A DNA stretch of 64,000 bases from Microcoleus sp. FACHB-831 (GTDB lineage Bacteria > Cyanobacteriota > Cyanobacteriia > Cyanobacteriales > FACHB-T130). Positions 1 through 64,000 of this stretch are shown here, one piece after another. Within the stretch, counting starts at the first letter, position 1. Each line of letters begins with the position of its first letter. Location: NCBI RefSeq assembly GCF_014695585.1, contig NZ_JACJON010000061.1, positions 124,001 to 188,000 of the forward strand, read 5' to 3'. The position numbers were made by a program, and so were the translations under genes. The notes under the pieces were generated by a model. The model saw only the letters and a list, made by a program, of their open reading frames with translations, was not told the origin of the DNA and searched no databases.

Positions 1-47
1 ATCGCATTTTTGTTATGTTATAGCTAAAGTAAATTACAGGTTTAGTT

Positions 48-470
48 ATGCGTCAGTTGTTAGCTTCGATAGTAAGTGTTACAGCAATCATCGGTTTGGG
101 TACTATTGCCGCTAAAGTAGCGATCGCAACCCCCGATCTAGCAGGCGTGTTAATAGCTCAAAAGCCTAATTGCAACAATCCTCAGACTCAAGGAGAAATG
201 AACGCTTGTGCTGGTTTGTCGTATCAGCAGGCTGATAAAAGGCTGAACCAAGTTTACCAACAGCTAGTACCAAAATTGCCCTCTGCGCGACGCCAGAAAT
301 TGACTTCAGCACAACAAGCATGGATTAAATTTAGAGATAGCAATTGTGCCTTTCAGCGAAGTGAAGTTGAGGGAGGAAGTATGGCTCCCCTGATTTACGG
401 TAGTTGCCTTGCAGAGATGACCAAACAGCGGACAGAACAGTTAGAAGCATATATCAGGGATATAAAGTAG
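48..470 (+). CDS. Secreted LprI-like (DUF1311) protein
   Basis: A 140-residue protein with an N-terminal hydrophobic segment (about residues 5-30, consistent with a signal peptide) followed by a mature domain with the conserved spacing of the lysozyme-inhibitor LprI/DUF1311 family. The supporting signs are cysteines at the start of the domain (NPQTQGEMNACA), the QQAWIKFRDSNC block, and a late cysteine before an ERT/QRTEQL helix. In this family the cysteines pair in the periplasm. Some members inhibit lysozyme, but for most the role is unknown, so only envelope location is a safe inference here. It stands alone, convergent with the next gene. Confidence 0.8.
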   Translation: MRQLLASIVSVTAIIGLGTIAAKVAIATPDLAGVLIAQKPNCNNPQTQGEMNACAGLSYQQADKRLNQVYQQLVPKLPSARRQKLTSAQQAWIKFRDSNCAFQRSEVEGGSMAPLIYGSCLAEMTKQRTEQLEAYIRDIK

Positions 471-543
471 ATTAAGCGGGAGCGCGATCGCCAAAAATCA
501 GTTGGAGGTGGAATAGAGGGGTACGATCACTTGTCGTCAGCGC

Positions 544-1896
544 TCAAGTAAAAGGCTCACAATCACTATATATCTCCTCTGCCCATAGGCGAAGGCGATT
601 GAAATAATGCCCTTGATAGTCAAGTAACTTAAGTAACACCATTTCCAAATACCACAAGCCTAAAGTATAAGCCTGAGATCTCGCTTCTCTATAAAGTTCT
701 TGTTGATTGGAATTAAAAAACCTCTCCCGCCAATTGCCATGGATTATACTGTTTCGCACCTCCACAAATGTATAAGGGCCATCTATACACTTATCAGGCA
801 TCTTCTGGGCTACCTGTGCAAGTTTCGTCAAGCTTTGTGGCAGAGTCTTGGAAATGCTGAATTCCTCGATAAGCCTGCTGATTAGTTTATTCAATTTCTC
901 GTTGGTGAACTTTTTCTTACTCTCGCCTTTTTCTTTTATGAAGTAAACCCAGAAAAGAAGCTCAAGGGCTGAGTGAATCCATATAATTAGTCCCTCTATA
1001 TTACTGCTAGCACTGTTGCTGTCAATGTACCAGGTAAGTACTTGGCGTATATCTTCATTCCAAATTTGGTTATTCCAGTATTTCATAAAATTTGGGAATA
1101 TCCCCACTAAGCCACTAGGATGAGTTTCTGGAAACCAAGAAATCACGCCTTTCCAGGGGGTGCTTCTACGTTGTGAATCCCACTCTTCCCAAACTTTTTT
1201 GCCGTTTTCATCAAAGCCGACCGAAAGAACCAGGGGACTATGAAATCCCCGTGCAAAAGAAAGGAAGAAGGAAAGAGCGTCTAGCCAATTTTTTACCTCG
1301 TCTGAGGAGAAACTTTCCCCATTAGAGCGCTCTAATTTAGCTACATGGGTTATGGCATAGCCGCCCAAAGCTTCCAAAGCTCCAATAAGGTTTGAAATCT
1401 CCTCCACAGCATCGATAGTGATTCGCCAATCCTCCGCCTCAAAGACAATCCGGCTTGAACTACTGGCGTTACCTGAACTGGACGAGACAGACCCTCCTAA
1501 AAACTTGGGGAAGTTAACTAAATGACACAGCACGTAACTTAAACTTTGACCTGAACCCAGGGAAATGGCTTTTTCTGCGTAACCTACCACGGAATCTCCT
1601 AATAGGAGCAATCTTGAAGCATAAGCATCTGTGTATATCTTTGTATCAGCATCCAACAAGCTGAGAACTCCCTTACCAAGAAGTTTCTTAAAACTTTTTT
1701 TTGTATTGAATAGGCTTGCATTATCTATGTTGAATCTGATTTTGGGTGAGGGTAGCCATTCAAAGTCTAGCCTACCGTCTCCTTGTAATATTATTTCTTC
1801 TTTCCTAAACTCCATGCGCCCCTTATAGAGAGATATCGAAGCATTAGGCAATGGCATTGAGTATACAGGATTTAGTCTGGGCGGGCAGTTGAACAT
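544..1896 (-). CDS. HEPN-motif protein, ApeA-like architecture
   Basis: A 450-residue protein of unknown function. The N-terminal half is beta-rich. The C-terminal part (about 300-440) is helical and carries R381-x4-H386 (RNSIIH), the signature of HEPN domains, preceded by a helix with an acidic residue (HSALELLF) as in HEPN ribonucleases. A long N-terminal domain plus C-terminal HEPN is the layout of ApeA-type antiphage proteins and of several uncharacterised families. RNase activity is inferred, not shown. A serine-rich stretch around residues 137-147 looks like a linker. No toxin/antitoxin partner gene is adjacent. The start is uncertain: a second ATG lies 26 codons in. Confidence 0.6.
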   Translation of the reverse strand: MFNCPPRLNPVYSMPLPNASISLYKGRMEFRKEEIILQGDGRLDFEWLPSPKIRFNIDNASLFNTKKSFKKLLGKGVLSLLDADTKIYTDAYASRLLLLGDSVVGYAEKAISLGSGQSLSYVLCHLVNFPKFLGGSVSSSSGNASSSSRIVFEAEDWRITIDAVEEISNLIGALEALGGYAITHVAKLERSNGESFSSDEVKNWLDALSFFLSFARGFHSPLVLSVGFDENGKKVWEEWDSQRRSTPWKGVISWFPETHPSGLVGIFPNFMKYWNNQIWNEDIRQVLTWYIDSNSASSNIEGLIIWIHSALELLFWVYFIKEKGESKKKFTNEKLNKLISRLIEEFSISKTLPQSLTKLAQVAQKMPDKCIDGPYTFVEVRNSIIHGNWRERFFNSNQQELYREARSQAYTLGLWYLEMVLLKLLDYQGHYFNRLRLWAEEIYSDCEPFT

Positions 1897-2044
1897 ACTG
1901 TTAATTTTTCAGGTAGCTATTCCCAAGCTAGCAAATTTTGCTTAGATTTGGCGATTTTCAGGTTTTCAATTCATTCGCGACGCTACCCTCCAGTGCCCCT
2001 ATTTAATAGCGGTTCCCAACAATAAATTTACCAGTAAAAGGTAT

Positions 2045-2986
2045 CTACAAAACTTTTTCCCGGCGCTTAACTTCCTCTAGAAACTGGATGGCGACAGTTT
2101 CTAAAAATCTATATTTGATAGGTTCAATAAACTTATCCAATGGATTTAAATCCACTACATAATCACCTATCTGGATACCAACAGGTTCTAAATGTTTACC
2201 TGGTAACTCCTCTTGCAAAATAGGAAATTTTCTAGCCTTTAACTGCGCGATCGCCCAAACGACATCACTTTTTTCTCTTTCCTTCGGACTTTTCTTAATA
2301 TCGTCTTCGCTTCCGGCGATTGTATCCTTATCAAAAGAAATCAGTGCTGTTAAATTAAATAGCCTACTCCGTTCAACAAAGCACTGCGTTTGTTTTCTTG
2401 TCGGGAGTACGCCCAACCCCACTTTGTCGAGAAAATGCGCTAAAAAAGCGAGAGGTTGAGGAATAGCGCTTTCTGTATCGCTAATATCAGGAGCAATTAG
2501 TAAAGAGGGTTGACCTTTGATAGAGCGTTCGTCGAGAGGGATATCCTGGATACTATCTGCTATACGTTGATATTGAGATCGGCTGTCGGCGACGCATTCT
2601 TCTACAACTTTTAAATCGTCTAAAACTTCTAACAGAGCCAGATATTTGCATCCCAGACTGTGACCCACCCAGAAATAATTTGTTTTATCTTGATAGATTT
2701 CGTGTTGATAGCCTAAATTTTGCGCGATCGCTGCAATTTCTCGTCTTAGTACAGTCTGCTCCCTCAATAAACTAATAGCGATCGGCCAATGGCGAAAACT
2801 AAACCTGAAAGGTAGAGCAACTATGGTGTATCCTTCCTCAAACAGGTTTCTTAAAAAATATCTATAAAACAATGTTGGGAAACTACCAAAGAAAGCTCCG
2901 CCTATAAACTGGACTACACCTTTAGGATTGGGATGAAGAGCTACCCAACTGAAAGAAAGCGGCTGAAATCTAAATTGGGGTTTCAT
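2045..2986 (-). CDS. DUF1350 family protein, alpha/beta-hydrolase-like
   Basis: Matches the DUF1350 family, which is found in cyanobacteria and plant plastids. Recognisable blocks are the N-terminal WVALHPNPKGVVQFIGGAFF strand-turn, the RYFLRNLFEEGYTIVALPFR segment, and a nucleophile-elbow-like GHSLGCKY motif, which suggests an alpha/beta-hydrolase fold. The reaction is unknown. The first ATG is at 2986 (313 residues); an in-frame TTG at 3010 would add eight residues, and neither has a clear ribosome binding site. Single gene on the minus strand, with about 230 bases of non-coding DNA before the next gene. Confidence 0.8.
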   Translation of the reverse strand: MKPQFRFQPLSFSWVALHPNPKGVVQFIGGAFFGSFPTLFYRYFLRNLFEEGYTIVALPFRFSFRHWPIAISLLREQTVLRREIAAIAQNLGYQHEIYQDKTNYFWVGHSLGCKYLALLEVLDDLKVVEECVADSRSQYQRIADSIQDIPLDERSIKGQPSLLIAPDISDTESAIPQPLAFLAHFLDKVGLGVLPTRKQTQCFVERSRLFNLTALISFDKDTIAGSEDDIKKSPKEREKSDVVWAIAQLKARKFPILQEELPGKHLEPVGIQIGDYVVDLNPLDKFIEPIKYRFLETVAIQFLEEVKRREKVL

Positions 2987-3245
2987 AGGGACATTGCTGT
3001 TTAAATACAAATGGGTTGATTAAGTTAATTGTGAATTAATATGAGCGGGTTGCCTAAATTTTGCGAATTTATTTTAGGCGCATAGATTTAGGCGATTCAC
3101 CTCAACTTCTGGTAGGAAGTAAAAGCGATCGCCTATTTTATCTTTGCGCCTTATTAATGGCTGTACTAGCAAAACTCAGGATGCATTATTTAGAAATAAC
3201 GCACTTTAGAGAATACCTAATTGGGCTAGCCAGCCATTGACACAA

Positions 3246-4067
3246 TTACGCTACCCCGTTGGTTTCAAGTTTGGCAAGAGCTTCAACAAGCGTTTTAGAG
3301 TTTTCTAAATCGCTGGCGCTACTTTTAAGTACCGCTTGGATGTCATCAAGGTTTTGGCCTATAAAATTTCTCCAACCTGGTTCAGGAGAAATCAGGTTTA
3401 GTGCTTTTCCACTAGCAAGGGGTAGCGAATAGCTAATTTGATCGACATCAAGATTGCCAGCATTCAAATCTCTAGGTAGAAAAGTTCCCCGAACTTCGGG
3501 AGTCAACAAAACTGATACAGGAACTTTGCTCTGCGCTATAAACTGAGGAACTGGAATAGGGCGAATAGAAACATCGGTAGCAATTGAACCGTTAGTATCT
3601 GCGATCGCATCTGTCCCATTATCTAAATCTAGTGGCCCAGTAAACCTTCTAAATATAGGCGGTAAAGATATTGAGGCATAGCCGCGAATTTCTAGTTGGG
3701 GGTTTGGGTTTGCCAGAATTTCTGGTGTGAGTTTAGGTAATAACTGCACAGATGCTGTTTTACCAGCAGGCAGATCGAAGAAGGCGAAATATCTATTAGT
3801 TAAGCCATCTCGTGAGAGAGTTAATTCAGTATTTTGTCCTGCAACGTCGTACAATAAGCTAACTTTGCCATCTGGAATTCTAGAATTCGGATCTCCAAAT
3901 CCAGGATTGGGCAAGCTAATAAAGAAATCAATCCTAAATCTAAAGTTCCTTTCCTCTAGGTTAGAGACAGTTAGAAAGTAACCTTGAACAACTCTGCGAG
4001 CAACGTCTGCACTAGCTGGAGGAGGTGCAATTGGCTTGACAAGCAGTTCAAATGTGGAAATTTCCAT
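3246..4067 (-). CDS. Conserved-looking protein of unknown function
   Basis: A 273-residue soluble protein I cannot place in a named family. It has no signal peptide or membrane segment. The first 150 residues have alternating hydrophobic patterns typical of a beta-sandwich (VVQGYFLTVSNLEERNFRFRIDFF, then FFDLPAGKTASVQLLP). The rest is proline-rich and ends in a helical tail. Codon use resembles its neighbours, so it is probably a native cyanobacterial gene. The ATG at 4067 has no obvious Shine-Dalgarno, which is common in this window. Confidence 0.55.
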   Translation of the reverse strand: MEISTFELLVKPIAPPPASADVARRVVQGYFLTVSNLEERNFRFRIDFFISLPNPGFGDPNSRIPDGKVSLLYDVAGQNTELTLSRDGLTNRYFAFFDLPAGKTASVQLLPKLTPEILANPNPQLEIRGYASISLPPIFRRFTGPLDLDNGTDAIADTNGSIATDVSIRPIPVPQFIAQSKVPVSVLLTPEVRGTFLPRDLNAGNLDVDQISYSLPLASGKALNLISPEPGWRNFIGQNLDDIQAVLKSSASDLENSKTLVEALAKLETNGVA

Positions 4068-4199
4068 GTTTATGTTTTGGTAATTTAAGTCTTTGATGTA
4101 TTGAGTTGTATATAATCAAAGACTGGGTTAGATGTCTTCGACTATAACTGTTAGGAAAATGCTGTTAACAGTCGCTTTTTTTGGGTAGCTTAGTTGGAT

Positions 4200-4217
4200 G
4201 TCACTCGTTCGAGTGAC
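4200..4217. repeat. Short inverted repeat upstream of hemC
   Basis: An 8-bp perfect inverted repeat with a 2-base centre (GTCACTCG / CGAGTGAC). It lies in the 286-base spacer between the divergent unknown gene and hemC. It could be an operator or a chance palindrome; no function is implied. Confidence 0.3.
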
Positions 4218-4353
4218 TGGATGACTTCTGAGTTTGGTGCTAAAGCGAGTCAACCTAATGTAAACGTTGTATTAAAATTTGCTTGATTCACTAGGGCACT
4301 TGGGGGTAGCCTAGATCGAGTGACTCTATCCGCTTTGTTCGCGCGATCGCTCT

Positions 4354-5325
4354 ATGTCCCCTACTGTTTCCGCTCAACCTCGCACTATTCGCATAGCTTC
4401 CCGCAAAAGCCAACTCGCACTCGTCCAAACCTATTGGGTGCAGGAAGAACTCCAGAAGCACTTCCCCGAATACACCTTTGAAGTCCACACGATGAGTACC
4501 CAAGGCGACAACATCCTCGATGTTGCCTTAGCTAAGATTGGCGATAAGGGGCTGTTCACCAAAGAACTCGAATTGGGAATGCTCAACAACGAGACAGACT
4601 TTGCCGTGCATTCCCTCAAAGACTTGCCTACAAACTTGCCAGAAGGCTTAATCTTAGGGTGCGTTACCGAACGGGAAAACCCTGCTGACGCTCTCGTTGT
4701 GCATGAAAAGCATAAAGATAAGCAACTTGACACCTTGCCAGAAGGTGCGATCGTGGGTACGTCTTCCCTGCGGCGACTGGCACAACTTCGCCACCACTTC
4801 CCCCACCTGACTTTTAAGGATATTAGGGGTAACTTAAACACGCGACTGGCTAAACTCGATACTGGCGATTACGACGCGATTATCTTAGCTGTCGCTGGCT
4901 TGCATCGCCTGGGAATGAGCGATCGCATCCATCAAGTCATCCCCCCTGAAGTCTCCCTCCACGCTGTCGGACAAGGCGCTTTGGGCATCGAATGTCGCGA
5001 TGGTGACACCGAAATACTGGAGTTGCTAAAAGCACTAGAACATACCCCAACAGCTCAACGCTGCTACGCCGAAAGAGCCTTTCTTCGCACGCTAGAGGGC
5101 GGTTGCCAAGTGCCAATTGGTGTTAATACAAAGATTGATGGCGATACGCTCACCTTAACTGGTTTGGTTGCAAGCCTGGATGGTCAGCGGGTTATCAAAG
5201 ATAGTATTGCTGGTAAAGCCGCAGAGGCAGAACAACTGGGCATCCAACTAGCACACCGCTTGCGGGAACAGGGAGCTACTGCGATTCTAGAGGAGATTTT
5301 CACCGAAGTCGGGCGCGAGCATTAA
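4354..5325 (+). CDS. hemC: Hydroxymethylbilane synthase (porphobilinogen deaminase)
   Basis: Polymerises four porphobilinogen molecules into hydroxymethylbilane in tetrapyrrole (heme/chlorophyll) synthesis in the cytosol. The 323 residues match the family throughout: the start [17 protein letters not shown], the [10 protein letters not shown] block, [21 protein letters not shown], the [11 protein letters not shown] block, and GGCQVPIG with C251 as the dipyrromethane cofactor attachment site. Length is normal. The start ATG lies just after a HIP1 octamer and has no clear Shine-Dalgarno. It stands alone, with a structured spacer downstream. Confidence 0.97.
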
Positions 5326-5389
5326 TTTTGGATTTGAGAGGTTGAATGTATCAACCCTAAAATAAATAATCCAAAATTGACTGCAACAA

Positions 5390-5505
5390 AGCTGATGATG
5401 GGGAACGATATCCCATGGGAGCTAGTTAGACTCAGGGATTTGGCATCTTGGCGCGAAATCCTGCCCGTTCCCCCACTTCAGCTATTAAGTGGCTAACTCT
5501 GCCAC
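5390..5505 (+). ncRNA. Candidate structured RNA with competing stems
   Basis: Several Watson-Crick stems nest or compete here. AGCTGA 5390-5395 pairs with TCAGCT 5478-5483, GGGGAACG 5400-5407 pairs with CGTTCCCC 5466-5473, and an inner CAGGGATTT / AAATCCTG stem (one bulge) closes near 5433-5462. Downstream, CCACTT 5473-5478 can instead pair with AAGTGG 5487-5492, which in turn competes with GTGGC 5489-5493 / GCCAC 5501-5505. Nested long-range pairing with mutually exclusive helices fits a small RNA or a leader element of glgA. Strand is assumed from glgA. I do not recognise a known Rfam family. Confidence 0.4.
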
Positions 5506-5707
5506 AAAAGCATTCATTATGATGCTTCCAGTAATCAAGTAGACTTACTCGATTAATTTGCTAGTAAGGATATTTACAAACAACTCAGCCTGGTTATGCT
5601 TGCCGTTGGTTTCGTCCTTGAAGTTGACTCACCAGGCATCCTTATTAAGCACCTTATAGTTGAGTTTCATAGAACCCACAAGAGCGATCGCTGTTTAACG
5701 ATCCCGC

Positions 5708-5738
5708 TTGACGGCTATTATTATCTGGACTCAATATA
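5708..5738 (+). promoter_or_regulatory. Possible promoter upstream of glgA
   Basis: TTGACG at 5708 followed after about 17-18 bases by an AT-rich hexamer (CAATAT/AATATA) resembles a sigma-70 promoter. It lies some 40 bases before the glgA start and ahead of a GGGGAG Shine-Dalgarno. Weak -10 match. Confidence 0.25.
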
Positions 5739-5773
5739 ACTAACCAACCATCTCAGGGGAGACAAAACCCAAA

Positions 5774-7195
5774 ATGCGAATTCTTTTCGTCGCCGCAGAA
5801 GCTGCTCCCGTCGCTAAAGTTGGAGGTATGGGAGATGTGGTCGGTGCCCTACCCAAAGTTTTAAGGCAAATGGGGCATGATGTGCGAATCTTTATGCCTT
5901 ACTACGGCATGCTGCCCGACAAAATGGAGATTCCCAAAGATCCCATCTGGAACGGTTCTGCCATGTTCCAGAACTTTGCCGTCTATGAAACCGTCCTGCC
6001 TGGAACGGATGTCCCATTGTACTTGTTTGGACATCCCTCCTTCACCCCGCGCCGCATTTACTCTGGGGACGATGAAGAATGGCGGTTCACCTTGTTTGCC
6101 AACGGTGCGGCTGAGTTTTGCTGGAATTACTGGAAGCCGCAAATAATCCACTGCCACGATTGGCACACGGGTATGATCCCTGTCTGGATGAACCAAGACC
6201 CCGATATCACTACTGTTTTCACGATTCATAACTTAGCTTATCAAGGCCCTTGGCGCTGGTATTTGGAGAAGATTACTTGGTGTCCTTGGTATATGCAAGG
6301 TCACAATACAATGGCAGCAGCCGTGCAGTTTGCAAATCGAGTGAACACGGTTTCTCCTACTTATGCTCAACAGATTCAGACTACCGCTTACGGTGAAACC
6401 CTAGAAGGTTTGCTGTCTTTTATTAGTGGGAAATTATCAGGTATTGTCAACGGCATCGATACTGAGGTTTATAACCCAGCCAATGATAAATACATTGCCC
6501 AGACTTTCACACCTGATACCCTTGAAAAACGTGCAGCTAACAAAATTGCGCTGCAAGAAGAAGTGGGTTTAGAAGTAAATAAAGGTGCATTTTTGATTGG
6601 CATGGTAACGCGGTTGGTAGAGCAGAAGGGGATAGATCTGGTGATTCAGATGCTCGACCGCTATATGGCTTATACCGATGCTCAATTTATTTTACTGGGG
6701 ACGGGCGATCGCTACTACGAAACGCAAATGTGGCAGATGGCAACCCGCTATCCCGGTCGCATGGCAACTTACTTACTCTATAACGATGCCCTGTCTCGCC
6801 GCATCTACGCTGGTAGCGATGCTTTCTTAATGCCAAGCCGTTTTGAGCCTTGCGGAATTAGCCAAATGCTGGCTATGCGCTATGGATGCGTGCCGATAGT
6901 GCGCCGCACGGGTGGGTTGGTCGATACGGTTTCTTTCAACGATCCCGTAAACCAAGCTGGTACTGGGTATTGCTTCGACCGCTACGAACCGCTAGATTTG
7001 TTCACCTGCATGGTTCGCGCTTGGGAAGGTTTCCGCTTCAAACCGCAATGGAAAGAACTGCAACAGCGGGGAATGAAAATGGACTTCAGTTGGGATACAT
7101 CGGCCAAGGAGTATGTCAAATTGTACAACTCGATGTATGGGATTACTGAAGAACCAAACCCAGTGCAAAATAAACCACAATTAGCCAACATTTAA
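5774..7195 (+). CDS. glgA: Glycogen synthase (ADP-glucose dependent, GT5)
   Basis: Transfers glucose from ADP-glucose to the growing glycogen chain in the cytosol. The 473 residues cover the whole GT5 family. The N-terminal [13 protein letters not shown] motif has K15 for substrate binding, followed by [17 protein letters not shown] and [11 protein letters not shown]. The C-terminal lobe has [10 protein letters not shown] and the catalytic-site segment [10 protein letters not shown], then [17 protein letters not shown] ribosome site lies 12 bases upstream. The gene ends just before a strong hairpin terminator shared with the convergent peptidase gene. Cyanobacteria often have two glgA paralogues; which one this is cannot be settled from sequence memory alone. 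Confidence 0.95.
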
Positions 7196-7203
7196 ATAAG
7201 AAA

Positions 7204-7250
7204 AAAACACTTATTGCGTTAGCTTCGAGACTAACACAATAAGTGTTTTT
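7204..7250. terminator. Bidirectional intrinsic terminator after glgA
   Basis: An inverted repeat of about 19 bp arms (with one mismatch) around an 8-base loop. It is flanked by an A-run on the left and a T-run on the right, so it can terminate both the glgA transcript and the convergent peptidase transcript. Confidence 0.9.
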
Positions 7251-7254
7251 GCAA

Positions 7255-8271
7255 TTATTTTCTAACTGCTGATTGTTGAACGCTATCTGATAAAAATGGT
7301 TTTGGATCGTCAGCTACCCAACCCAAATTTGAGTTATAGCGAACTTCATAATGTACGTGCGTTGGTTCGGCGTCAGGTAGCCCTGTAGAACCAACCGTTC
7401 CTAACTGTTCTCCCTGTCTAACTTTCTGTCCCGTTCTAACATTAATACTGCCAAGATGGGCGTAGCGAGTTTGTCTTCCTGCCTGGTGATTGACAACAAC
7501 CAAATTACCGTAATTCCCTCTGTCTCCCGCAAATGCTACCGTACCGTCGCCAGCCGCTAAAACAGGTGTTCCCTCTGCTGCTAGCAAATCTATACCGCTG
7601 TGGAAGGCCAGTTTATTAGTAATTGGATGCATCTGCCAGCCATAAGCCAATATCACACCCGTCATTGCTGGCAAAGGATACCCCGCGATCGCCACGTTAC
7701 TCCGCGCTGAAGGACGAATTGGTGCCCAATTCACTCCAGGCACGAACACTAATTTCGGATCTGCTTGACAGCCGTTCGCCTCATACAACACATCTGCACG
7801 GACGTTGTAGGTGGACGCAATATCCCGGTAGCTTTTCCCTGTAGGAACTTGGACGCGGATACCGTTATAAGGAGGAATTAGTATCTCAGCCCCTACTCTT
7901 GCCATGCCTTTCCTTAAACTGGGATTCATACCCATCAGCGTGGCTGGGATGAGATTGTAGCTTTCAGCAATGCTTTCCAGGGTCTCACCCGCTACTACTC
8001 TATGACGAGTCAGGCGAGATAAAGCTGGCGGCGGGCAAAACTCCCCAACTGCTCGTTGTGGTGCCTCGAAAATAATTTCGCGATTTTTTGATGTCTGGGT
8101 GTCCTCTGAAGCCCCCAGCGAAGGTAGCTGCTGATTATCACCTGCCGTAATAGGATTAGCCTTAGTTCCCTCACTTGGGATAACTAGCCACAAGAGTGCC
8201 GATAGCAAGGGGAGCCAGCAAACCAATTTTGGATTTTGGATTTTGGATTTTAGATTGCCGATTCCTGGCAT
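7255..8271 (-). CDS. LysM and M23 peptidase domain protein
   Basis: A secreted 338-residue murein-hydrolase-type protein. After a hydrophobic leader (about 17-33) come two LysM-like repeats (residues about 88-185) that would bind peptidoglycan. An M23/lysostaphin domain follows (about 200-325) with the zinc ligands H-x3-D (FHSGIDLL) and H-x-H (HVHYEV). Roles in such proteins are cutting cell-wall crosslinks or activating amidases. Odd feature: residues 6-15 are encoded by a heptameric intergenic-type repeat (8225-8256), so the signal peptide was built or extended by that repeat, or the true start is a TTG just after it. Confidence 0.9.
   Translation of the reverse strand: MPGIGNLKSKIQNPKLVCWLPLLSALLWLVIPSEGTKANPITAGDNQQLPSLGASEDTQTSKNREIIFEAPQRAVGEFCPPPALSRLTRHRVVAGETLESIAESYNLIPATLMGMNPSLRKGMARVGAEILIPPYNGIRVQVPTGKSYRDIASTYNVRADVLYEANGCQADPKLVFVPGVNWAPIRPSARSNVAIAGYPLPAMTGVILAYGWQMHPITNKLAFHSGIDLLAAEGTPVLAAGDGTVAFAGDRGNYGNLVVVNHQAGRQTRYAHLGSINVRTGQKVRQGEQLGTVGSTGLPDAEPTHVHYEVRYNSNLGWVADDPKPFLSDSVQQSAVRK
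8225..8256 (-). repeat. Heptamer repeat (AATCCAAA type) inside the peptidase N-terminus
   Basis: Tandem 7-base units of the ATTTTGG/ATTTTAG type. It is the same family as the units at 8809-8843, 12340-12383 and 26001-26035. Here it overlaps the start of an M23 peptidase gene. Confidence 0.8.
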
Positions 8272-8346
8272 AACAACGTTTTTCCGTTGGAAACAATATT
8301 ATTTATGTCAGCTCGATCGGGATTTACGCTAATACACTCATGATGC

Positions 8347-8374
8347 CCGCCGCCCCAAAATTTTGGGGCGGCGG
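8347..8374. repeat. Perfect 28-bp palindrome, GC arms with AT centre
   Basis: CCGCCGCCCC-AAAATTTT-GGGGCGGCGG reads identically on both strands. It lies between hom and the M23 peptidase gene, both on the minus strand, and so could fold in either transcript. There is no adjacent T-run, so a classical intrinsic terminator is unlikely. Confidence 0.85.
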
Positions 8375-8494
8375 AACAGTGTAAATCCTATTGTTATTAC
8401 AATTCTGCCTTAAAACCGATCCCTCAAAATTCCCTAGCGAGTTTATAGAGAATATGGATGAGATTCCACATTTATCTACGAAACCCGCTACTGC

Positions 8495-9832
8495 TTAAAG
8501 GACTCGCAAAATGCTAGGAATGCTATCTATTGCTTCTAGATTGCGAATTTCTTCAAGGGCGTGTCGAAAGTTTCCTTCGCGGACATCGTGGGTTACGACG
8601 ACAATTTCAGCTAATTCGTCCTGAAATCCAGTCTGGACTACGGATTCAAGACTAACACTGTGGTTGCCAAAACTGGTTCCCAATTTGCCGATTACGCCGG
8701 GACGGTCTTTTGTTAGGAACCGGGCGTAAAATCGAGTGACTAACTCCTCCATTGGGGCGATCGCGCAATACTCTTGATGACTGCAACTTAATAGCGGATG
8801 CAGCGATTCAATTTTCGATTTTGAATTTTCGATTTTGGATTCACTCTTGTGCTGGCTACTGGCTTTTTCAGCCTTTAAAACAGCGGCAATATTCAATATA
8901 TCCGACACTACAGCGCTCGCGGTGGGGCCAGCACCTGCACCCCGTCCGTAGAACATCACCTGTCCAATTGGTTCGCCTTCCACCAAAATAGCGTTGTAAA
9001 CACCGCTGATACTCGCAAGCGGGTGTGTCTTTGGTACGAGGCTAGGATGAACTCTAACTGACAAATGAGACGGTGTATCTCGCTTCGCTACCGCCAGCAG
9101 TTTAATCGTAAAACCCAACTTCTCAGCGTAGGCAATATCTGCCGCGCCTATCTGAGAAATTCCTTCGCAGTAGACATCTTGCAGTTTAATCCTTCCCCCA
9201 AATGCCAAGGAAGCGAGAATTGCAATTTTATCACCAGCATCCAGACCATCCACATCGGCGGTTGGGTCAGCTTCGGCGTAACCAAGCTTCTGGGCATCGG
9301 CGAGGATGTCTTTGAAGCTACCCCCTTCTGTCTGCATCCGGGTGAGGATGTAGTTAGTCGTGCCGTTGACAATGCCAATTACGCTGTGGATGCGATTACC
9401 ACCCAAAGACTGCTTGAGGGGTTGAATTACGGGTATGCCGCCGCCTACTGCTGCCTCTAGCATGACATAGACGCCTGCCGCGTTGGCAGCGGTGAAAATT
9501 TCATCGCCGTAGCGAGCGATCGCTGCTTTATTGGCTGTTACTATATGCTTGCCGTTGGCAATTGCTTTCAACATCAGCGATCGCGCTGGTTCCAGCCCAC
9601 CCATCACCTCTACGACAATATCCACTTCGGGATCTTGTACTATGCTCTCTAAGTCCGTTGTCACCAAGCCATCGGGCAGTTGTACCGTTCGGGCTTTGTC
9701 AAGCGATCGCACCCCCACTCGGTAAATTTCTATTTCTTCGAGCAGCGGATTGCGCCCGTTGGAGTCCAGCAAAATCTGCGCCGTCCCCGTTCCAACCGTC
9801 CCCAATCCCAGCAAACCAATTTTGAACGCCAC
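8495..9832 (-). CDS. hom: Homoserine dehydrogenase with C-terminal ACT domain
   Basis: Reduces aspartate semialdehyde to homoserine for threonine and methionine synthesis. N-terminal NAD(P)-binding motif GLLGLGTVGTG, then the NKAAIARYG segment, the catalytic-domain block GIVNGTTNYILTRM with KLGYAEADPTADVDGLDA, and a C-terminal ACT domain (about 365-445, DRPGVIGKLGTSFG) for feedback control by threonine. Starts with GTG at 9832. An insert of about 18 residues rich in K/S/I/E (about 325-342), between the catalytic and ACT domains, is encoded by a short tandem repeat of intergenic type. Confidence 0.95.
   Translation of the reverse strand: MAFKIGLLGLGTVGTGTAQILLDSNGRNPLLEEIEIYRVGVRSLDKARTVQLPDGLVTTDLESIVQDPEVDIVVEVMGGLEPARSLMLKAIANGKHIVTANKAAIARYGDEIFTAANAAGVYVMLEAAVGGGIPVIQPLKQSLGGNRIHSVIGIVNGTTNYILTRMQTEGGSFKDILADAQKLGYAEADPTADVDGLDAGDKIAILASLAFGGRIKLQDVYCEGISQIGAADIAYAEKLGFTIKLLAVAKRDTPSHLSVRVHPSLVPKTHPLASISGVYNAILVEGEPIGQVMFYGRGAGAGPTASAVVSDILNIAAVLKAEKASSQHKSESKIENSKSKIESLHPLLSCSHQEYCAIAPMEELVTRFYARFLTKDRPGVIGKLGTSFGNHSVSLESVVQTGFQDELAEIVVVTHDVREGNFRHALEEIRNLEAIDSIPSILRVL
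8809..8843 (-). repeat. Heptamer repeat translated in frame inside hom
   Basis: Units of the AATCCAAA/AATCGAAA/AATTCAAA type run in frame through hom and encode a low-complexity KSESKIENSKSKIES-like linker. It is the same repeat family seen between genes elsewhere in the window. Confidence 0.8.
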
Positions 9833-10113
9833 AGTTTTCGCTACTCTACAACTCTCTTATCTAGACTAAGGGAGCATCCCCTTTTTGCAAATATATTCAC
9901 TCAGCAGTTGCAGCCGTAACGCCAAGGGCGATCGCGTTTCGCTTTGTAGGTGCAAAGATTTAATTTCTAAAAATAACTACCGGCTTGGGGTTTCAAAATC
10001 TACAATCCTGGCGAGGTTCGCTGGTTCACCTTTAATTTGCCTATACCCAATTGCCAAAAGTTTAGACGCGCAAAGCTTTCTTTCTTTTGTATGACAAACT
10101 TTTGACTTGCTGT

Positions 10114-10668
10114 TTACCGCCTAAACGGGCCAGGATTGAGCAAAGGTGCTGAGGTGATTTTTATACTGTACGGGTGATACTTTTTTTGGTCGTAGGAACC
10201 CACCCAGATTTGGTACTTACCAGCTAGCCACTGTCCGGCAATACCTGGATTTTTGCCTTGGTACTCATCATTGCACCAAGTACCCCCAGGCCCCTTGATG
10301 ACTATGGTGGTGTCCTCTGGGCTTTCTACAACGATTGATAGATAGTTGAAAAAAGAAGTCAGCCGTAGGGTATGGTCTGGTTTTTCGTTCATAAAACCAA
10401 CACAAGGCCCATTTAGCGTTTCTTGCCGTCCAGCAACGGTTTTCGCCGATGCTTCGCCACCACTAAGACCCCTAATGGTAAGCGGATCGGGCGAAAACTT
10501 ACTACCAATAGTGACATTCTCGAATATTGGGGGTGTTTGCGCTTGCGCTTGGCTTCCTTGTGGGATTTTGAATAACAGGACGCTTGCAAGCGTGGCGATC
10601 GCCATGATGGGTGTCAACCCAGAGGGCACTAGGAATTTTGCCGCTCGCTTCGCTACTGCTTTGTGCAT
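10114..10668 (-). CDS. Secreted protein of unknown function
   Basis: A protein of 184 residues from the ATG at 10668; an in-frame GTG at 10689 would add seven. A signal peptide is evident: basic start, hydrophobic stretch to about residue 38, and an AQAQT cleavage region. The mature part has two cysteines (NGPCVGF and GTWCNDEY) that may form a disulfide, and a beta-rich pattern ending in GKYQIWVGSY, reminiscent of the PPC (pre-peptidase C-terminal) beta-sandwich. Such small exported beta domains are common in cyanobacteria; function unknown. It stands alone between hom and gltX. Confidence 0.65.
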   Translation of the reverse strand: MHKAVAKRAAKFLVPSGLTPIMAIATLASVLLFKIPQGSQAQAQTPPIFENVTIGSKFSPDPLTIRGLSGGEASAKTVAGRQETLNGPCVGFMNEKPDHTLRLTSFFNYLSIVVESPEDTTIVIKGPGGTWCNDEYQGKNPGIAGQWLAGKYQIWVGSYDQKKYHPYSIKITSAPLLNPGPFRR

Positions 10669-10754
10669 CCTAAATACTTTAAATTGCACTTTTTTTATCG
10701 AATCTTAACAGTTTTGTTTCTACCCTTGACGAGGGTAGGTTTTCCCAAGTTCCG

Positions 10755-10868
10755 CAGAAAAAGGCAAAAGTAAAAAGGCAAAAGGCCAAATAAAGGCAAA
10801 ATTATAAGTTCATGCTCTTTATCTTTTTGTTCCTCTTATTTTTGCCTTTTTGCTTTTTCTTACTTTTC
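10755..10868. repeat. AAAGGCAAA-type repeats in inverted arrangement
   Basis: Copies of AAAAAGGCAAAAG on one side and their complement (TTTTTGCCTTTTTGC) on the other flank a 40-base centre just after the gltX stop codon. The transcript could fold into a long weak hairpin, so this may serve as the gltX terminator. The units are another short-repeat family of the intergenic type. Confidence 0.5.
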
Positions 10869-12302
10869 TATTGCCTGCTGCAATCGAGGCAAATCTAGCC
10901 CGTGCTGATGCAGCAGTACCCAAGATTGCATTAAATCGGGGCCATGTACGTCGCCAGTCAACGCACATCTGAGGGATTTCATCACTAACCCTTTTTTCAA
11001 GTTTTGCTCTTTGGTCACTGTTTGGATAATCTTTTGAGCATCATCTGAGGTTAGAGTTTGAGCGCTCTCCAAAGCAGAGATAATAGCCCCGATTGCTTTC
11101 TTCGCGTCAGCTTGCTGAACTTGGGCAGATGCCTCGGCCTTATATTCTACAGTCTGAGTAAAGAAAGTGTTACTCATTTCTACGGCTTCGTCCAAGCGGT
11201 TTAAGCTGGGGCCAATTAAACCAGCCAGTTGCTCTAAAAAGGGGCGATCGCTATCTGCATTAAACTCATACCCAGCTTTTTGCCAGTAAGGTATCAGCAA
11301 ATCTACCAACTCTGGGGCTGGCATTTGGTGCAAATATTGACCGTTCAACCAATTAAGCTTATCCCAGTCAAACTTAGCCCCTGCCTTATTAACGCGCTCA
11401 AAGCCAAACTCTTTAGCTGCTTCTGCGGGGGTAAAGATTTCCTTGGTCGAGTCGGGTGCTGTCCAACCCAGCAACGTCATGTAATTTACCAAGCCTGGGG
11501 CGATGTAACCCATCTGCTTGAAGTCCCAAATGGAGGTTACGCCATCTCGTTTAGAAAGCTTTTTGCCCTCTTTGTTCAAAATCAGGGGAGTGTGGGCAAA
11601 TTCGGGAATTTTACCCTCCAAAGCTTCGTAAAGCAAAATCTGCTTTGCTGTATTGGCGATGTGGTCTTCTCCGCGTATGACATGAGTAATCTGCATATCG
11701 ATGTCATCCACCACCACTGCCATATTGTAGAGGGGCTGACCGATGGCATCTTCATCGGAAGCGCGGGCGATTACCATGTCGCCCCCCAGATCGCTAGCTT
11801 TCCAGCTAACTTTTCCGCGCACCATGTCAATCCAAGATATTTCGCGGTCGTCGTCAATTTTGAAGCGAATTACCGGGCGTCGCCCTTCGGCTTCAAAAGC
11901 TGCTTGCTGTTCTGGTGTCAAATTGCGGTGGCGATTATCGTAGCGGGGAGCCTGCTTTTTAGCCTCCTGTTCCGCCCGCATTTGATCTAGTTCTTCTTTT
12001 GAGGAGTAGCAGCAATAAGCCAAGCCTTTGTCTAAGAGGGTTTGCACCGCCTTGCGATAGAGGTCGAGGCGCTTAGATTGGAAAAATGGCCCTTCATCCC
12101 AGGTTAGACCAAGCCATTGCAATCCCTCGAAGATATTCTGGGTATATTCGTCGCGCGATCGCTCTACATCCGTGTCTTCAATCCGCAGGATAAACTGTCC
12201 GCCGTGATGACGTGCAAACAGCCAGTTAAATACAGCTGTTCTCGCCGTACCGATATGTAAATTCCCCGTAGGACTGGGGGCAATCCGAACTCTAACTGTC
12301 AC
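10860..12302 (-). CDS. gltX: Glutamyl-tRNA synthetase
   Basis: Charges tRNA-Glu (in cyanobacteria also used for tetrapyrrole synthesis via glutamyl-tRNA). Class I signatures are present: the HIGH-type motif [14 protein letters not shown] near the N-terminus and the KMSKS-type KLSKRDG. Length is about 480 residues. I place the start at the GTG at 12302. It gives the normal [14 protein letters not shown]-terminus and has GGAG ten bases upstream, whereas the ATG at 12326 would put that Shine-Dalgarno inside the gene. tRNA-Asp lies upstream on the same strand. Confidence 0.95.
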
Positions 12303-12339
12303 AGCAGATTTTCTCCGACAAAGCATGACTACTGTTCTT

Positions 12340-12383
12340 TAGATTTTAGATTCAATCCAAAATCTAAAATCTAAAATCTAAAG
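12340..12383. repeat. Heptamer repeat (AATCTAAA type) between gltX and tRNA-Asp
   Basis: About five tandem copies of the 7-base unit AATCTAA/AATCCAA. They lie next to an inverted partial copy, in the short spacer between tRNA-Asp and gltX. Confidence 0.85.
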
Positions 12384-12390
12384 TGGTTTA

Positions 12391-12464
12391 CGGGACTGAC
12401 GGGGCTCGAACCCGCAACTTCCGCCGTGACAGGGCGGTGCTCTAACCAATTGAACTACAGTCCC
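12391..12464 (-). tRNA. tRNA-Asp (GTC)
   Basis: 74 bases fold as a cloverleaf. The acceptor stem is GGGACTG/CAGTCCC with discriminator G. The D arm contains TTGGTTAGAGC. The anticodon stem is CCGCC/GGCGG with the loop holding GTC, and the T arm carries GGTTCGAGCCC. CCA is not encoded. Anticodon GTC and discriminator G73 identify aspartate. Confidence 0.97.
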
Positions 12465-12982
12465 TTAATTGGCACGAATTCAAGTATGCCGAGAATTTAT
12501 AAATTTGTCAAGCTTTTTTTTGAGATATTTTTGAAAAAAGCTGTGAACCCACAGTAGCCAAGGGATGCAGGCTTGCCACCCTTGGTAAAAATATATGATA
12601 AAGCCATTCCAGCCCTTTGGCGATAGGGCGGCTATTAAGCCTGGGTCAGTCAAGATCTCGCTTGCGTGGAGCGACAGACGCGCGATCGCTCGATCTGCTT
12701 GTGTTGAGCTAGCAGTATTTGCGGGGAGCAGCCACTCGATAGCTACCAAGATGCCCTAATTACTAGAGCAATAAATTCGGCAAATTAGCAAGTAAAAATA
12801 GGGGTGCTTCTACTTATACAAACTAGACATAAAATGGCAGAAATTATACTATAAAGTTATCAATAAACTTGTCATTGTTCTATGCCAAGAACTGGTGCCA
12901 GCTTGTTTGTTTCCTGGGCTTTATGGGAATACTAAATTAAGGCAAACCTCAAATTCTAATAAATCTGTGAGGCTGAAACACT
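12465..12982. other. Gene-poor spacer
   Basis: 518 bases between tRNA-Asp and the YbjN-like gene. It includes an 89-codon minus-strand reading frame with no recognisable domain and composition unlike its neighbours, which I do not call. One HIP1 site; otherwise nothing recognisable. Confidence 0.5.
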
Positions 12983-13399
12983 ATGTCAGACATCAATATC
13001 AATGAGGCAACAGCGCACCCTTTAGCCAAATTTCGCAACCATTTGGAATTTAATGGATATAACGTTCAAGAACAAGATGACACGTCAATTGGCGCAACGC
13101 ACCCTCGCAAAGTAAGTCTAGCCCTGACACATCTTCCAGATAGAGGAGTATACATTGCCAGTTACTTTAACTCAAAGCCAAGCATTGCCAGGCAAGATAT
13201 GCTCGAATATATCAATGAATTGAATTCGCAATTTTGCTTCATTAAGGCTTATATCGATGGAGAAAACAATTTGGCCTTTGATACTTCCTATGAGGGCGAT
13301 TATGACCGGAAGAATTTCTCAATTATTTTGGAAAATATAGATGAGGACTGGAAAATTTTTGCGGTTCACAAACTAACAGAAAAGTATCTAGATTACTAG
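12983..13399 (+). CDS. YbjN/type III chaperone-like domain protein
   Basis: A 138-residue acidic cytosolic protein. The pattern of an N-terminal helix (HPLAKFRNHLEFNGYNVQE), beta strands, and a helix beginning SKPSIARQDMLEYINELNSQ fits the YbjN family, which has the fold of type III secretion chaperones. In cyanobacteria, related proteins are small orphan proteins with possible adaptor roles. The match is by overall pattern, not by a catalytic motif. Convergent with the following gene, with a HIP1-armed hairpin between them. Confidence 0.55.
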   Translation: MSDININEATAHPLAKFRNHLEFNGYNVQEQDDTSIGATHPRKVSLALTHLPDRGVYIASYFNSKPSIARQDMLEYINELNSQFCFIKAYIDGENNLAFDTSYEGDYDRKNFSIILENIDEDWKIFAVHKLTEKYLDY

Positions 13400-13460
13400 C
13401 TTTATCCAAACGGGTATGGCTTGAGCATATCCATAATATTTTCGCTCAACCTAAAGTAGC

Positions 13461-13523
13461 AAAAGTAAGCGATCGCTGTCCTTATTTTTAAGGCGGATTA
13501 GTAAGGGGCGATCGCTTACTTTT
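13461..13523. terminator. Hairpin with HIP1-containing arms, likely bidirectional terminator
   Basis: Perfect 16-bp arms (AAAAGTAAGCGATCGC and its complement) flank a 31-base loop and are followed by T-residues. It lies between two convergent genes, where a shared terminator is expected. Confidence 0.7.
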
Positions 13524-13566
13524 TCAACAGCCACTTGTCATAAACTTACTTGGAATGGCGCGATCG

Positions 13567-14796
13567 CTAGGCTTTGGCGCGATGCTTTACTTTTATTCCG
13601 ACGAGCGTTATTAGAGCCAATCCTGCTAGCGCCGAAGGTTCCGGGACTTCACGAGTTGAACTGGACTCAATGCCAAAGGCGAGAACCTGGGTAAATTGAG
13701 TTGGGCTGAAATTATTATCGCTGACAACAATAAGCGAGCGCCGCCCATCTGCCAAATTAGGCCCAAAGGTCAGACCTTCTATATTATCTAGAGGCAGATT
13801 TAGTGTAGCGAAATCCAGCAACAATTTTTTATCAGCAGGTTTTATCGTGTTGAGGTTGACAGTGCTGAGGCTATCAATAGCACTAATATCATCAGCGTTA
13901 TCTAAAGACACCTCAAACAGTTTAATAGTATTTCCCACTCCCTTAGAAAAAGACCGCTCCAAGCTTAGGAAGTTGCCATTGTTATCTAAAGCTAGCAAAT
14001 CAACTAAACCATTTGTACTGAAGGTGCCAGCAGGATTAGCAGCAGCTGCAACAGGCTCGGTTAAATAAAGAAATTCCTGTTCTGCTTTGCCTGTACCCAG
14101 GTTATATTTTAATATTCTCGAAGGGCTGCTAACACCTAACGCCGCCGCAGGGCCATCTTGAGCGATCGCATTTTCTGTTGCTGTGAAAAGAGACTTTTGA
14201 TCTGGTGTAATTGTTAAACTTTCAAAGGCTAGATTGTTGCGGATACCGCGATCGCTTGTTGCTGTCGGTAAAAACTTATCGCGCACTGGCAGCGTATTTA
14301 GTTGTTCACCATTTAACGAAAATTCCTTAACAAAAGGAGCGACTAATTTGCTAGCATCTCCCTCAGAAGAAACAAACACGGTTCCTTTGCTAGTCAGGGT
14401 AATTCCCTCTGGATCTAAGCTTAACGGCGCGAAAGGTTGACCGTTTTCAGTTAATAGCGTGGTTACGCCAACAGGAATCACTCCCCCTTGTTGCAAGGAA
14501 CCTTGACTGAGATCGATGTTGAGTGTATAGAACCGCGCTGGAGCCTTTTCGCTACGATCGTCGGAAATACTGTAATAAATATTTTTACTGGCGTCGTAGG
14601 TAATACCTGATAGACCTCCCAGTTCTGTTCCCTGAAATGTGCTTCCTGTAGGAAAGGTAGATTGCCCTAATAAATCCACCTTTGTAATCGTGAATGCTTG
14701 GACTGGATGTATCGCCAGTATTGCAGTCGTGAATCCACTGAGGATATAAAATGACGGATTTCGTAACTTTCTAAAAACTTCAGGGATATTGCCCAT
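13567..14796 (-). CDS. PEP-CTERM esterase-like/phytase-like protein
   Basis: A 409-residue exported protein. The N-terminus has a hydrophobic segment (residues about 13-34) ending in an alanine-rich cleavage site. The central region matches the 'esterase-like activity of phytase' beta-propeller family: GGLSGITYDASKNIYYSISDDR, LDPEGITL, then NIEGLTFGPNL. The C-terminus is a PEP-CTERM sorting signal: VPEPSALAG, a hydrophobic helix, and a basic tail. Such tails are cut by exosortase at the outer surface. Substrate is unknown. Confidence 0.85.
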   Translation of the reverse strand: MGNIPEVFRKLRNPSFYILSGFTTAILAIHPVQAFTITKVDLLGQSTFPTGSTFQGTELGGLSGITYDASKNIYYSISDDRSEKAPARFYTLNIDLSQGSLQQGGVIPVGVTTLLTENGQPFAPLSLDPEGITLTSKGTVFVSSEGDASKLVAPFVKEFSLNGEQLNTLPVRDKFLPTATSDRGIRNNLAFESLTITPDQKSLFTATENAIAQDGPAAALGVSSPSRILKYNLGTGKAEQEFLYLTEPVAAAANPAGTFSTNGLVDLLALDNNGNFLSLERSFSKGVGNTIKLFEVSLDNADDISAIDSLSTVNLNTIKPADKKLLLDFATLNLPLDNIEGLTFGPNLADGRRSLIVVSDNNFSPTQFTQVLAFGIESSSTREVPEPSALAGLALITLVGIKVKHRAKA

Positions 14797-15155
14797 GACA
14801 GCCCCGTTACGGCATACAATCTACACCAGTAACCTATCATCTTAAAACTAAGAGATTCTTAAGGACAGGTTATAAAATGCCTGTTATAAAAAAATTCAAA
14901 CTTGGGGAGGATATTGTAGGTGAGTCGGTTTCGCAAGGGCAAGTTTTTGTGAAAGAGTCGAGAGCGAAGGATAGAGTTGAGGAGAGGGCGATCGCTCCAC
15001 TGAGAGAGATATTGGTATAAGCGAATATACCCAGCGATCGCACATCGCAGTTTATCTTGCACGCCAACCAGCGATCGCAGGTTTAGTTTGCAGCGATGCG
15101 AATTCTATTCGCCCTTTTTACAAAAACTCAATCCTCACCAAACAAGATGCTTCTC
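14797..15155. other. Gene-free spacer upstream of the PEP-CTERM gene
   Basis: 359 bases with four HIP1-type sites. No convincing gene: two overlapping short minus-strand frames have no recognisable features. It should contain the promoter of the PEP-CTERM gene and the end of the TPR-CHAT transcript. Confidence 0.4.
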
Positions 15156-18100
15156 CTACGCCAAACCCTGCGATACAAATCCTGCCCAATAATGGGGACT
15201 GACAAAGGGCAAGTTTTTCTGGCAAAGCGACTTTAAACGCCCCTGAAGTTTGATAATTTCTGTGGCATTTTCCTCAGTTTCTTTCTGCTCAAAATAATCC
15301 TCTAACTGCCGTTTATACTTACCAGATAACTCATCGCCTGTCAAGTTGCGTAGCTTAAATTGTGCTTTTCGCAGCGCTTCCGATCGGCTATGATATTTCT
15401 TTTCCTGATAGTATAAAATGCAAAACAAAGCCGTTGGTAATTCATCCACAGCCCACAAGGTACTTACCACATTTCTAGCACCCGCACAGAGGAAACCACT
15501 AGCAATAGAGAGCGGATCGTCAGTAATTTGGGTGAGGGTTAAATTCGTTTCGCAGCAGGAGAGGAAGACGTCGGCTAAGTCCAAAAATCTCCAGGTAAAA
15601 ATGCGACCGAGGTTGATATCGCCGTCGAATAAGTGCAGTTTTGATTCAAGGGAATTATTCAGATCCGACTCAGCGTGATGGCTGGAATGGAGGACTTGCA
15701 CTCGATCGAGTAAATTTTGATAGTTGCCGATAGTTGCTTGCTGGTATTGGAGGCGACTATCTTGGGTAACTTCGTGCATCGTTGCCAGGGTTTCGCACTC
15801 GTATCCAGCGCAAACGAGGTCGCCTGTGGCATTTTCTACGATTCCCATCGTGGTCGGTTTGAGGTTGCCTCGCTGGTGGCAAAAGTTGAGTATTTGGCAA
15901 CTGGGAACGATGCGGAGGCGGAATTTATCGCTGAGGTATTCGGGTTGTTGGGGTGGGGTTTTGGATTCGGTTTTGAATTCGGTTTTGCTGGGTGGAGTTT
16001 GAGGTTTCCGTCCGCGTGTTTTGTCGGATGCTGTCTCGATTTGGGGAATGGGAATGTCATTTAAGGGTACGGCAGCAAAGGGGATTTGATGCAGGGATAG
16101 GTGAGGGATAATAATCAGTTCTTTGATGTCTTTGAGATGTTTTTCAATCAGTTTTTTGAGTTGCAAACGGTTAGCGAGTTCGGATAGAAATTCAACGATT
16201 TTATTTTGCCATGCGGTTGGGTTTTCTTTATAAGGTATTAACCAGTTGTTCAATATCCAATTTTGCAAGGTTTCATATCCTTGACCTTCGCAAGTGTGGA
16301 GTTGGGTTAGTTGATTTTGCCGCAAGATGAAAATATGGGTATGCTCGCCAGTGGTGTAAAAATTGAGGATGGCGGTTTCGGCATCGGGAATTAATTTTTG
16401 CATATCCTCAAAACTGAGGGGGTCTGGTTGCAATTGACCCGCCAAAACTTCGTCTTTGCTGCGAATTTTCAGCCAAGCTTGCTGTTTTTCTACTTCTAAT
16501 TCTTTAATCTTTTCGATGATAGCGTCGCCGTTGGGGGTTGGTTGGGGAGTGGCGGCGAGTGCTTTCATCCCCTCATTGTCAGAGGAACGCAAACGGTTGC
16601 TTTGCTGTTGCAGGCGATAGTATTCTTCGACTTCCGGGGGAATTTCGCCTTTGGGGTAGAGGTCTTTGCTGCTATAAAATAAGTCTGCGAGGTGGCGGGA
16701 ACGGGAACGGTCTGCGGTTTCGACGGCTTTATCGTATTGTTTGAGGTTGATGTAGCATTGGACGGCGTTGGCGTAAACGGAGATGGCTTCTTTAATGATT
16801 TCTTTGCGGCGTTTGTCAGTGGTTGATCCTTTGCGGAGTTTTTCCACTGCTTGCATCGCGGGTTCGTATCCTTCTAAGGCGAGATGCCAGTTACCTTGGG
16901 TGAAGCCGAGGTTGCCGAGGTTGCGACCTGCTGGAAAACATTCAACTGGCATGGTTTCAGGTATGGCAATTTTGAGACTGTCTCGATAGTTTTCAATAGC
17001 TTTCTCTGTTTGCTGCGATTTGTAATAAGCATAGCCAATGTTGTTCAGAGTATTCGCTTCTCCTTGACGGTTTTTAATTTCCCGTTTAACAACTAAAGAC
17101 TGTTCGTAAAATTCGATCGCTCGTTCAAATTGTCCTAGAGAGCGGTAAGCAATGCCTAAATTTCCCAGAGAATTTCCTTCCCCTTGGGGAGATTTGATTT
17201 CTCCAAAAATAGTTAAAGACTTTTGGTAGAAACCGAGCGAGTTTTCAAATTTTTCTAAAGAGCGGTAAGCATTACCTAAACTTCCCAGAGAGTTCGCTTC
17301 CCCTTGGCGGTCTTTGATTTGCTGACTAATGGATAAATACTGTTCGTAGAAATTAACTGCTCGTTCAAATTGTCCTAGAGAGTAGTAAGTATTCCCTAAA
17401 TTTCCCAGAGAAGCTGCTTCCCCTTTGCGGTCTTTGATTTCCTTACAAATCGCTAAAGACTTTTCGTGATAAGATATCGCTCGTTCAAATTGTCCTAGAG
17501 AGTCGTAAGCATTGCCTAAACTTCCCAGAGAAGCTGCTTCCCCTTTGCGATCTTTGATTTCCCGTTTAATCTCTAAAGACTCTTCTTGGTAAGAGATTGC
17601 TTGTTCAAATTTTCCCAGAAAGAGGTAAACATTCCCTAAACTTCCCAAAGAAGCTGCTTCCCCTTTGCGATCTTTGATTTCCCGTTTAATCTCTAAAGAC
17701 TTTTCTTGGTAAGAGATTGCTTGTTCAAATTTTCCCAGAAAGAGGTAAACATTCCCTAAACTTTGCAGAGAATTACCTTCTCCTTTACGGTCTTTAATTT
17801 CCCTAAAAATAGCTAAAGACTGTTTGTATAAATCGAGCGCTTGTTCAAATTGTCCCAGAGAGTCGTAAGCACTACCTAAATTTCCCAAAGAATTGGCTTC
17901 CCTTTGGGGATCTTTGATTTCGATAAAAATCTTTAAAGACTGTTTGTATAAATCGAGCGCTTGTTCAAATTGTCCCAGAGAGTTGTAAGCACTACCTAAA
18001 CCTATCAGAGAAATCGCTTCCCCTATGCGGTCTTTGATTTCCCGTTTAATGTTTAAAGACTGTTTGTGGAAATCGAGCGCTTGTCCAAAGTGTCCCAGAG

Positions 18101-18515
18101 AGTCGTAAGCACTACCTAAATTTCCCAGAGAATTGGCCTCCCCCTGGCGATCGCAAATGGCTTTATAAATGATGAGGCACTCTTCCCAGCACTGAGAGGC
18201 TAGGGGAAACTGGCTAATGTAAAACTGCTTAATTCCCCACTGTAATAAAATATCGGCTATCTGTTTTCTGATAGTTGTTTGCTGCTGGTCACTACCGAAA
18301 ATTTTACCCATTTTTAAAGATAGGTTGGTTAAACGATTGGCAATAGTTTGGTTGCCGTTCTCCTCGAACAAATTAGCAAATGCGATTATCGTTTGTAAAA
18401 GTCCGGGATCGAGTATCTCGGTGTGTGCGTTTAAGATTTGCACTTCTTCCCCGTTAGGACATTCGAGCAGTTTTTGGATGAGTTGCCAATAGGCGGCGAG
18501 ACGATTCTCGTCCAT
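15156..18515 (-). CDS. TPR-CHAT protein (caspase-like peptidase domain)
   Basis: A 1119-residue cytosolic protein. Residues about 1-100 are helical. From about 105 to 560 come at least ten tetratricopeptide repeats of exactly 40 residues (A..LGNLG.AY.SLGQFE.AI.). A charged coiled linker follows (about 600-700), then a CHAT domain (about 780-1115). CHAT is a caspase-like cysteine peptidase fold, and the catalytic pair is present: H947 in LHSSHHAE and C988 in SCCET. The strong AGGTAGGAAAAC Shine-Dalgarno supports the ATG at 18515. The upstream gene ends 44 bases earlier, so the two are probably cotranscribed. TPRs usually bind partners and CHAT then cleaves; the substrate is unknown. Confidence 0.92.
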   Translation of the reverse strand: MDENRLAAYWQLIQKLLECPNGEEVQILNAHTEILDPGLLQTIIAFANLFEENGNQTIANRLTNLSLKMGKIFGSDQQQTTIRKQIADILLQWGIKQFYISQFPLASQCWEECLIIYKAICDRQGEANSLGNLGSAYDSLGHFGQALDFHKQSLNIKREIKDRIGEAISLIGLGSAYNSLGQFEQALDLYKQSLKIFIEIKDPQREANSLGNLGSAYDSLGQFEQALDLYKQSLAIFREIKDRKGEGNSLQSLGNVYLFLGKFEQAISYQEKSLEIKREIKDRKGEAASLGSLGNVYLFLGKFEQAISYQEESLEIKREIKDRKGEAASLGSLGNAYDSLGQFERAISYHEKSLAICKEIKDRKGEAASLGNLGNTYYSLGQFERAVNFYEQYLSISQQIKDRQGEANSLGSLGNAYRSLEKFENSLGFYQKSLTIFGEIKSPQGEGNSLGNLGIAYRSLGQFERAIEFYEQSLVVKREIKNRQGEANTLNNIGYAYYKSQQTEKAIENYRDSLKIAIPETMPVECFPAGRNLGNLGFTQGNWHLALEGYEPAMQAVEKLRKGSTTDKRRKEIIKEAISVYANAVQCYINLKQYDKAVETADRSRSRHLADLFYSSKDLYPKGEIPPEVEEYYRLQQQSNRLRSSDNEGMKALAATPQPTPNGDAIIEKIKELEVEKQQAWLKIRSKDEVLAGQLQPDPLSFEDMQKLIPDAETAILNFYTTGEHTHIFILRQNQLTQLHTCEGQGYETLQNWILNNWLIPYKENPTAWQNKIVEFLSELANRLQLKKLIEKHLKDIKELIIIPHLSLHQIPFAAVPLNDIPIPQIETASDKTRGRKPQTPPSKTEFKTESKTPPQQPEYLSDKFRLRIVPSCQILNFCHQRGNLKPTTMGIVENATGDLVCAGYECETLATMHEVTQDSRLQYQQATIGNYQNLLDRVQVLHSSHHAESDLNNSLESKLHLFDGDINLGRIFTWRFLDLADVFLSCCETNLTLTQITDDPLSIASGFLCAGARNVVSTLWAVDELPTALFCILYYQEKKYHSRSEALRKAQFKLRNLTGDELSGKYKRQLEDYFEQKETEENATEIIKLQGRLKSLCQKNLPFVSPHYWAGFVSQGLA
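17041..18160 (-). repeat. 120-bp tandem repeats encoding the TPR array
   Basis: About nine units of exactly 120 bp (40 codons) lie in register. The units at 17521-17640 and 17641-17760 differ at only two positions, while others are more diverged. The array therefore grows by recent unit duplication. Confidence 0.9.
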
Positions 18516-18559
18516 TGTTGTTTTCCTACCTTCTATGTGATTGTTTTTCTGACTACCAA

Positions 18560-20113
18560 CTAAGAGCGGACAGTTTCCACAACGTCAAAACTTTGATAAA
18601 AAACTTGCAAATTGTCTTGCTGTCGCAATTGTTCAGATAACTCCTTAATCCGTTTAGCATTCAATTCTGGTCGTTCTTCCTCTGGACGGGGAGTTAACCA
18701 AAGCAAACTCAAAGGTTTCTCCAAGGCAATTGCTAAAAATTCCTCCTTTCCGGTGCCAAACTCAAAATTACTGTTGTTTTCATCTGCCCAAGAGTTCTTT
18801 AGAGGCAGCAAAATTGGCCATTCTTCAATAATAGAATTCGGTGCATAACCTGATGATGGACAGAGTAGACATAGTTCCTGTTCGCTTCGATTAAACAACA
18901 GTAATTGATAATTAGTAATCTTCCAATTAATCAGCATCCAAAGCGATTTGTTGGCGGGAATTGTTGGCGTAAGTTTCTGTACAGAAGGAGGAGGTGTTTG
19001 CTCTTTTGCGATTTTCAAGTTTTCTTCTGTGAAAAACAAGAGCCAATTGGGAGGAGATTTAGCTTTTTCCTGCAAGAATTGCCAAAAATTAGTTTGCAGG
19101 GTTTGAATATCGGTGCTATCTGCGATAATATCTAGGAGTTTCTCATATTGCTGTTGGGATTTTTGGCTCAAATCTTCAAGGCGATCGAGGATATTGTTAG
19201 AACCGACTAATAACTCAGTGATGCCAGTTTGCACCACCCCCATTTGCTGCAAAACCTCCAAAAAACCAGAATCAATTTGTCTGGCAACGCTTCTTACTTC
19301 AGCAGCGATTTCCTCTTGATTTTTTCGAGACAACAATTCCAGCCGTTTCTCAAATTCATACAAATTAAAATCAGCCGGAATTGTTGACGGGTTTTGCTGT
19401 TTAATTTCATTAAACCGTTGCGATATTAGAGCGTGATTTTCGCTAATTTGCGCTCGCATCACCGCGAACAGATCCAAAACCATCCTGGCAAAGGCTTTTC
19501 CGTCCGATTGAAAATCCTCTCTCAGCGCTTCTCGCAACGCTTTGGGGAAAATTTGATGTAAGCGATCGGCAGTATGCGTTATTACAGGTTTTCCCAGAAT
19601 AACCCCTGCTTCCCACCGCAAATAATCCAGCAACGCTGCCCACAAATCCACATCCAAGGCGGTAAGATTGCTAAAATTTTCTGGACGATAGGCAAAAAAT
19701 TCTGTTAATTGCGATTCCTCAATGGGTGCAAATTCCCCAGGCAGATTTTTAACCATATTTTCCCATTCTGCCTCTGCCAGTTTCGCCATTTTTCGCAAGC
19801 TGGTTTCGGTTTCTTTGGGAAAGTGTTTTGAGTCAGCAACGGCAACAATTACGGCTGCGATCGCTTTTCCTACAGTGCTGGTTAAATCATTATTTCTGAG
19901 AGGAGCTTTATCTTTCCCCAGTTGCTTTGAAATCGCACCAGCTTCATTTGCCACAACTCCGCCAGCAACACCTGCTAAAAGAGTTCCCGCTACCGCAACG
20001 GGTACACCCACAACGGATGAACCCAGCACACTGCAAGCCGTTCCCAGCGCCAAAGCTACGCTAAACGTACCGAGTCGAACATATTCCTGTTTGGTTAATT
20101 TTGGCGATTCCAT
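18560..20113 (-). CDS. Membrane-anchored protein paired with TPR-CHAT, DUF4384-like C-terminus
   Basis: 517 residues. The N-terminus has a glycine/alanine/valine-rich hydrophobic stretch (about 15-60, with GVPVAVAGTLLAGVAGGVVA) of the glycine-zipper kind. The middle (about 85-350) is helical with coiled-coil-like segments. The C-terminus (about 390-510) has the alternating pattern of DUF4384: YQLLLFNRSEQELCLLCPS, a short loop, ILLPLKN, then EEFLAIALEKPLSLLWLTPR. It precedes the TPR-CHAT gene by 44 bases on the same strand. A substrate, anchor or regulator of the CHAT protein is a reasonable inference; nothing proves it. Confidence 0.6.
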   Translation of the reverse strand: MESPKLTKQEYVRLGTFSVALALGTACSVLGSSVVGVPVAVAGTLLAGVAGGVVANEAGAISKQLGKDKAPLRNNDLTSTVGKAIAAVIVAVADSKHFPKETETSLRKMAKLAEAEWENMVKNLPGEFAPIEESQLTEFFAYRPENFSNLTALDVDLWAALLDYLRWEAGVILGKPVITHTADRLHQIFPKALREALREDFQSDGKAFARMVLDLFAVMRAQISENHALISQRFNEIKQQNPSTIPADFNLYEFEKRLELLSRKNQEEIAAEVRSVARQIDSGFLEVLQQMGVVQTGITELLVGSNNILDRLEDLSQKSQQQYEKLLDIIADSTDIQTLQTNFWQFLQEKAKSPPNWLLFFTEENLKIAKEQTPPPSVQKLTPTIPANKSLWMLINWKITNYQLLLFNRSEQELCLLCPSSGYAPNSIIEEWPILLPLKNSWADENNSNFEFGTGKEEFLAIALEKPLSLLWLTPRPEEERPELNAKRIKELSEQLRQQDNLQVFYQSFDVVETVRS

Positions 20114-20199
20114 AAGATGCCGATTATTAAAGTTTGATGTTAGCAGTCGTTGAATTGAAGTAACGAAACATAACCTAAAAATAGATTCTCTGTAGCATT

Positions 20200-20826
20200 T
20201 TAACTTCGCTCCAATCCAAACCGAAAAATTTGTTCGGCAGTTAAATTAAAGTTGGGAAATGCTGGGGACTTAACGGGGCTATTCCCCTGGAATTGGCTGA
20301 CTTGATACTCGCCATCAACCAGTTGGTGAACTGAACAAGTCGGCTGTTTGGGATTACCAATAAATCGCCTGCCGCCTAAGCCCAGATAGTCAACAATCCA
20401 GTATTCAGCAATCCCCATTTCTTCATAATTCCCAGCTTTTGTGAAGTAGTCATCGCGCCAATTGGTACTGACTATTTCTACAATCAGACGAACTGACGAA
20501 CCCATTGTAATAATAGATTCTTTTGACCAACGCGGTTCATTGGCCACAGCTTGCCGATCCAAAACTATAATATCTGGTTCGTATCCAGACTCGTCACGAA
20601 AAGGTTTGACTACGCATTCTTTCGGTACGAAACAGTTCAACTCTTGATTTTCAATTGCAACATTTAGCTTGTAGGATAGGAAGCCCCCAAGTTCTGAATG
20701 TTCGCCTGTTGGCTTTGGCATTTCAACGATTACCCCGTTATGCAGTTCGTAGCGGTGTTCTGAGTTCTCTGGATACCAGGCGATGAATTCGTCAAATGTA
20801 ACTTTTTTAGGTATGGCTTGTGTCAT
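20200..20826 (-). CDS. Uma2 family (DUF820) PD-(D/E)xK nuclease-like protein
   Basis: Member of the Uma2/DUF820 family, very expanded in cyanobacteria, with a restriction-endonuclease-like fold. The family blocks are visible: TFDEFIAWYPENSEHRYEL, NGVIVEMPKPTGEHSELG, then EPDIIVLDRQAV (the catalytic Asp region), LIVEIVSTNW and KAGNYEEMGIAEYWIVDY. Biological role is unknown. I prefer the ATG at 20826 (208 residues) because AGAGGA lies seven bases upstream; an ATG at 20868 would add 14 residues. It is upstream of, and on the same strand as, the CHAT cassette, with 86 bases between. Confidence 0.88.
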   Translation of the reverse strand: MTQAIPKKVTFDEFIAWYPENSEHRYELHNGVIVEMPKPTGEHSELGGFLSYKLNVAIENQELNCFVPKECVVKPFRDESGYEPDIIVLDRQAVANEPRWSKESIITMGSSVRLIVEIVSTNWRDDYFTKAGNYEEMGIAEYWIVDYLGLGGRRFIGNPKQPTCSVHQLVDGEYQVSQFQGNSPVKSPAFPNFNLTAEQIFRFGLERS

Positions 20827-21029
20827 GGCAAAATCCTCTTTTTTGTCTAATGTTAATTTGAACGACAAACGGCATTAGACCTCTTGCAAAAATTTATAAA
20901 TGCCCTCAGAATGAAGTCTGGGGCTACACAAAAAAAGTTTTAAGCTTAGGCGCTGAGACATTCTGAAGAATAAGTTAATTTTAGCCTTGCGGCATAATAG
21001 CTTAGTCACTCAGGTAAAGTTTGCGCTTC

Positions 21030-22592
21030 TTAAACGGTAGGGCGTGCATTTTGCAAAAAGTTAGCCAGCCAATTCTTGAGGTGATAAGTAGCGCGGCAGT
21101 CGTCTTCGTTGTAGCGAACGATAGAGTCTAGGAAAGCGCGATCGCCTGTCTCCAACCAATCGTCATACCAACAAACGCTCTGGGCACCATTTGCCGTACT
21201 GTCGCGCCACTCAAATCCTAGCCAAGTCGCGATCGCTTTAAGTGAATAACCTTCCACTGGAAGCATCACAGCAGCCGTTACTCGCTCGTGCAGATCCACA
21301 CAGCGGGCTAGCACTGGATATACCTGCGAGGCTGGCGTATTGTACAATTTAGCTAAACGTTTTACAGTATCAGCTTCGTAGGGGGAAAAATGAAAAATGG
21401 GCGCATTTGGATAACTCCCAACTAAATCTAAAAATTGTTGCCAGACTAACTCTTCCGCACCTGGCTCTTCTGCTAACAACGGATAAAATTTTTCTGTTTT
21501 TGCAACCTTATCAACAACTAAAACACCCAGTAAATAGTCAACATTTAGCTCTTGCTCTGCCTCAATATCAAAGTATATTTCAATCGGGGATGTCGCCAAA
21601 AAATCCCCATCATAGAAAGCCTGCGCCGATTTCAAAATCGCCCGATTATGCACTGTGGATTGAGCTTGAAGCACCAGATTTTCCGCCACTGCTTCCCCCA
21701 ACAATGGTTCTAAATGGCTTGGGTTAGCCGAAGCAAGGGATTCAACAGCAGTAAGCCCAAGCGTTTGCAAATGCTCATAGCGGCTGGGTGTTACTCCAGG
21801 TAACAAAGATAAGTGCTGCTGGGATTGAGCTACGCTATAGCAATGGTTGTACCATCGGCAGAGATTGCAGCGTTGTCGTGAAATAAATACTTCTGGCGTC
21901 TGAGTTGATAGTAATGTTTCAATGCATTCATTTAAAATTTTCTGCAACCGAGGCAACCATTTTGCAAAATTGATAGCATATGGCTTTTGATAGCGCAAAA
22001 TTAATTGCGAACTTTCTGGTAAAACTCCTTGCACCTTTGCCAGCACTAAAGCATGAAAAGCCGCAGAAATTTGATATTCTTGCTTGGGACGCCTGCCAAA
22101 TTTAATCGTAGTGGGGATATAAATCCAATCGCCAAAGTTGGATTGCCCGGGATGTTTGACTAATAAATCGGGATTACTGACCAAGAAGATGTTATGTTCT
22201 GGATTATTAACTTGTTGAGCCAGATTTTCTTCATACACGTCTTCTCCAGCAAGTTCATAATTTTCGCTGCTAGGCTCTAATCCCAAATCTAAAATCGCCA
22301 ATTTTAAATTGTCTGCTGGTGTTAATAGCACGCCTTGATAAATGCAGTCTGCGCCTTGGCGCATTAATTCCAAAGTCGCTTTTGCACCAGCCTCCCAATC
22401 TCCTCGGCGATATTTTGGTTCGGAGAAGCTAAAGCTAGCTAAAATATTTTGCTGATATTTCTGGCTGTCTTGTTGCAGCTTTAGCAGAAATTCGCTCTTG
22501 GGTTTTTGCAAACTGCGATCGCCGTATAGATCTAAAAAAGACCGCCGGGGACAGCGTTGGTAATGCAGCAGCAAGTCATTTGTCAGCCACAT
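21030..22592 (-). CDS. TM0106-type RecB-like nuclease with RNase H-like exonuclease domain
   Basis: 520 residues with two parts. The N-terminal RecB/Cas4-like module has an early cysteine (HYQRCPRRSF) and a later C-x2-C-x5-C cluster (CNLCRWYNHC), the arrangement that holds a 4Fe-4S cluster in AddB/Cas4 nucleases. A short helix-hairpin-helix-like stretch follows. The C-terminal part (about 345-515) is a DnaQ/RNase_H_2-like 3'-5' exonuclease, with YFDIEAE, FHFSPYEADTVKRL and RYNEDDCRAT supplying the acidic residues. This is the TM0106 family. The role is presumably in DNA or RNA processing and is not established. No CRISPR array is nearby. Confidence 0.85.
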   Translation of the reverse strand: MWLTNDLLLHYQRCPRRSFLDLYGDRSLQKPKSEFLLKLQQDSQKYQQNILASFSFSEPKYRRGDWEAGAKATLELMRQGADCIYQGVLLTPADNLKLAILDLGLEPSSENYELAGEDVYEENLAQQVNNPEHNIFLVSNPDLLVKHPGQSNFGDWIYIPTTIKFGRRPKQEYQISAAFHALVLAKVQGVLPESSQLILRYQKPYAINFAKWLPRLQKILNECIETLLSTQTPEVFISRQRCNLCRWYNHCYSVAQSQQHLSLLPGVTPSRYEHLQTLGLTAVESLASANPSHLEPLLGEAVAENLVLQAQSTVHNRAILKSAQAFYDGDFLATSPIEIYFDIEAEQELNVDYLLGVLVVDKVAKTEKFYPLLAEEPGAEELVWQQFLDLVGSYPNAPIFHFSPYEADTVKRLAKLYNTPASQVYPVLARCVDLHERVTAAVMLPVEGYSLKAIATWLGFEWRDSTANGAQSVCWYDDWLETGDRAFLDSIVRYNEDDCRATYHLKNWLANFLQNARPTV

Positions 22593-22956
22593 AGGTTTTA
22601 GTTAAATTTTTTAATCAACATTTTGATGCAAATACCCATAGTCAACCTGCAAAAACTGCCCATTGTCACAAAGCGACAATATACGCGATCGCTCCTCTTG
22701 CAGTCTAACGATTCCAGAGCATCACTATTGCGATGCTTAGTCAAAAGCTGAACTGCGGCGATGTTCGCCATCAGCGCTAATACTGGGTTTAAGTACGCCA
22801 GGGAGACAAATAACAGATTTAACTGAGCTTAATGGCGATCGCGCTAATTCTCTGGCTTCTAGAAGGCTGGTTTGAGCTTCGACCAACGATTCTAAAGATT
22901 TCACGCTAATGTACTAAAGTTATTACGTTCAAAGCCGCATATCCCCTTCGCAACAT
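22593..22956. other. Spacer upstream of the receiver remnant
   Basis: 364 bases with HIP1 sites and no supported gene. The bases immediately before 22957 may belong to the same decayed kinase as the remnant that follows. Confidence 0.4.
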
Positions 22957-23050
22957 ATGAGCGAAGAATTTCTGGCACTTGGAATTCACGATTACATCAC
23001 CAAATCTGTGAAAATCGCATAATTACAAACAGCATTGCAGTATTTGGGGG
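22957..23050 (+). pseudogene. Remnant of a receiver domain end
   Basis: The frame from 22957 reads MSEEFLALGIHDYITKSVKIA, then a stop (23020-23022), then LQTALQYLG. This is the beta5-alpha5 end of a response-regulator receiver domain (typical ALGxxDYITKPVKxxxLQxAL) with a nonsense codon and a P-to-S change. The intact Hpt gene starts directly after it in another frame. It is probably the relic of a hybrid histidine kinase whose last domain survives. Confidence 0.6.
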
Positions 23051-23060
23051 TTATGTGTTT

Positions 23061-23450
23061 ATGAGATCGGAAAATACTGGTAAAGACTCGATTAATCCGG
23101 TTTCTGCCAATAATCCACAAGTCTTAGATTTGAATTACCTAACTCAAGCTTGCGGAGGAGACACAATTTTTGTTAAAGAACTTCTAGAGCTGTTTGTGGC
23201 TGATACTCAAACCAGGCTGCAACAAGCTCAAGTCGCCGCACGTAGCTTTGATCTCAAAAGGCTGGAAAATATCATGCATCATATTCAGGGAGCCAGTGCT
23301 AATGTGGGAGCAAAAGCCGTGCAGACGCTGGCGGCTCAACTAGAACAGCAAGCAGAAGTTGGCAATTTAGAAAATGCTGTTTCTCTTCTGGCTCAACTAG
23401 AAGAAGCTTATGATGCCGTCACCGCCTTGGTTGCCACGTCTACCCTCTAG
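23061..23450 (+). CDS. Histidine phosphotransfer (Hpt) domain protein
   Basis: 129 residues forming a single Hpt four-helix bundle. H73 in HHIQGASANVGA matches the phospho-accepting histidine of the H-x-[IL]-x-G-[SA]-[SA] motif. Such proteins relay phosphate between receiver domains. The ATG at 23061 has a G-run (23045-23050) at good spacing; a GTG at 23055 is the alternative. A response regulator with GGDEF output follows 33 bases later, so H73 may feed D53 of that protein. The sequence just before it looks like the end of a lost receiver domain, so this may be the surviving tail of a hybrid kinase. Confidence 0.88.
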   Translation: MRSENTGKDSINPVSANNPQVLDLNYLTQACGGDTIFVKELLELFVADTQTRLQQAQVAARSFDLKRLENIMHHIQGASANVGAKAVQTLAAQLEQQAEVGNLENAVSLLAQLEEAYDAVTALVATSTL

Positions 23451-23483
23451 CTACCTTTGCGATTCGGATGACCTTGCTGAATA

Positions 23484-24449
23484 ATGAGCGCACGAATTCT
23501 CGTCGTTGACGACGACATATTGAGCCTGAAGCTGATTGCACACCATTTGAGAGATACGACTTACGTGGTGGAAACGGCTAGCAATGGAGAAGAAGCTTGG
23601 GAGCTGGTTGTGCAAAACCCTCCCGATTTAATTATCTGCGATTGGTCGATGCCAGGGATGTCTGGCATTGAGCTTTGTCAGAAAATCAAAGCCGATCTAC
23701 GCTTGCAATTGATTTACTTTATACTGTTGACGGTTCGTTTAGAGCTTCCCGATCGCGTGGCTGGTCTGGAGAATGGAGCCGATGACTATATTTCTAAACC
23801 AGTTGCTCCTGAAGAGCTGATTGCACGAATTAGAGTGGGGCTGCGCTTGCGACAAGTAACTAAATCTCTACAGGAGGCAAACCAGCAGTTGCGCCTGCAA
23901 AACGAATTGTTGCAATCTCTGACTCTAATGGATCAACTGACGGGTGTTCTAAATCGCAGGGCGCTAGAAACGGGTTTGCCTGGATTGCTGCAAAAAGTAG
24001 GCGATCGCTCTGAGGGAAGTGTCTACCGATATCTGAGCGTGTGGATAATTGACATTGACCACTTTAAGACAATCAATGATACCTACGGGCATTTGATTGG
24101 GGATAAGGTGCTACAAATCGTTGCCCACCGCTTACAAAGTAACAGTCTCCCTGGCAGTTTCCTCTATCGCTATGGTGGAGAAGAGTTTGTCTCTGTAATG
24201 CCCGGTATCAATCCCCTACAGGCGCTGGCTTATGGCGAACAACTGCGACTAGCGATCGCTCTTGAGCCAGTTTGCCTAATGAGTGTTGCCCAAGAGATTC
24301 CTGTCACGATTAGTCTTGGGGGCGCTATGGTACACGCAAATGAGCCAATATCAAGTCAAATGCTTTTATCCAAAGCAGATCGGGCGCTTTACCAGGCAAA
24401 GGCAATGGGTCGCAATCAAGCGATATTATCAGGTCTTGAGCGGTGCTAA
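23484..24449 (+). CDS. Response regulator with GGDEF domain (diguanylate cyclase)
   Basis: 321 residues. The N-terminal receiver domain (1-125) has the acidic pocket D9-D11, phospho-acceptor D53 (LIICDWSMPGMSG) and the KPV lysine. A helical linker follows, then a GGDEF domain (about 150-318) with DQLTGVLNRRAL and the active-site GGEEF, a competent variant. Predicted to make cyclic di-GMP from GTP when phosphorylated. The RxxD inhibitory site normally found just before GGDEF is absent (SLPGSFLYRY occupies that position), so product inhibition may be weak. Likely cotranscribed with the Hpt gene; cyclic di-GMP often controls extracellular polysaccharide, which is encoded downstream. Confidence 0.93.
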   Translation: MSARILVVDDDILSLKLIAHHLRDTTYVVETASNGEEAWELVVQNPPDLIICDWSMPGMSGIELCQKIKADLRLQLIYFILLTVRLELPDRVAGLENGADDYISKPVAPEELIARIRVGLRLRQVTKSLQEANQQLRLQNELLQSLTLMDQLTGVLNRRALETGLPGLLQKVGDRSEGSVYRYLSVWIIDIDHFKTINDTYGHLIGDKVLQIVAHRLQSNSLPGSFLYRYGGEEFVSVMPGINPLQALAYGEQLRLAIALEPVCLMSVAQEIPVTISLGGAMVHANEPISSQMLLSKADRALYQAKAMGRNQAILSGLERC

Positions 24450-24499
24450 AAATACCGCTTGGTAGAAGTTTAGTGTTGTATTTTGAGTTTTAAAAAATA

Positions 24500-25690
24500 G
24501 TGTCGATTTTTACAGAAAAAACGCAGTTAGCAGCCCATCGTCAGTTGTTTCCAGGTCTGGCGAATAAAGCTTATTTCAACTATGGCGGACAGGGGCCGAT
24601 GCCAAGAGCATCGCTAGATGCTATCGTGCAAGCTTATGATTACATCCAGAAGTCAGGGCCTTTTAGCAATGGAATGAATGCCTGGATCGTCCATGAGTCT
24701 AATCTAACTAGAGAAGCGATCGCGTCTGAACTAGGGGCGCCAGTGCAGTCGATTGCTTTAACGGAGGATGTTACTGTCGGTTGCAATATCGCTTTGTGGG
24801 GGATAGATTGGCAATCTGGCGATCGCCTGCTACTCACAGATTGCGAACACCCAGGCATTGTGGCGGCGGCGCAGCAAATTGGTCGTCGCTTTGATGTGGA
24901 AGTAGATATCTGTCCTCTGTTGGCGACGTTAAATGAGGGCAACCCAGCAAGCGCGATCGCGTCTCATCTGCACCCTAATACTCGTTTGGTGGTACTCAGC
25001 CACATCCTATGGAATACTGGCCACGTCTTGCCCCTAGCGGAAATTGTTGAACTCTGTCGGCAACATAATGGCTCGAAACCGTTACTTACTCTCGTGGATG
25101 CGGCTCAATCTGTTGGGCTTCTGCCTCTAAATTTGACAGAATTGGGGGTTGACTTTTATGCCTTTACTGGCCATAAGTGGTGGTGCGGGCCAGAAGGCAT
25201 AGGCGGTCTTTACATACGACCGGAGATCTCTGAAAGCTTAACCCCTACATTTGTTGGGTGGCGCAGCATTGTTAATGATGATGAAGGTAAATTGGTGGGT
25301 TGGAAGGCTGACGCACGACGGTATGAAGTGGCGACATCTGCCTACCCGTTATATGCTGGGTTGCGGAGCGCGATCGCTACTCACCAACAATTGGGAACCG
25401 CGTCGGAACGTTACCAGCAGATCCTGGAAAAAAGTAAGTATCTCTGGCAACGCTTATCTGAATTGCCTAATATTAAGTGTCTGCGGACATCTCCCCCAGA
25501 AGCAGGTCTGGTTTCTTTCGAGTTGAGCGAACAAAAAAAACACTCTGCGCTCGTAAATTTTCTAGAACAGCAAGGTTTCATGCTCAGGACTATTCTAAAT
25601 CCCAACTGCGTGCGAGCCTGCGTTCACTACTTCACCCTAGAGTCTGAAATCGAGCAACTGCTAAAAGCAATTGTAGATTTTGGAGTTTAG
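24500..25690 (+). CDS. Class V aminotransferase-fold PLP enzyme, C-DES (cyst(e)ine lyase)-like
   Basis: 396 residues of fold type I, class V PLP-dependent enzyme. The PLP lysine is K226 in FTGHKWWCGPEGIGGLYI, and VDAAQSVG supplies the Asp that contacts the pyridine nitrogen. The GHKWWCGPEG context and overall layout resemble the cyanobacterial C-DES cyst(e)ine lyase more than NifS/IscS desulfurases, and I see no typical desulfurase active-site loop. Substrate is therefore inferred. Starts with GTG at 24500. It lies 50 bases after the GGDEF gene on the same strand. Confidence 0.75.
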   Translation: MSIFTEKTQLAAHRQLFPGLANKAYFNYGGQGPMPRASLDAIVQAYDYIQKSGPFSNGMNAWIVHESNLTREAIASELGAPVQSIALTEDVTVGCNIALWGIDWQSGDRLLLTDCEHPGIVAAAQQIGRRFDVEVDICPLLATLNEGNPASAIASHLHPNTRLVVLSHILWNTGHVLPLAEIVELCRQHNGSKPLLTLVDAAQSVGLLPLNLTELGVDFYAFTGHKWWCGPEGIGGLYIRPEISESLTPTFVGWRSIVNDDEGKLVGWKADARRYEVATSAYPLYAGLRSAIATHQQLGTASERYQQILEKSKYLWQRLSELPNIKCLRTSPPEAGLVSFELSEQKKHSALVNFLEQQGFMLRTILNPNCVRACVHYFTLESEIEQLLKAIVDFGV

Positions 25691-26036
25691 ATTTTAGCTT
25701 GGGGATTAAGCTGTTGTGCATTTAAGTAATTCCTAACAAATGCACGAAAATAGATAACTTTGAAACTTGCTTGTTAGAACATTTGAGGTTATCTAGCAAT
25801 CCTATGTAGAGTTATGAGATGCCAGGAGTTCAGATACCCGACTTCACAGGAGTTGTCGGGTATCTCGCAGGGCGAATCCTTTAAAACTGCTATATCAAAT
25901 GCGGTTAATTGCCACCACTATGCAAAATTAAAATTTCGTACCAAGGAATTTGAAATATGCGGCTTATGCCTAATTAGGGTTACTCAGCCGGATTTGATAC
26001 TAATCCAAAAGCCAAAATCTAAAATCTAAAATTTTT
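25691..26036. other. Spacer ending in heptamer repeats
   Basis: 346 bases. A short 71-codon frame at 25814-26029 ends in the repeat itself and is not a credible gene. The last 35 bases are AATCTAAA-type repeats that abut the next start codon. Confidence 0.5.
26001..26035 (+). repeat. Heptamer repeat directly before a start codon
   Basis: Tandem AATCCAA/AATCTAA units end two bases before the ATG at 26037, replacing the place where a ribosome binding site would be. Confidence 0.8.
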
Positions 26037-27122
26037 ATGTCTCGACCAATTTTGTATCTGGCTATCACCAGTCACGGCTTCGGTCATGCTGTCCGGGCGT
26101 GTTCCCTCGCGGCGGAAATTCAGCGCTTGTGTCCAGAAATTTTACTGATGCTTGTGACAACTGCACCGCGTTGGTTGCTAGAGTCTTACATTCAGGGCGA
26201 TTTTATTCATCGCCAGCGTGCTTTTGATGTTGGCGTCATCCAGTCAGATAGCCTGAATATGGATAAAGACGCCACGCTAGAAAAACTGCGCCAGATTCGC
26301 AAACAGGAAAGATCTATTGTGGCGGGCGAGGTTAATTTTATCCGGCAAAATCGCGTGGGTTTGATTTTGGCAGATATGCCACCGCTGGCTACAGAAATTG
26401 CTTCTGCTGCTGCGATTCCGTGTTGGATGATGAGTAATTTCGGCTGGGACTTTATATACCGAGATTGGGGAGGGGAGTTTAGTGAAATGGCCGATTGGAT
26501 TAGTAATTGTTACAAAAAGTGCGATCGCTTGTTTCGCCTCCCTCTCCACGAACCAATGAGTGCTTTCCACACCATTACAGATGTCGGCTTAACTGGCGGT
26601 ACCCCCCGCTATGCGACCGAGGAATTAAGGGCTAAATTTAATATTACGGCTCCTGCGGATAAGACTATGTTGCTTACTTTTGGCGGGCTGGGGCTGCAAG
26701 AAATTCCCTACAATAATTTGCAGCAATTTCCCGATTGGCAGTTCATCACATTTGATTACTTTGCCCCCGATCTACCCAATTTAATCAAAATTACCGATCG
26801 TCAGTACCGTCCGGTTGATTTCATACCTATATGCGGGCGCATAGTTTCCAAACCTGGTTACAGTACCTTTGCCGAAGCCTTGCGTTTGGAGATTCCTATA
26901 GTTTCGATAACCCGCGAAGACTTTGCTGAAGCTAAGGTGTTATTAGAAGGTATCGAGAATTATGCATATCATCAAATTTTGCCGCCAGCTGAGTTTTTTC
27001 AGGGCAGTTGGGAGTTTCTACATCAACAGCCCCATTCACCCAGGCTATCTACTGTTTTGGATAAGGAGGGAAATCAGGCGATCGCTAGAGCCGTTCTAAG
27101 CTATTTTGAGGTCAATAGCTAA
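26037..27122 (+). CDS. MurG-like (GT-B) glycosyltransferase family protein
   Basis: 361 residues. The N-terminal Rossmann-like start is YLAITSHGFGHAVRACSLAAE, as in GT-B enzymes that act on nucleotide sugars. The second half has LLTFGGLGLQEIP and a sugar-nucleotide-binding type segment, IVSKPGYSTFAEAL, similar to the GxxSxxE region of MurG/GT28 proteins. Donor and acceptor are unknown. No signal peptide. There is no Shine-Dalgarno because a heptamer repeat occupies the region just upstream, so translation may be leaderless or weak. Confidence 0.7.
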   Translation: MSRPILYLAITSHGFGHAVRACSLAAEIQRLCPEILLMLVTTAPRWLLESYIQGDFIHRQRAFDVGVIQSDSLNMDKDATLEKLRQIRKQERSIVAGEVNFIRQNRVGLILADMPPLATEIASAAAIPCWMMSNFGWDFIYRDWGGEFSEMADWISNCYKKCDRLFRLPLHEPMSAFHTITDVGLTGGTPRYATEELRAKFNITAPADKTMLLTFGGLGLQEIPYNNLQQFPDWQFITFDYFAPDLPNLIKITDRQYRPVDFIPICGRIVSKPGYSTFAEALRLEIPIVSITREDFAEAKVLLEGIENYAYHQILPPAEFFQGSWEFLHQQPHSPRLSTVLDKEGNQAIARAVLSYFEVNS

Positions 27123-27292
27123 TAGCTGTCAGATATCAGTTACCCAAGAGATAGTATTTTATTTATAGGTTGATTATCTTTGATAAATATAGTTCCATAT
27201 TTAATTATTGCGGATCGCCAATCTAAATCGAGCGATTGTCAGTTAACAAGCAGCAATCTGCCAGATAATATAAGTATTCAATAGGAGTTGAT

Positions 27293-27712
27293 ATGAGCCA
27301 CTACCAACAATTACTAAAAGTTCAAACTCCGGGCAAATCTCTGAGCAAAATAACTTCCAAAGTTCAAGCAATTGTTGCAGAGTCGGAAATAGAGATAGGG
27401 CTTTGTACTATATTTCTACGCCATACTTCTGCAAGTTTGATAATCCAAGAAAATGCCGATCCTGATGTTCTTAAGGATCTAGAAAACTTCCTAGCTAAAC
27501 TGGTACCAGAGGATGGTAAAAGCTACATTCACAGCGCCGAAGGGCCAGATGATATGCCAGCGCATATCCGCACTGCGCTCACCCACACCTCAGAGCAGAT
27601 CCCCATTGCCAGGGGAAAGTTGCTATTAGGAACCTGGCAGGGAATCTACATCTGGGAACATCGCCAACGCGGACAACTCCGTGAGGTTGTTGTTCACATC
27701 AGCGGCAATTAA
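27293..27712 (+). CDS. YjbQ/UPF0047 family protein
   Basis: 139 residues matching the YjbQ family across the whole length: CTIFLRHTSASLIIQENADP, the histidine-rich HSAEGPDDMPAHIRTALTHTS, then GTWQGIYIWEHR. The conserved histidines line a pocket in known structures. Some members have weak thiamine-phosphate synthase activity, but the physiological role is unsettled. AGGAG lies seven bases before the ATG. A palindromic terminator follows the stop. Confidence 0.92.
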   Translation: MSHYQQLLKVQTPGKSLSKITSKVQAIVAESEIEIGLCTIFLRHTSASLIIQENADPDVLKDLENFLAKLVPEDGKSYIHSAEGPDDMPAHIRTALTHTSEQIPIARGKLLLGTWQGIYIWEHRQRGQLREVVVHISGN

Positions 27713-27720
27713 ATATAAAG

Positions 27721-27740
27721 ACGTTGAATTCAACGTTTTT
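27721..27740. terminator. Short palindromic intrinsic terminator
   Basis: A perfect 16-bp palindrome, ACGTTGAATTCAACGT, followed by TTTT. It lies between the convergent YjbQ and WecG-type genes. Confidence 0.6.
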
Positions 27741-27745
27741 ACATC

Positions 27746-28552
27746 TTAGCCGTAACGCATTTCTTGCTCTGGAGGAGTGGCTTCTTTAGGATCGAAGTAG
27801 GTTAACTTTAACATCTGTAAAGTTAACAGCCAGAGATAAAGAGGATTCAAGTAAATGTAACGCTTCCAAAGACGCTTTGGTTCTTGCAAAAGGCGATAAA
27901 ACCATTCCATGCCTATTTGCGCCAGGAATTCTGGGGCTTTTGGCAAGTTGCCAGCATGGAAATCATAAGCAGCGCCGACAGCGATCGCAGGCATGGATAA
28001 AGCGTCGCCATATTCGTAAACCCATACCTCTTGTCTGGGACACCCCAAACCCACGAAGGTAATAGCTGCACCGCTTTGGCGAATCTGTTCGACAATTTCC
28101 AGCTTTTCTTCAGCAGAAACTTGTCTGAACTTAGAAGGCTGAGAACCAGCAATTTTGAGTTTAGGAAAACGGGTGCAAAGATTCTTTGATAAATCTTCAA
28201 GCACTTCTGGACGACTGCCATACAAGTAAATTGGCAACCCTTCTTCTGCTGCTTTTTCGCATACGAGCAACATTGTCGTAGGCCCGCATACTCGATCTGG
28301 AAGTTGGGCTTTATAAAGCCAATTCAACGCCCAGCGTACTGGTTGACCATCTGGCAATACGAGATCCAGATGATTCAGACGATAGCGATGGATTTCGTCC
28401 AAAACTCCGGTCATCACGCCATGTACAGCCAGCGCGGAAACGCTCATTTTTTTCTGCTGCTTGGCCGCTGTGATGATTTTGTTTACAGCTGCCTCGTAAT
28501 CAACCGCATTTACCCAAACGCCCAAGAGATTTTTCTTACCTGCATCTATCAT
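27746..28552 (-). CDS. WecG/TagA/CpsF family glycosyltransferase (GT26)
   Basis: 268 residues covering the GT26 family. LDLVLPDGQPVRWALNWL holds the catalytic-region Asp, LYLYGSRPEVLEDL resembles the glycine-rich loop, and GLGCPRQEVWVYEYG is the family hallmark. These enzymes add N-acetylmannosaminuronate or similar sugars to lipid-linked intermediates at the inner face of the membrane. It is the last gene of a minus-strand polysaccharide operon. Its ATG overlaps the stop of a small upstream ORF by ATGA, indicating translational coupling. Confidence 0.93.
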   Translation of the reverse strand: MIDAGKKNLLGVWVNAVDYEAAVNKIITAAKQQKKMSVSALAVHGVMTGVLDEIHRYRLNHLDLVLPDGQPVRWALNWLYKAQLPDRVCGPTTMLLVCEKAAEEGLPIYLYGSRPEVLEDLSKNLCTRFPKLKIAGSQPSKFRQVSAEEKLEIVEQIRQSGAAITFVGLGCPRQEVWVYEYGDALSMPAIAVGAAYDFHAGNLPKAPEFLAQIGMEWFYRLLQEPKRLWKRYIYLNPLYLWLLTLQMLKLTYFDPKEATPPEQEMRYG

Positions 28553-28680
28553 GAAATCCCCTCTTCTCGCCAGCGTCCTTTGTTTAATTTATCAGTAGCC
28601 TGCAATATCTGCCAGACGTTTATGTTCAAAGCACAGGCACAAGAAGTATGAAGCAAATCTTGCTTTCTTGTATTCATCAT
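28549..28680 (-). pseudogene. 43-codon ORF, relic of a second epimerase tail
   Basis: A tiny frame coupled at both ends. Its ATG overlaps the epimerase stop (TAATG), and its TGA overlaps the WecG-type start (ATGA). The last 23 residues (NVWQILQATDKLNKGRWREE...) resemble the last residues of the upstream epimerase ([20 protein letters not shown]...), with a shared 13-base identity, CAGATATTGCAGG, in the DNA. The simplest reading is that a second epimerase copy was deleted except for its 3' end. It may still be translated. Confidence 0.6.
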
Positions 28681-29756
28681 TAGGCTGATTCTTTGTGCCA
28701 ACGTTCTTTGTTGAATTCGTAAATTTCCTGCAATATCTGGTCTACATTATATTTCTGGCTCCAGTCAGGATAGTGCTTACTAAATTTCCCGTTGTCGCTC
28801 ACCCACCAAATATGATCGCCTATACGATTGCTTTCGGCATAAGTCCAATTGAGTTCTCGTCCAGCAATTTTTTCGCACGATTGGATTGCTTCGAGCATTG
28901 AGCAATTGCTGTATCGACCGCCCCCGGCGTTGTAAACTTCTGCCACTCGCGGAGCCTTGAAAAACTCATAAAATGCTGCAATCAGATCGGCACTATGAAT
29001 ATTATCGCGGACTTGCTTGCCTTTGTATCCATACACTGTATAGGGCTTGCCAATTACAGTACACTTCATCAAGTAGGCGAGGAAGCCGTGCAATTGAGTT
29101 CCAGAGTGATTGGGGCCAGTGAGACATCCGCCGCGAAAGCAAGCAGTTTTCATATCAAAGTAGCGTCCATATTCCTGTACTAGAACATCAGCGGCTACTT
29201 TAGATGCGCCAAACAAACTGTGTAGGGTTTGATCAATAGACATATCCTCTCGGATACCCGTTACATAGGTATGGCTGGGGTCAATTTCCCAGCGATATTC
29301 CTGTTCGATAAGGGGTAAACGATTGGGTGTATCGCCGTAAACTTTGTTGGTAGAAGTAAAGATAAAGACAGAGGCGGGAGCATATTGGCGGGTGGCTTCT
29401 AAAAGATTAAGCGTGCCATTAGCATTGACGGTAAAATCCGTCAGAGGTTCCCGCGCCGCCCAATCGTGGGAAGGTTGAGCAGCTGTATGAATAACTAAGG
29501 AAATGTTGGAACCATACTCTTTAAAAATGTTGGCGATCGCTTCAAAATCCCTAATATCAACATCTATATGGCGATAATTTGCACCTAACGAACCCTCAAG
29601 TTGCTGTCGGTTCCAGTCTGTGGATGCGTCGTCACCAAAAAACACGCGACGCATATTATTGTCAATGCCTACTACTTCAAAGCCTTGTTTGGCAAAAAAT
29701 GTAGCGGCTTCGGAGCCAATTAAACCAGCTGAACCCGTAATGATAACAACGCTCAC
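28680..29756 (-). CDS. NAD-dependent sugar epimerase, RfbE/CDP-paratose 2-epimerase-like
   Basis: 358 residues of the extended short-chain dehydrogenase type. [11 protein letters not shown] binds NAD, and [12 protein letters not shown] with [17 protein letters not shown] and [10 protein letters not shown] matches the RfbE (CDP-tyvelose/paratose 2-epimerase) branch. The usual Y-x3-K pair reads F182-x3-K186 (FGASK), so the catalytic Tyr appears to be Phe. I think this is shared by this subfamily, so loss of activity should not be assumed. GTG start overlapping the upstream TGA. It probably modifies a nucleotide sugar for the polymer made by this locus. Confidence 0.85.
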
Positions 29757-30907
29757 TTTTTATCTCCGTAAACAAAAGATATAACTTCTACGAAAGAATC
29801 GCTTGCTGATTTTGCACTATGTTGAGCTACCATCTGCTGCGATTTCTCCCCCATTGACTGTATCAATTCTGGATTGTCTAAGAAACGACGCATAACAGAG
29901 GCTAGTTCTTGAGGATCGTGCGGATCGAAAATGTAACCATTTTCTCCTTCAACGATTGTTTCAGCGGCTCCTGCCCATTTTGAGCAAAGAACGGGTTTGC
30001 CAAATACCATCGCTTCTAGGGGAACCATACCCCAAATATCCTCAAAAGTAGGAAATACAAAAACATCCGCTCGCTGAAAATAAGCTCCTAAACTTCCATA
30101 ATTGACCCATCCTACCCACGTTACATTATTAGTCAAATTCCGGTCTTTGATGAAGGCTTCAAGTTCCTCTCGCTGATCTCCCTCGCCAACGATTAACAGG
30201 GTATATTCACTGTATCCCTGAGTTTGTAAAATAGCGCAGGCATCGAGCAGCGATTTGATTCCTTTTCTGGCTGTAATTCGTCCCACGTAAAGAAATATTG
30301 GACGTTTTAGGCCAGTGTCGGGTGGAGTGACATTTTGAATGCTTTGCTGCAAAGCGTCAGCATCTGGAACCAAATACATTCTGGTGAAGACGCGATCGCT
30401 AGGTGCGTCAAGAGCATCTATAAGATATTCTTTTGCCCCATGACTGTTAGCAACAAAGGCATCTGCATAGCGGGCGATCGCTTTTCGCACTAAAGTACGA
30501 AATTTATTATCTCGAAAATCTGAATTAGGCGAGCTTCCGTCGTAAATGATCACAAAGCGCCAGCCAAATACAGGTTTCAAAAGCAGTGCCAACAGAGTCC
30601 ATAGAGAAAAAGCCTGAGCCAAAATCAAATCCGGCTTAAATCGGATTAACTCATTAACTATTCCTGGCGAAACAACCATTAAGCGACGGTCGTAACCCGT
30701 CGCTGTCTTAGTCATCTCTAGAGACTTCATTTCTCCGACTAACTTGATCGTGTCCGCACCTGGAACGGATGCATCGAATCCAGGCCAAACTAGACCAGTA
30801 TAAAAAATGGTGTTTTTAAACACCTTTTTGAATTCCCTTAAAACAGGAACCCAGTAAGCTCCTAGTTCTACGGAAGGAATAAGCCAAGCAATGCGGAGAT
30901 TGTCCAT
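29753..30907 (-). CDS. Glycosyltransferase family 4
   Basis: 384-residue GT-B enzyme. The C-terminal GT1-type domain starts at [19 protein letters not shown] and contains [24 protein letters not shown], the EX7E donor-binding motif ([10 protein letters not shown]). No membrane segments. Overlaps the downstream epimerase gene by four bases and follows a family 2 transferase. Donor and acceptor unknown; a cytosolic step in polysaccharide repeat-unit assembly is implied by context. Confidence 0.9.
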
Positions 30908-30961
30908 ACTTCTAGCTTTAGTAAATCTAAAGACAAGTCAGGCTATTAGAAAATAAGCGCA

Positions 30962-31858
30962 TCAAGCGCCTTTTTCTTGCCGACCGCCGAAAAGTGAGAG
31001 CCAAAGTAACCTCCTGTAAGGTATCAACCAATAAATTGGCCATAATATACCTCCATGCCGTTGAGCAAAAACCTTCCACTCCTCAAAGGGGTAAAGGATT
31101 TGTTCTTTGACGGCTAAACCTTTAGGTTGCGCCATTTTCTTTAATTGAGCGCCAAGTTCAGAGGAATTTTTGGTGGTGCGAGGGGGGGCGTTTTGCGAAC
31201 AAGTTCCTATATAGCCCGGAGCTACCCAGACTGTACAACCCAGTTGCTGCGATCGCAAACCATAGTCAAAATCTCCCAGATAATGGCTGAATCCCTGATC
31301 TAGGTTGCCCACCAATTGCACTACTTCTCGCGGTACTAAAACGCAGTTCCCGTTTATCGTGTCACAGCGCTTGGCCACTTCTTCTGGTTCTACTAAGGAA
31401 AACTTTAAGGGTCGCAGCGGACTCGTTCGCACCATACCTCCGTAGGTGAGGACACCCGTCTGGGGGTCACAAGTAGACCCTGTTACGATAGCTCGATCAT
31501 AACCTTGTTCAGCTAAACTCCTAGATGTGGCAACCATTGTTTTCAGAGCTTCTGGGTAAAGCAGGGTGTCGTCGTTTAGCCAGAGGTGGTAGTCGTGGTC
31601 TGTTTTTACAGCCGACTCAAAGGCCACTCGCATCCCCCCATTCCAAAATAGGTTGCCATTCCCTTGGATAATCTTAACGTCGGGATAAGCTTGGCGCACC
31701 GCGTCGGCTGTCCCATCGGTACTTCCATCATCCACTAGATACACGTCATGTGTCACCCCTTCTGAGAGTACCTGGTTGAAGAGGCTGGCTAAACTAGCCA
31801 ATGTTTTATCTCGGCGATTATGGCAAGTTATCAGTACGGCTATACTTAGGTGCTTCAT
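30962..31858 (-). CDS. Glycosyltransferase family 2
   Basis: 298 residues with a GT-A domain: ITCHNRRDKTLASL at the N-terminus, YLVDDGSTDGTADA (nucleotide-binding DDGS), then LNDDTLLYPE (a DxD-like motif) and GLRSQQLGCTVWVAP near the acceptor side. The C-terminal hydrophobic stretch (IYWLIPYRRLLWLSL) may touch the membrane. First gene of the minus-strand group, divergent from the duplicated transferases at 31998. Probably rhamnosyl or hexosyl transfer, but not specified by sequence. Confidence 0.9.
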   Translation of the reverse strand: MKHLSIAVLITCHNRRDKTLASLASLFNQVLSEGVTHDVYLVDDGSTDGTADAVRQAYPDVKIIQGNGNLFWNGGMRVAFESAVKTDHDYHLWLNDDTLLYPEALKTMVATSRSLAEQGYDRAIVTGSTCDPQTGVLTYGGMVRTSPLRPLKFSLVEPEEVAKRCDTINGNCVLVPREVVQLVGNLDQGFSHYLGDFDYGLRSQQLGCTVWVAPGYIGTCSQNAPPRTTKNSSELGAQLKKMAQPKGLAVKEQILYPFEEWKVFAQRHGGILWPIYWLIPYRRLLWLSLFGGRQEKGA

Positions 31859-31997
31859 GTGCAGATATTTGTTAATTTGGTACTGCTACAATATGGCAAA
31901 GATAGCACCCGCCGGAGGCCACAACAAGTCGCTCCAGTTATTTCCAGATTGACTTTCTACCCGCACCTCACTTACAAAAAAAATCGGATAACTTATT

Positions 31998-32930
31998 ATG
32001 GAAGATTTTGGCGTCATCGTGATCTGTTGTGACCAAGACTACTTCATGGCTAAGGGTGTCTGCGCTAGTATCAGGCACTTCTTGGGTGATGTACCTATTT
32101 GCCTGCTGGTTGATGGAACTTTTTCAGTAGCTGATGCCCAAAAGGCTTATGGAGCCAAAGTCATCAATCGCATGAACATGACCCATGATGTTCTGAAACA
32201 AAGAAGCTTTGGCTGGGGAACTACCAGAATGATTGCATTTTGGGAAAGTCCTTTTAAACATTTCTTGCTTGTTGATGCAGATGTCATAATTTGGGGAAAT
32301 ATCCTCAAATATGCAAATTTCAAAGATTACGATGTTATCATCGATCGCCCTTGTTCTGACTATTCCCGAGAAGCGGTTCAAGAATATTTCTTTGATATAC
32401 CCGTATTTGAAGCGAATTTTCCTGGGTTTAACTGGCAAAATAGGCCTTTTGTCTGTCCTGCTGTATTATTTGGCACGAGGGATATTTTTACCTTAGAAGA
32501 GTATATTGAAATACTGGATTTCAAGGATAAACATCCCAACGTATTTAAGTATGGAGACATGGGGTTCTTAAACTACATGATATTCCGCGCAGCCGATCAA
32601 GGTAGGCTACGTTTAGGACAAGAAGACATACAGTTCCTAGTGCCAGATTTTCCCCAAGAACACGCCAAAAAGCGCTTTCCAATGAACGAAACGGGGCCAG
32701 TTGTCGTAGACGACGAAGCTAACGTAGTTCACTGGTGCGGACCCAAACCAACTCTGTCAAGTTCCAACCCTTACTCCGAACCGATGAATTTCTTTCGGCG
32801 GAAATTTCTCCGAGATGCATCAGGAACAACGGGATTGGCCGCGGAGGCTTTGCTGCAAGTAGAAGATTTGCAGCGAAATATATATGTTTACAAGAAAAAG
32901 ATCCGCAAAAAACTAACAGGAAAGTATTAA
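31998..32930 (+). CDS. GT-A glycosyltransferase-like protein, copy 1
   Basis: 310 residues. The start FGVIVICCDQDYFMAKGVCASIRHFL and the metal-binding-type LLVDADVIIWGN (DxD) indicate a GT-A transferase of the GT8 kind; NVVHWCGPKPT later resembles the GT8 histidine motif. It is one of a tandem pair with the gene at 33373. The last 75 residues of the two proteins are almost identical while the first halves are more diverged, which suggests gene conversion or repeated exchange at the 3' end. The stop is one base from a galE remnant, mirroring the intact pair downstream. Confidence 0.75.
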   Translation: MEDFGVIVICCDQDYFMAKGVCASIRHFLGDVPICLLVDGTFSVADAQKAYGAKVINRMNMTHDVLKQRSFGWGTTRMIAFWESPFKHFLLVDADVIIWGNILKYANFKDYDVIIDRPCSDYSREAVQEYFFDIPVFEANFPGFNWQNRPFVCPAVLFGTRDIFTLEEYIEILDFKDKHPNVFKYGDMGFLNYMIFRAADQGRLRLGQEDIQFLVPDFPQEHAKKRFPMNETGPVVVDDEANVVHWCGPKPTLSSSNPYSEPMNFFRRKFLRDASGTTGLAAEALLQVEDLQRNIYVYKKKIRKKLTGKY

Positions 32931-32931
32931 A

Positions 32932-33290
32932 GTGTCACAAGTTAAACCAACTGTTCTAGTAACTGGTGGAGGCGGCAACATCGGCTCCCATGCACTTCTA
33001 GCTCTTTGTTGGTGATATAAGCGATTTATCGCTTATATTCTACTACTTGCGCTCCATATAGTTCCTATCTCAGAAAATGCTCCCCAGAATGCCATTAATC
33101 GTTCTGGGGCAATTAATTTTATGATGAAGCAAACTCTGTCGGATTTTGATGCAGACTATGCTTTTAGAGGGGTGACTTTCTCTTACTTTAGTAACTCTGG
33201 AGTAGAGCCAAGTCGATTGCTGGGGGAGGATGGCGAGCCTGCGCCTCAATTGATAAACACCACTGGAAATTAGGGCAGTCAAGGACAGTT
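32932..33290 (+). pseudogene. galE: Decayed galE (copy 1)
   Basis: Starts with GTG one base after the preceding stop and reads 27 codons nearly identical to the start of the intact galE at 34313 (the VLVTGGGG block), then hits TGA at 33013. From about 33044 to 33262 the DNA again tracks intact galE (ACTTGCGCT, the LSDFDADYAF region, GATTGCTGGGGGAGGAT), with two deletions and several substitutions. It is the dead member of a duplicated transferase-galE unit. Confidence 0.85.
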
Positions 33291-33324
33291 TTACTAATAA
33301 AAGATGCAGCTATTTGAAAAGCAT

Positions 33325-33361
33325 CTAATATCAAGAGCGTAAACTACGCTCTTGATATTAG
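33325..33361 (+). repeat. Strong 17-bp hairpin at a ribosome binding site
   Basis: Arms of 17 bases (CTAATATCAAGAGCGTA and complement) around the loop AAC. It ends on the first base of the AG-rich ribosome site (33361-33368) of the transferase at 33373. It could act as a translation or RNA-stability element, or be the scar of the duplication. Confidence 0.75.
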
Positions 33362-33372
33362 AGAGAGGTCTT

Positions 33373-34311
33373 ATGGAAGACTTTGGCGTTATCGTAGTAT
33401 GTTGTGACCAGGATTATGTTTTTGCTAAGGGAGCCTGCGCTAGCATCAGGCATTTCCTGGGTGATGTACCGATTTGTCTGATTGTTGATGGAACCTTTTC
33501 ACTCAGTAACCTAGAAAAAGCTTATAGTGTTACTGTAATCAATCATCTTAACGTTAGTAATGGAGTTCTAAGGGAAAAAAGTTTTGGATGGGGAAAGACC
33601 AAGATGCTCGCATTTTGGGAAAGTCCGTGGAAGAACTTTCTAGTCTTGGATGCGGATACAGTTATTTGGGGAAATATTCGGAAGTTTGCCAATTTTCAGG
33701 ATTACGACTTCATTATCGATCGACCCTGTAATGAGTATTCTGACGAAGCTATTACTGAGTATTTCTTTGATCTTGAGAAAATAGAGCAGTATTTTCCGGA
33801 ATTTAACTGGCAAAAGCATCGAAATAATTATTTTTGTACGGGCACTTTCTTCGGCACGAAGGGTATTTTTACCTTAGAAGAGTATGTTGAAATACTGGAT
33901 TTCAACAAGGCACACCCCAATGTATTTAAGTATGGAGAAATGGGGTTCTTAAACTACATGATATTCCGCGCAGCGGATCAAGGCAGGCTGCGCTTGGGGC
34001 AAGAAGATATGCAGTTCATAGTGCCAGATTTTCCCTCAGAACACGCTAAAAAACGTTTCCCCATGGAGGAAACAGGGCCAGTTGTCCTAAAGGACGAGGC
34101 TAACGTAGTTCACTGGTGCGGGCCGAAACCAACTTTGTCAAGTTCCAACCCTTACTCCGAACCGATGAATTTCTTTCGGCGGAAGTTTCTCCGAGATGCG
34201 TCAGGAACAAGCGGATTGGCCGCGGAGGCTTTGCTGCAAGTAGAAGATTTGCAGCGAAATGTATATGTTTATAAGAACAAGATTCGCAAAAAACTAACAG
34301 GAAAGTATTAA
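33373..34311 (+). CDS. GT-A glycosyltransferase-like protein, copy 2
   Basis: 312 residues from the ATG at 33373, preceded by GAGAGAGG at good spacing (an upstream in-frame TTG at 33352 would lie inside the hairpin). Same architecture as copy 1: FGVIVVCCDQDYVFAKGACASIRHFL, the DxD-type LVLDADTVIWGN, and an almost identical C-terminus. The middle differs more, with EKIEQYFPEFNWQKHRNNYFCTG in place of the equivalent segment of copy 1, which may change the sugar accepted. It is followed by intact galE with one base between. Confidence 0.75.
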   Translation: MEDFGVIVVCCDQDYVFAKGACASIRHFLGDVPICLIVDGTFSLSNLEKAYSVTVINHLNVSNGVLREKSFGWGKTKMLAFWESPWKNFLVLDADTVIWGNIRKFANFQDYDFIIDRPCNEYSDEAITEYFFDLEKIEQYFPEFNWQKHRNNYFCTGTFFGTKGIFTLEEYVEILDFNKAHPNVFKYGEMGFLNYMIFRAADQGRLRLGQEDMQFIVPDFPSEHAKKRFPMEETGPVVLKDEANVVHWCGPKPTLSSSNPYSEPMNFFRRKFLRDASGTSGLAAEALLQVEDLQRNVYVYKNKIRKKLTGKY

Positions 34312-34312
34312 A

Positions 34313-35320
34313 GTGTCACAAGTTAAGCCAACTGTTCTAGTAACTGGTGGAGGCGGCTACATCGGCTCCCATGCAGTTTTAGCTCTCCAACGAGCAGGAT
34401 ATGAGGTGGTGGTTCTTGACAATCTGGTATATGGACATCGGGAGATTGTCGAGGAGGTACTGAAGGTAGAACTTGTTGTTGGGGATACGAGCGATCGCGC
34501 CTTGCTAGATCGTCTATTTTCCACGCATCAGATAGCTGCTGTAATGCACTTTGCAGCCTATGCCTACGTGGGCGAGTCTGTTGTCGATCCAGCCAAATAC
34601 TACCGCAACAATGTGTCAGGAACGCTGACGCTTCTAGAAGCAATGCTGGCGGCGTCTATCAAGAAATTTGTCTTTTCTTCGACTTGCGCTACATATGGCA
34701 CGCCGCATACAACTCCCATCCCGGAAGATCATCCCCAAAATCCCATCAATCCCTATGGGGTTAGTAAGTTGATGGTGGAACAAATTCTATCTGATTTTGA
34801 TGCCGCCTATGACTTTAAATCAGTGCGTTTCCGCTACTTTAATGCGGCTGGAGCAGATCCGAGTGGATTGCTGGGGGAGGATCACGATCCTGAGACTCAC
34901 TTGATACCGCTGACGTTAATGGCGGCTTTAGGCAAACGGGAATCTGTATCTATTTTTGGCACTGATTACCCCACCCCTGATGGAACTTGCATTCGCGACT
35001 ACATTCACGTTACCGATTTAGCCGATGCTCACGTTCTGGGATTGGAGTATTTGTTGCAGGGCGGCAATACTGAAGTATTTAATTTGGGCAATGGCAATGG
35101 CTTTTCTGTTAGAGAAGTGATTGAAACAGCAAAGCAGGTAAGTGGAAAGGAGATTAAAACTGTAGAGGGCGATCGCCGCCCTGGAGATCCGCCTGCTCTT
35201 GTAGGGAGTGGCGACAAGGCTAGAAAAATTTTAGGTTGGAATCCTCAATATTCAGACCTAAAGGAAATTTTGTCTCATGCTTGGCAGTGGCATCTCAAGC
35301 GTCATAGTTTGGTTGAATAG
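34313..35320 (+). CDS. galE: UDP-glucose 4-epimerase
   Basis: Interconverts UDP-glucose and UDP-galactose to supply galactose donors. 335 residues with GGGGYIGSHA for NAD, the SSTCATYG catalytic Ser region, Y148-x3-K152 (YGVSK), and family blocks RYFNAAGADP, GTDYPTPDGTCIRDYIHV and GDRRPGDPPALVG. GTG start one base after the transferase gene, so cotranscribed and probably functionally linked. A decayed second copy lies upstream. Confidence 0.96.
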   Translation: MSQVKPTVLVTGGGGYIGSHAVLALQRAGYEVVVLDNLVYGHREIVEEVLKVELVVGDTSDRALLDRLFSTHQIAAVMHFAAYAYVGESVVDPAKYYRNNVSGTLTLLEAMLAASIKKFVFSSTCATYGTPHTTPIPEDHPQNPINPYGVSKLMVEQILSDFDAAYDFKSVRFRYFNAAGADPSGLLGEDHDPETHLIPLTLMAALGKRESVSIFGTDYPTPDGTCIRDYIHVTDLADAHVLGLEYLLQGGNTEVFNLGNGNGFSVREVIETAKQVSGKEIKTVEGDRRPGDPPALVGSGDKARKILGWNPQYSDLKEILSHAWQWHLKRHSLVE

Positions 35321-35329
35321 CAGAAAATC

Positions 35330-35396
35330 GCAGCCCAAGTGCAAATATTTTATATCTTGGGCTGCTACCTACTGTATAAGCAGCTTTCTGCTTTTT
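35330..35396 (+). terminator. Two hairpins after galE, second with T-run
   Basis: GCAGCCCAAG 35330-35339 pairs with CTTGGGCTGC 35356-35365. Then AAGCAG / CTGCTT (35378-35393) around CTTT is followed by a short T-run. This is the likely end of the transferase-galE transcript. Confidence 0.6.
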
Positions 35397-35583
35397 CTAC
35401 AAAAGGTTGATTGGGCGATCGCGCATAGCGGAATTTCGGTGGAAGGAATGCTTGCCCGCTAGCCCATCTTACATTTATTTGTTTTATCAGATTCTATTAA
35501 TGAATGGTTGCCAATTTAGGTGGTTATTACTACATATTTACCACTACCCAAATTTTCACAGTAAGGGACTAGCGAGATACCTG

Positions 35584-36843
35584 TCATGGGGAACTTGAAT
35601 TTATAGACAAGCTTTTAAAAACAGACAAGTAGCGATTTGCCTGGAGTTCCAGGGTAAATTCTTGTTCTGCTTTCTGACGAGAGCGATCGCGCAGTTTTTG
35701 ATGTCGTTCCGGATTTTCTAGCACCCAGGCAATTCCCGCCGCTAAGTCTTCAATTTTATAAGCTTGAGCAAGATATCCACTTTGCTGATGCTCAACTATA
35801 TCTTTTAATCCTGTGGCATTAAAAGCTACAACTGGCGTACCGCAAGCTAATGCCTCGGAGGCTGTCTGTCCGAAAGCTTCCTGGGTTGATGGCACTACCA
35901 TAACATCGGCGGCTGAATAGACTACGGCTAGAGAAATATCGTCGGTAAATCTGCCTAGATAGTGGGATTTAAAACCCGTATCGATGGGATTTTCTGGCCT
36001 AGATGAACCAAAAACAACGAGTTCGAGTTTATCCCCCCATCCCGACTGGCTGAGGCTTTGCAAGGCTGGCTGAAGTAGCTGAAGTCCTTTGCGGGGAGCG
36101 TTGGTATATATTGCTCCAAACAGGACAAGTTGCTTATCTTGAGGTAAGTTAAGGAGCGATCGCGCCACTTCTTTTGGAATTGGCCTGTATTTTTGAATAT
36201 CCATGCCATGAGGAATTACCTCGATGGGCACATCTTTGAATAAAGAACTAGCTTTGGCACATTCAGCCAACCACTGACTGGGAGAAACAAGGGCTAGCTT
36301 AATATTTTTCCAGCTTTTAGCTTTGCGCTGCCATACCCAGCGCGATAAGTCGTTTTCTTTGCTGGTATGTAGTATAGGACAAGCACCGCACGAATCAGTA
36401 TATTTCGTACAATCTGCCGCATAGTTACACCCCCCAGTGAACGGCCACATATCGTGTAAAGTCCAGACCAAGGGTTTATTTAATTTAGCGATAGTTTCAA
36501 TTTGTAGAAACCCTTTGCAAATCCAGTGGATATTTATAACATCTGGCTGGCATTTCGCCACTCGGTCGGCGATTGCATCAGGAACCCACTCTATAGAAAA
36601 ATCAGTGCGATCGCGCTGGCGATAAAACTTCGCTGGCACTTCATCTAAATATTCAGTTAGTTTTAACTTACCAACCAGTTTATCTACACTTTTCTGTGAA
36701 GCCAAGACAGTTTTATCGTCACTCTCCTTAAATTGCACCAGCATCTGGGAATCTATACCGATTCCCTGTAAGCCATTATGCAATCGATAAGCTGCACGGC
36801 CCGCCCCTCCAGTATCAGAATTACTCAGATGCAAAACCTTCAC
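35584..36843 (-). CDS. Glycosyltransferase family 4
   Basis: 419-residue GT-B transferase. The N-terminal HLSNSDTGGAGRAAYRLHNGL start is typical of GT4 enzymes in capsule clusters, and the mid-protein GGCNYAADCTKYTDSCGACP segment is a cysteine-rich patch also seen in that subgroup. C-terminal FGAIYTNAPRKGLQLL, then VPSTQEAFGQTASEALACGTPVVAF with the E-x7-E pair. Starts with GTG. It heads no obvious operon but is the last gene of the minus-strand group running down from 44.4 kb, 17 bases after the nitroreductase gene. Confidence 0.9.
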   Translation of the reverse strand: MKVLHLSNSDTGGAGRAAYRLHNGLQGIGIDSQMLVQFKESDDKTVLASQKSVDKLVGKLKLTEYLDEVPAKFYRQRDRTDFSIEWVPDAIADRVAKCQPDVINIHWICKGFLQIETIAKLNKPLVWTLHDMWPFTGGCNYAADCTKYTDSCGACPILHTSKENDLSRWVWQRKAKSWKNIKLALVSPSQWLAECAKASSLFKDVPIEVIPHGMDIQKYRPIPKEVARSLLNLPQDKQLVLFGAIYTNAPRKGLQLLQPALQSLSQSGWGDKLELVVFGSSRPENPIDTGFKSHYLGRFTDDISLAVVYSAADVMVVPSTQEAFGQTASEALACGTPVVAFNATGLKDIVEHQQSGYLAQAYKIEDLAAGIAWVLENPERHQKLRDRSRQKAEQEFTLELQANRYLSVFKSLSINSSSP

Positions 36844-36860
36844 GCCAGAATTTTATCTCC

Positions 36861-37874
36861 TCAGTTTACAGTCAATACTTCTTCAATTTTTCTTCTTGAA
36901 GACCGCGCCACATTCAAAGAGTCAGGCAAATTACCAACGGCTATCATCATTATAATTGCCTCAGATTCTCCAATCCCGGCATCGACTCTCACGGCTTGGT
37001 CTCTTTCGTAAGTTGCAGACCAGTTCAGGCAGCACGTACCTACACCCAGGGAATGTAAGGCATAAATTAGAGACATGGCAAACATACCCCCATCAACCCA
37101 ACATTGATTGCGTTCCGCAGGCTCAATAAATAAATTCAGGTCCGTAGTAACTACTAATACCTTACTAGCAGTATCTCCAAAGCCGCGATTGCCATTTTGA
37201 TGGCTCAAAACTTTTCTTTTTATATCATCATCACTAAAAAGATGTAGCTTCCATGTTTGCCGATTACAAACTGAAGGAGTTTTCAGCGCTATAGATACTG
37301 CCTCCTCAATCAATCTGACATCCACATCGTTGTTAGTATCGAAATTCCTAATGCTATGTCTGGCGTTGACAAATTCTTTGAAATTTACATTAGCTGCCTC
37401 TTTTATTTGTTCTTTTGTAACTTTAATTACGCCTCCATCTGTTACAATATTCACTTCCTTGGGAATTTTATTTTTTATTTCAGTTATATTTTTATATAAC
37501 TCTTGATTATCTAAACCCTGACTTAGATTGTAATTGTAATAAGAGAACAAAGTGTTCAGCGCAACTTGCCCAGCTTCATCCAAACCATACTTCTCTTGAT
37601 ATTCTGTGAGCAGACGCACTAAATAATTAACTACATCTACACCAAAGCCTACTCTAGGACTTTTCAAAGACAAGCCTTTTTCAATGACGTGATAAGTTGC
37701 CAGAATCCGTCCTTGATGTCTAATCTTTGACTGATAGGGGTCATAGGTTGATGAAAATTTTAGGTATCTTTTGAAATCATAGTAGTAATTTTTAGCCAGT
37801 TTCAGGGCAAAGCGTATCTTGTAAAACGTTTTTTTGGCAGATTCTGGTACTAGGCGCTTGATTATACTTTTCAT
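36861..37874 (-). CDS. Nitroreductase family protein with N-terminal extension
   Basis: 337 residues. The C-terminal half (about 165-330) is a nitroreductase/FMN fold: ARHSIRNFD (FMN phosphate contact), ALKTPSVCNRQTWKLHLF, and later CWVDGGMFAMSLIYALHSLGVGTCCLNW. The first 150 residues are an extension without clear domain, basic at the start. Nitroreductases with this extension tend to sit next to polysaccharide pyruvyl transferases in surface polymer clusters, as here. The substrate is unknown; a flavin-dependent redox modification in polymer synthesis is inference. Strong AGGAG ribosome site. Confidence 0.85.
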   Translation of the reverse strand: MKSIIKRLVPESAKKTFYKIRFALKLAKNYYYDFKRYLKFSSTYDPYQSKIRHQGRILATYHVIEKGLSLKSPRVGFGVDVVNYLVRLLTEYQEKYGLDEAGQVALNTLFSYYNYNLSQGLDNQELYKNITEIKNKIPKEVNIVTDGGVIKVTKEQIKEAANVNFKEFVNARHSIRNFDTNNDVDVRLIEEAVSIALKTPSVCNRQTWKLHLFSDDDIKRKVLSHQNGNRGFGDTASKVLVVTTDLNLFIEPAERNQCWVDGGMFAMSLIYALHSLGVGTCCLNWSATYERDQAVRVDAGIGESEAIIMMIAVGNLPDSLNVARSSRRKIEEVLTVN

Positions 37875-37912
37875 CTTTTTTCTCCTACATCTATTTTTTC
37901 AGTCACTTATAT

Positions 37913-38986
37913 TTACTTTTGGCTAGACAGAGCTTTATAGAGATAGTCTTTAGAAGCTTCTATCTTCTCTTGCAGCTTTGTATAGTCCAAATTGAGGTTG
38001 GTATTTAATTTTTTATCAAGTTTGGGAAGCATATCTGCTGTTACTATTCGCTCCGGTATTCCCAACTCGGTTAATAAATCGACCACCTTGATCGATTTAT
38101 CGCTTCTACTAAAAACCGTAAAAGGTTTTTTATAAATAATTGAGAATATAGAGCCGTGGAAAAAGTTTGTAAAAACATATGATGCACCGTAAAAGTAGCC
38201 AAGCCATTCTCCTGGACCCGCTCCCACATAGTTTGCTTTTGGTGCATACTTCCAAGGTTCTCCAACCGAAATAATTTCTAAGCCTTCATTCGCGGCTACT
38301 GTTTTCACATAATTGCTTTCTTCTTTAGTTAGACCTCCATATACTAGAATATATTTTTTGTCTACTTTGGGAATTTTAATGATTTTGCTGTAATCGCCCA
38401 GTAAAGTTGGATCTAGAACTTTGGTAGCGTTTAGATTGCAGTGGCTAACAAGTTTTACGCTATTGCTATCTCTGACTGCGATCGCGTGAAATTGTTGCAG
38501 TAGCTGACATACTGCTTCTTTATAATTTCCTAAGCTATCTGTAGAGCCAAAACTAGCTGCATAGCTCACTTTGCGAGTATTGCTAGGTGAAATAAAATCA
38601 AAGAAATAAGATGGATCAAATCCTGTAAATGGCGATTGAATATTCCATATTTCATCACTTCCGCATATCACTACATCATATTGATGATTCCCGGTTTTTA
38701 ATTCTTCTCTATTTGTATATGTTTTTTCACTCAACTCCATTTGAGAAAGCAAAAACTCTCTCATCTTTTTAGCCCTTACAGCGTTCGCTATAAAATTTCT
38801 ATGAAATAATAATTTTCCACTAAAATAAAGATTTTTTCTAAACAACGCCATCAACTGAGTAGGACGATAATCAATAAATTCAACATCATATCCCTGCCCC
38901 TTAACTACTTGAGACAAAGCATAAGCTTGGAGCGTGGCACCAAAGTTAGTTGTACAGTGATAAGTTAGTATTCCTACCTTCGTCAT
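37913..38986 (-). CDS. Polysaccharide pyruvyl transferase family protein (WcaK/CsaB-like)
   Basis: 357 residues. The start VGILTYHCTTNFGATLQAYAL, the DVVICGSDEIWN block, SYAASFG, and the later YVFTNFFHGSIFSIIYKKPF (with the HG of the family) identify the pyruvyl-transferase superfamily. These enzymes move pyruvate from PEP to a sugar as a ketal, giving a negative charge. Same strand as, and 38 bases before, the nitroreductase gene. The enzyme is cytosolic and would act on lipid-linked or nucleotide-linked sugars of the locus. Confidence 0.92.
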   Translation of the reverse strand: MTKVGILTYHCTTNFGATLQAYALSQVVKGQGYDVEFIDYRPTQLMALFRKNLYFSGKLLFHRNFIANAVRAKKMREFLLSQMELSEKTYTNREELKTGNHQYDVVICGSDEIWNIQSPFTGFDPSYFFDFISPSNTRKVSYAASFGSTDSLGNYKEAVCQLLQQFHAIAVRDSNSVKLVSHCNLNATKVLDPTLLGDYSKIIKIPKVDKKYILVYGGLTKEESNYVKTVAANEGLEIISVGEPWKYAPKANYVGAGPGEWLGYFYGASYVFTNFFHGSIFSIIYKKPFTVFSRSDKSIKVVDLLTELGIPERIVTADMLPKLDKKLNTNLNLDYTKLQEKIEASKDYLYKALSSQK

Positions 38987-39166
38987 TTTATTTGCCTATT
39001 TTCGCCTAATGTAAGAGTTGTAGAATCTTGTTGAGTTGCTGTAACCTTTATTTAGAGCAAGGCTACATTTGCCTTTGTTCGCCTTTTTATCTTTCCAAGA
39101 TAAGTTAAGAGTGGCCAAATCACGTCAAGCGGTCACTCTAGGTAGCGATTTTGCATCAATTTACTG

Positions 39167-40090
39167 CTAAGATTTTTTTACTATCCTCTTAACAGCTTGA
39201 GCCATACGCATTAGTTTTGGCCGATACCACAAATACTGCAACAAATCAGTCTTCAGCTTTGCACCCAGCGAATATTTTTTTTGTGCAGAAGGAACCAACC
39301 GATACTTCATCCCATTATATGTAGCATAATCTACAGCGCTAGGAGTTGTTGCATATCGGCTACCACTTTGATAGTTGCTAGGCAAATAATGCGCTGTCAG
39401 AGACTTTCTAGAATATTGAGTATTTTTGGTTGGCAAAGAACCATGAATTGTCCTCGAATTCCAGAACAACACATCTCCTTTTTGCAGCGCAGGCGCACTT
39501 ATTTGGCTTAGATGAGAATCTAAATATCCCTTCACCTTTTTTAGGTAAGGGCCATTGGAAGCTTTTTCATCTTCCGTCAATTCCATATCAAGCATATTAG
39601 ACTTGGGCAAAACGTAAAACCGTCCTGCTTCTTCTTGGATATCTTCTAGTGCAAACCATCCTGCCAACAAATGGCCTGGTGGCATTGAATCTAGGTAGTA
39701 CCAATCCTGATGAGCTGGTGTAGCCGTATTCATATCGAAAAGCATCGACTGTACAAGATTATGTTCTTCATATCCTGTAATTTCTGCCAGTGCTTTCTTC
39801 ACTTCTGGGCTGCAAAAAATGTTTTTCGCTGCATCGCAAAAGGCTGGATAATTGGGGTAATCGTGAACGTTTAGGAATGATTCTTCAGCATAGCCATGAT
39901 TAGAAATTTTGTGGCTTTCCCATTTATTGCTTGATTGTCTAAAAAAAGGGGCTTTTGAAGGTAATATATTAGTTTTATATTCCTCTAATAGCTTGTCAAT
40001 CAAGTAACCGGGTATGAGCTTGCGGAATATATAGTATCCGTTTTCGTCATAGTATTGCTTAGAATTGTTCACGTTCGCCAAAACCTCCAT
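39167..40090 (-). CDS. Phytanoyl-CoA dioxygenase (PhyH) family protein
   Basis: 307 residues with a double-stranded beta-helix of Fe(II)/2-oxoglutarate oxygenases. The iron ligands are H127-x-D129 (AHQDWYYLD) and distal H216 (RTIHGS), followed by a SRKSLTAHY stretch carrying a candidate 2-oxoglutarate-binding Arg. Iron and cosubstrate sites are intact, so activity is likely. In a polysaccharide locus the substrate could be a sugar, a lipid or an attached amino acid; this is not determined. It lies between a family 2 transferase and the pyruvyl transferase on the same strand, with 180 bases after it. Confidence 0.9.
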   Translation of the reverse strand: MEVLANVNNSKQYYDENGYYIFRKLIPGYLIDKLLEEYKTNILPSKAPFFRQSSNKWESHKISNHGYAEESFLNVHDYPNYPAFCDAAKNIFCSPEVKKALAEITGYEEHNLVQSMLFDMNTATPAHQDWYYLDSMPPGHLLAGWFALEDIQEEAGRFYVLPKSNMLDMELTEDEKASNGPYLKKVKGYLDSHLSQISAPALQKGDVLFWNSRTIHGSLPTKNTQYSRKSLTAHYLPSNYQSGSRYATTPSAVDYATYNGMKYRLVPSAQKKYSLGAKLKTDLLQYLWYRPKLMRMAQAVKRIVKKS

Positions 40091-40396
40091 AATCTTGATT
40101 TACTATTTAACTCAAGGTTGTGGAATAGAGGAAGTAGGAGTGTTTTACATTACAAGCTCAAACTCCTCAGCAGATTGCTTCGTTGCACAAACATCAAAAT
40201 TTGCTAGGTACCTTCACAGATAATCACTCTAAAATTAACTTAACGCTACCTCGGCTTTCTATACCTCCGTAAATTCACTTAAACCTTGGATTTTTTTGCT
40301 GTCACCGCGACTTACTTATGTGAATGTACTGTAAGAAGCTAGTGGCGTTGCTTACTCTAACCATTCGTGCAACGCTTTTGTGTAGCACAACTTACG
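40091..40396. other. Spacer between PhyH and family 2 transferase genes
   Basis: 306 bases with no open frame, repeat or hairpin that I can support; presumably holds the promoter of the PhyH-type gene. Confidence 0.4.
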
Positions 40397-41344
40397 TTAA
40401 TCTCTCACGGTCGTAAGTTGGTCGGTTAGCCTAGCCACTTTGTTCTTTATTCTAACGATTAGGTTGCGGCTGGGCATAATTTTTTTGAATAGCGCTTTTT
40501 CAAAATCTCGATCTACGACTGTAAACTCGTTAAATTTGATAGGAAATTTAAAAGGGGACTTATCAATATCTGGGAAGCCTAAATTATTTGATTTCGTATG
40601 TGTTGCATCCTTATGCCCAAAGCCTTTATTTACAACTAAATTTACCGAGGGAATAACAGTTAACCCGGACTGGCTCATTCTAGCAAAATACCATTGATAA
40701 TCCCAGACTGTAGGTCTTTGTTTCTGATAGACACTTTCAAATATTTCCTCTCTTTTTTTGTATTGCTCATCATCAGCCATTACATCTCTAATCCTAGTTC
40801 TAACCTCTGGGTTTTCCCACATTTTGATATCATAATCAAAGTACTGCCATGCCCTTCTCCAAGAAGCCCATCCCCAAACGCTACCGTGATAAGAGAAGTG
40901 ATAACTCTGAATATTTGATTTCCATTCCCCCAACACATTAGTTCCACCAACTGCCATAACACGCTTATCATCTCGATATTTTTCTAGCATTTCATCGCAG
41001 AATCTAAAAAAATCTGGATGAGGCAAGCAGTCATCCTCAAAAATAATAGCTTCTTCTACATTCTCAAATACCCAAGTAATTCCTGTAGCAGGACGACGCC
41101 CGCAGCCTATGTTTATGTCTGAATAGTTCTTTAAAACTTCGCAGTCCCAATCAACACGTTCAATAATTGCCCGCGTCGCCGCGCACTTTGCGGCATCATC
41201 TGGTTTATCTGCACGGGGGCCATCGGCAACCACTAAAAGCTTAGGGGGCTTTGCCCGACGTATTGCCTCAAAGACCTTCTCAGTAGTATCGGGTCTGTTG
41301 AAAATGATTAAGGCTACAGGGGTTCTCAATTGCCAATCCGCCAT
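40397..41344 (-). CDS. Family 2-type glycosyltransferase
   Basis: 315 residues. VALIIFNRPDTTEKVFEAIR at the start and AIIFEDDCLPHPDFFRFCDEML (the EDD motif) fit a GT-A transferase family typical of cyanobacterial and proteobacterial capsule clusters. GSVWGWASWRRAWQYFDYD and SGLTVIPSVNLVVNKGFGHKDATHT are further conserved blocks of that family. Donor and acceptor unknown. No transmembrane segments. It sits between the Wzx flippase and the PhyH-type gene on the minus strand. Confidence 0.88.
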   Translation of the reverse strand: MADWQLRTPVALIIFNRPDTTEKVFEAIRRAKPPKLLVVADGPRADKPDDAAKCAATRAIIERVDWDCEVLKNYSDINIGCGRRPATGITWVFENVEEAIIFEDDCLPHPDFFRFCDEMLEKYRDDKRVMAVGGTNVLGEWKSNIQSYHFSYHGSVWGWASWRRAWQYFDYDIKMWENPEVRTRIRDVMADDEQYKKREEIFESVYQKQRPTVWDYQWYFARMSQSGLTVIPSVNLVVNKGFGHKDATHTKSNNLGFPDIDKSPFKFPIKFNEFTVVDRDFEKALFKKIMPSRNLIVRIKNKVARLTDQLTTVRD

Positions 41345-41558
41345 TTTTTTAATTCTCCACTATTTGATTCAGGGTACTTTTGATAAGCTTATGGAAAAGG
41401 CACCCTCAGACAAGACATAAAATTAGGCATTATAAGCATGCAAGCCTAGTTTTACTTGAATTAGAAGCTCTAAGCTGAGTATATTATAATCCTCCTAATC
41501 AAAGGTGTATTTTATTTTATCTAATAAAGGCCAATATTCTTCTTGCTTTATATAGTCT

Positions 41559-42905
41559 TTATAAACCCTTTAATTTTTTAATTAAAATTTTAAATACATC
41601 AATCATAAATAGGGCTTTAGTTTGTTGAATAAATATTTTCCTAGTTTTTGGATAAAATGCACCAGCACCATATGCAGCAAAGAATTGGGCAATAACAGTT
41701 GCAATGCCTGCCCCTAGTCCGCCATAACTAGGTATTAGCAATAAATTTAACACTACATTTATCAATGCGCCGATCGCTGTAGTTACAGCCGAAAACTTCA
41801 TAAATCCTTCTGTTATCAACCACGGAACTCTTGCCAAACCCAAAGATACAAACAAACCCGCCCAAACAAGAACTTCTAAAACTGGTGCGGCTTCAATATA
41901 CTTTTTGCCAGCTACTATCATAATTATTTGGCTGGAAAAAATAGTTATAGGTATGGCAACGGCGTAGGATAGCAACACCACTAAATTAAAAAGTGTCTGT
42001 ATTCTTTCGTAATATATTTTTTCTCCCGCTGCTTTAGCTTTCACAATTGATGGCGTAACGGAATTAACAATCGCTGTTGGGACAAAATACCACATCTCTG
42101 ATGGTTTAACTGCTGCTGCATAAAGTCCCACAGCTTCAGCGTTTTTCATCTGCTGCAACATGATCTGATCTATACGCATATAAATCATAATGACCATGCC
42201 TGATAAGATAAGAGGCCAGCTTTCCTTGACTAATGCTTTCCCACGTTCAACGCTGCCCGTCCACAATTTTATAGAGTTCCCGTTCTTTTGATAGACTAGG
42301 ACGAGCCCTATTGCAATCAAAACATTTTCAGCAAACATTGCCCAAGCAAAGGCAACGAGGGGAAATCGCATTTGAATAAAGGCGATTCTGACGATGCTGA
42401 TTACCAAAACTGCTGCTGTTCTAGCCCAAACGGTATATTTGGCTTGTACTTGGGATTGGAACCAGAAATCAACTGTTTCAAAAGATTGAAATATAGTTGC
42501 CGCTGCTACAATTGCTACCAACCAACGTGTAATGTCGCTATCAGGGCTTTTTATTAACGTAATTGCTACTATAGATAACACTAAGGTTAGTACAGCACCA
42601 ATTACCTTGAGGACGAAGGCAGTACCCAGTATTTCGTTCTTGACCGAGGGTGAGCGAGTGAGATCGCGCACCACAATGTTATCCAAACCCAATTTAGCAA
42701 TTGGGCCAAATAGTCCTGCCCAAGCCAGCGATACGTTGTAAAGTCCGAATTGATATGGTGCTAGATAATCAGCAACCAAACGCCCTACCAACAGACCTAT
42801 AAACAGGCGTAGAATTTGATCGCCAGACAGCCAGATTGTGTTACCAATAACCTTACGCAGACCAGGAGTAATTTTTTGACTGACCGCCGCGAGCTTGTCT
42901 AGCAT
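41559..42905 (-). CDS. Polysaccharide flippase (Wzx/MATE-like)
   Basis: 448 residues with about twelve hydrophobic helices and the N-terminal pattern NTIWLSGDQILRLFIGLLVGRLVADYLAPYQFGLYNVSLAWAGLF, characteristic of RfbX/Wzx polysaccharide transporters. It would flip undecaprenyl-linked repeat units from the cytosolic to the periplasmic face. The gene is followed downstream by the family 2 transferase and preceded by the polymerase, forming the Wzx/Wzy pair of the locus. Confidence 0.92.
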   Translation of the reverse strand: MLDKLAAVSQKITPGLRKVIGNTIWLSGDQILRLFIGLLVGRLVADYLAPYQFGLYNVSLAWAGLFGPIAKLGLDNIVVRDLTRSPSVKNEILGTAFVLKVIGAVLTLVLSIVAITLIKSPDSDITRWLVAIVAAATIFQSFETVDFWFQSQVQAKYTVWARTAAVLVISIVRIAFIQMRFPLVAFAWAMFAENVLIAIGLVLVYQKNGNSIKLWTGSVERGKALVKESWPLILSGMVIMIYMRIDQIMLQQMKNAEAVGLYAAAVKPSEMWYFVPTAIVNSVTPSIVKAKAAGEKIYYERIQTLFNLVVLLSYAVAIPITIFSSQIIMIVAGKKYIEAAPVLEVLVWAGLFVSLGLARVPWLITEGFMKFSAVTTAIGALINVVLNLLLIPSYGGLGAGIATVIAQFFAAYGAGAFYPKTRKIFIQQTKALFMIDVFKILIKKLKGL

Positions 42906-42998
42906 CAGAAGTTTTTAAAGGTTTACAAAAAGCTAATTGTGAGAACAGGTTAAGCGATCGCAACTGGCCTGAGCCAAGCGGCACTACTCAGTATATTA

Positions 42999-44429
42999 TT
43001 ACCCAGCTCTAGCGACCCCTCCCTCCTCGTAGTAAACAGGTTTTTGGAATCTGCTATGTTCGCTCAAGCTACTCACACTAGCGTCCATGTTCACTCGAGT
43101 TGTTATAATCACAAACCACATCCAATGACCAGTCATACCATGCAGCCCTGTTTCCGTAAGGTTCGTCATAACGATATACGTCAACAGCAAAAGTGGCAGT
43201 CCTGCTTCAGTTCCTTGACTACGACCCAAATACAAAACTCCCTTAGCAATGCTGCTAAAAAAGGAAAAGAGATATAATGCTAACCCCAACCACCCTAAGT
43301 CTAGAGCAAGATCTAAAAAGCCATTGTGAGCATGGGGCGGCACAAACTGGGTCTTTGCCACTATGATCGACCCACCCGGATCAAATTCTTTTCCTCGCCA
43401 GGGTTGCCAAAAGCCATTCATTCCAAACCCCAGCAACGGTTCGCTGTTAATCTTATCTATTACCAGTGGCCAAAAATCTGTACGTCCGGTAATCGTCATA
43501 TCCTTATTGAGAGTATCTACAACAATAAACTCCAAATTGTCTGTTATCAAAATACTCAAGCAAACGCTTACTATTATGAAAAGCAGTACAGAAACAAAAG
43601 CCCACTGTGGTTTCAATTTTTTTACAAAACCTAGGTAGCCCCACAAGCTGAACAATACTACCGTTAAAACTTTACTTGCTCCACTACCACCTTTATTTAG
43701 TGCATAAAATGCCAAAATAACTACAACTATAGACCAACGACGTTGTTTAGGATTATTAATGGCATTCAATAACCAAACTACTGCACTTAGAGCCATATAA
43801 AATGAAAACTGATTTTTATGGCCTAGTATACCCATCCAGCCTGCTGGGTGTACTCCAATAGAGGGTTGAAATGTAGCGTAATATATACTTAATACAACTG
43901 TAAACAACGTTAGCCATCGCAAAATTTTATATATTTGTTCCCAATAAAATTCTTTGCCAATATAAATAAAATAAAAGCTCCATATTAATACAACTATACT
44001 TGTTCTAAAAGTGTACCCTGGTGTTTGTGACCAAAAACCCGATAAACCCATTAATAAAAAGAAAGTACAAAAAAACGGATCTTGAGTAATAAGTACTGCA
44101 ATAACATTTAAAAAGTTTTTTAATGTATAGCGAAGTCTTGAAGATAAAAGAATCAGTCCAGCAATATAAAAAGCTAGCAGTCCAATAATAGTTGGAGGAG
44201 TGGTATCAAGGTTATATAAATTTATAGGATTTATCTTATTAAAAGGCATTATTGTCACTCCTGTTGCACCAGTTATCGGGAACATAAGTATGCCCAGATA
44301 AATTTTCTCGGAAATCGCAGCCCATTTAGGGCTGCGACCTAAGAAGTTAAATAACAACATAAAAATAATTATCCCAAGAGCTAGTATAAGGAGGATAATT
44401 AAAGGGCTGCTGACAAGTAATTCTTTCAT
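42999..44429 (-). CDS. O-antigen polymerase/ligase-like protein (Wzy-type)
   Basis: 476 residues with about ten transmembrane helices and a large loop containing the family motif FVPPHAHNGFLDLALDLGWLG (HNxxL...GxxG), as in Wzy/WaaL-fold proteins. It would polymerise flipped repeat units at the periplasmic face. The sequence cannot tell polymerase from ligase, but the adjacent flippase and the SLBB/BY-kinase genes favour a Wzy polymerase. First gene of this minus-strand run; about 1.2 kb of gene-free DNA follows before the acyltransferase. Confidence 0.85.
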   Translation of the reverse strand: MKELLVSSPLIILLILALGIIIFMLLFNFLGRSPKWAAISEKIYLGILMFPITGATGVTIMPFNKINPINLYNLDTTPPTIIGLLAFYIAGLILLSSRLRYTLKNFLNVIAVLITQDPFFCTFFLLMGLSGFWSQTPGYTFRTSIVVLIWSFYFIYIGKEFYWEQIYKILRWLTLFTVVLSIYYATFQPSIGVHPAGWMGILGHKNQFSFYMALSAVVWLLNAINNPKQRRWSIVVVILAFYALNKGGSGASKVLTVVLFSLWGYLGFVKKLKPQWAFVSVLLFIIVSVCLSILITDNLEFIVVDTLNKDMTITGRTDFWPLVIDKINSEPLLGFGMNGFWQPWRGKEFDPGGSIIVAKTQFVPPHAHNGFLDLALDLGWLGLALYLFSFFSSIAKGVLYLGRSQGTEAGLPLLLLTYIVMTNLTETGLHGMTGHWMWFVIITTRVNMDASVSSLSEHSRFQKPVYYEEGGVARAG

Positions 44430-45603
44430 AACTTTATGGAATATTTATGCTAATTTCATCTAATCTGTGCCGCGTTCAACAAAAGTTTGTATAATATTTA
44501 ACTGATAAAGAAGCAGGCAGGGGCAACAAATTGGAAGTGACTTTTTGCACAAAAACAAGGTTTGTTGTAAACAGGATAAATTACAGACCCATTGACGACT
44601 GGAAGTGAATATAAACGCATTTTCTTGGCAAAACAAGCTGATGTGAGCGTTTAAACACTGGTGATAGCTACTGGTATTTAAATTCTCTGCAAATCATCTG
44701 TGCATCCCTGCGGTTGGGACATTACCCAATAAATGCACTCAAAATGAGGACTACGCATTTGTTGCTGGAGCGATCGCTACCCAGCGAGTAACCCAAGGAA
44801 AATAGTACGGCTGTTCTGCCAAGGTAGTTGAGGTCTGGTTTGCCCGGTAGAAGGTTAGCGATCGCTTCCATATAGGCTAACTCATACAATTGTCAAAATA
44901 TCCCTTGTAGAAGCGAGCAGTTGCGCGAACACCTTGTCAAGATATAGATTGTTCCCTAAGACCGTTCCTAAAACTATAACTGAATACTTGAAGGTTAACA
45001 AGCCAAGCTCAATCAGCTCCCGGTCGGTTGTCTACTTGTAGCCCCGTCCCACAAATTTCCCTAGGAGTCTCACCCCTAAAAGGAAACGTTTACTTACAAA
45101 TCTTCCATGAAATGCCGAATATCGGCTTCGGCTAAGACTGGCAAATGATGAACAGCAGCCTTAAGCTAATAAAATTTATGCCCCGAGGGTCAGCAAACCT
45201 TAAGTACTAGCTTCGACACGTCCTACAATCAGCGACTATAATCACGAAGAAGTAACTTTAGAACAGATGCCTACTATTTTTCACCAGAAGAGAAAAGGCT
45301 ATAGGTTTTGCCAGTTGACCTCCGCATCGAGGAAATCGTTTAGGCAAGAACCTCAGTCTTGCCATGTTTGGGAGCCATACAGTGCCGATGATTGGCAATC
45401 TCTGCATCCAGCGAGTACACATCCTTCTACGCCAGCTTTTTTCAGGTATTGAAACACTAGCTCAAACGTTGGCAGTGTAACGCTAGAAGCTCGCTTAGAC
45501 TTCTAAATCAACCACACTAGCAAAGTTACTTTCACCTCCAGGCAGTCCTAACTATAGGAAAATTTTAACTTTTACCACTGACACATAATCCAAAGAAAAC
45601 CTG
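44430..45603. other. Large gene-free region in the polysaccharide locus
   Basis: About 1.17 kb between the divergent Wzy-type and MBOAT genes. I find no frame longer than about 60 codons with plausible composition, no tRNA-like fold and no clear inverted repeat. Two HIP1 sites. It probably contains promoters for both flanking genes; part of it may be the remains of an older gene, but no homology was recognised. Confidence 0.5.
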
Positions 45604-47106
45604 ATGTTATTCAATAGCTCAACTTTCTTAGTTTTCGTTTTGCTTACCTTCTTGATTTATTACAATCCCAAATTGCGGACAATACAAGTTCCCATTTTGG
45701 TTGTTGCTAGTTTTATATTTTATGCTTGGAGTTCACCAGCGCTGCTGATTCTCCTAGTAATATCAATTCTTATCAATGCAGTGGTTAGCTTCAAGGTTGC
45801 TAATGCCTCCTATCGTGAAAAATTAGTATGGGCTTTAGGGGGAGTAGCAGTAAACTTATTGATCCTCAGCCTGTTTAAATATGGAGCTTTATTAACGAAT
45901 TTTTTCGTTGATACGTTCCAGGCTTCTAATAAACCTGAAGCAGGAATTGTATACTTACTTTTACATTTGCCTCTTCCAGTAGGTATCTCATTTTATACAT
46001 TTGAGGGCATTAGCCTTTTAGTTGATGTTCTTCGTCAACCAACTAAAGGAGCGGAAGATGCTTCTAGCACTCAAACATCTTATGTTGATGGAAACCTGAC
46101 TAACCACATAATAAATACTTCTTTTTTTGTTGCTTTCTTTCCTCATTTAATTGCAGGACCAATTTTAAAAGCTAAAAGCTTTTATCCCCAAATTGGGATC
46201 AAATACTTTAGGGATATTCCTTGGAATTTTGTTTTCCGAACTGTGGTAGTGGGATATTTTTTGAAAATGGTAATAGCCGATAATTTAAAAGATTACACCT
46301 ACTGGATTACCTATCCGTACTACCAAGGGTTGGGAACCGTTACAAATTTAGTATTGCTTTTCGGCTACTCTATGCAGATATTTGCCGATTTTGCAGGATA
46401 TTCTCTGATTGCTATAGGAGTTGCCGCTGCTTTTGGCTACCAACTACCAGACAACTTTAACTTTCCCTATATTTCTTGCTCTATTGCGGAATTTTGGAGA
46501 CGCTGGCACATATCATTATCAACTTGGTTGAGAGATTATCTATATTTCCCTTTAGGGGGGAATAGAAAGGGGAAAGCTAGAACATATATAAACCTAATGA
46601 TAGTTATGACCCTTGGCGGACTATGGCATGGAGCCGCTTGGAGCTATGCAGTATGGGGAATTTTTCATGGCGTTGGATTAGCAATAGAACGCTTTCTCGG
46701 CCTAGAAAAATCAAACGAGCAAACTTCTCCATCAATCCCTATCTGGAAGCAGTTCTTCTTTGATTTAATCAAGGTTATTTTTGTATTCTGCTTTGTCTCA
46801 CTAGGATGGCTTTTGTTTAAACTACCTAATTTTGGCGAAGCTATGGATTTTTTAGCTACTCTAGTTAGAAACGTTAAAGTAGCACCAGGACTGACTTACA
46901 TTGTTCCTGTATTGATTTTTTCTTTACCAGTAGTAGTTTATCACATACCTCATTTTCCAACGTTCCGGAACCGTCAAACAGAGGATTTGGCTAAACCAAA
47001 AAGTTTGCTATGGAGTGTTGGTAAAGATATAGCACTAGGTATCATGCTGGTACTCTTATTCCTGAATAGCGGTAGTTCTCAAGAATTTATTTACTTCCAA
47101 TTCTAG
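45604..47106 (+). CDS. MBOAT family O-acyltransferase (AlgI-like)
   Basis: 500 residues with about eleven membrane helices. The AlgI/MBOAT signature is clear: EFWRRWHISLSTWLRDYLYFPLGGNRKG and GGLWHGAAWSYAVWGIFHG with the catalytic His H342. Such proteins carry acyl (often acetyl) groups across the membrane and O-acylate polymers with a periplasmic SGNH partner. The next gene, four bases later, encodes such a partner candidate, so polymer acetylation is the likely job. Confidence 0.95.
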   Translation: MLFNSSTFLVFVLLTFLIYYNPKLRTIQVPILVVASFIFYAWSSPALLILLVISILINAVVSFKVANASYREKLVWALGGVAVNLLILSLFKYGALLTNFFVDTFQASNKPEAGIVYLLLHLPLPVGISFYTFEGISLLVDVLRQPTKGAEDASSTQTSYVDGNLTNHIINTSFFVAFFPHLIAGPILKAKSFYPQIGIKYFRDIPWNFVFRTVVVGYFLKMVIADNLKDYTYWITYPYYQGLGTVTNLVLLFGYSMQIFADFAGYSLIAIGVAAAFGYQLPDNFNFPYISCSIAEFWRRWHISLSTWLRDYLYFPLGGNRKGKARTYINLMIVMTLGGLWHGAAWSYAVWGIFHGVGLAIERFLGLEKSNEQTSPSIPIWKQFFFDLIKVIFVFCFVSLGWLLFKLPNFGEAMDFLATLVRNVKVAPGLTYIVPVLIFSLPVVVYHIPHFPTFRNRQTEDLAKPKSLLWSVGKDIALGIMLVLLFLNSGSSQEFIYFQF

Positions 47107-47110
47107 TTAT

Positions 47111-47998
47111 ATGCCTTCTAATTTATTCAAGTCTAAGTTTCGTCCTTTCTTTGTTCCGGTATTGACCTGCATATTTTTGCTAGGTTTGTATCAAGTTTCA
47201 ATTTGGGGTGGACTGCTACCACCTAGTAATGGAGTTACCCAATTTGAATCTAATGTAATTAAAGCTCAAAGGTACGTTTACCAGAACCAGCCAGATTCGA
47301 TGGTGCTAGTAGGCAGTTCACTCACCGATAACATTAAGCCTGAGGATATTGGTTCTAATGTAACCAACTTAGCAATGGCCGGAGGTGCTAGCCAAACTGG
47401 TTTGGAGGTAATTAAAAAGAAGCCTGTCAAGCCATCAACTTTGCTGGTTGAACTTAATTATACTATTGATAGAAAAGTAGATGCTAAATTGGTAGATTCT
47501 TTATACGATCCATTTTTCTACTTGACTCGTCTTGCTTTTCCAATGTTTAGAGATGAATACCGACCAGTCAGCGTTCTAGTTTATTATCTAAAAAATAGGT
47601 CTAAACAGCAGGACAAAGATAAAATAAATAATCCAGAGTTGACACAAAAAGAAATAGGACGGTTAGTAGAAGAAGGCAATAAGCCTTTATCGGATAAACG
47701 AGAGAAGGCAATAAGGTCGGAAGCTGAGTACATTAAGAATCAGCTTGCAGAACTTAAGCAGCAAGGTTGGCGAGTTGTTCTATTTGATGTACCAGGCGAA
47801 GAGCGCGTACAGAATACTAAGATGTACCAGCAGTCGCGATCGCTTATGCGATCGCTTTTCCCTAAAGATTCTTTTGAGTGGTTACCGGAACCCCCATCGA
47901 AAAACTGGACAACTTCAGATGGCGTTCACTTAGTTCGTTCAGATGTTGAAGAATATGCGTTGTTTTTACGAGAGCAGCTATTGAAAAAAAATTCTTGA
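47111..47998 (+). CDS. Membrane-anchored SGNH-like protein, partner of MBOAT
   Basis: 295 residues. An N-terminal membrane helix (about 10-30) anchors a periplasmic domain that resembles AlgJ/AlgX/DltD-type SGNH hydrolases: VLVGSSLTDNI has the GSS serine block, FDVP occurs mid-protein, and DGVHLVRSDV supplies the D-x2-H pair near the C-terminus. With the MBOAT gene just upstream it probably completes acyl transfer to the polysaccharide. Family assignment is by motif spacing, so the exact acyl acceptor is open. Confidence 0.75.
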   Translation: MPSNLFKSKFRPFFVPVLTCIFLLGLYQVSIWGGLLPPSNGVTQFESNVIKAQRYVYQNQPDSMVLVGSSLTDNIKPEDIGSNVTNLAMAGGASQTGLEVIKKKPVKPSTLLVELNYTIDRKVDAKLVDSLYDPFFYLTRLAFPMFRDEYRPVSVLVYYLKNRSKQQDKDKINNPELTQKEIGRLVEEGNKPLSDKREKAIRSEAEYIKNQLAELKQQGWRVVLFDVPGEERVQNTKMYQQSRSLMRSLFPKDSFEWLPEPPSKNWTTSDGVHLVRSDVEEYALFLREQLLKKNS

Positions 47999-48670
47999 TT
48001 ACATCAACATTTTCCGGAGAACTTAGGGGAATTTAAGGCTATATCCGCTGTGAGAATTTCAACTGGCGGCAATTCCGGCTTTACCACAAATGCGATCGAA
48101 TTAATTGCGTTGGGTAAATTTCTCAAGCTCCCTCCGACCTAACAGCGTTTACACACAGTTGGTTCCACCGCTGTTAGTTCTACATCACCAGGTTTATCAT
48201 CCCTAATACAGATGTATATTTAGGCTGTTATTGGTAGTCATTGGCAGCATAGTGGTGAAAGCACCGCTAGAATAGTAAAACTATTACAAATAAACCTATG
48301 AAATTACTATACGCAGGAAAATAAAAGTTATATATGGGATTAGTTATACTAACAGGTGCATTGGAAAAATATTCATGTTTGGTAGTTACAAATTACTCAA
48401 AATGTCAGACAGTGCAGGTTTGAGTGGCTGATAAGCATTCTGTAGTAGAGTAGAATGTAAAGGGTGCGACGCTAGAATTGTCAATGAATATGCCTAAAGT
48501 ATTGCTTAAAAGATCAGTTCTAGTGCATTTTATTTCCGGATCAGCTCTGCAAGCGCCTTTTGATATGCAAAAGACGGCATACTGTTTCCACCCCGCAAGG
48601 GTTCGTCATTGACTAGGTTTAGCAGAAGATTTTGATACTTGGGAGAATTTTTATCAGAATCTACAACAGC
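47999..48670. other. Spacer with hairpin before the export genes
   Basis: 672 bases between the SGNH gene and the SLBB gene. A 9-bp inverted repeat (CTAACAGCG 48139-48147 / CGCTGTTAG 48169-48177) is the only clear structure. No supported gene; it presumably contains the promoter of the SLBB-BY-kinase operon. Confidence 0.5.
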
Positions 48671-50170
48671 ATGATATCTGTAAGTTTTTCTAAACTAATA
48701 ACCAAGCCAGTTGCAGGTGTAACCGCCTTGGCTTTAATTGTTGCTTCTTGTCCAATGCCAGTAATGGCGCAGGCGCCTAGAGGCACTCGTCTTTCTCCTT
48801 CCCGCACCATCAACAGTGGGCCGCTAAGAACGGCTTACACATTAGGCGGAGGAGATATCATTCGCATCAATATTTTTGACGTACCCCAGTACAGCGGAGA
48901 TTCTCAGATTCCAGCGGATGGGGTGCTAAACGTGCCTTTGGTGGGTAGCGTTCCCGTACAGGGGCTGACATTGACACAAGCGGCTGATAGGCTGTCGTCT
49001 GCATATGCTCGCTTCCTCAAGCGCCCCATTGTTACCGTAACTCTTGTAGCTCCTCGCCCTCTCAATGTTTTTATTGCAGGCGAGGTAAATCGTCCGGGTT
49101 CCTACGCAATACCTCTGGTACCAGGAGCAGGTAATATTCCTGGAGTTCAGTATCCCACCGTGACGCAGGCAATTACCTTAGCTAGGGGAATTACACTCAC
49201 AGCTGATATTAGTCGAGTTGAGCTTCGGCGCCCCCAAAGAGGAGCGCCCGATCAAGTCATCGTTCTAGATTTCCGAGAACTAATACAAACTGGTGGCAGG
49301 GGTGATTATTTAACGTTGCGCGATGGAGACAGAATTTTTGTACCCACAACCACTATCGTAAACCTGCCCCAAACACGGGAAATAGCCAGTGCCAACTTTG
49401 GCACAGACCCATCTCGACCCGTCAATGTTGCAGTTGTAGGCGAAGTTCTCCGTCCTGGAAGCTACAATTTAATCCAAAGAGGAGGGCCGTCAGACCTTAA
49501 TATTAGGCCACCAAGCTTGACCATAGCCATTCAACAGGCTGGAGGACTTAAGCCACTGGCAGATCTGCGGCGGGTTCAGATACGGCGTTTGACAAAAGCA
49601 GGGCCGGAACAACTTATTAGTATCAACCTTTGGCAATTATTGCAGGCAGGCGATATTAATCAAGATGCAATATTGCAAGAAGGAGATACGATTATCGTCC
49701 CCACTGCAACGGCACTAAATCCCGCAGAGTCCAATCAATTATCTATGGCAAATCTTTCTCCTGAAACAATTCAAATTAGTGTGGTAGGAGAAGTTGAAAC
49801 CCCTGGGACGTTGAAGCTTCCAACCAATACTACTTTGAATCAAGCTCTGCTTTCAGCTGGGGGATTCAGACGTAGTAGGGCAAAAAGGGATGCTGTCGGG
49901 CTGATTCGCCTTAATCCAGACGGTAGCGTATCGAAACGCAGCATTAATATTGACTTAGCCCAAGGGATGAATGAGCAAACCAATCCGATGCTCCGCAATA
50001 ATGACATTGTTGTAATAAGTCGTTCAGGAATTGCCCGTGCTGCTGATACCCTGACTACCGTGTTAGAACCGGCGGGTGCAGGTCTGGCACTCTTGAGCAT
50101 CCCTGACAGGATTTTTGGTTTGCTTAACAACTTGGGAATTATCAGGTTGAGAAACGATAACAATGACTGA
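48671..50170 (+). CDS. SLBB-domain polysaccharide export protein (Wza-like)
   Basis: About 499 residues from the ATG at 48671 (an in-frame TTG at 48632 would extend it). A signal peptide ends near PVMAQAP. A poly-export domain begins at YTLGGGDIIRINIFDVPQYSG, followed by several SLBB beta-grasp segments (for example FIAGEVNRPGSYAIP, VAVVGEVLRPGSYNL, ISVVGEVETPGTLKLP). These form the outer-membrane channel for exported polysaccharide. It has no N-terminal lipobox. The C-terminal 67 residues (from 49967) are also present, diverged, in the overlapping small ORF that follows. Confidence 0.92.
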   Translation: MISVSFSKLITKPVAGVTALALIVASCPMPVMAQAPRGTRLSPSRTINSGPLRTAYTLGGGDIIRINIFDVPQYSGDSQIPADGVLNVPLVGSVPVQGLTLTQAADRLSSAYARFLKRPIVTVTLVAPRPLNVFIAGEVNRPGSYAIPLVPGAGNIPGVQYPTVTQAITLARGITLTADISRVELRRPQRGAPDQVIVLDFRELIQTGGRGDYLTLRDGDRIFVPTTTIVNLPQTREIASANFGTDPSRPVNVAVVGEVLRPGSYNLIQRGGPSDLNIRPPSLTIAIQQAGGLKPLADLRRVQIRRLTKAGPEQLISINLWQLLQAGDINQDAILQEGDTIIVPTATALNPAESNQLSMANLSPETIQISVVGEVETPGTLKLPTNTTLNQALLSAGGFRRSRAKRDAVGLIRLNPDGSVSKRSINIDLAQGMNEQTNPMLRNNDIVVISRSGIARAADTLTTVLEPAGAGLALLSIPDRIFGLLNNLGIIRLRNDNND

Positions 50171-50384
50171 GGAAACCCATACTACGCTCCGTAAGAATGA
50201 TAGCGGTGTAAAAAGCCGCTCAGACATTAACTATGCGGTAGACACTCTGACTACAGTATTAGAAGCGGCTGCTTTAGGTATGAGAATCTTCAGCATTCGT
50301 GGCAAAAGTCGTAGCTTGCTTAACAACTTGAGGATTATTAAGTTGAGGCAGGAAATTAGGATTTGTTCTCTAGTGCGTCAATAA
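50163..50384 (+). CDS. Small ORF: diverged duplicate of the SLBB protein C-terminus
   Basis: 73 codons whose ATG overlaps the SLBB gene end by eight bases in another frame. It aligns with the last 67 residues of the SLBB protein: LRNND/LRKND, SRSG/SRSD, DTLTTVLE, LLNNLGII/LLNNLRII. It is thus a tandem partial duplication that has kept an open frame. It has no signal peptide, so translated product would stay in the cytosol. It may be a decaying scar or a regulatory peptide. The BY-kinase gene begins six bases after its stop, so the operon is tightly packed. Confidence 0.6.
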   Translation: MTEETHTTLRKNDSGVKSRSDINYAVDTLTTVLEAAALGMRIFSIRGKSRSLLNNLRIIKLRQEIRICSLVRQ

Positions 50385-50390
50385 AAAAGT

Positions 50391-52715
50391 ATGGATACTG
50401 AACACGATTACCAGTCCTATTCAACTAAGCGAAATGGCAAGCCGACTAATCAGCCGATGCCTCAAATGTACGCTGCTGGAGCCGACAGCGGAGATGGCGT
50501 GACGTTGGATATGGCTTGGCTGTTTGCAGTGGCGCGACGCCGATTCTTTGTGATGGCGGGAGTAGCGATCGCGCTGGGTGCGATCAGTGGAGGCTTGATA
50601 GTCTGGAATTCAAAAAAAATTATTCCAGTATATGAAGGCTACTTTCGGGTTTTAGTTGAGCCTGTCACTGCTGAAGGTCGGTTGGCTAAACTCTCATTGC
50701 TTGCTCAAACTGGAAGTTCAACAGGCGTTACAGACGTTTCCAAGTTAAGCGTAGCCGACTCCGATTTGGTAGATTACGAAACTCAAATTCGGGTTTTAAG
50801 AAGTCCCAAACTAATGGAGCCGCTGATCGATCAGTTGAGGAGCGCGTATCCAGACATTAATAGCTATAACTCCCTGTTGACTAAGCTAGCCATTAGCCGC
50901 GTCACTTATGAAAAAGATGGGAAACAAGGCGGAACTAAGATTTTAGAAGTCCGTTACCAAGATAAAGATACGAAAAAAATCAAGTTTGTATTGGGAAGGC
51001 TTAGAGATGCGTATCTCACGTACAGTCTTCAAGAGCGCCTGACAAGCTTGAATCGAGGAATTAAGTTTATTGATGAACAACTCCCCGAGCTACAGCAGCG
51101 AGTTGACACACTACAAAGGCAACTCCAAAAACTTCGGGAGCAGTACAGTTTGAGCGATCCGGAATCTACCGGAAGATTTCTGACGGATACCGCTCAGTCC
51201 CTTGAAACACAGCGAATAGGCGTTCAAAGCGAACTGGCTCAGTCAAGAACGCAATACATAAATCTGCAAAAACAGTTGAAACAAGGAAGTTCTCTATCTG
51301 TTATATCTAAAGATTCTAAGGCCTACGAAACCATAGTAGGGCAGCTCCAAAAGATAGAAACTGACATTGCCACAGAATCCGCTCAATTTCGTGAAGATAG
51401 CCCGCCTATGCAGGCTTTAAGAGAAAAACGGGAAAATTTGCGGAATCTGCTAGCTAGACAAGCTCAAGGGATTCTGGAAAATGTGGGCGGGCAAGTCAAA
51501 GAACTAGAGGCTCGCGCTAAAATCATTGACGAAAAGCAGCAAATTAATAATCGGCAACGTAATGAATTTCCTACCGTTTTACGCCGATATAGCGATTTAC
51601 AGCAGGACTTACAAATAGCAACAGATAGCCTCAAGGTCTTTTTAGCAAAACGAGTAGCTTTGAAGCTAGATGCTGCTCAAAGGGAAACTCCGTGGGAAGA
51701 AATTGCTCCACCCGCAATAGTGCTGGATGAATTTGGGCAACCCATGCCAGCTTCAGTTAAACAAACCAGTCGCCAGTTGGCTATTGCATTGATCTTGAGC
51801 ATACTGGTGGGCATAGGAAGTGGTTTTCTGGCAGAGGTTCTCCACACAGTATTCCACACTCCTGAAGAAGTTAAAGGTGCTACGAAACTGCCACTGCTAG
51901 GAGTGATTCCTTACGCCAAGCAACTCAAGAAACTATCTAGGAGAACCAAGAAACTACCTGCTGTAGTAGAGAAAGGCAGTTTAACTGACAAAGGTGGTAT
52001 TGTTTTGCCTGCAAAGGGCAACAAGAGAGGTAGTGATTGGGCTTCTCCGTTTTTTGAAGCTTTCCGTTCTCTTTATACGAATATCCGTTTGCTCAGTGCT
52101 GGTACGCCTATTCACTCTTTGGCAATTAGCTCCGCTGTACCTGGAGATGGGAAGTCTACAACTGCGACCTACCTAGCACAGACCGCAGCTGCAATCGGGC
52201 AGCGAGTATTATTGGTGGATGCGGATTTGCGTCGTCCGACTCAACATACTCGGTTGGGCTTACCAAATGTACAAGGGCTTACGGAGGTAATTACCACAGA
52301 CTTGAGCCTTAATGATGCCATCCAGCGATCGCCCGATGACGACAACCTGTTTGTGTTGACCGCAGGCCAAACCCCGTTAGACCCTATTAAGCTGCTTTCA
52401 TCTGAAAAAATGCAGTATTTAATGGAGCAATTTCAAGCCTTTTTCGACTTAGTTATCTACGACACCCCACCGCTTATCGGGATTTCTGATACCAACCTCA
52501 TAGCTGCCCAGACCGATGGGATTATACTCGTTGTGGGGCTTGAGAAGACAGACCGCGACATGCTAAAGAAATCCTTAGACGGATTAAGAATCTCCGGTGC
52601 GTCCGTCTTGGGTGTGGTTGCCAATGGCATTAAAGGGTACGCTCCCAATACCTATGCTACTTATCAGCGGTACTATCGCACTAATCGACAGTTGGCTGAA
52701 AATCCACACGTCTAA
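50391..52715 (+). CDS. Polysaccharide co-polymerase/BY-kinase (Wzc-like)
   Basis: 774 residues. The N-terminal Wzz-type region has one membrane helix (about 45-65), a long periplasmic coiled-coil section (about 200-420), and a second membrane helix (about 465-485). The cytosolic BY-kinase domain follows: Walker A with K588 in VPGDGKSTT, Walker A' LLVDADLRRP, Walker B LVIYDTPP. The C-terminus is tyrosine-rich (AYPNTYATYQRYYRT-type tail) and would be autophosphorylated. Together with the SLBB protein it controls chain length and export. Confidence 0.95.
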   Translation: MDTEHDYQSYSTKRNGKPTNQPMPQMYAAGADSGDGVTLDMAWLFAVARRRFFVMAGVAIALGAISGGLIVWNSKKIIPVYEGYFRVLVEPVTAEGRLAKLSLLAQTGSSTGVTDVSKLSVADSDLVDYETQIRVLRSPKLMEPLIDQLRSAYPDINSYNSLLTKLAISRVTYEKDGKQGGTKILEVRYQDKDTKKIKFVLGRLRDAYLTYSLQERLTSLNRGIKFIDEQLPELQQRVDTLQRQLQKLREQYSLSDPESTGRFLTDTAQSLETQRIGVQSELAQSRTQYINLQKQLKQGSSLSVISKDSKAYETIVGQLQKIETDIATESAQFREDSPPMQALREKRENLRNLLARQAQGILENVGGQVKELEARAKIIDEKQQINNRQRNEFPTVLRRYSDLQQDLQIATDSLKVFLAKRVALKLDAAQRETPWEEIAPPAIVLDEFGQPMPASVKQTSRQLAIALILSILVGIGSGFLAEVLHTVFHTPEEVKGATKLPLLGVIPYAKQLKKLSRRTKKLPAVVEKGSLTDKGGIVLPAKGNKRGSDWASPFFEAFRSLYTNIRLLSAGTPIHSLAISSAVPGDGKSTTATYLAQTAAAIGQRVLLVDADLRRPTQHTRLGLPNVQGLTEVITTDLSLNDAIQRSPDDDNLFVLTAGQTPLDPIKLLSSEKMQYLMEQFQAFFDLVIYDTPPLIGISDTNLIAAQTDGIILVVGLEKTDRDMLKKSLDGLRISGASVLGVVANGIKGYAPNTYATYQRYYRTNRQLAENPHV

Positions 52716-53510
52716 AGGCGTCTGATTGTAGGAAAAAGCCAGCTTTGCTTCTGAAGGCTTTTGTCCTCAATAGTTAGCTCGTTCTTCTCTAAACGCTCAA
52801 GAACATTACAGGGTGGTGCTTCCGACGAGGATGGCTCCCTGAAAAAAGTTCTCTGAGCGTTTTTTTGTTATATATGCTGTGGAAATTTATAAGCGATCGC
52901 GCTTCCCATACTCCGCCCTAGTTACTTCTGTAATATCAAGTTGGCTTAATACTTATTTATCAATGTTCTCCTCAGATGCCCTGAATGCCCTCCCTTAACT
53001 GGCTGCTCTGTTCTCCCAAGCTCTCTGGCGATCGCACTGGGTATCTGCTTTGATATCCGCTGAACCATCCTTCGTAAAGGTACTAGCCATCTTTGAACGA
53101 TCGCCGTATATCAAGTTTCCCAAATTTTAGTCTATTGATAGTACCCAAAACTCTGGCAGGGCTAAGGGATATTACTTAGAAATAGTCTTTAATAAAAAAT
53201 AACTATTTTTCAAACCGTATTATTACTAATAAATAAATTCTCTTTTGACAGGTTAAATAAAACTATATTGTCAAGACAAATTGAAGCTGATAAAAGCTTT
53301 ACATAATTGTCTGACGGTGTAAAGACTTAGCAAAGAGGTGCCAAAAGCTTGTGTTCGCAAATGCTTTTAAGTTAAAACAAAAGAAGTAACCCCAAATTGT
53401 CGCGAACGGTACAGGTAGCCTTGTTAACTCAAAGTGCCCACCGCAGCCTAAAAAGACTATCCATAAATAAAAATACTTCCCAACTAAACCTTTATCTTAA
53501 GGAAAATCTC
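52716..53510. other. Spacer between BY-kinase and PEP-CTERM genes
   Basis: About 795 bases. The first 150 hold the operon terminator (listed separately). The rest has several HIP1 sites and an AT-rich segment before the PEP-CTERM gene with a TTGACA box near 53245 but no good -10. No gene supported. Confidence 0.5.
52792..52866 (+). terminator. Intrinsic terminator after the BY-kinase operon
   Basis: AACGCTCA / TGAGCGTT arms (extended by AGAAC/GTTCT with one bulge) enclose an inner CAGGG/CCCTG hairpin and are followed by TTTTTT. Confidence 0.9.
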
Positions 53511-54212
53511 ATGAGCTTCCGCCGCAACTTCATCACCGCCGCCGCTGCAACTGCTATCCTCACCCTGGTTTCTGCACCAGCAAAAGCTTTCACCCTGGGT
53601 ACTGATAGCATCCTCAAGTTTGATAAAGCTACCACACTTGATTTTGGTTTCGTGGAATCGCACGGTGATTACAAATCGGTATTTGGTGTGCAGGAATTAA
53701 ATACAGATGGAAGCCTTGGAACCTTCTATTCTCTGTTTTCGGAAACGCAAATTGCAGATCCAGGTTCTGGAATAAATAACGATTTCTTAGGAACCTGCGG
53801 TACGGCAACCTCGGCTGTTGCAAATTGCTCTGCAAAATTTGATTTTCAGGTTGGTAAAGATTACACTTTTGCTCTCCAAAGCAAGGGGTGGGACAGCCCT
53901 GTTCCCGTCTACTTGGCAACCAGTATGAATATAGGTAGATCTTACCCTTACACACCTGCATTTAAATATGGAGAACAGGTTAAGGTTGATAGCCTGCCGA
54001 TAAACACCTGGGAGCTGAGATGGGAAGACAAACCTTATGATTTTGCATCCTTACCCAGCACCGACGGCAGAAGAGAATTAATCGACTACAACGACTTCAT
54101 TGTGACTGTCTCAGCCCGAGATACTGCAAGCGTTCCTGAACCAGCTAGCCTTTCTGGTCTAGGATTGATTGCTGGGGTTCTCGCTATGTTTCGCCGTCGC
54201 AAAGCTGTTTAG
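53511..54212 (+). CDS. PEP-CTERM sorting-domain protein
   Basis: 233 residues from the ATG at 53511, which has AAGGAAAA upstream and gives a proper signal peptide (RRNFITAAAATAILTLVSAPAKA). The mature part is beta-rich with two cysteines and no known enzymatic motif. It ends in VPEPASLSG, a hydrophobic helix and RRRK: the PEP-CTERM signal processed by exosortase. PEP-CTERM proteins commonly accompany exopolysaccharide genes, matching the location just after the export operon. Function unknown. Confidence 0.88.
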   Translation: MSFRRNFITAAAATAILTLVSAPAKAFTLGTDSILKFDKATTLDFGFVESHGDYKSVFGVQELNTDGSLGTFYSLFSETQIADPGSGINNDFLGTCGTATSAVANCSAKFDFQVGKDYTFALQSKGWDSPVPVYLATSMNIGRSYPYTPAFKYGEQVKVDSLPINTWELRWEDKPYDFASLPSTDGRRELIDYNDFIVTVSARDTASVPEPASLSGLGLIAGVLAMFRRRKAV

Positions 54213-54600
54213 GTTTCGCAAAATTAACGCGAATGCAACTTACAGCGAGAAACATCTCATTTTGTTTCACAGCCCCGTAACAGCAAGGCGATCGCACGAT
54301 AGGTCGTGGGGCCGATTCTAGCAAAGGAAATGGACAACAACGCTAGCTAAAAATCGCTCTAGAGAGGGTTTAGTTCTCAATATGTTCCCCATGCTGTCCC
54401 TTCTCGTGCGCTACTAATATATAATTCTGTGGCTTTTGTTAATATGCTGCCGCTTCTTAAAAGTAGGCAGTTTTTTTTATTAAAGTTTCTAGAAGCGAGA
54501 TTTATGCAATAGGAAGCGGTTACACTCTCTATTGCAGGCAGATAGTGGTTTTTGGGTAAGTTGTGATAGTTAAGTCTTGCTTCCAATGGGGCTGAATTCT
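54213..54600. other. Spacer with possible terminator
   Basis: 388 bases with no gene. Contains the candidate terminator at 54447-54478. A minus-strand frame at its end has no support. Confidence 0.5.
54447..54478 (+). terminator. Candidate terminator of the PEP-CTERM gene
   Basis: A short CTGCC/GGCAG stem (14-base loop) directly followed by eight T residues; the stem is weak but the T-run is good. Confidence 0.45.
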
Positions 54601-56184
54601 ATGAAAGCCAAATTACGATTTTTAATTGTTGCCATATTGGTATTGGGTATATTTTTTCGATTTTTAAATATCGACAAAAAAATATACTGGTTCGATGAGA
54701 CTTTTACCTCCTTCCGGATTGCTGGCTACACAGAGACAGAAGCAATCGCGCAACTTTCAGAACAAAAGGTAATTGGCATCGAAGATTTACAAAAGTATCA
54801 GCGGCTAAATCCCTCCAAAACAGTTGTCGATACAATAAAAGGTTTGGCACTAGAAGAACCTCAATTGCCGCCGCTTTATTTTGTGCTGACACGATTCTGG
54901 GTGCAGATGTGGGGTAGTACTCCTACAGTAACGAGAAGTTTTTCTGCCCTAATTAGTTTATTAGCGTTCCCTTGCCTCTACTGGCTATGCCGAGAATTAT
55001 TTGAACCGCCCTTGGTCGCATGGGTAGCGATCGCTATAGTAGCAGTATCACCATTCCACATACTGTATGCTCAGGAAGCTCGGCCATATAGTTTGTGGAT
55101 TGTTACCATCTTGCTATCAAGCGCGTCGCTTTTACGAGCAATGCGATTAAAAACTCGAGGTAATTGGACTCTCTACGCGATAACCACAGCACTAGGACTG
55201 TATACTCATCTATTTTCGGGATTGGTAGTAATAGCACACGCAATTTATCTAGTGGCTACCGCTGGCTTCCGTTTTACTAAAGATGTAGCGAATTTCCTTA
55301 TCGCTTCTTTTGCCGCAATTTTAACTTTTTCACCTTGGGTTGTACTTTTTCTTATTAACTTACGCAGTGCTGCTAGTACAACTAGCTGGCAATCTGAACG
55401 ATTAAGAGAACCAATATTATCTAAACTTGTAGCATTAGCTGCTAGCTTTAGCCGTACATATATTGATTTTGGCTTTAACTCTTCTACAAGAGTTATATAT
55501 TTAATACCTCTTGCTCCTGCTATTTTAATACTTTTTAGTATACTGGCATACTCAATTTATTTCTTGTGTCGTCATACTAGGAAAGAGGTTTGGTTATTTA
55601 TTTTGAGCTTGATGTGTGTTAATGCTATAACCCTAATATTACCAGATTTAATTTTAGGAGGAAATCGCTCGGCTCATAGTCGATATTTGCTACCTTGGCA
55701 TTTAGGTAATCAGTTAGCTCTTTCTTACTTAATAGCTACTCAAATAACCACGCCATTTGTTAAAGTATGGCGACAAAAATTCTGGCAAATAATCGCGATC
55801 GCGCTGCTTTCGGTAGGCATTATCTCTTGCGCGATCTCTGCCTCGGCAGAGGCTTGGTGGTCTAAGGGTCTCAACGACAGCAATCGGCCAGTCGCTAACA
55901 TAATCAATACAACTAGCCGCCCGCTCGTACTCAGCGAACTTTCTCGTTATCCTCTATTTAATCTAATCTCTGTAAGCCATATACTCGACTCAAAAGTAAA
56001 GTTTTTGATAGTTAAGCCAACAGTCCCCATTATTCCTGATGGGTTCAGCGATGTGTTTGTATATGTAACTTCAAAATCTCTATTACGGCGTAAACTTGCA
56101 GAATCTCCAGACTATAAAATAGAACCTGTTTACAAGGATGAAAATCAAGATGAAACTTGGCTCTGGAAACTAGAAAAAATTTAA
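54601..56184 (+). CDS. Glycosyltransferase family 39-type membrane protein
   Basis: 527 residues from the ATG at 54601, preferred because GGGG lies nine bases upstream; earlier in-frame starts at 54577 (TTG) and 54586 lack one. About ten to twelve membrane helices. The first periplasmic loop has YWFDETFTSFRIAG, with the acidic pair (D-E) typical of GT39/ArnT/PMT-type transferases, and SPFHILYAQEARPYSLW follows as the second conserved loop. These enzymes use polyprenyl-phosphate sugars outside the membrane. It may decorate the polymer or a protein; the acceptor is unknown. Confidence 0.88.
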   Translation: MKAKLRFLIVAILVLGIFFRFLNIDKKIYWFDETFTSFRIAGYTETEAIAQLSEQKVIGIEDLQKYQRLNPSKTVVDTIKGLALEEPQLPPLYFVLTRFWVQMWGSTPTVTRSFSALISLLAFPCLYWLCRELFEPPLVAWVAIAIVAVSPFHILYAQEARPYSLWIVTILLSSASLLRAMRLKTRGNWTLYAITTALGLYTHLFSGLVVIAHAIYLVATAGFRFTKDVANFLIASFAAILTFSPWVVLFLINLRSAASTTSWQSERLREPILSKLVALAASFSRTYIDFGFNSSTRVIYLIPLAPAILILFSILAYSIYFLCRHTRKEVWLFILSLMCVNAITLILPDLILGGNRSAHSRYLLPWHLGNQLALSYLIATQITTPFVKVWRQKFWQIIAIALLSVGIISCAISASAEAWWSKGLNDSNRPVANIINTTSRPLVLSELSRYPLFNLISVSHILDSKVKFLIVKPTVPIIPDGFSDVFVYVTSKSLLRRKLAESPDYKIEPVYKDENQDETWLWKLEKI

Positions 56185-56202
56185 AAACTTAAGAACCGCG
56201 AC

Positions 56203-56234
56203 AATAAGCAATTGGCCAGTGAAAATTGCTTATT
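56203..56234. terminator. Hairpin after the GT39-type gene
   Basis: AATAAGCAATT / AATTGCTTATT arms (11 bp) with a ten-base loop and no strong T-run. It may stop or stabilise the transcript. Confidence 0.4.
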
Positions 56235-56378
56235 AGCTTCAACCATCACCTATCAGTCATCACCACTCCAGGCTGAGCCAATGGCAATTGCACTTAATAC
56301 AGGCAATCGGGAACAATTACAGTAGAATTGGTTCTACAAAATCACCCTTGCTGCACTAAAACCGTAGAACCTTAAATC

Positions 56379-58067
56379 ATGAATTTAAAGCTTGACTGGT
56401 ATTCGCGGCGAGCATTCCAGAGTATTGCTCAAAGAGCGCCGATGCTAGCACAGCGCTGCTTATGGTGGAGTGGGCTGCTCGTCCTCTCTTGTAGCGCAAG
56501 TATATTGCCTGCGTCTGCTGCTGAACGCCTTACATTAAAAATAGGGCCGTTTGAGCAGTCGATAAGCGTAGAAGATTTAGAGAAATTTGCCAAAACAGGC
56601 GAGTTGGCAGGCGGTCTAAAACCCTACGCCTCATTGCTCACCCCACAAGTGCAGCAATTGTTGACCCGACGCCTGCAACTAGACCCAAAATTAGCAGATA
56701 AATTCGTCGATGACCTGCTGCGATCGCCTTCCGGAAATGATTTAATCGATAAAATCCGCACGGCAATCCCCAATAGTAGCATTGAACAAGTGAGAGGAGC
56801 GCTAGCTCTGGCAGTACGTGGGGGTAACGGCTTGAGCGCCATTAGTTTCTTGCGGGCTTATCCAGGGGAAAATATTACCCTAGATGCCAGTTCGGCGCTG
56901 GGTATGGCTCTCGAATTTAATCCTTCCTACTTGAAAAGCCAAGCCCTCGGCCCCTTGCTAGAGCGGGAACTAAATGTTGAGGGAGCCGCATTCAACGCAC
57001 CCTTTGACGCCGCTGCGCCTGGGGAACAGAAAGTGCAAGAGCAGACGCTCACCTTGCAAGACAAACAACGCGATCGCGCCATTCCCGTAAACATTTACTG
57101 GGCAGAAAATACAAACGGCCCCCTCGTCGTCTTGTCTCACGGCTTTGCTGCCGACCGCAATTTCTTAGACTACTTAGCTCGTCACCTAGCTTCTCACGGT
57201 CTTACCGTCGCCGCCCTAGATCATCCGGGTAGTAATGCTACCTGGATTTACAGCGGCTCCATTGGCACCGACCCTAGCAGCTTGCTAGCACCATCAGAGT
57301 TTGTAGACCGACCCAAAGATGTCAGCTTTTTGCTAGACGAGCTGGCTAAAATGAATCAGCAGCCAGGGGTGCTACAGGGTAAATTAAATACCCAGCAAGT
57401 CACCGCCCTCGGTCACTCTTTAGGCGGCTACACAGTCTTAGCTTTGGCTGGGGGAGAGCTAAATATAGAGGATGTGCGACAGTTTTGCAAACAGCGCAAT
57501 CCCCTTTCTAAACTTGGGGGAGACTGGTTGCAGTGTGCAGCAGCAGGCTTAAAAGACTCGCGATCGCAACTGCGGGATCGACGGGTAGTGCAAGCGATCG
57601 CTCTCAACCCTTTAATCGGTCAACTGTTTGGCAAAAATGGTCTGAGCCAAATCAGTACCTCAACATTAATCTTGAGTTCAACCGACGATGTTCTGACGCC
57701 AGCACTTACCCATCAATTGCGGCCTTTTACTCAGATCAAAGGTTCCAAGTATCTGCTCACCGCCATCGGTGCCACTCACTTAAGCATTAGTAAATTTGCT
57801 GCTGGCAGTTCTGGCGAAGCTTTAACTAAAAATACTCTCGTCAACGAGCGCGTAGGCAAAGTAGCCGAACCGCTGCAACAGTTACTCAAAGGTGTTACTC
57901 TCGCTTTCATCAAACAAACAACGCCAGAGGCTAAAACTTACCAGCCCTTTTTAACATCCGCCTACGCTCAGTCCCTTTCGACCGAAGAACTGCCTTTGCG
58001 TCTAAATGCAGAGCTACCGACGAATGTATCCAGGTGGCTTGATGTCGCCTCAGCTATTAACAATTAG
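56379..58067 (+). CDS. Secreted alpha/beta hydrolase with DUF1400 domain
   Basis: 562 residues. A signal peptide (about 27-50, ending PASAAE) precedes a DUF1400 region (RLTLKIGPFEQSISVEDLEKFAKTGEL) typical of cyanobacteria. A hydrolase domain follows with HGFAADRNFLDYLARHLASHG, the nucleophile elbow GHSLGGYT, an acid near SSTDDVLTP, and a His at IGATHLSIS. The fold matches PAF-acetylhydrolase/dienelactone hydrolase-like lipases. The natural substrate is unknown. Stand-alone gene with a hairpin after it. Confidence 0.9.
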   Translation: MNLKLDWYSRRAFQSIAQRAPMLAQRCLWWSGLLVLSCSASILPASAAERLTLKIGPFEQSISVEDLEKFAKTGELAGGLKPYASLLTPQVQQLLTRRLQLDPKLADKFVDDLLRSPSGNDLIDKIRTAIPNSSIEQVRGALALAVRGGNGLSAISFLRAYPGENITLDASSALGMALEFNPSYLKSQALGPLLERELNVEGAAFNAPFDAAAPGEQKVQEQTLTLQDKQRDRAIPVNIYWAENTNGPLVVLSHGFAADRNFLDYLARHLASHGLTVAALDHPGSNATWIYSGSIGTDPSSLLAPSEFVDRPKDVSFLLDELAKMNQQPGVLQGKLNTQQVTALGHSLGGYTVLALAGGELNIEDVRQFCKQRNPLSKLGGDWLQCAAAGLKDSRSQLRDRRVVQAIALNPLIGQLFGKNGLSQISTSTLILSSTDDVLTPALTHQLRPFTQIKGSKYLLTAIGATHLSISKFAAGSSGEALTKNTLVNERVGKVAEPLQQLLKGVTLAFIKQTTPEAKTYQPFLTSAYAQSLSTEELPLRLNAELPTNVSRWLDVASAINN

Positions 58068-58096
58068 TCCCCAGACCTATCTATAGTGACTTTGAT

Positions 58097-58124
58097 TCCC
58101 GGATGGCCGCAAGGACATCCGGGA
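58097..58124 (+). terminator. GC-rich hairpin after the DUF1400 hydrolase
   Basis: TCCCGGATG / CATCCGGGA (9 bp) around a ten-base loop, followed by a T-rich stretch. Confidence 0.6.
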
Positions 58125-58172
58125 CATTGTTTTACACTAACAATTAGCAGCAATTACTAAAAATATATAATT

Positions 58173-58988
58173 ATGGACCCCATCCTTTCCATCGTTGCCC
58201 CCCTCGTTCTGGTTATTATTGGCTCTACTATAGGTTCTGTGAAAGTTATCAATGAGGGCAATCAAGCATTGGTAGAGCGGTTGGGGCGTTATAACCGAAA
58301 ACTATCTCCTGGCGTTAACTTAGTTGTTCCTTTTGTCGAGAGTATTGTCGTAGAGGACACAACCCGCGAGAAGGTTTTGGCAATTGAACCGCAGCAAGCA
58401 ATAACTAAAGACAACGTTTCTCTCAGAGCCGATGCGGTTATTTACTGGCAGATTCTAGATTTAGAAAAAGCATATTATGCTGTTGAGGATGTTGAACAAG
58501 GCATTCAAAACCTTGTTTTAACCACCCTTCGTTCTGCATTTGGTCAATTAGAACTAGAAGAAACTTATTCTTCTAGAAACAAGATTAATCAGACGCTCTT
58601 GCACCAGTTAGATGAGGCTACTGGTTCTTGGGGGGTTAAGGTAACGAGGGTGGAGCTGCGGGACATTACGCCCGCCAAGACGGTGATGGAGTCTCTAGAA
58701 TTAGAACGGGCCGCTGAGAGTAAGAAACGAGCGGCGATTTTAGAAGCGGAAGGAACCGTGAAGTCTATACAACTGCTTTCGCAAGCTTTAGAGTCGCATC
58801 CAAATACTCGCGAAGTATTGCACTTTTTGGTGGCTCAACGCTATGTAGATGCTAGTGAAAAACTGGGTGAAAGCGCCAACTCTAAAGTGGTTTTTATGGA
58901 CCCCAAAGCTTTGAATGAAGCGATTAACGGTTTGATGTCTAATGAATCTGATGCACCTAACGGTAACAACGGAAATGGCAAAATTTAA
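58173..58988 (+). CDS. SPFH/stomatin-like paraslipin
   Basis: 271 residues. One N-terminal membrane helix (about 3-22) is followed by an SPFH/Band 7 domain: VINEGNQALVERLGRYNRKLSPGVNLVVPFVE, DNVSLRADAVIYWQI, then ELDEATG-like and GVKVTRVELRDITP blocks, and a helical ERAAESKKRAAILEAEG tail of stomatin type. Such proteins form large rings in membrane microdomains and modulate proteases or membrane stress. Partner proteases are not adjacent here. Length and order of parts are normal for cyanobacterial paraslipins. Confidence 0.92.
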   Translation: MDPILSIVAPLVLVIIGSTIGSVKVINEGNQALVERLGRYNRKLSPGVNLVVPFVESIVVEDTTREKVLAIEPQQAITKDNVSLRADAVIYWQILDLEKAYYAVEDVEQGIQNLVLTTLRSAFGQLELEETYSSRNKINQTLLHQLDEATGSWGVKVTRVELRDITPAKTVMESLELERAAESKKRAAILEAEGTVKSIQLLSQALESHPNTREVLHFLVAQRYVDASEKLGESANSKVVFMDPKALNEAINGLMSNESDAPNGNNGNGKI

Positions 58989-59066
58989 CAATAAAATTAT
59001 TACGCGATCGCGTGTTAGGTAAAAATAAAATTTTTGTTCTTACTGTTTCTTTTGGTTTTTGAGTTT

Positions 59067-59978
59067 TTACTTATTTATTCTAAATATCGCATCGGCGACG
59101 CGGCTGACCGCCTGCATTTCTTCGACATCATGTACTCTAAGAATATCTGCCCCTTTGGCGATCGCAGCCGCAGATGCCGCCGCTGTCCCCCAAACTCTAG
59201 CTTTTGGATCGGGTTGATTTAAAATGCGCCCGATAAAACTTTTACGCGATGGCCCTACTAATATAGAACAGCCCAAAGTGCGGAACTCATCTAGGCGGCG
59301 GAGAATTTCTAAGTTTTGCTCGTAAGTTTTTGCAAATCCGATTCCGGGGTCAATGATAATCTTATCTCTGGCAATACCGGATGCGATCGCTGCCTCAACC
59401 CTACGCTCCAAAAACTCATAAATCTCGCCAATTAAATCCTCATAATCAGTAAATTGTTGCATCGTCTGCGGCGTCCCCCGGATGTGCATCAATACAATTG
59501 GAACTCCCAATTCTGCTACCCCAGGCAACATATCTGGGTCGAAAGTGCCACTTGAAATATCATTAATAATATCCGCCCCAGCAGCAACAGCCGCTCTTGC
59601 CACAGCTACTCGCGTCGTATCTACTGAAATCGGAATTAGGGATTGGGAATTGATAGTCTCTAGTCCGGGGTTTTCCAGTCCCCACCCCCCAACACGTATT
59701 GCTTGCACCACTGGTATAACTCGATGCAGTTCTTCTTCTAAGGAAACTTCAGCCGCACCCGGTCGAGTTGATTGACCGCCAACGTCGATAATATCCGCAC
59801 CAGATGCCATCAGATATTTCGCTTGTGCTAAAGCAGAGGATTGCGTGTTGAACTCTCCTCCATCGCTAAAGCTGTCAGGGGTTACATTTAACACCCCCAT
59901 TAAATAAGTACGCTGTCCCCAATCAAAAATTTTACCCCGCAATGTTAACGGGGTTGGGTTTACACGAAGAGTTGCCAT
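59067..59978 (-). CDS. folP: Dihydropteroate synthase
   Basis: Joins p-aminobenzoate to the pterin diphosphate in folate synthesis. All motifs are there: MGVLNVTPDSFSDGG, DVGGQSTRPGA, IPISVDTTR, DIINDISSG, DPGIGFAKT and GPSRKSFIG. I start at the ATG at 59978 (303 residues); the ATG at 60017 falls in a TGTTCAT-type repeat and would add 13 repeat-coded residues. Odd: about 19 extra residues (GGWGLENPGLETINSQSL) between the VIPVVQAIR helix and ISVDTTR are encoded by a GGGGACTGG/CCCAATCCC-type repeat (about 59640-59694). Confidence 0.95.
   Translation of the reverse strand: MATLRVNPTPLTLRGKIFDWGQRTYLMGVLNVTPDSFSDGGEFNTQSSALAQAKYLMASGADIIDVGGQSTRPGAAEVSLEEELHRVIPVVQAIRVGGWGLENPGLETINSQSLIPISVDTTRVAVARAAVAAGADIINDISSGTFDPDMLPGVAELGVPIVLMHIRGTPQTMQQFTDYEDLIGEIYEFLERRVEAAIASGIARDKIIIDPGIGFAKTYEQNLEILRRLDEFRTLGCSILVGPSRKSFIGRILNQPDPKARVWGTAAASAAAIAKGADILRVHDVEEMQAVSRVADAIFRINK
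59638..59694 (-). repeat. Repeat-derived in-frame insert in folP
   Basis: DNA of the GGGGACTGGGGAC / CCCAATCCCTAAT kind, a common short intergenic repeat family of cyanobacteria. Here it is translated in frame inside folP. Confidence 0.65.
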
Positions 59979-59999
59979 AACATTTTCACAGTTCATACT

Positions 60000-60066
60000 T
60001 AATTGTTCATCGTTCATTGTTCATAGTCGTCAACAATAGACAATGAGCAATGAACAATGAGCAATA
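60000..60066. repeat. TTCATTGT-type short repeats in inverted arrangement
   Basis: Copies of TTGTTCATTGTTCAT on one side and CAATGAGCAATGAACAATG on the other, between tpiA and folP. Another short-repeat family; it forms a weak hairpin and touches the folP 5' end. Confidence 0.7.
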
Positions 60067-60070
60067 ACAG

Positions 60071-60796
60071 CTAGTTGTAATTTACAATCCTGCCAAAACT
60101 TTCAGCCTGCAAACTGGCTCCCCCCACCAAAACCCCATCGATTTCTGGCTGTGCCATAATTTCATCGATATTGTCAGGCTTGACAGAACCGCCGTACTGA
60201 ATGGATACGTTAGCATTACTCAGCTGGCTGCGAATTAGACCGATTACCCTATTCGCTTCCTTGGTTTCACAGGTGTCCCCAGTGCCGATTGCCCATATGG
60301 GTTCGTAGGCGATAACCAACTTTTGCTGGTCAACATCAACAAGGTCTTTTTTTATCTGGTTGGCGATAATCGATTCAGTTTCACCAGCATCTCGTTGTTG
60401 CTTCGTTTCCCCTACACAGAGAATGGGAATCAGGCCATACTGCTGAGCAGCCTTCAGCCGCCGATTAACAGTTTCATCTGTTTCGCCAAAGAATTGACGC
60501 CGTTCGCTGTGACCAACGATAACGTAGCGCACTCCAATTTCGGTCAGCATGGGGCCAGAGATTTCACCCGTAAAAGCTCCCGACTCTTCCCAGTGGACAT
60601 TTTGGGCACCCAGTTGCACGCGGCCATTATGCATGCTCTTAGACATGATCGCCAAGGCAGTATAGGGAGTGCAAAGGACAACTTCCCTATCGTCGGGGGT
60701 TTCGTCAAGATGGGGCTTAAATTCTTGCAAAAACTCCAGGCTCTCTACCTGGGTTTTGTACATTTTCCAGTTACCAGCAATTACAATTTTTCGCAC
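60071..60796 (-). CDS. tpiA: Triosephosphate isomerase
   Basis: Interconverts dihydroxyacetone phosphate and glyceraldehyde 3-phosphate in glycolysis and the Calvin cycle. 241 residues, normal length. [10 protein letters not shown] has the N-K pair of the active site, [14 protein letters not shown] the catalytic His, [13 protein letters not shown] the catalytic Glu, and [11 protein letters not shown] plus GVLVGGASL the phosphate-binding loops. Starts with GTG. It lies upstream of folP on the same strand, 53 bases apart with a repeat between. Confidence 0.97.
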
Positions 60797-61110
60797 AGAC
60801 CTTTAGTCAACTACAAACAAGGAAATAAACTTAAGTTTAAGGCTTTGTGCAGCCCAGTGGGTGCTTATCTACAGTTCAAGCGTGTAGGGCTGGGTTTGGT
60901 TATGTTGGTGACAGATAGCAAGTCAAAAATATTCCCCCCGCAGCAGCCCTGGGAACGACGGCACTCATGCAAAAGAAAGAAAAGCGATGTGCTTCAATGC
61001 TTTTGGGTAGTGCTTATAGGCAAATTAAATGCCAACAGCTTAATATATCCGGGAAACCTGATTAAGCCCTCCTCTATACCGCCGTTAAACCATAACCAGT
61101 AGAGTCAGTA
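60797..61110. other. Divergent spacer between tpiA and the WD40 gene
   Basis: 314 bases, no gene and no clear hairpin. It should hold both promoters; no convincing boxes were found. Confidence 0.4.
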
Positions 61111-64000
61111 ATGCCTAACTTCCCCACTTATCGGGGCAAATTACCCGACTATCTGAATCCGCTAAATTTGCGCCACTATTTACTGCTAGCCTACTGGGTC
61201 TTCTTTCGTCCTACGGCGCTCCATTCCTACCTATATCAGGCCGATCCCAAACTTTATCAGCGAGAGGGGGTGGGTAAGATAAGGGGTAGTTTGAGATCTA
61301 AAGCTTATCGCAACCTTTATTTGATGCTGGCAGGAGCGATCGCGTCCTTTTTGCTTCTAGTCGGCTTAGTCGGCGCCATATATATCACCAGTACAACCCA
61401 GCGCCATACCGCAGGCGTCAATACCATCGCCCTAGCCGGGGAGAATCGAATTATCTCTGCCTCGGCTGATGGCCAAGTAAAAGTTTGGGACTTGCAGCGG
61501 GGATCGGCATTACAGACGATGAAAGGCCATAGTGCCTCGGTTAATGCCATAGCAGTAACGCCAGATGGTAAAAAGGCAGTCTCAGCGGGAGCCGATGGCA
61601 GGCTTAAAGTCTGGGATCTCGAAAGGGGAAAATCGCTTTCTACTCTTAAAGGTCATTCTCACTGGCTTACAGCAGTAGCGTTGCTACCAGATGGAGAACG
61701 GGTAATTTCGGCTTCAGGCGATCGCACTCTCAAAATCTGGAACCTGAAGGGCGGTAAACCACTTTACACGCTCAAAGGCCATACCGATACTGTCAGCGCT
61801 ATTGCAGTCTTACCAGGAAATAGAGCCATTTCCGGCGGGGCTGACGGACTGCTCAAAATTTGGGACTTGCAGGCTGGGAAGGAATTACGCACCCTCAAGG
61901 GTCATACCGGATCTGTGACAGCACTTGCGGTGACACCGGACGGACAACGGGTAGTTTCAGCTTCAGGCGATCGCACGCTTAAAGTTTGGGATTTACAACA
62001 AGGAACGGCGCTCCACACCCTCAAAGGCCATGCCAACTTTGTCAAAGATGTCGCCCTCACCCCAGACGGGAAAACAGCTATATCTGCCTCATCTGACGAT
62101 ACTGTTAAAGCCTGGGACATCGAGCGGGGGATTGAATTAAAAACCTTTACAGGTCATAAAGGTTGGGTGAACGCAGTAAGCACGGGCAGCAAGGGACAAA
62201 AGGCAATCTCTGCATCATCTGACGGCACAATCAAAGTGTGGGACATCGCTACAGGAACCGAATTACAGACCCTTAAAGGGAATAGCGGTTGGGTGAGGAG
62301 CGCGATCGCACTGCCAGACGGTATTCGGGCAATTTCTGCTGATGGCGGTTTATTACCCAAAGTCTGGAACCTAGATTCTGGGCAAGAAATACCCATGAAA
62401 CAAGCCCAAAGCTTACTTGGGGGAAGCGCGATCGCTTTTAGAATATTCGCCGTTTTAACAGCCCTGTTTGCCCTGTTCGTTGCCACGCTTGTTTTAGCTG
62501 TAGGCGTTGCTCTCTTCGGCGTTGCAGGCAGCATCCTCTCAGCGTTAGCACTTGGAATTGCTGGCGGCTGGATCTTCAGCTTTGCAGTTCTTTGGGCCGA
62601 TCAAGTCCAAGTTAGCCCCTGGTTGAGGGATACCTTCGGTGCTGTGACGTTTGACGTACAGACGATAGTTATCGTGTTTGGTATAGCCGTCGGCGCGATT
62701 GTTGGCGTAGCCTTCAGTCTTGCCAGCAGACAAGCCATCGGCGTACTGGCAAGTATTGTCTTCATCGGCATTATTGGCGTAGCCGTTGGCGTAGTAGCGT
62801 CTGGCTTCGTAAACACAGGAGAAGCCATCGGGAGAGTGCGCTTGGCTTCTGGCACGAGGCTGGGCTACAGAGTCGGCGTCCTCTTCAACATTCCAGTCGC
62901 CATAGGCGCTTTGCGTGCCCTATTCTACCCGCTTGAACTCGGCCTTGCCCTGACGAGTCGCAAAAAAGGACATCCTATAGAATGGGACGAGTTAATTGTC
63001 TTACCGCTTCCAGGTACGAGCAAGTACATTGAGCGACGCTTGCAGCGAGATGAACGCGAGGGGCTGCGCTTGGTGGCAGATGTAGCTCGCAACCCGTTTC
63101 AACGCGCTGCCGCCCAACGGGCTTTAAAGGCATATTTGCACAAATCCCCCCGACCGCTACAAGTTTTTTATAACTTATTAAGCTGTCCAGAATTTAATAG
63201 TTACGTCGTACCGCCGATAAGCAAGCAAGATAGCCAAGGATTCCCCACAATGAAGCACTTATTACTTGGGGAATTGGCGAATAAGTGTGTAGTGTGGGGC
63301 AGTTGGGAAAACTTACTAGCAGAGCGGTTAATTTGGAGTTTGACAAATTTTGGACGCGATCGCCGTAAAACTCCGCTAACTAGATTTGCCCGTCTGCTCT
63401 ACCACTTGGTAGACGAAAAAACAATCGCAGCTGAGAATTTCGATCTGTTCGCGTATCGTCCAATTTATACGAGTTTAACCGACTACCCAGACGGTGTAGA
63501 AATTGCTGAATCTTTTGATGCGATGACTACGTTTTTAGTGGGTGTTGAGTTAGGAGCTATCGGTGATGATTTAGCAGCTAAAAGTAAGGAGCTAGCAGTT
63601 AAGAGTGAAGAATTAAAAGACGATAATGAGTCGGTTAACAGCGAACAGTTAAAAATTAAGAGCGAAGAATTAAAAGAGGAGAGCGAGGAGTTAAGAGTTA
63701 AGAGTGAGTTGATGAAGCACGAGGAATTAAGGGTTAAAGGTGAGGAGTTTAAAGACTCTTCTACTTATAACTCGTCTTCAATTCAGCAGGCTTTAAGGCC
63801 ATCCGTTCTGACTGCAATCGATCGGCTGGAAAAAATCGCCATACTTGTTTCCACATATCAAGCAGATACCAGTCTAGTTGAGGGGCTTGCTGCACTAGCT
63901 AAAGCTAGCGGCGAACTAGACAACATAGACCAGTATGTTAGGGATAACGTAGTGGCTCCAGAACAGGATATTTTACGACGAATCATCAAACAGTGGGAGA
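61111..64000 (+). CDS. WD40-repeat multi-pass membrane protein (continues past the window)
   Basis: Open from the ATG at 61111 to the window end (963 codons, no stop). Residues about 70-95 form a membrane helix. About eight WD40 repeats (100-420, each with GH...V.A.A...D...IS...D...KVWDL) follow, giving a beta-propeller. Then about five membrane helices (435-600, alanine/glycine/valine-rich), a soluble region with no family I know (610-820), a heptad-repeat stretch (about 823-881), and the start of another helical region. WD40-plus-helical-membrane proteins of this size in cyanobacteria are often linked to NTPase or signalling modules; what follows lies outside. No clear ribosome site. Confidence 0.85.
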   Translation, partial: MPNFPTYRGKLPDYLNPLNLRHYLLLAYWVFFRPTALHSYLYQADPKLYQREGVGKIRGSLRSKAYRNLYLMLAGAIASFLLLVGLVGAIYITSTTQRHTAGVNTIALAGENRIISASADGQVKVWDLQRGSALQTMKGHSASVNAIAVTPDGKKAVSAGADGRLKVWDLERGKSLSTLKGHSHWLTAVALLPDGERVISASGDRTLKIWNLKGGKPLYTLKGHTDTVSAIAVLPGNRAISGGADGLLKIWDLQAGKELRTLKGHTGSVTALAVTPDGQRVVSASGDRTLKVWDLQQGTALHTLKGHANFVKDVALTPDGKTAISASSDDTVKAWDIERGIELKTFTGHKGWVNAVSTGSKGQKAISASSDGTIKVWDIATGTELQTLKGNSGWVRSAIALPDGIRAISADGGLLPKVWNLDSGQEIPMKQAQSLLGGSAIAFRIFAVLTALFALFVATLVLAVGVALFGVAGSILSALALGIAGGWIFSFAVLWADQVQVSPWLRDTFGAVTFDVQTIVIVFGIAVGAIVGVAFSLASRQAIGVLASIVFIGIIGVAVGVVASGFVNTGEAIGRVRLASGTRLGYRVGVLFNIPVAIGALRALFYPLELGLALTSRKKGHPIEWDELIVLPLPGTSKYIERRLQRDEREGLRLVADVARNPFQRAAAQRALKAYLHKSPRPLQVFYNLLSCPEFNSYVVPPISKQDSQGFPTMKHLLLGELANKCVVWGSWENLLAERLIWSLTNFGRDRRKTPLTRFARLLYHLVDEKTIAAENFDLFAYRPIYTSLTDYPDGVEIAESFDAMTTFLVGVELGAIGDDLAAKSKELAVKSEELKDDNESVNSEQLKIKSEELKEESEELRVKSELMKHEELRVKGEEFKDSSTYNSSSIQQALRPSVLTAIDRLEKIAILVSTYQADTSLVEGLAALAKASGELDNIDQYVRDNVVAPEQDILRRIIKQWE
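63577..63753 (+). repeat. 21-bp repeats encoding a KSEELxV heptad stretch
   Basis: Seven-codon units around AGTGAAGAATTAAAAGTTAA, diverged from a short intergenic repeat family (AGTGAGGAGTTAAGAG). They are translated in frame as a charged, probably coiled-coil segment. Confidence 0.75.

Follow-up and report, generated by a model that had tools for sequence, protein, structure and literature searches.

The polysaccharide operon described here likely carries a two-step module that, ahead of export, adds a lactic-acid ether to one of the sugars in the repeat unit. Two adjacent genes would make up this module, one encoding a nitroreductase-fold flavoprotein (NTR) and the other a member of the polysaccharide pyruvyl transferase family (PSPT), with the neighboring PhyH-type oxygenase gene standing apart from it. 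The genes lie in a window of 64,000 nucleotides (the whole stretch analyzed) from Microcoleus sp. FACHB-831. A sequence-only reading had placed all three on one strand inside a Wzx/Wzy locus, and the open reading frames (ORFs) are indeed where it put them, all on the minus strand (Table 1). The gap between NTR and PSPT is 38 bases, and that between PSPT and PhyH is 180 bases. Upstream of PhyH are same-strand genes for a Wzy-type protein, a Wzx flippase and a protein with no Pfam match; a GT4 gene follows NTR. Five syntenic operons hold copies of the Pfam-less protein at 49-60% identity, and a homolog of the GT4 gene sits downstream of PSPT in genome G047 and of PhyH in genome G065. Because the E-values are so low, chance is a poor explanation for the domain assignments.

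Table 1. Genes of the operon and their positions in the window.
Product	Positions	Strand	Length (aa)	Pfam match	Remark
Nitroreductase-fold flavoprotein (NTR)	36861-37874	-	337	PF00881	proposed enolpyruvyl-to-lactyl reductase
Polysaccharide pyruvyl transferase family protein (PSPT)	37913-38986	-	357	PF04230	proposed PEP-using enolpyruvyl transferase
PhyH-type Fe(II)/2-oxoglutarate oxygenase	39167-40090	-	307	PF05721	probably an independent decoration gene
GT4 glycosyltransferase	35584-36843	-		PF00534 (8.7e-26)	next gene downstream of NTR
Protein without Pfam match	40397-41344	-			resembles a glycosyltransferase on inspection; part of the conserved operon skeleton
Wzx-type flippase	41559-42905	-		PF01943 (1.8e-25)	
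Wzy-type polymerase / O-antigen ligase family	42999-44429	-		PF04932 (4.2e-13)	

NTR had been described as a flavin reductase-type protein with a 150-residue extension, and this description holds: the Pfam match (E 6.4e-17; 62.7 bits against a gathering threshold of 23.5) has its best stretch from residue 171, and some 160 N-terminal residues match no Pfam family. An AlphaFold model built from five input sequences (pLDDT 77) retrieved nitroreductase-fold flavoproteins as its top Foldseek matches (best E 1.6e-9), including FMN nitroreductases and iodotyrosine deiodinase, with the C-terminal domain of FbiB at rank 50 of 456. NTR is thereby predicted to adopt an FMN-binding nitroreductase fold; the FbiB domain is just one among many such folds that the model matches. 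Three named families were tried and rejected on their NCBIfam cut-offs: BluB (21.7 bits against 150), PRK11053 (19.3 against 227) and Rv3131 (23.5 against 199). NTR is not a MurB homolog either, as it matches nitroreductase families only in Pfam and NCBIfam. Two motifs mark the protein, H62-x-x-E65-K66-G67 (HxxEKG) in the extension and P200-S201-x-C203-N204-R205-Q206 (PSxCNRQ) in the core. Their fixed letters are present in all 24 aligned proteins, save K66, which is found in 22; the two proteins without it are Rhizobium NTRs with no PSPT nearby. The NTRs of loci L017 and L022 keep Lys at this position despite having no PSPT nearby. The window NTR has both motifs and a nearby PSPT, the features of the proposed PSPT-linked subfamily.

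The assignment of the second gene as a pyruvyl transferase was likewise sound, with 279 of 280 Pfam positions covered (E 1.8e-38; 133.5 bits against a gathering threshold of 25.3). Characterized members of the same Pfam family, CsaB and WcaK among them, form ketals. The CsaB-type polymer bears a pyruvate ketal, according to the available part of PMC6030368. The window PSPT was rejected as a CsaB ortholog: it scores 21.7 bits against the TIGR03609 equivalog cut-off of 213.1 and lies outside the CsaB clade. The other PSPT of the host genome passes that cut-off at 387.6 bits. In the PSPT tree, which was made by a quick method and has flagged long branches, the window copy falls outside the clades of the WcaK and CsaB copies and inside a clade of 15 rows (SH-aLRT 99). 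In 14 of these 15 rows a reductase is adjacent to PSPT, one flippase gene away or fused to it, a share that is biased because most rows of the clade were collected via the reductase; the unbiased share is 8 of 13 loci (see below). The label for no reductase refers, for most rows of the tree, to a flank of about 1.5 kb. NTR-linked PSPTs are split between two clades rather than forming one.

Together, NTR and PSPT make up a conserved module. Within the host's order, a PSPT ORF lies no more than 1.4 kb from NTR at 10 of 11 loci, and the eleventh locus starts 131 bases from a contig end. Two of the 392 genomes in the family of G526, taken as Enterobacteriaceae on the strength of a gnd match, carry NTR (G661 and G713), and in both PSPT is in the same gene run; the G661 locus is of capsule type. 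In these genomes, as in the order, adjacency was scored from PF04230 positions. The E. coli O146 cluster has the order NTR-wzx-PSPT, as seen in the one genome viewed; an O146-type NTR is present in 17 E. coli genomes. In the laboratory strain ATCC 8739 (L122), an IS1 element separates two pieces annotated as glycosyltransferase. Both genes also occur together on plasmids of E. coli, Lactiplantibacillus and Pseudorhodobacter; among 39 plasmid records with an NTR match, six were viewed, and PSPT was present in five and absent in one. Moreover, the two are fused in a single ORF in Gemmobacter fulvus (871 aa) and Paracoccus alcaliphilus (849 aa). Both fusion hosts are alphaproteobacteria. The linkage is not universal. 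A Rhizobium leguminosarum plasmid copy of NTR (L041; one record viewed of 24 from Rhizobium) lies amid transport and catabolic genes with no PSPT. Among four full-length NTR loci on genome contigs, L014 and L015 have PSPT, and L016 and L017 have none within 16.9 kb; L018, with a partial NTR of 92 aa, was left out. The PSPT2 profile included fusion rows and also matched NTR ORFs (L042, L146, L148 and L157). A cleaned profile without these rows, run on 21 loci, left all counts unchanged: it matched in L014, L015, L123, L146, L147, L157 and L159-L162, and gave no match in L016, L017, L022, L041 or L165-L171.

In related loci, an FrhB-type flavoprotein or a paralog of MurB takes the place of NTR. 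In E. coli O124/O164, the FrhB-type protein is paired with a PSPT of the same clade, and near-identical PSPTs (99.4% over 337 aa) occur on two E. coli plasmids, with NTR as the neighbor on one and FrhB on the other. The MurB paralog was found in 5 of the 243 genomes of the order, with PSPT as the next gene in all five. One of these five loci is cut by a contig end. Both of the paralog-bearing genomes checked for murB also keep a full-scoring copy. The two paralogs searched matched only MurB structures in the PDB. All five retain GNGSN, YR and CGSVFK; the paralogs lack the Pfam MurB C-terminal match, and their C-terminus differs from that of MurB. The window's genome has one murB, located elsewhere, and no match to the paralog at E <= 1e-30.

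That one type of transferase is found with three unrelated reductases suggests one chemistry. From the gene content, this would be enolpyruvyl transfer from PEP followed by reduction to a lactyl (1-carboxyethyl) ether. In peptidoglycan synthesis, MurA performs enolpyruvyl transfer and MurB reduces the enolpyruvyl ether to the lactyl ether. In the window, PSPT would move the enolpyruvyl group from PEP onto a hydroxyl of the sugar to form CH2=C(COOH)-O-sugar, and FMN-bound NTR would then reduce the C=C bond to give CH3-CH(COOH)-O-sugar. NTR and PSPT may thus work like MurA and MurB, but they are not members of the MurA/MurB pathway. The NTR-PSPT pair supports the redox modification anticipated by the sequence-only reading, here of a pyruvyl-type substituent and probably as an enolpyruvyl-to-lactyl conversion; the part of that proposal that involved PhyH finds no support (see below). 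More broadly, and with somewhat less confidence, we favor the view that a branch of the PSPT family consists of enolpyruvyl ether synthases and that bacteria took up no fewer than three unrelated flavoenzymes to reduce their product. The two activities would make up a general route, with interchangeable parts, that supplies capsules, O-antigens and cyanobacterial slimes with lactyl-ether sugars. It would cover Klebsiella K22/K37 as well as E. coli O124 and O146; the lactyl sugars that Cyanospira and Nostoc have may belong here too.

For decades, lactyl-ether sugars have been recognized as components of bacterial surface polysaccharides, and Cyanospira capsulata is a cyanobacterium. It makes 4-O-[1-carboxyethyl]mannose, as stated in the available part of PMC8466920. 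For ether-linked lactyl groups, PMC9912281 gives NMR shifts near 1.4 ppm for the CH3 and near 78 ppm for C2. Among the 46 Klebsiella types without pyruvate, pyruvyl-transferase genes are present in four (K8, K22, K37 and K66), and the 78 cps loci contain two nitroreductases, according to the available text of PMC4616057. A single F420-hydrogenase gene is also on record for Klebsiella. The cps regions of K22 and K37 (AB819893 and AB819894) are described in part of PMC3857182 as differing only by a single frameshift, located in an acetyltransferase ORF, and a reference title in PMC7246685 gives the K22 capsule as containing 4-O-[(S)-1-carboxyethyl]-D-glucuronic acid. We infer that the two Klebsiella nitroreductases are located in the K22 and K37 loci. 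The pyruvyl-transferase genes of K8 and K66 are left unexplained by the lactyl-ether reading, and neither of the two NTR-bearing genomes among the 392 was identified as K22/K37. The B. longum 35624 exopolysaccharide and the Cobetia capsule were considered as further examples and discarded, the carboxyethyl terms being reference titles or ketals. In the parts of the literature consulted, we found no genes assigned to lactyl-ether sugars.

The most serious alternative is that PSPT is an ordinary pyruvate ketal maker and that NTR does an unrelated redox job, such as keto-sugar or flavin reduction. The ketal chemistry of CsaB and WcaK speaks for it, as does the distribution of the reductases around PSPT. 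Of 13 PSPT loci found across the order with the window PSPT, eight have an adjacent reductase (NTR in three, the MurB paralog in five); five have no NTR, FrhB or MurB paralog within about 7 kb on either side, as judged for FrhB with a profile built from few E. coli sequences that may miss distant members. Moreover, the G047 locus (L159) has the operon skeleton of the window with PSPT and with neither NTR nor PhyH; therefore, this type of PSPT does not always come with a reductase, and where it lacks one its product may be a ketal. Nonetheless, we regard this alternative as unlikely for the window, as it leaves unexplained the PSPT-NTR fusions, the replacement of NTR by FrhB or the MurB paralog beside the same PSPT clade, and the pyruvate-free capsules with a pyruvyl-transferase gene. 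An inverted order of steps, in which NTR first converts a small molecule into a lactyl donor for direct transfer by PSPT, would fit the same gene linkage and would also yield a lactyl ether. It is the least probable of the readings considered: the MurB paralog as an alternative reductase makes an enolpyruvyl ether the likely substrate, and in F420 biosynthesis no product was obtained from 2-phospholactate, whereas PEP followed by reduction yielded one (available part of PMC6450877).

Nor does the oxygenase appear to be a third partner. The PhyH protein matches its Pfam family well (E 1.8e-20; 74.6 bits against a gathering threshold of 22), and its alignment to human PhyH (2a1x) puts H127, D129, H216 and R228 at positions that we take to be those of the 2-His-1-Asp iron triad and the 2-oxoglutarate arginine, in agreement with the earlier description of an oxygenase with complete metal ligands. 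That description went on to join NTR, PSPT and PhyH in one pathway to an unusual oxidized or reduced substituent, a proposal favored by their adjacency and common direction in the window. Genome-wide and synteny comparisons lend it no support. PhyH homologs (E <= 1e-20) occur in 19 of the 243 genomes of the order and NTR (E <= 1e-15) in 10; the window's genome alone is on both lists, and the co-occurrence proposed as a check is thus absent from all 18 other PhyH-bearing genomes. None of the seven PhyH loci fetched contains PSPT, NTR, FrhB or the MurB paralog. PhyH is present, and both PSPT and NTR are absent, in four syntenic Wzy-Wzx-GT operons (L165, L166, L167 and L171), and L159 has PSPT without either of the others. 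One NTR-bearing genome, G084, does have a PhyH-family protein 1.7 kb from a MurB-paralog-PSPT pair, which would favor a joint pathway; this protein is distant and outside the survey at E <= 1e-20. We consider the three-gene pathway very improbable. PhyH is probably an optional oxygenase gene that shares the operon but acts separately, with no part in the NTR-PSPT chemistry.

If the lactyl-ether reading is correct, the NTR-PSPT pair could account for the synthesis of these long-known sugars in many bacteria, and an adjoining reductase could separate likely ketal makers from lactyl-ether makers among pyruvyl-transferase annotations. Polymer structures would then be predictable from sequence, for example ether-linked lactate in E. 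coli O146, and three reductases with no relation to one another would have been recruited for the same step.

Several known systems can be set beside the window. The E. coli O124/O164 and O146 clusters likewise combine a flippase, a reductase and PSPT, but O124/O164 has FrhB where the window has NTR. E. coli O124 presumably carries the lactyl-glucose of S. dysenteriae. In the portions of the literature consulted, we found neither a function for the reductase and PSPT genes of O124/O164 and O146 nor the structure of the O146 O-antigen. The available part of PMC6450877 describes the nitroreductase-fold C-terminal domain of FbiB, in which FMNH2 reduces PEP-derived dehydro-F420-0. This precedent is an FMN-dependent enolpyruvyl-to-lactyl reduction of the kind proposed for NTR, but its substrate is a phosphoester in F420 rather than a sugar ether, and the domain is fused to a glutamyl ligase. 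MurA and MurB share the chemistry proposed here, an enolpyruvyl group passing from PEP to a sugar hydroxyl and a flavin enzyme reducing it to the lactyl ether. In contrast, the transferase of the window belongs to PF04230, its reductase has the predicted nitroreductase fold, and the module lies in operons for exported polysaccharides.

The nitroreductase-fold (NTR), PF04230 pyruvyl transferase (PSPT) and PhyH oxygenase genes lie where the sequence-only reading placed them, on one strand of a Wzy/Wzx operon. In the direction of transcription, the operon encodes Wzy, Wzx, a Pfam-less protein, PhyH, PSPT, NTR and a GT4 protein. The 150-residue NTR extension noted in that reading was also borne out: about 160 residues precede the nitroreductase domain and are mostly helical in the predicted model (5 sequences; mean pLDDT 77, lower over the first 50 residues). 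As for the complete metal site ascribed to PhyH, its sequence has residues at the metal-ligand and 2-oxoglutarate-arginine places. We consider it probable that PSPT adds an enolpyruvyl group from PEP to a sugar and that NTR reduces this to a lactyl (1-carboxyethyl) ether. The window also holds two similar adjoining ORFs with near-identical C-termini, and an MBOAT-like gene and its neighbor in an arrangement resembling polysaccharide O-acetylation pairs.

Coordinates of the features discussed (L, fetched locus; G, surveyed genome)
Feature	Location	Strand	Remark
Operon genes, GT4 to Wzy	window 35584-44429	-	
NTR	window 36861-37874	-	
PSPT	window 37913-38986	-	
PhyH	window 39167-40090	-	
Adjoining ORF	window 31998-32930	+	no Pfam match
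Adjoining ORF	window 33352-34311	+	sub-threshold Mannosyl_trans3
MBOAT-like membrane acyltransferase	window 45604-47106	+	by eye
Neighboring ORF	window 47111-47998	+	Pfam-less
ORF containing a PF04230 stretch	L131:5003-7816 (G232:C243)		937 aa
Distant PhyH-family protein	L125:3555-4535 (G084)		PF05721, 3.6e-8
Window-type skeleton with PSPT	L159 (G047:C2:51000-66000)		

Across the 243 genomes of the order, NTR was found at 11 loci in 10 genomes, with a PSPT ORF within 1.4 kb at 10 loci; the exception, in G035, begins 131 bases from a contig end. Because these genomes hold just 2 to 5 PF04230 matches each, such adjacency is unlikely to arise by chance. In two Planctomycetota MAGs, PSPT adjoins NTR (L015) or lies 2.6 kb away (L014). 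Of 392 genomes in the family of G526 (assigned to Enterobacteriaceae from its gnd match), 2 contain NTR, both with PSPT in the same gene run, and in G661 a flippase sits between the two genes. The E. coli O146 cluster is ordered NTR, wzx, PSPT; among 5426 E. coli genomes, 17 contain the O146-type NTR, each with O146 wzx beside it. Plasmids of E. coli, Lactiplantibacillus and Pseudorhodobacter carry NTR and PSPT together, and in Gemmobacter fulvus and Paracoccus alcaliphilus they are fused into a single ORF with both Pfam domains. The genome_contigs set comprised five NTR loci, L018 being left out for its partial NTR; L016 and L017 have NTR with no PSPT in the 16.9 kb examined, and the Aliiroseovarius NTR (L017) stands beside what by eye look like polysaccharide-type genes. 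One R. leguminosarum plasmid NTR that we viewed is surrounded by catabolic genes, which counts against the link. The motifs HxxEKG (extension) and PSxCNRQ (core) are common to 24 aligned NTR proteins; the Lys of HxxEKG is Tyr in two Rhizobium NTRs, both without PSPT nearby, and is kept in the L017 and L022 NTRs though PSPT is not nearby.

The decisive clue to what the pair does is the identity of NTR's stand-ins, a MurB paralogue and an FrhB-type flavoprotein. The MurB reaction turns an enolpyruvyl ether into a lactyl ether, and some FrhB-family proteins (BciB) reduce vinyl groups. In a quick-method tree of 42 PSPT rows, the window PSPT falls in a 15-row clade (support 99) with nine rows NTR-linked or fused, three FrhB-linked (including E. 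coli O124/O164; one FrhB gene is a fragment), two with a MurB-like FAD protein directly upstream, and one, from G035, with no reductase seen, shares that are biased because most rows were gathered via a reductase. WcaK and CsaB copies were placed outside this clade; the CsaB cut-off was passed by all three tested copies of 346-368 aa and failed by L096. Against the reading, NTR-linked PSPTs also make up 11 of the 13 rows of another clade (support 95), so NTR linkage was either gained repeatedly or lost. For one PSPT of that second clade (L126; G243:C365), an FrhB-type gene lies at a distance of 3.2 kb in the same orientation.

The two MurB-like proteins match MurB structures in the PDB, Pfam FAD_binding_4 and the NCBIfam MurB models (9.6e-34 and 1.6e-30; 117 and 106 bits, below the cut-off of 259), with no match to the Pfam MurB C-terminal model. 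A full-scoring murB is additionally present in both genomes and in the other four examined. The paralogue (E <= 1e-30) occurs in 5 of the 243 genomes, always with PSPT as the next gene, and all five copies retain GNGSN, YR and CGSVFK, the last of which contains the Ser that is the proton donor in MurB.

When the 243 genomes were surveyed with the window PSPT rather than NTR as seed (E <= 1e-25), 13 loci in 12 genomes were recovered, with NTR at three and the MurB paralogue at five. At the remaining five, a point against the reading, NTR, FrhB and the MurB paralogue were all absent nearby; these PSPTs may form ketals, rely on a distant reductase or have another role. The lactyl-ether reading is slightly favored by IS-rearranged E. 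coli plasmids, on which a near-same PSPT (99.4%, 337 aa) lies beside NTR on one and FrhB on another.

Small E. coli plasmids (L038, L079, L080) carry flippase-NTR-PSPT and flippase-FrhB-PSPT modules amid IS elements, possibly mobile surface-sugar-modifying cassettes; L038 and L079 have both kinds, with one of the two reductase genes truncated in each. Within the O124/O164 cluster type (L044, L082, L081), strain WEC has an intact PSPT gene, whereas that of TUM18780 and DETEC-C31 is broken into two ORFs; a difference between O124 and O164 may stem from this. In some S. meliloti megaplasmid records, FrhB-type and PSPT genes appear together under a single match, and one Klebsiella plasmid record has an FrhB match too.

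The proposal that PhyH joins NTR and PSPT in one redox modification was not supported by the neighborhood survey: PhyH homologues (E <= 1e-20) occur in 19 of the 243 genomes, and the window genome alone is common to the PhyH and NTR lists. Of seven PhyH loci fetched for synteny, four (G062, G011, G065, G014) combine PhyH with the Wzy-Wzx-GT-like skeleton of the window and have neither PSPT nor NTR, and three lack the skeleton; in G047 the skeleton comes with PSPT and without PhyH or NTR. With skeleton operons carrying PhyH or PSPT alone, PhyH and PSPT-NTR look, from gene content, like decorations added independently to a common backbone operon. Slightly against such separateness, the distant G084 PhyH-family protein lies 1.7 kb upstream of a MurB-paralogue-PSPT pair, so some PhyH-type enzymes share loci with PSPT. 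The G047 locus offers a natural comparison of ketal and lactyl ether.

We take the lactyl-glucose of Shigella dysenteriae to be the type 3 one, which E. coli O124 shares, and the "nosturonic acid" of Nostoc is a lactyl ether of glucuronic acid. Excerpts of the literature report lactyl-ether mannose in Cyanospira capsulata (PMC8466920), 4-O-[(R)-1-carboxyethyl]-D-glucose in S. dysenteriae (PMC10609480) and, from a reference title cited in PMC7246685, 4-O-[(S)-1-carboxyethyl]-D-glucuronic acid in the Klebsiella K22 capsule. Excerpted text on 78 Klebsiella cps loci gives two nitroreductases and one coenzyme-F420-hydrogenase gene, and pyruvyl-transferase genes in four pyruvate-free capsule types, K8, K22, K37 and K66 (PMC4616057). 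The K22 and K37 regions are described, in a passage of PMC3857182, as identical apart from one frameshifted acetyltransferase ORF; the two nitroreductases would therefore fit K22 and K37 well, a placement that we infer. In F420 synthesis, according to part of PMC6450877, a nitroreductase-fold domain performs the MurB-equivalent reduction; this domain is among the NTR fold matches, non-specifically so given its rank of 50 of 456.

Literature searches, which mostly did not cover subscription papers and saw others in part, returned no paper that connects lactyl ethers with a nitroreductase and a pyruvyl transferase, and none for "nitroreductase" with "polysaccharide pyruvyl transferase". The proposed chemistry is of the same type as that of MurA and MurB; here it would be carried out by unrelated families and in exported polysaccharides, which we rate as the new part.
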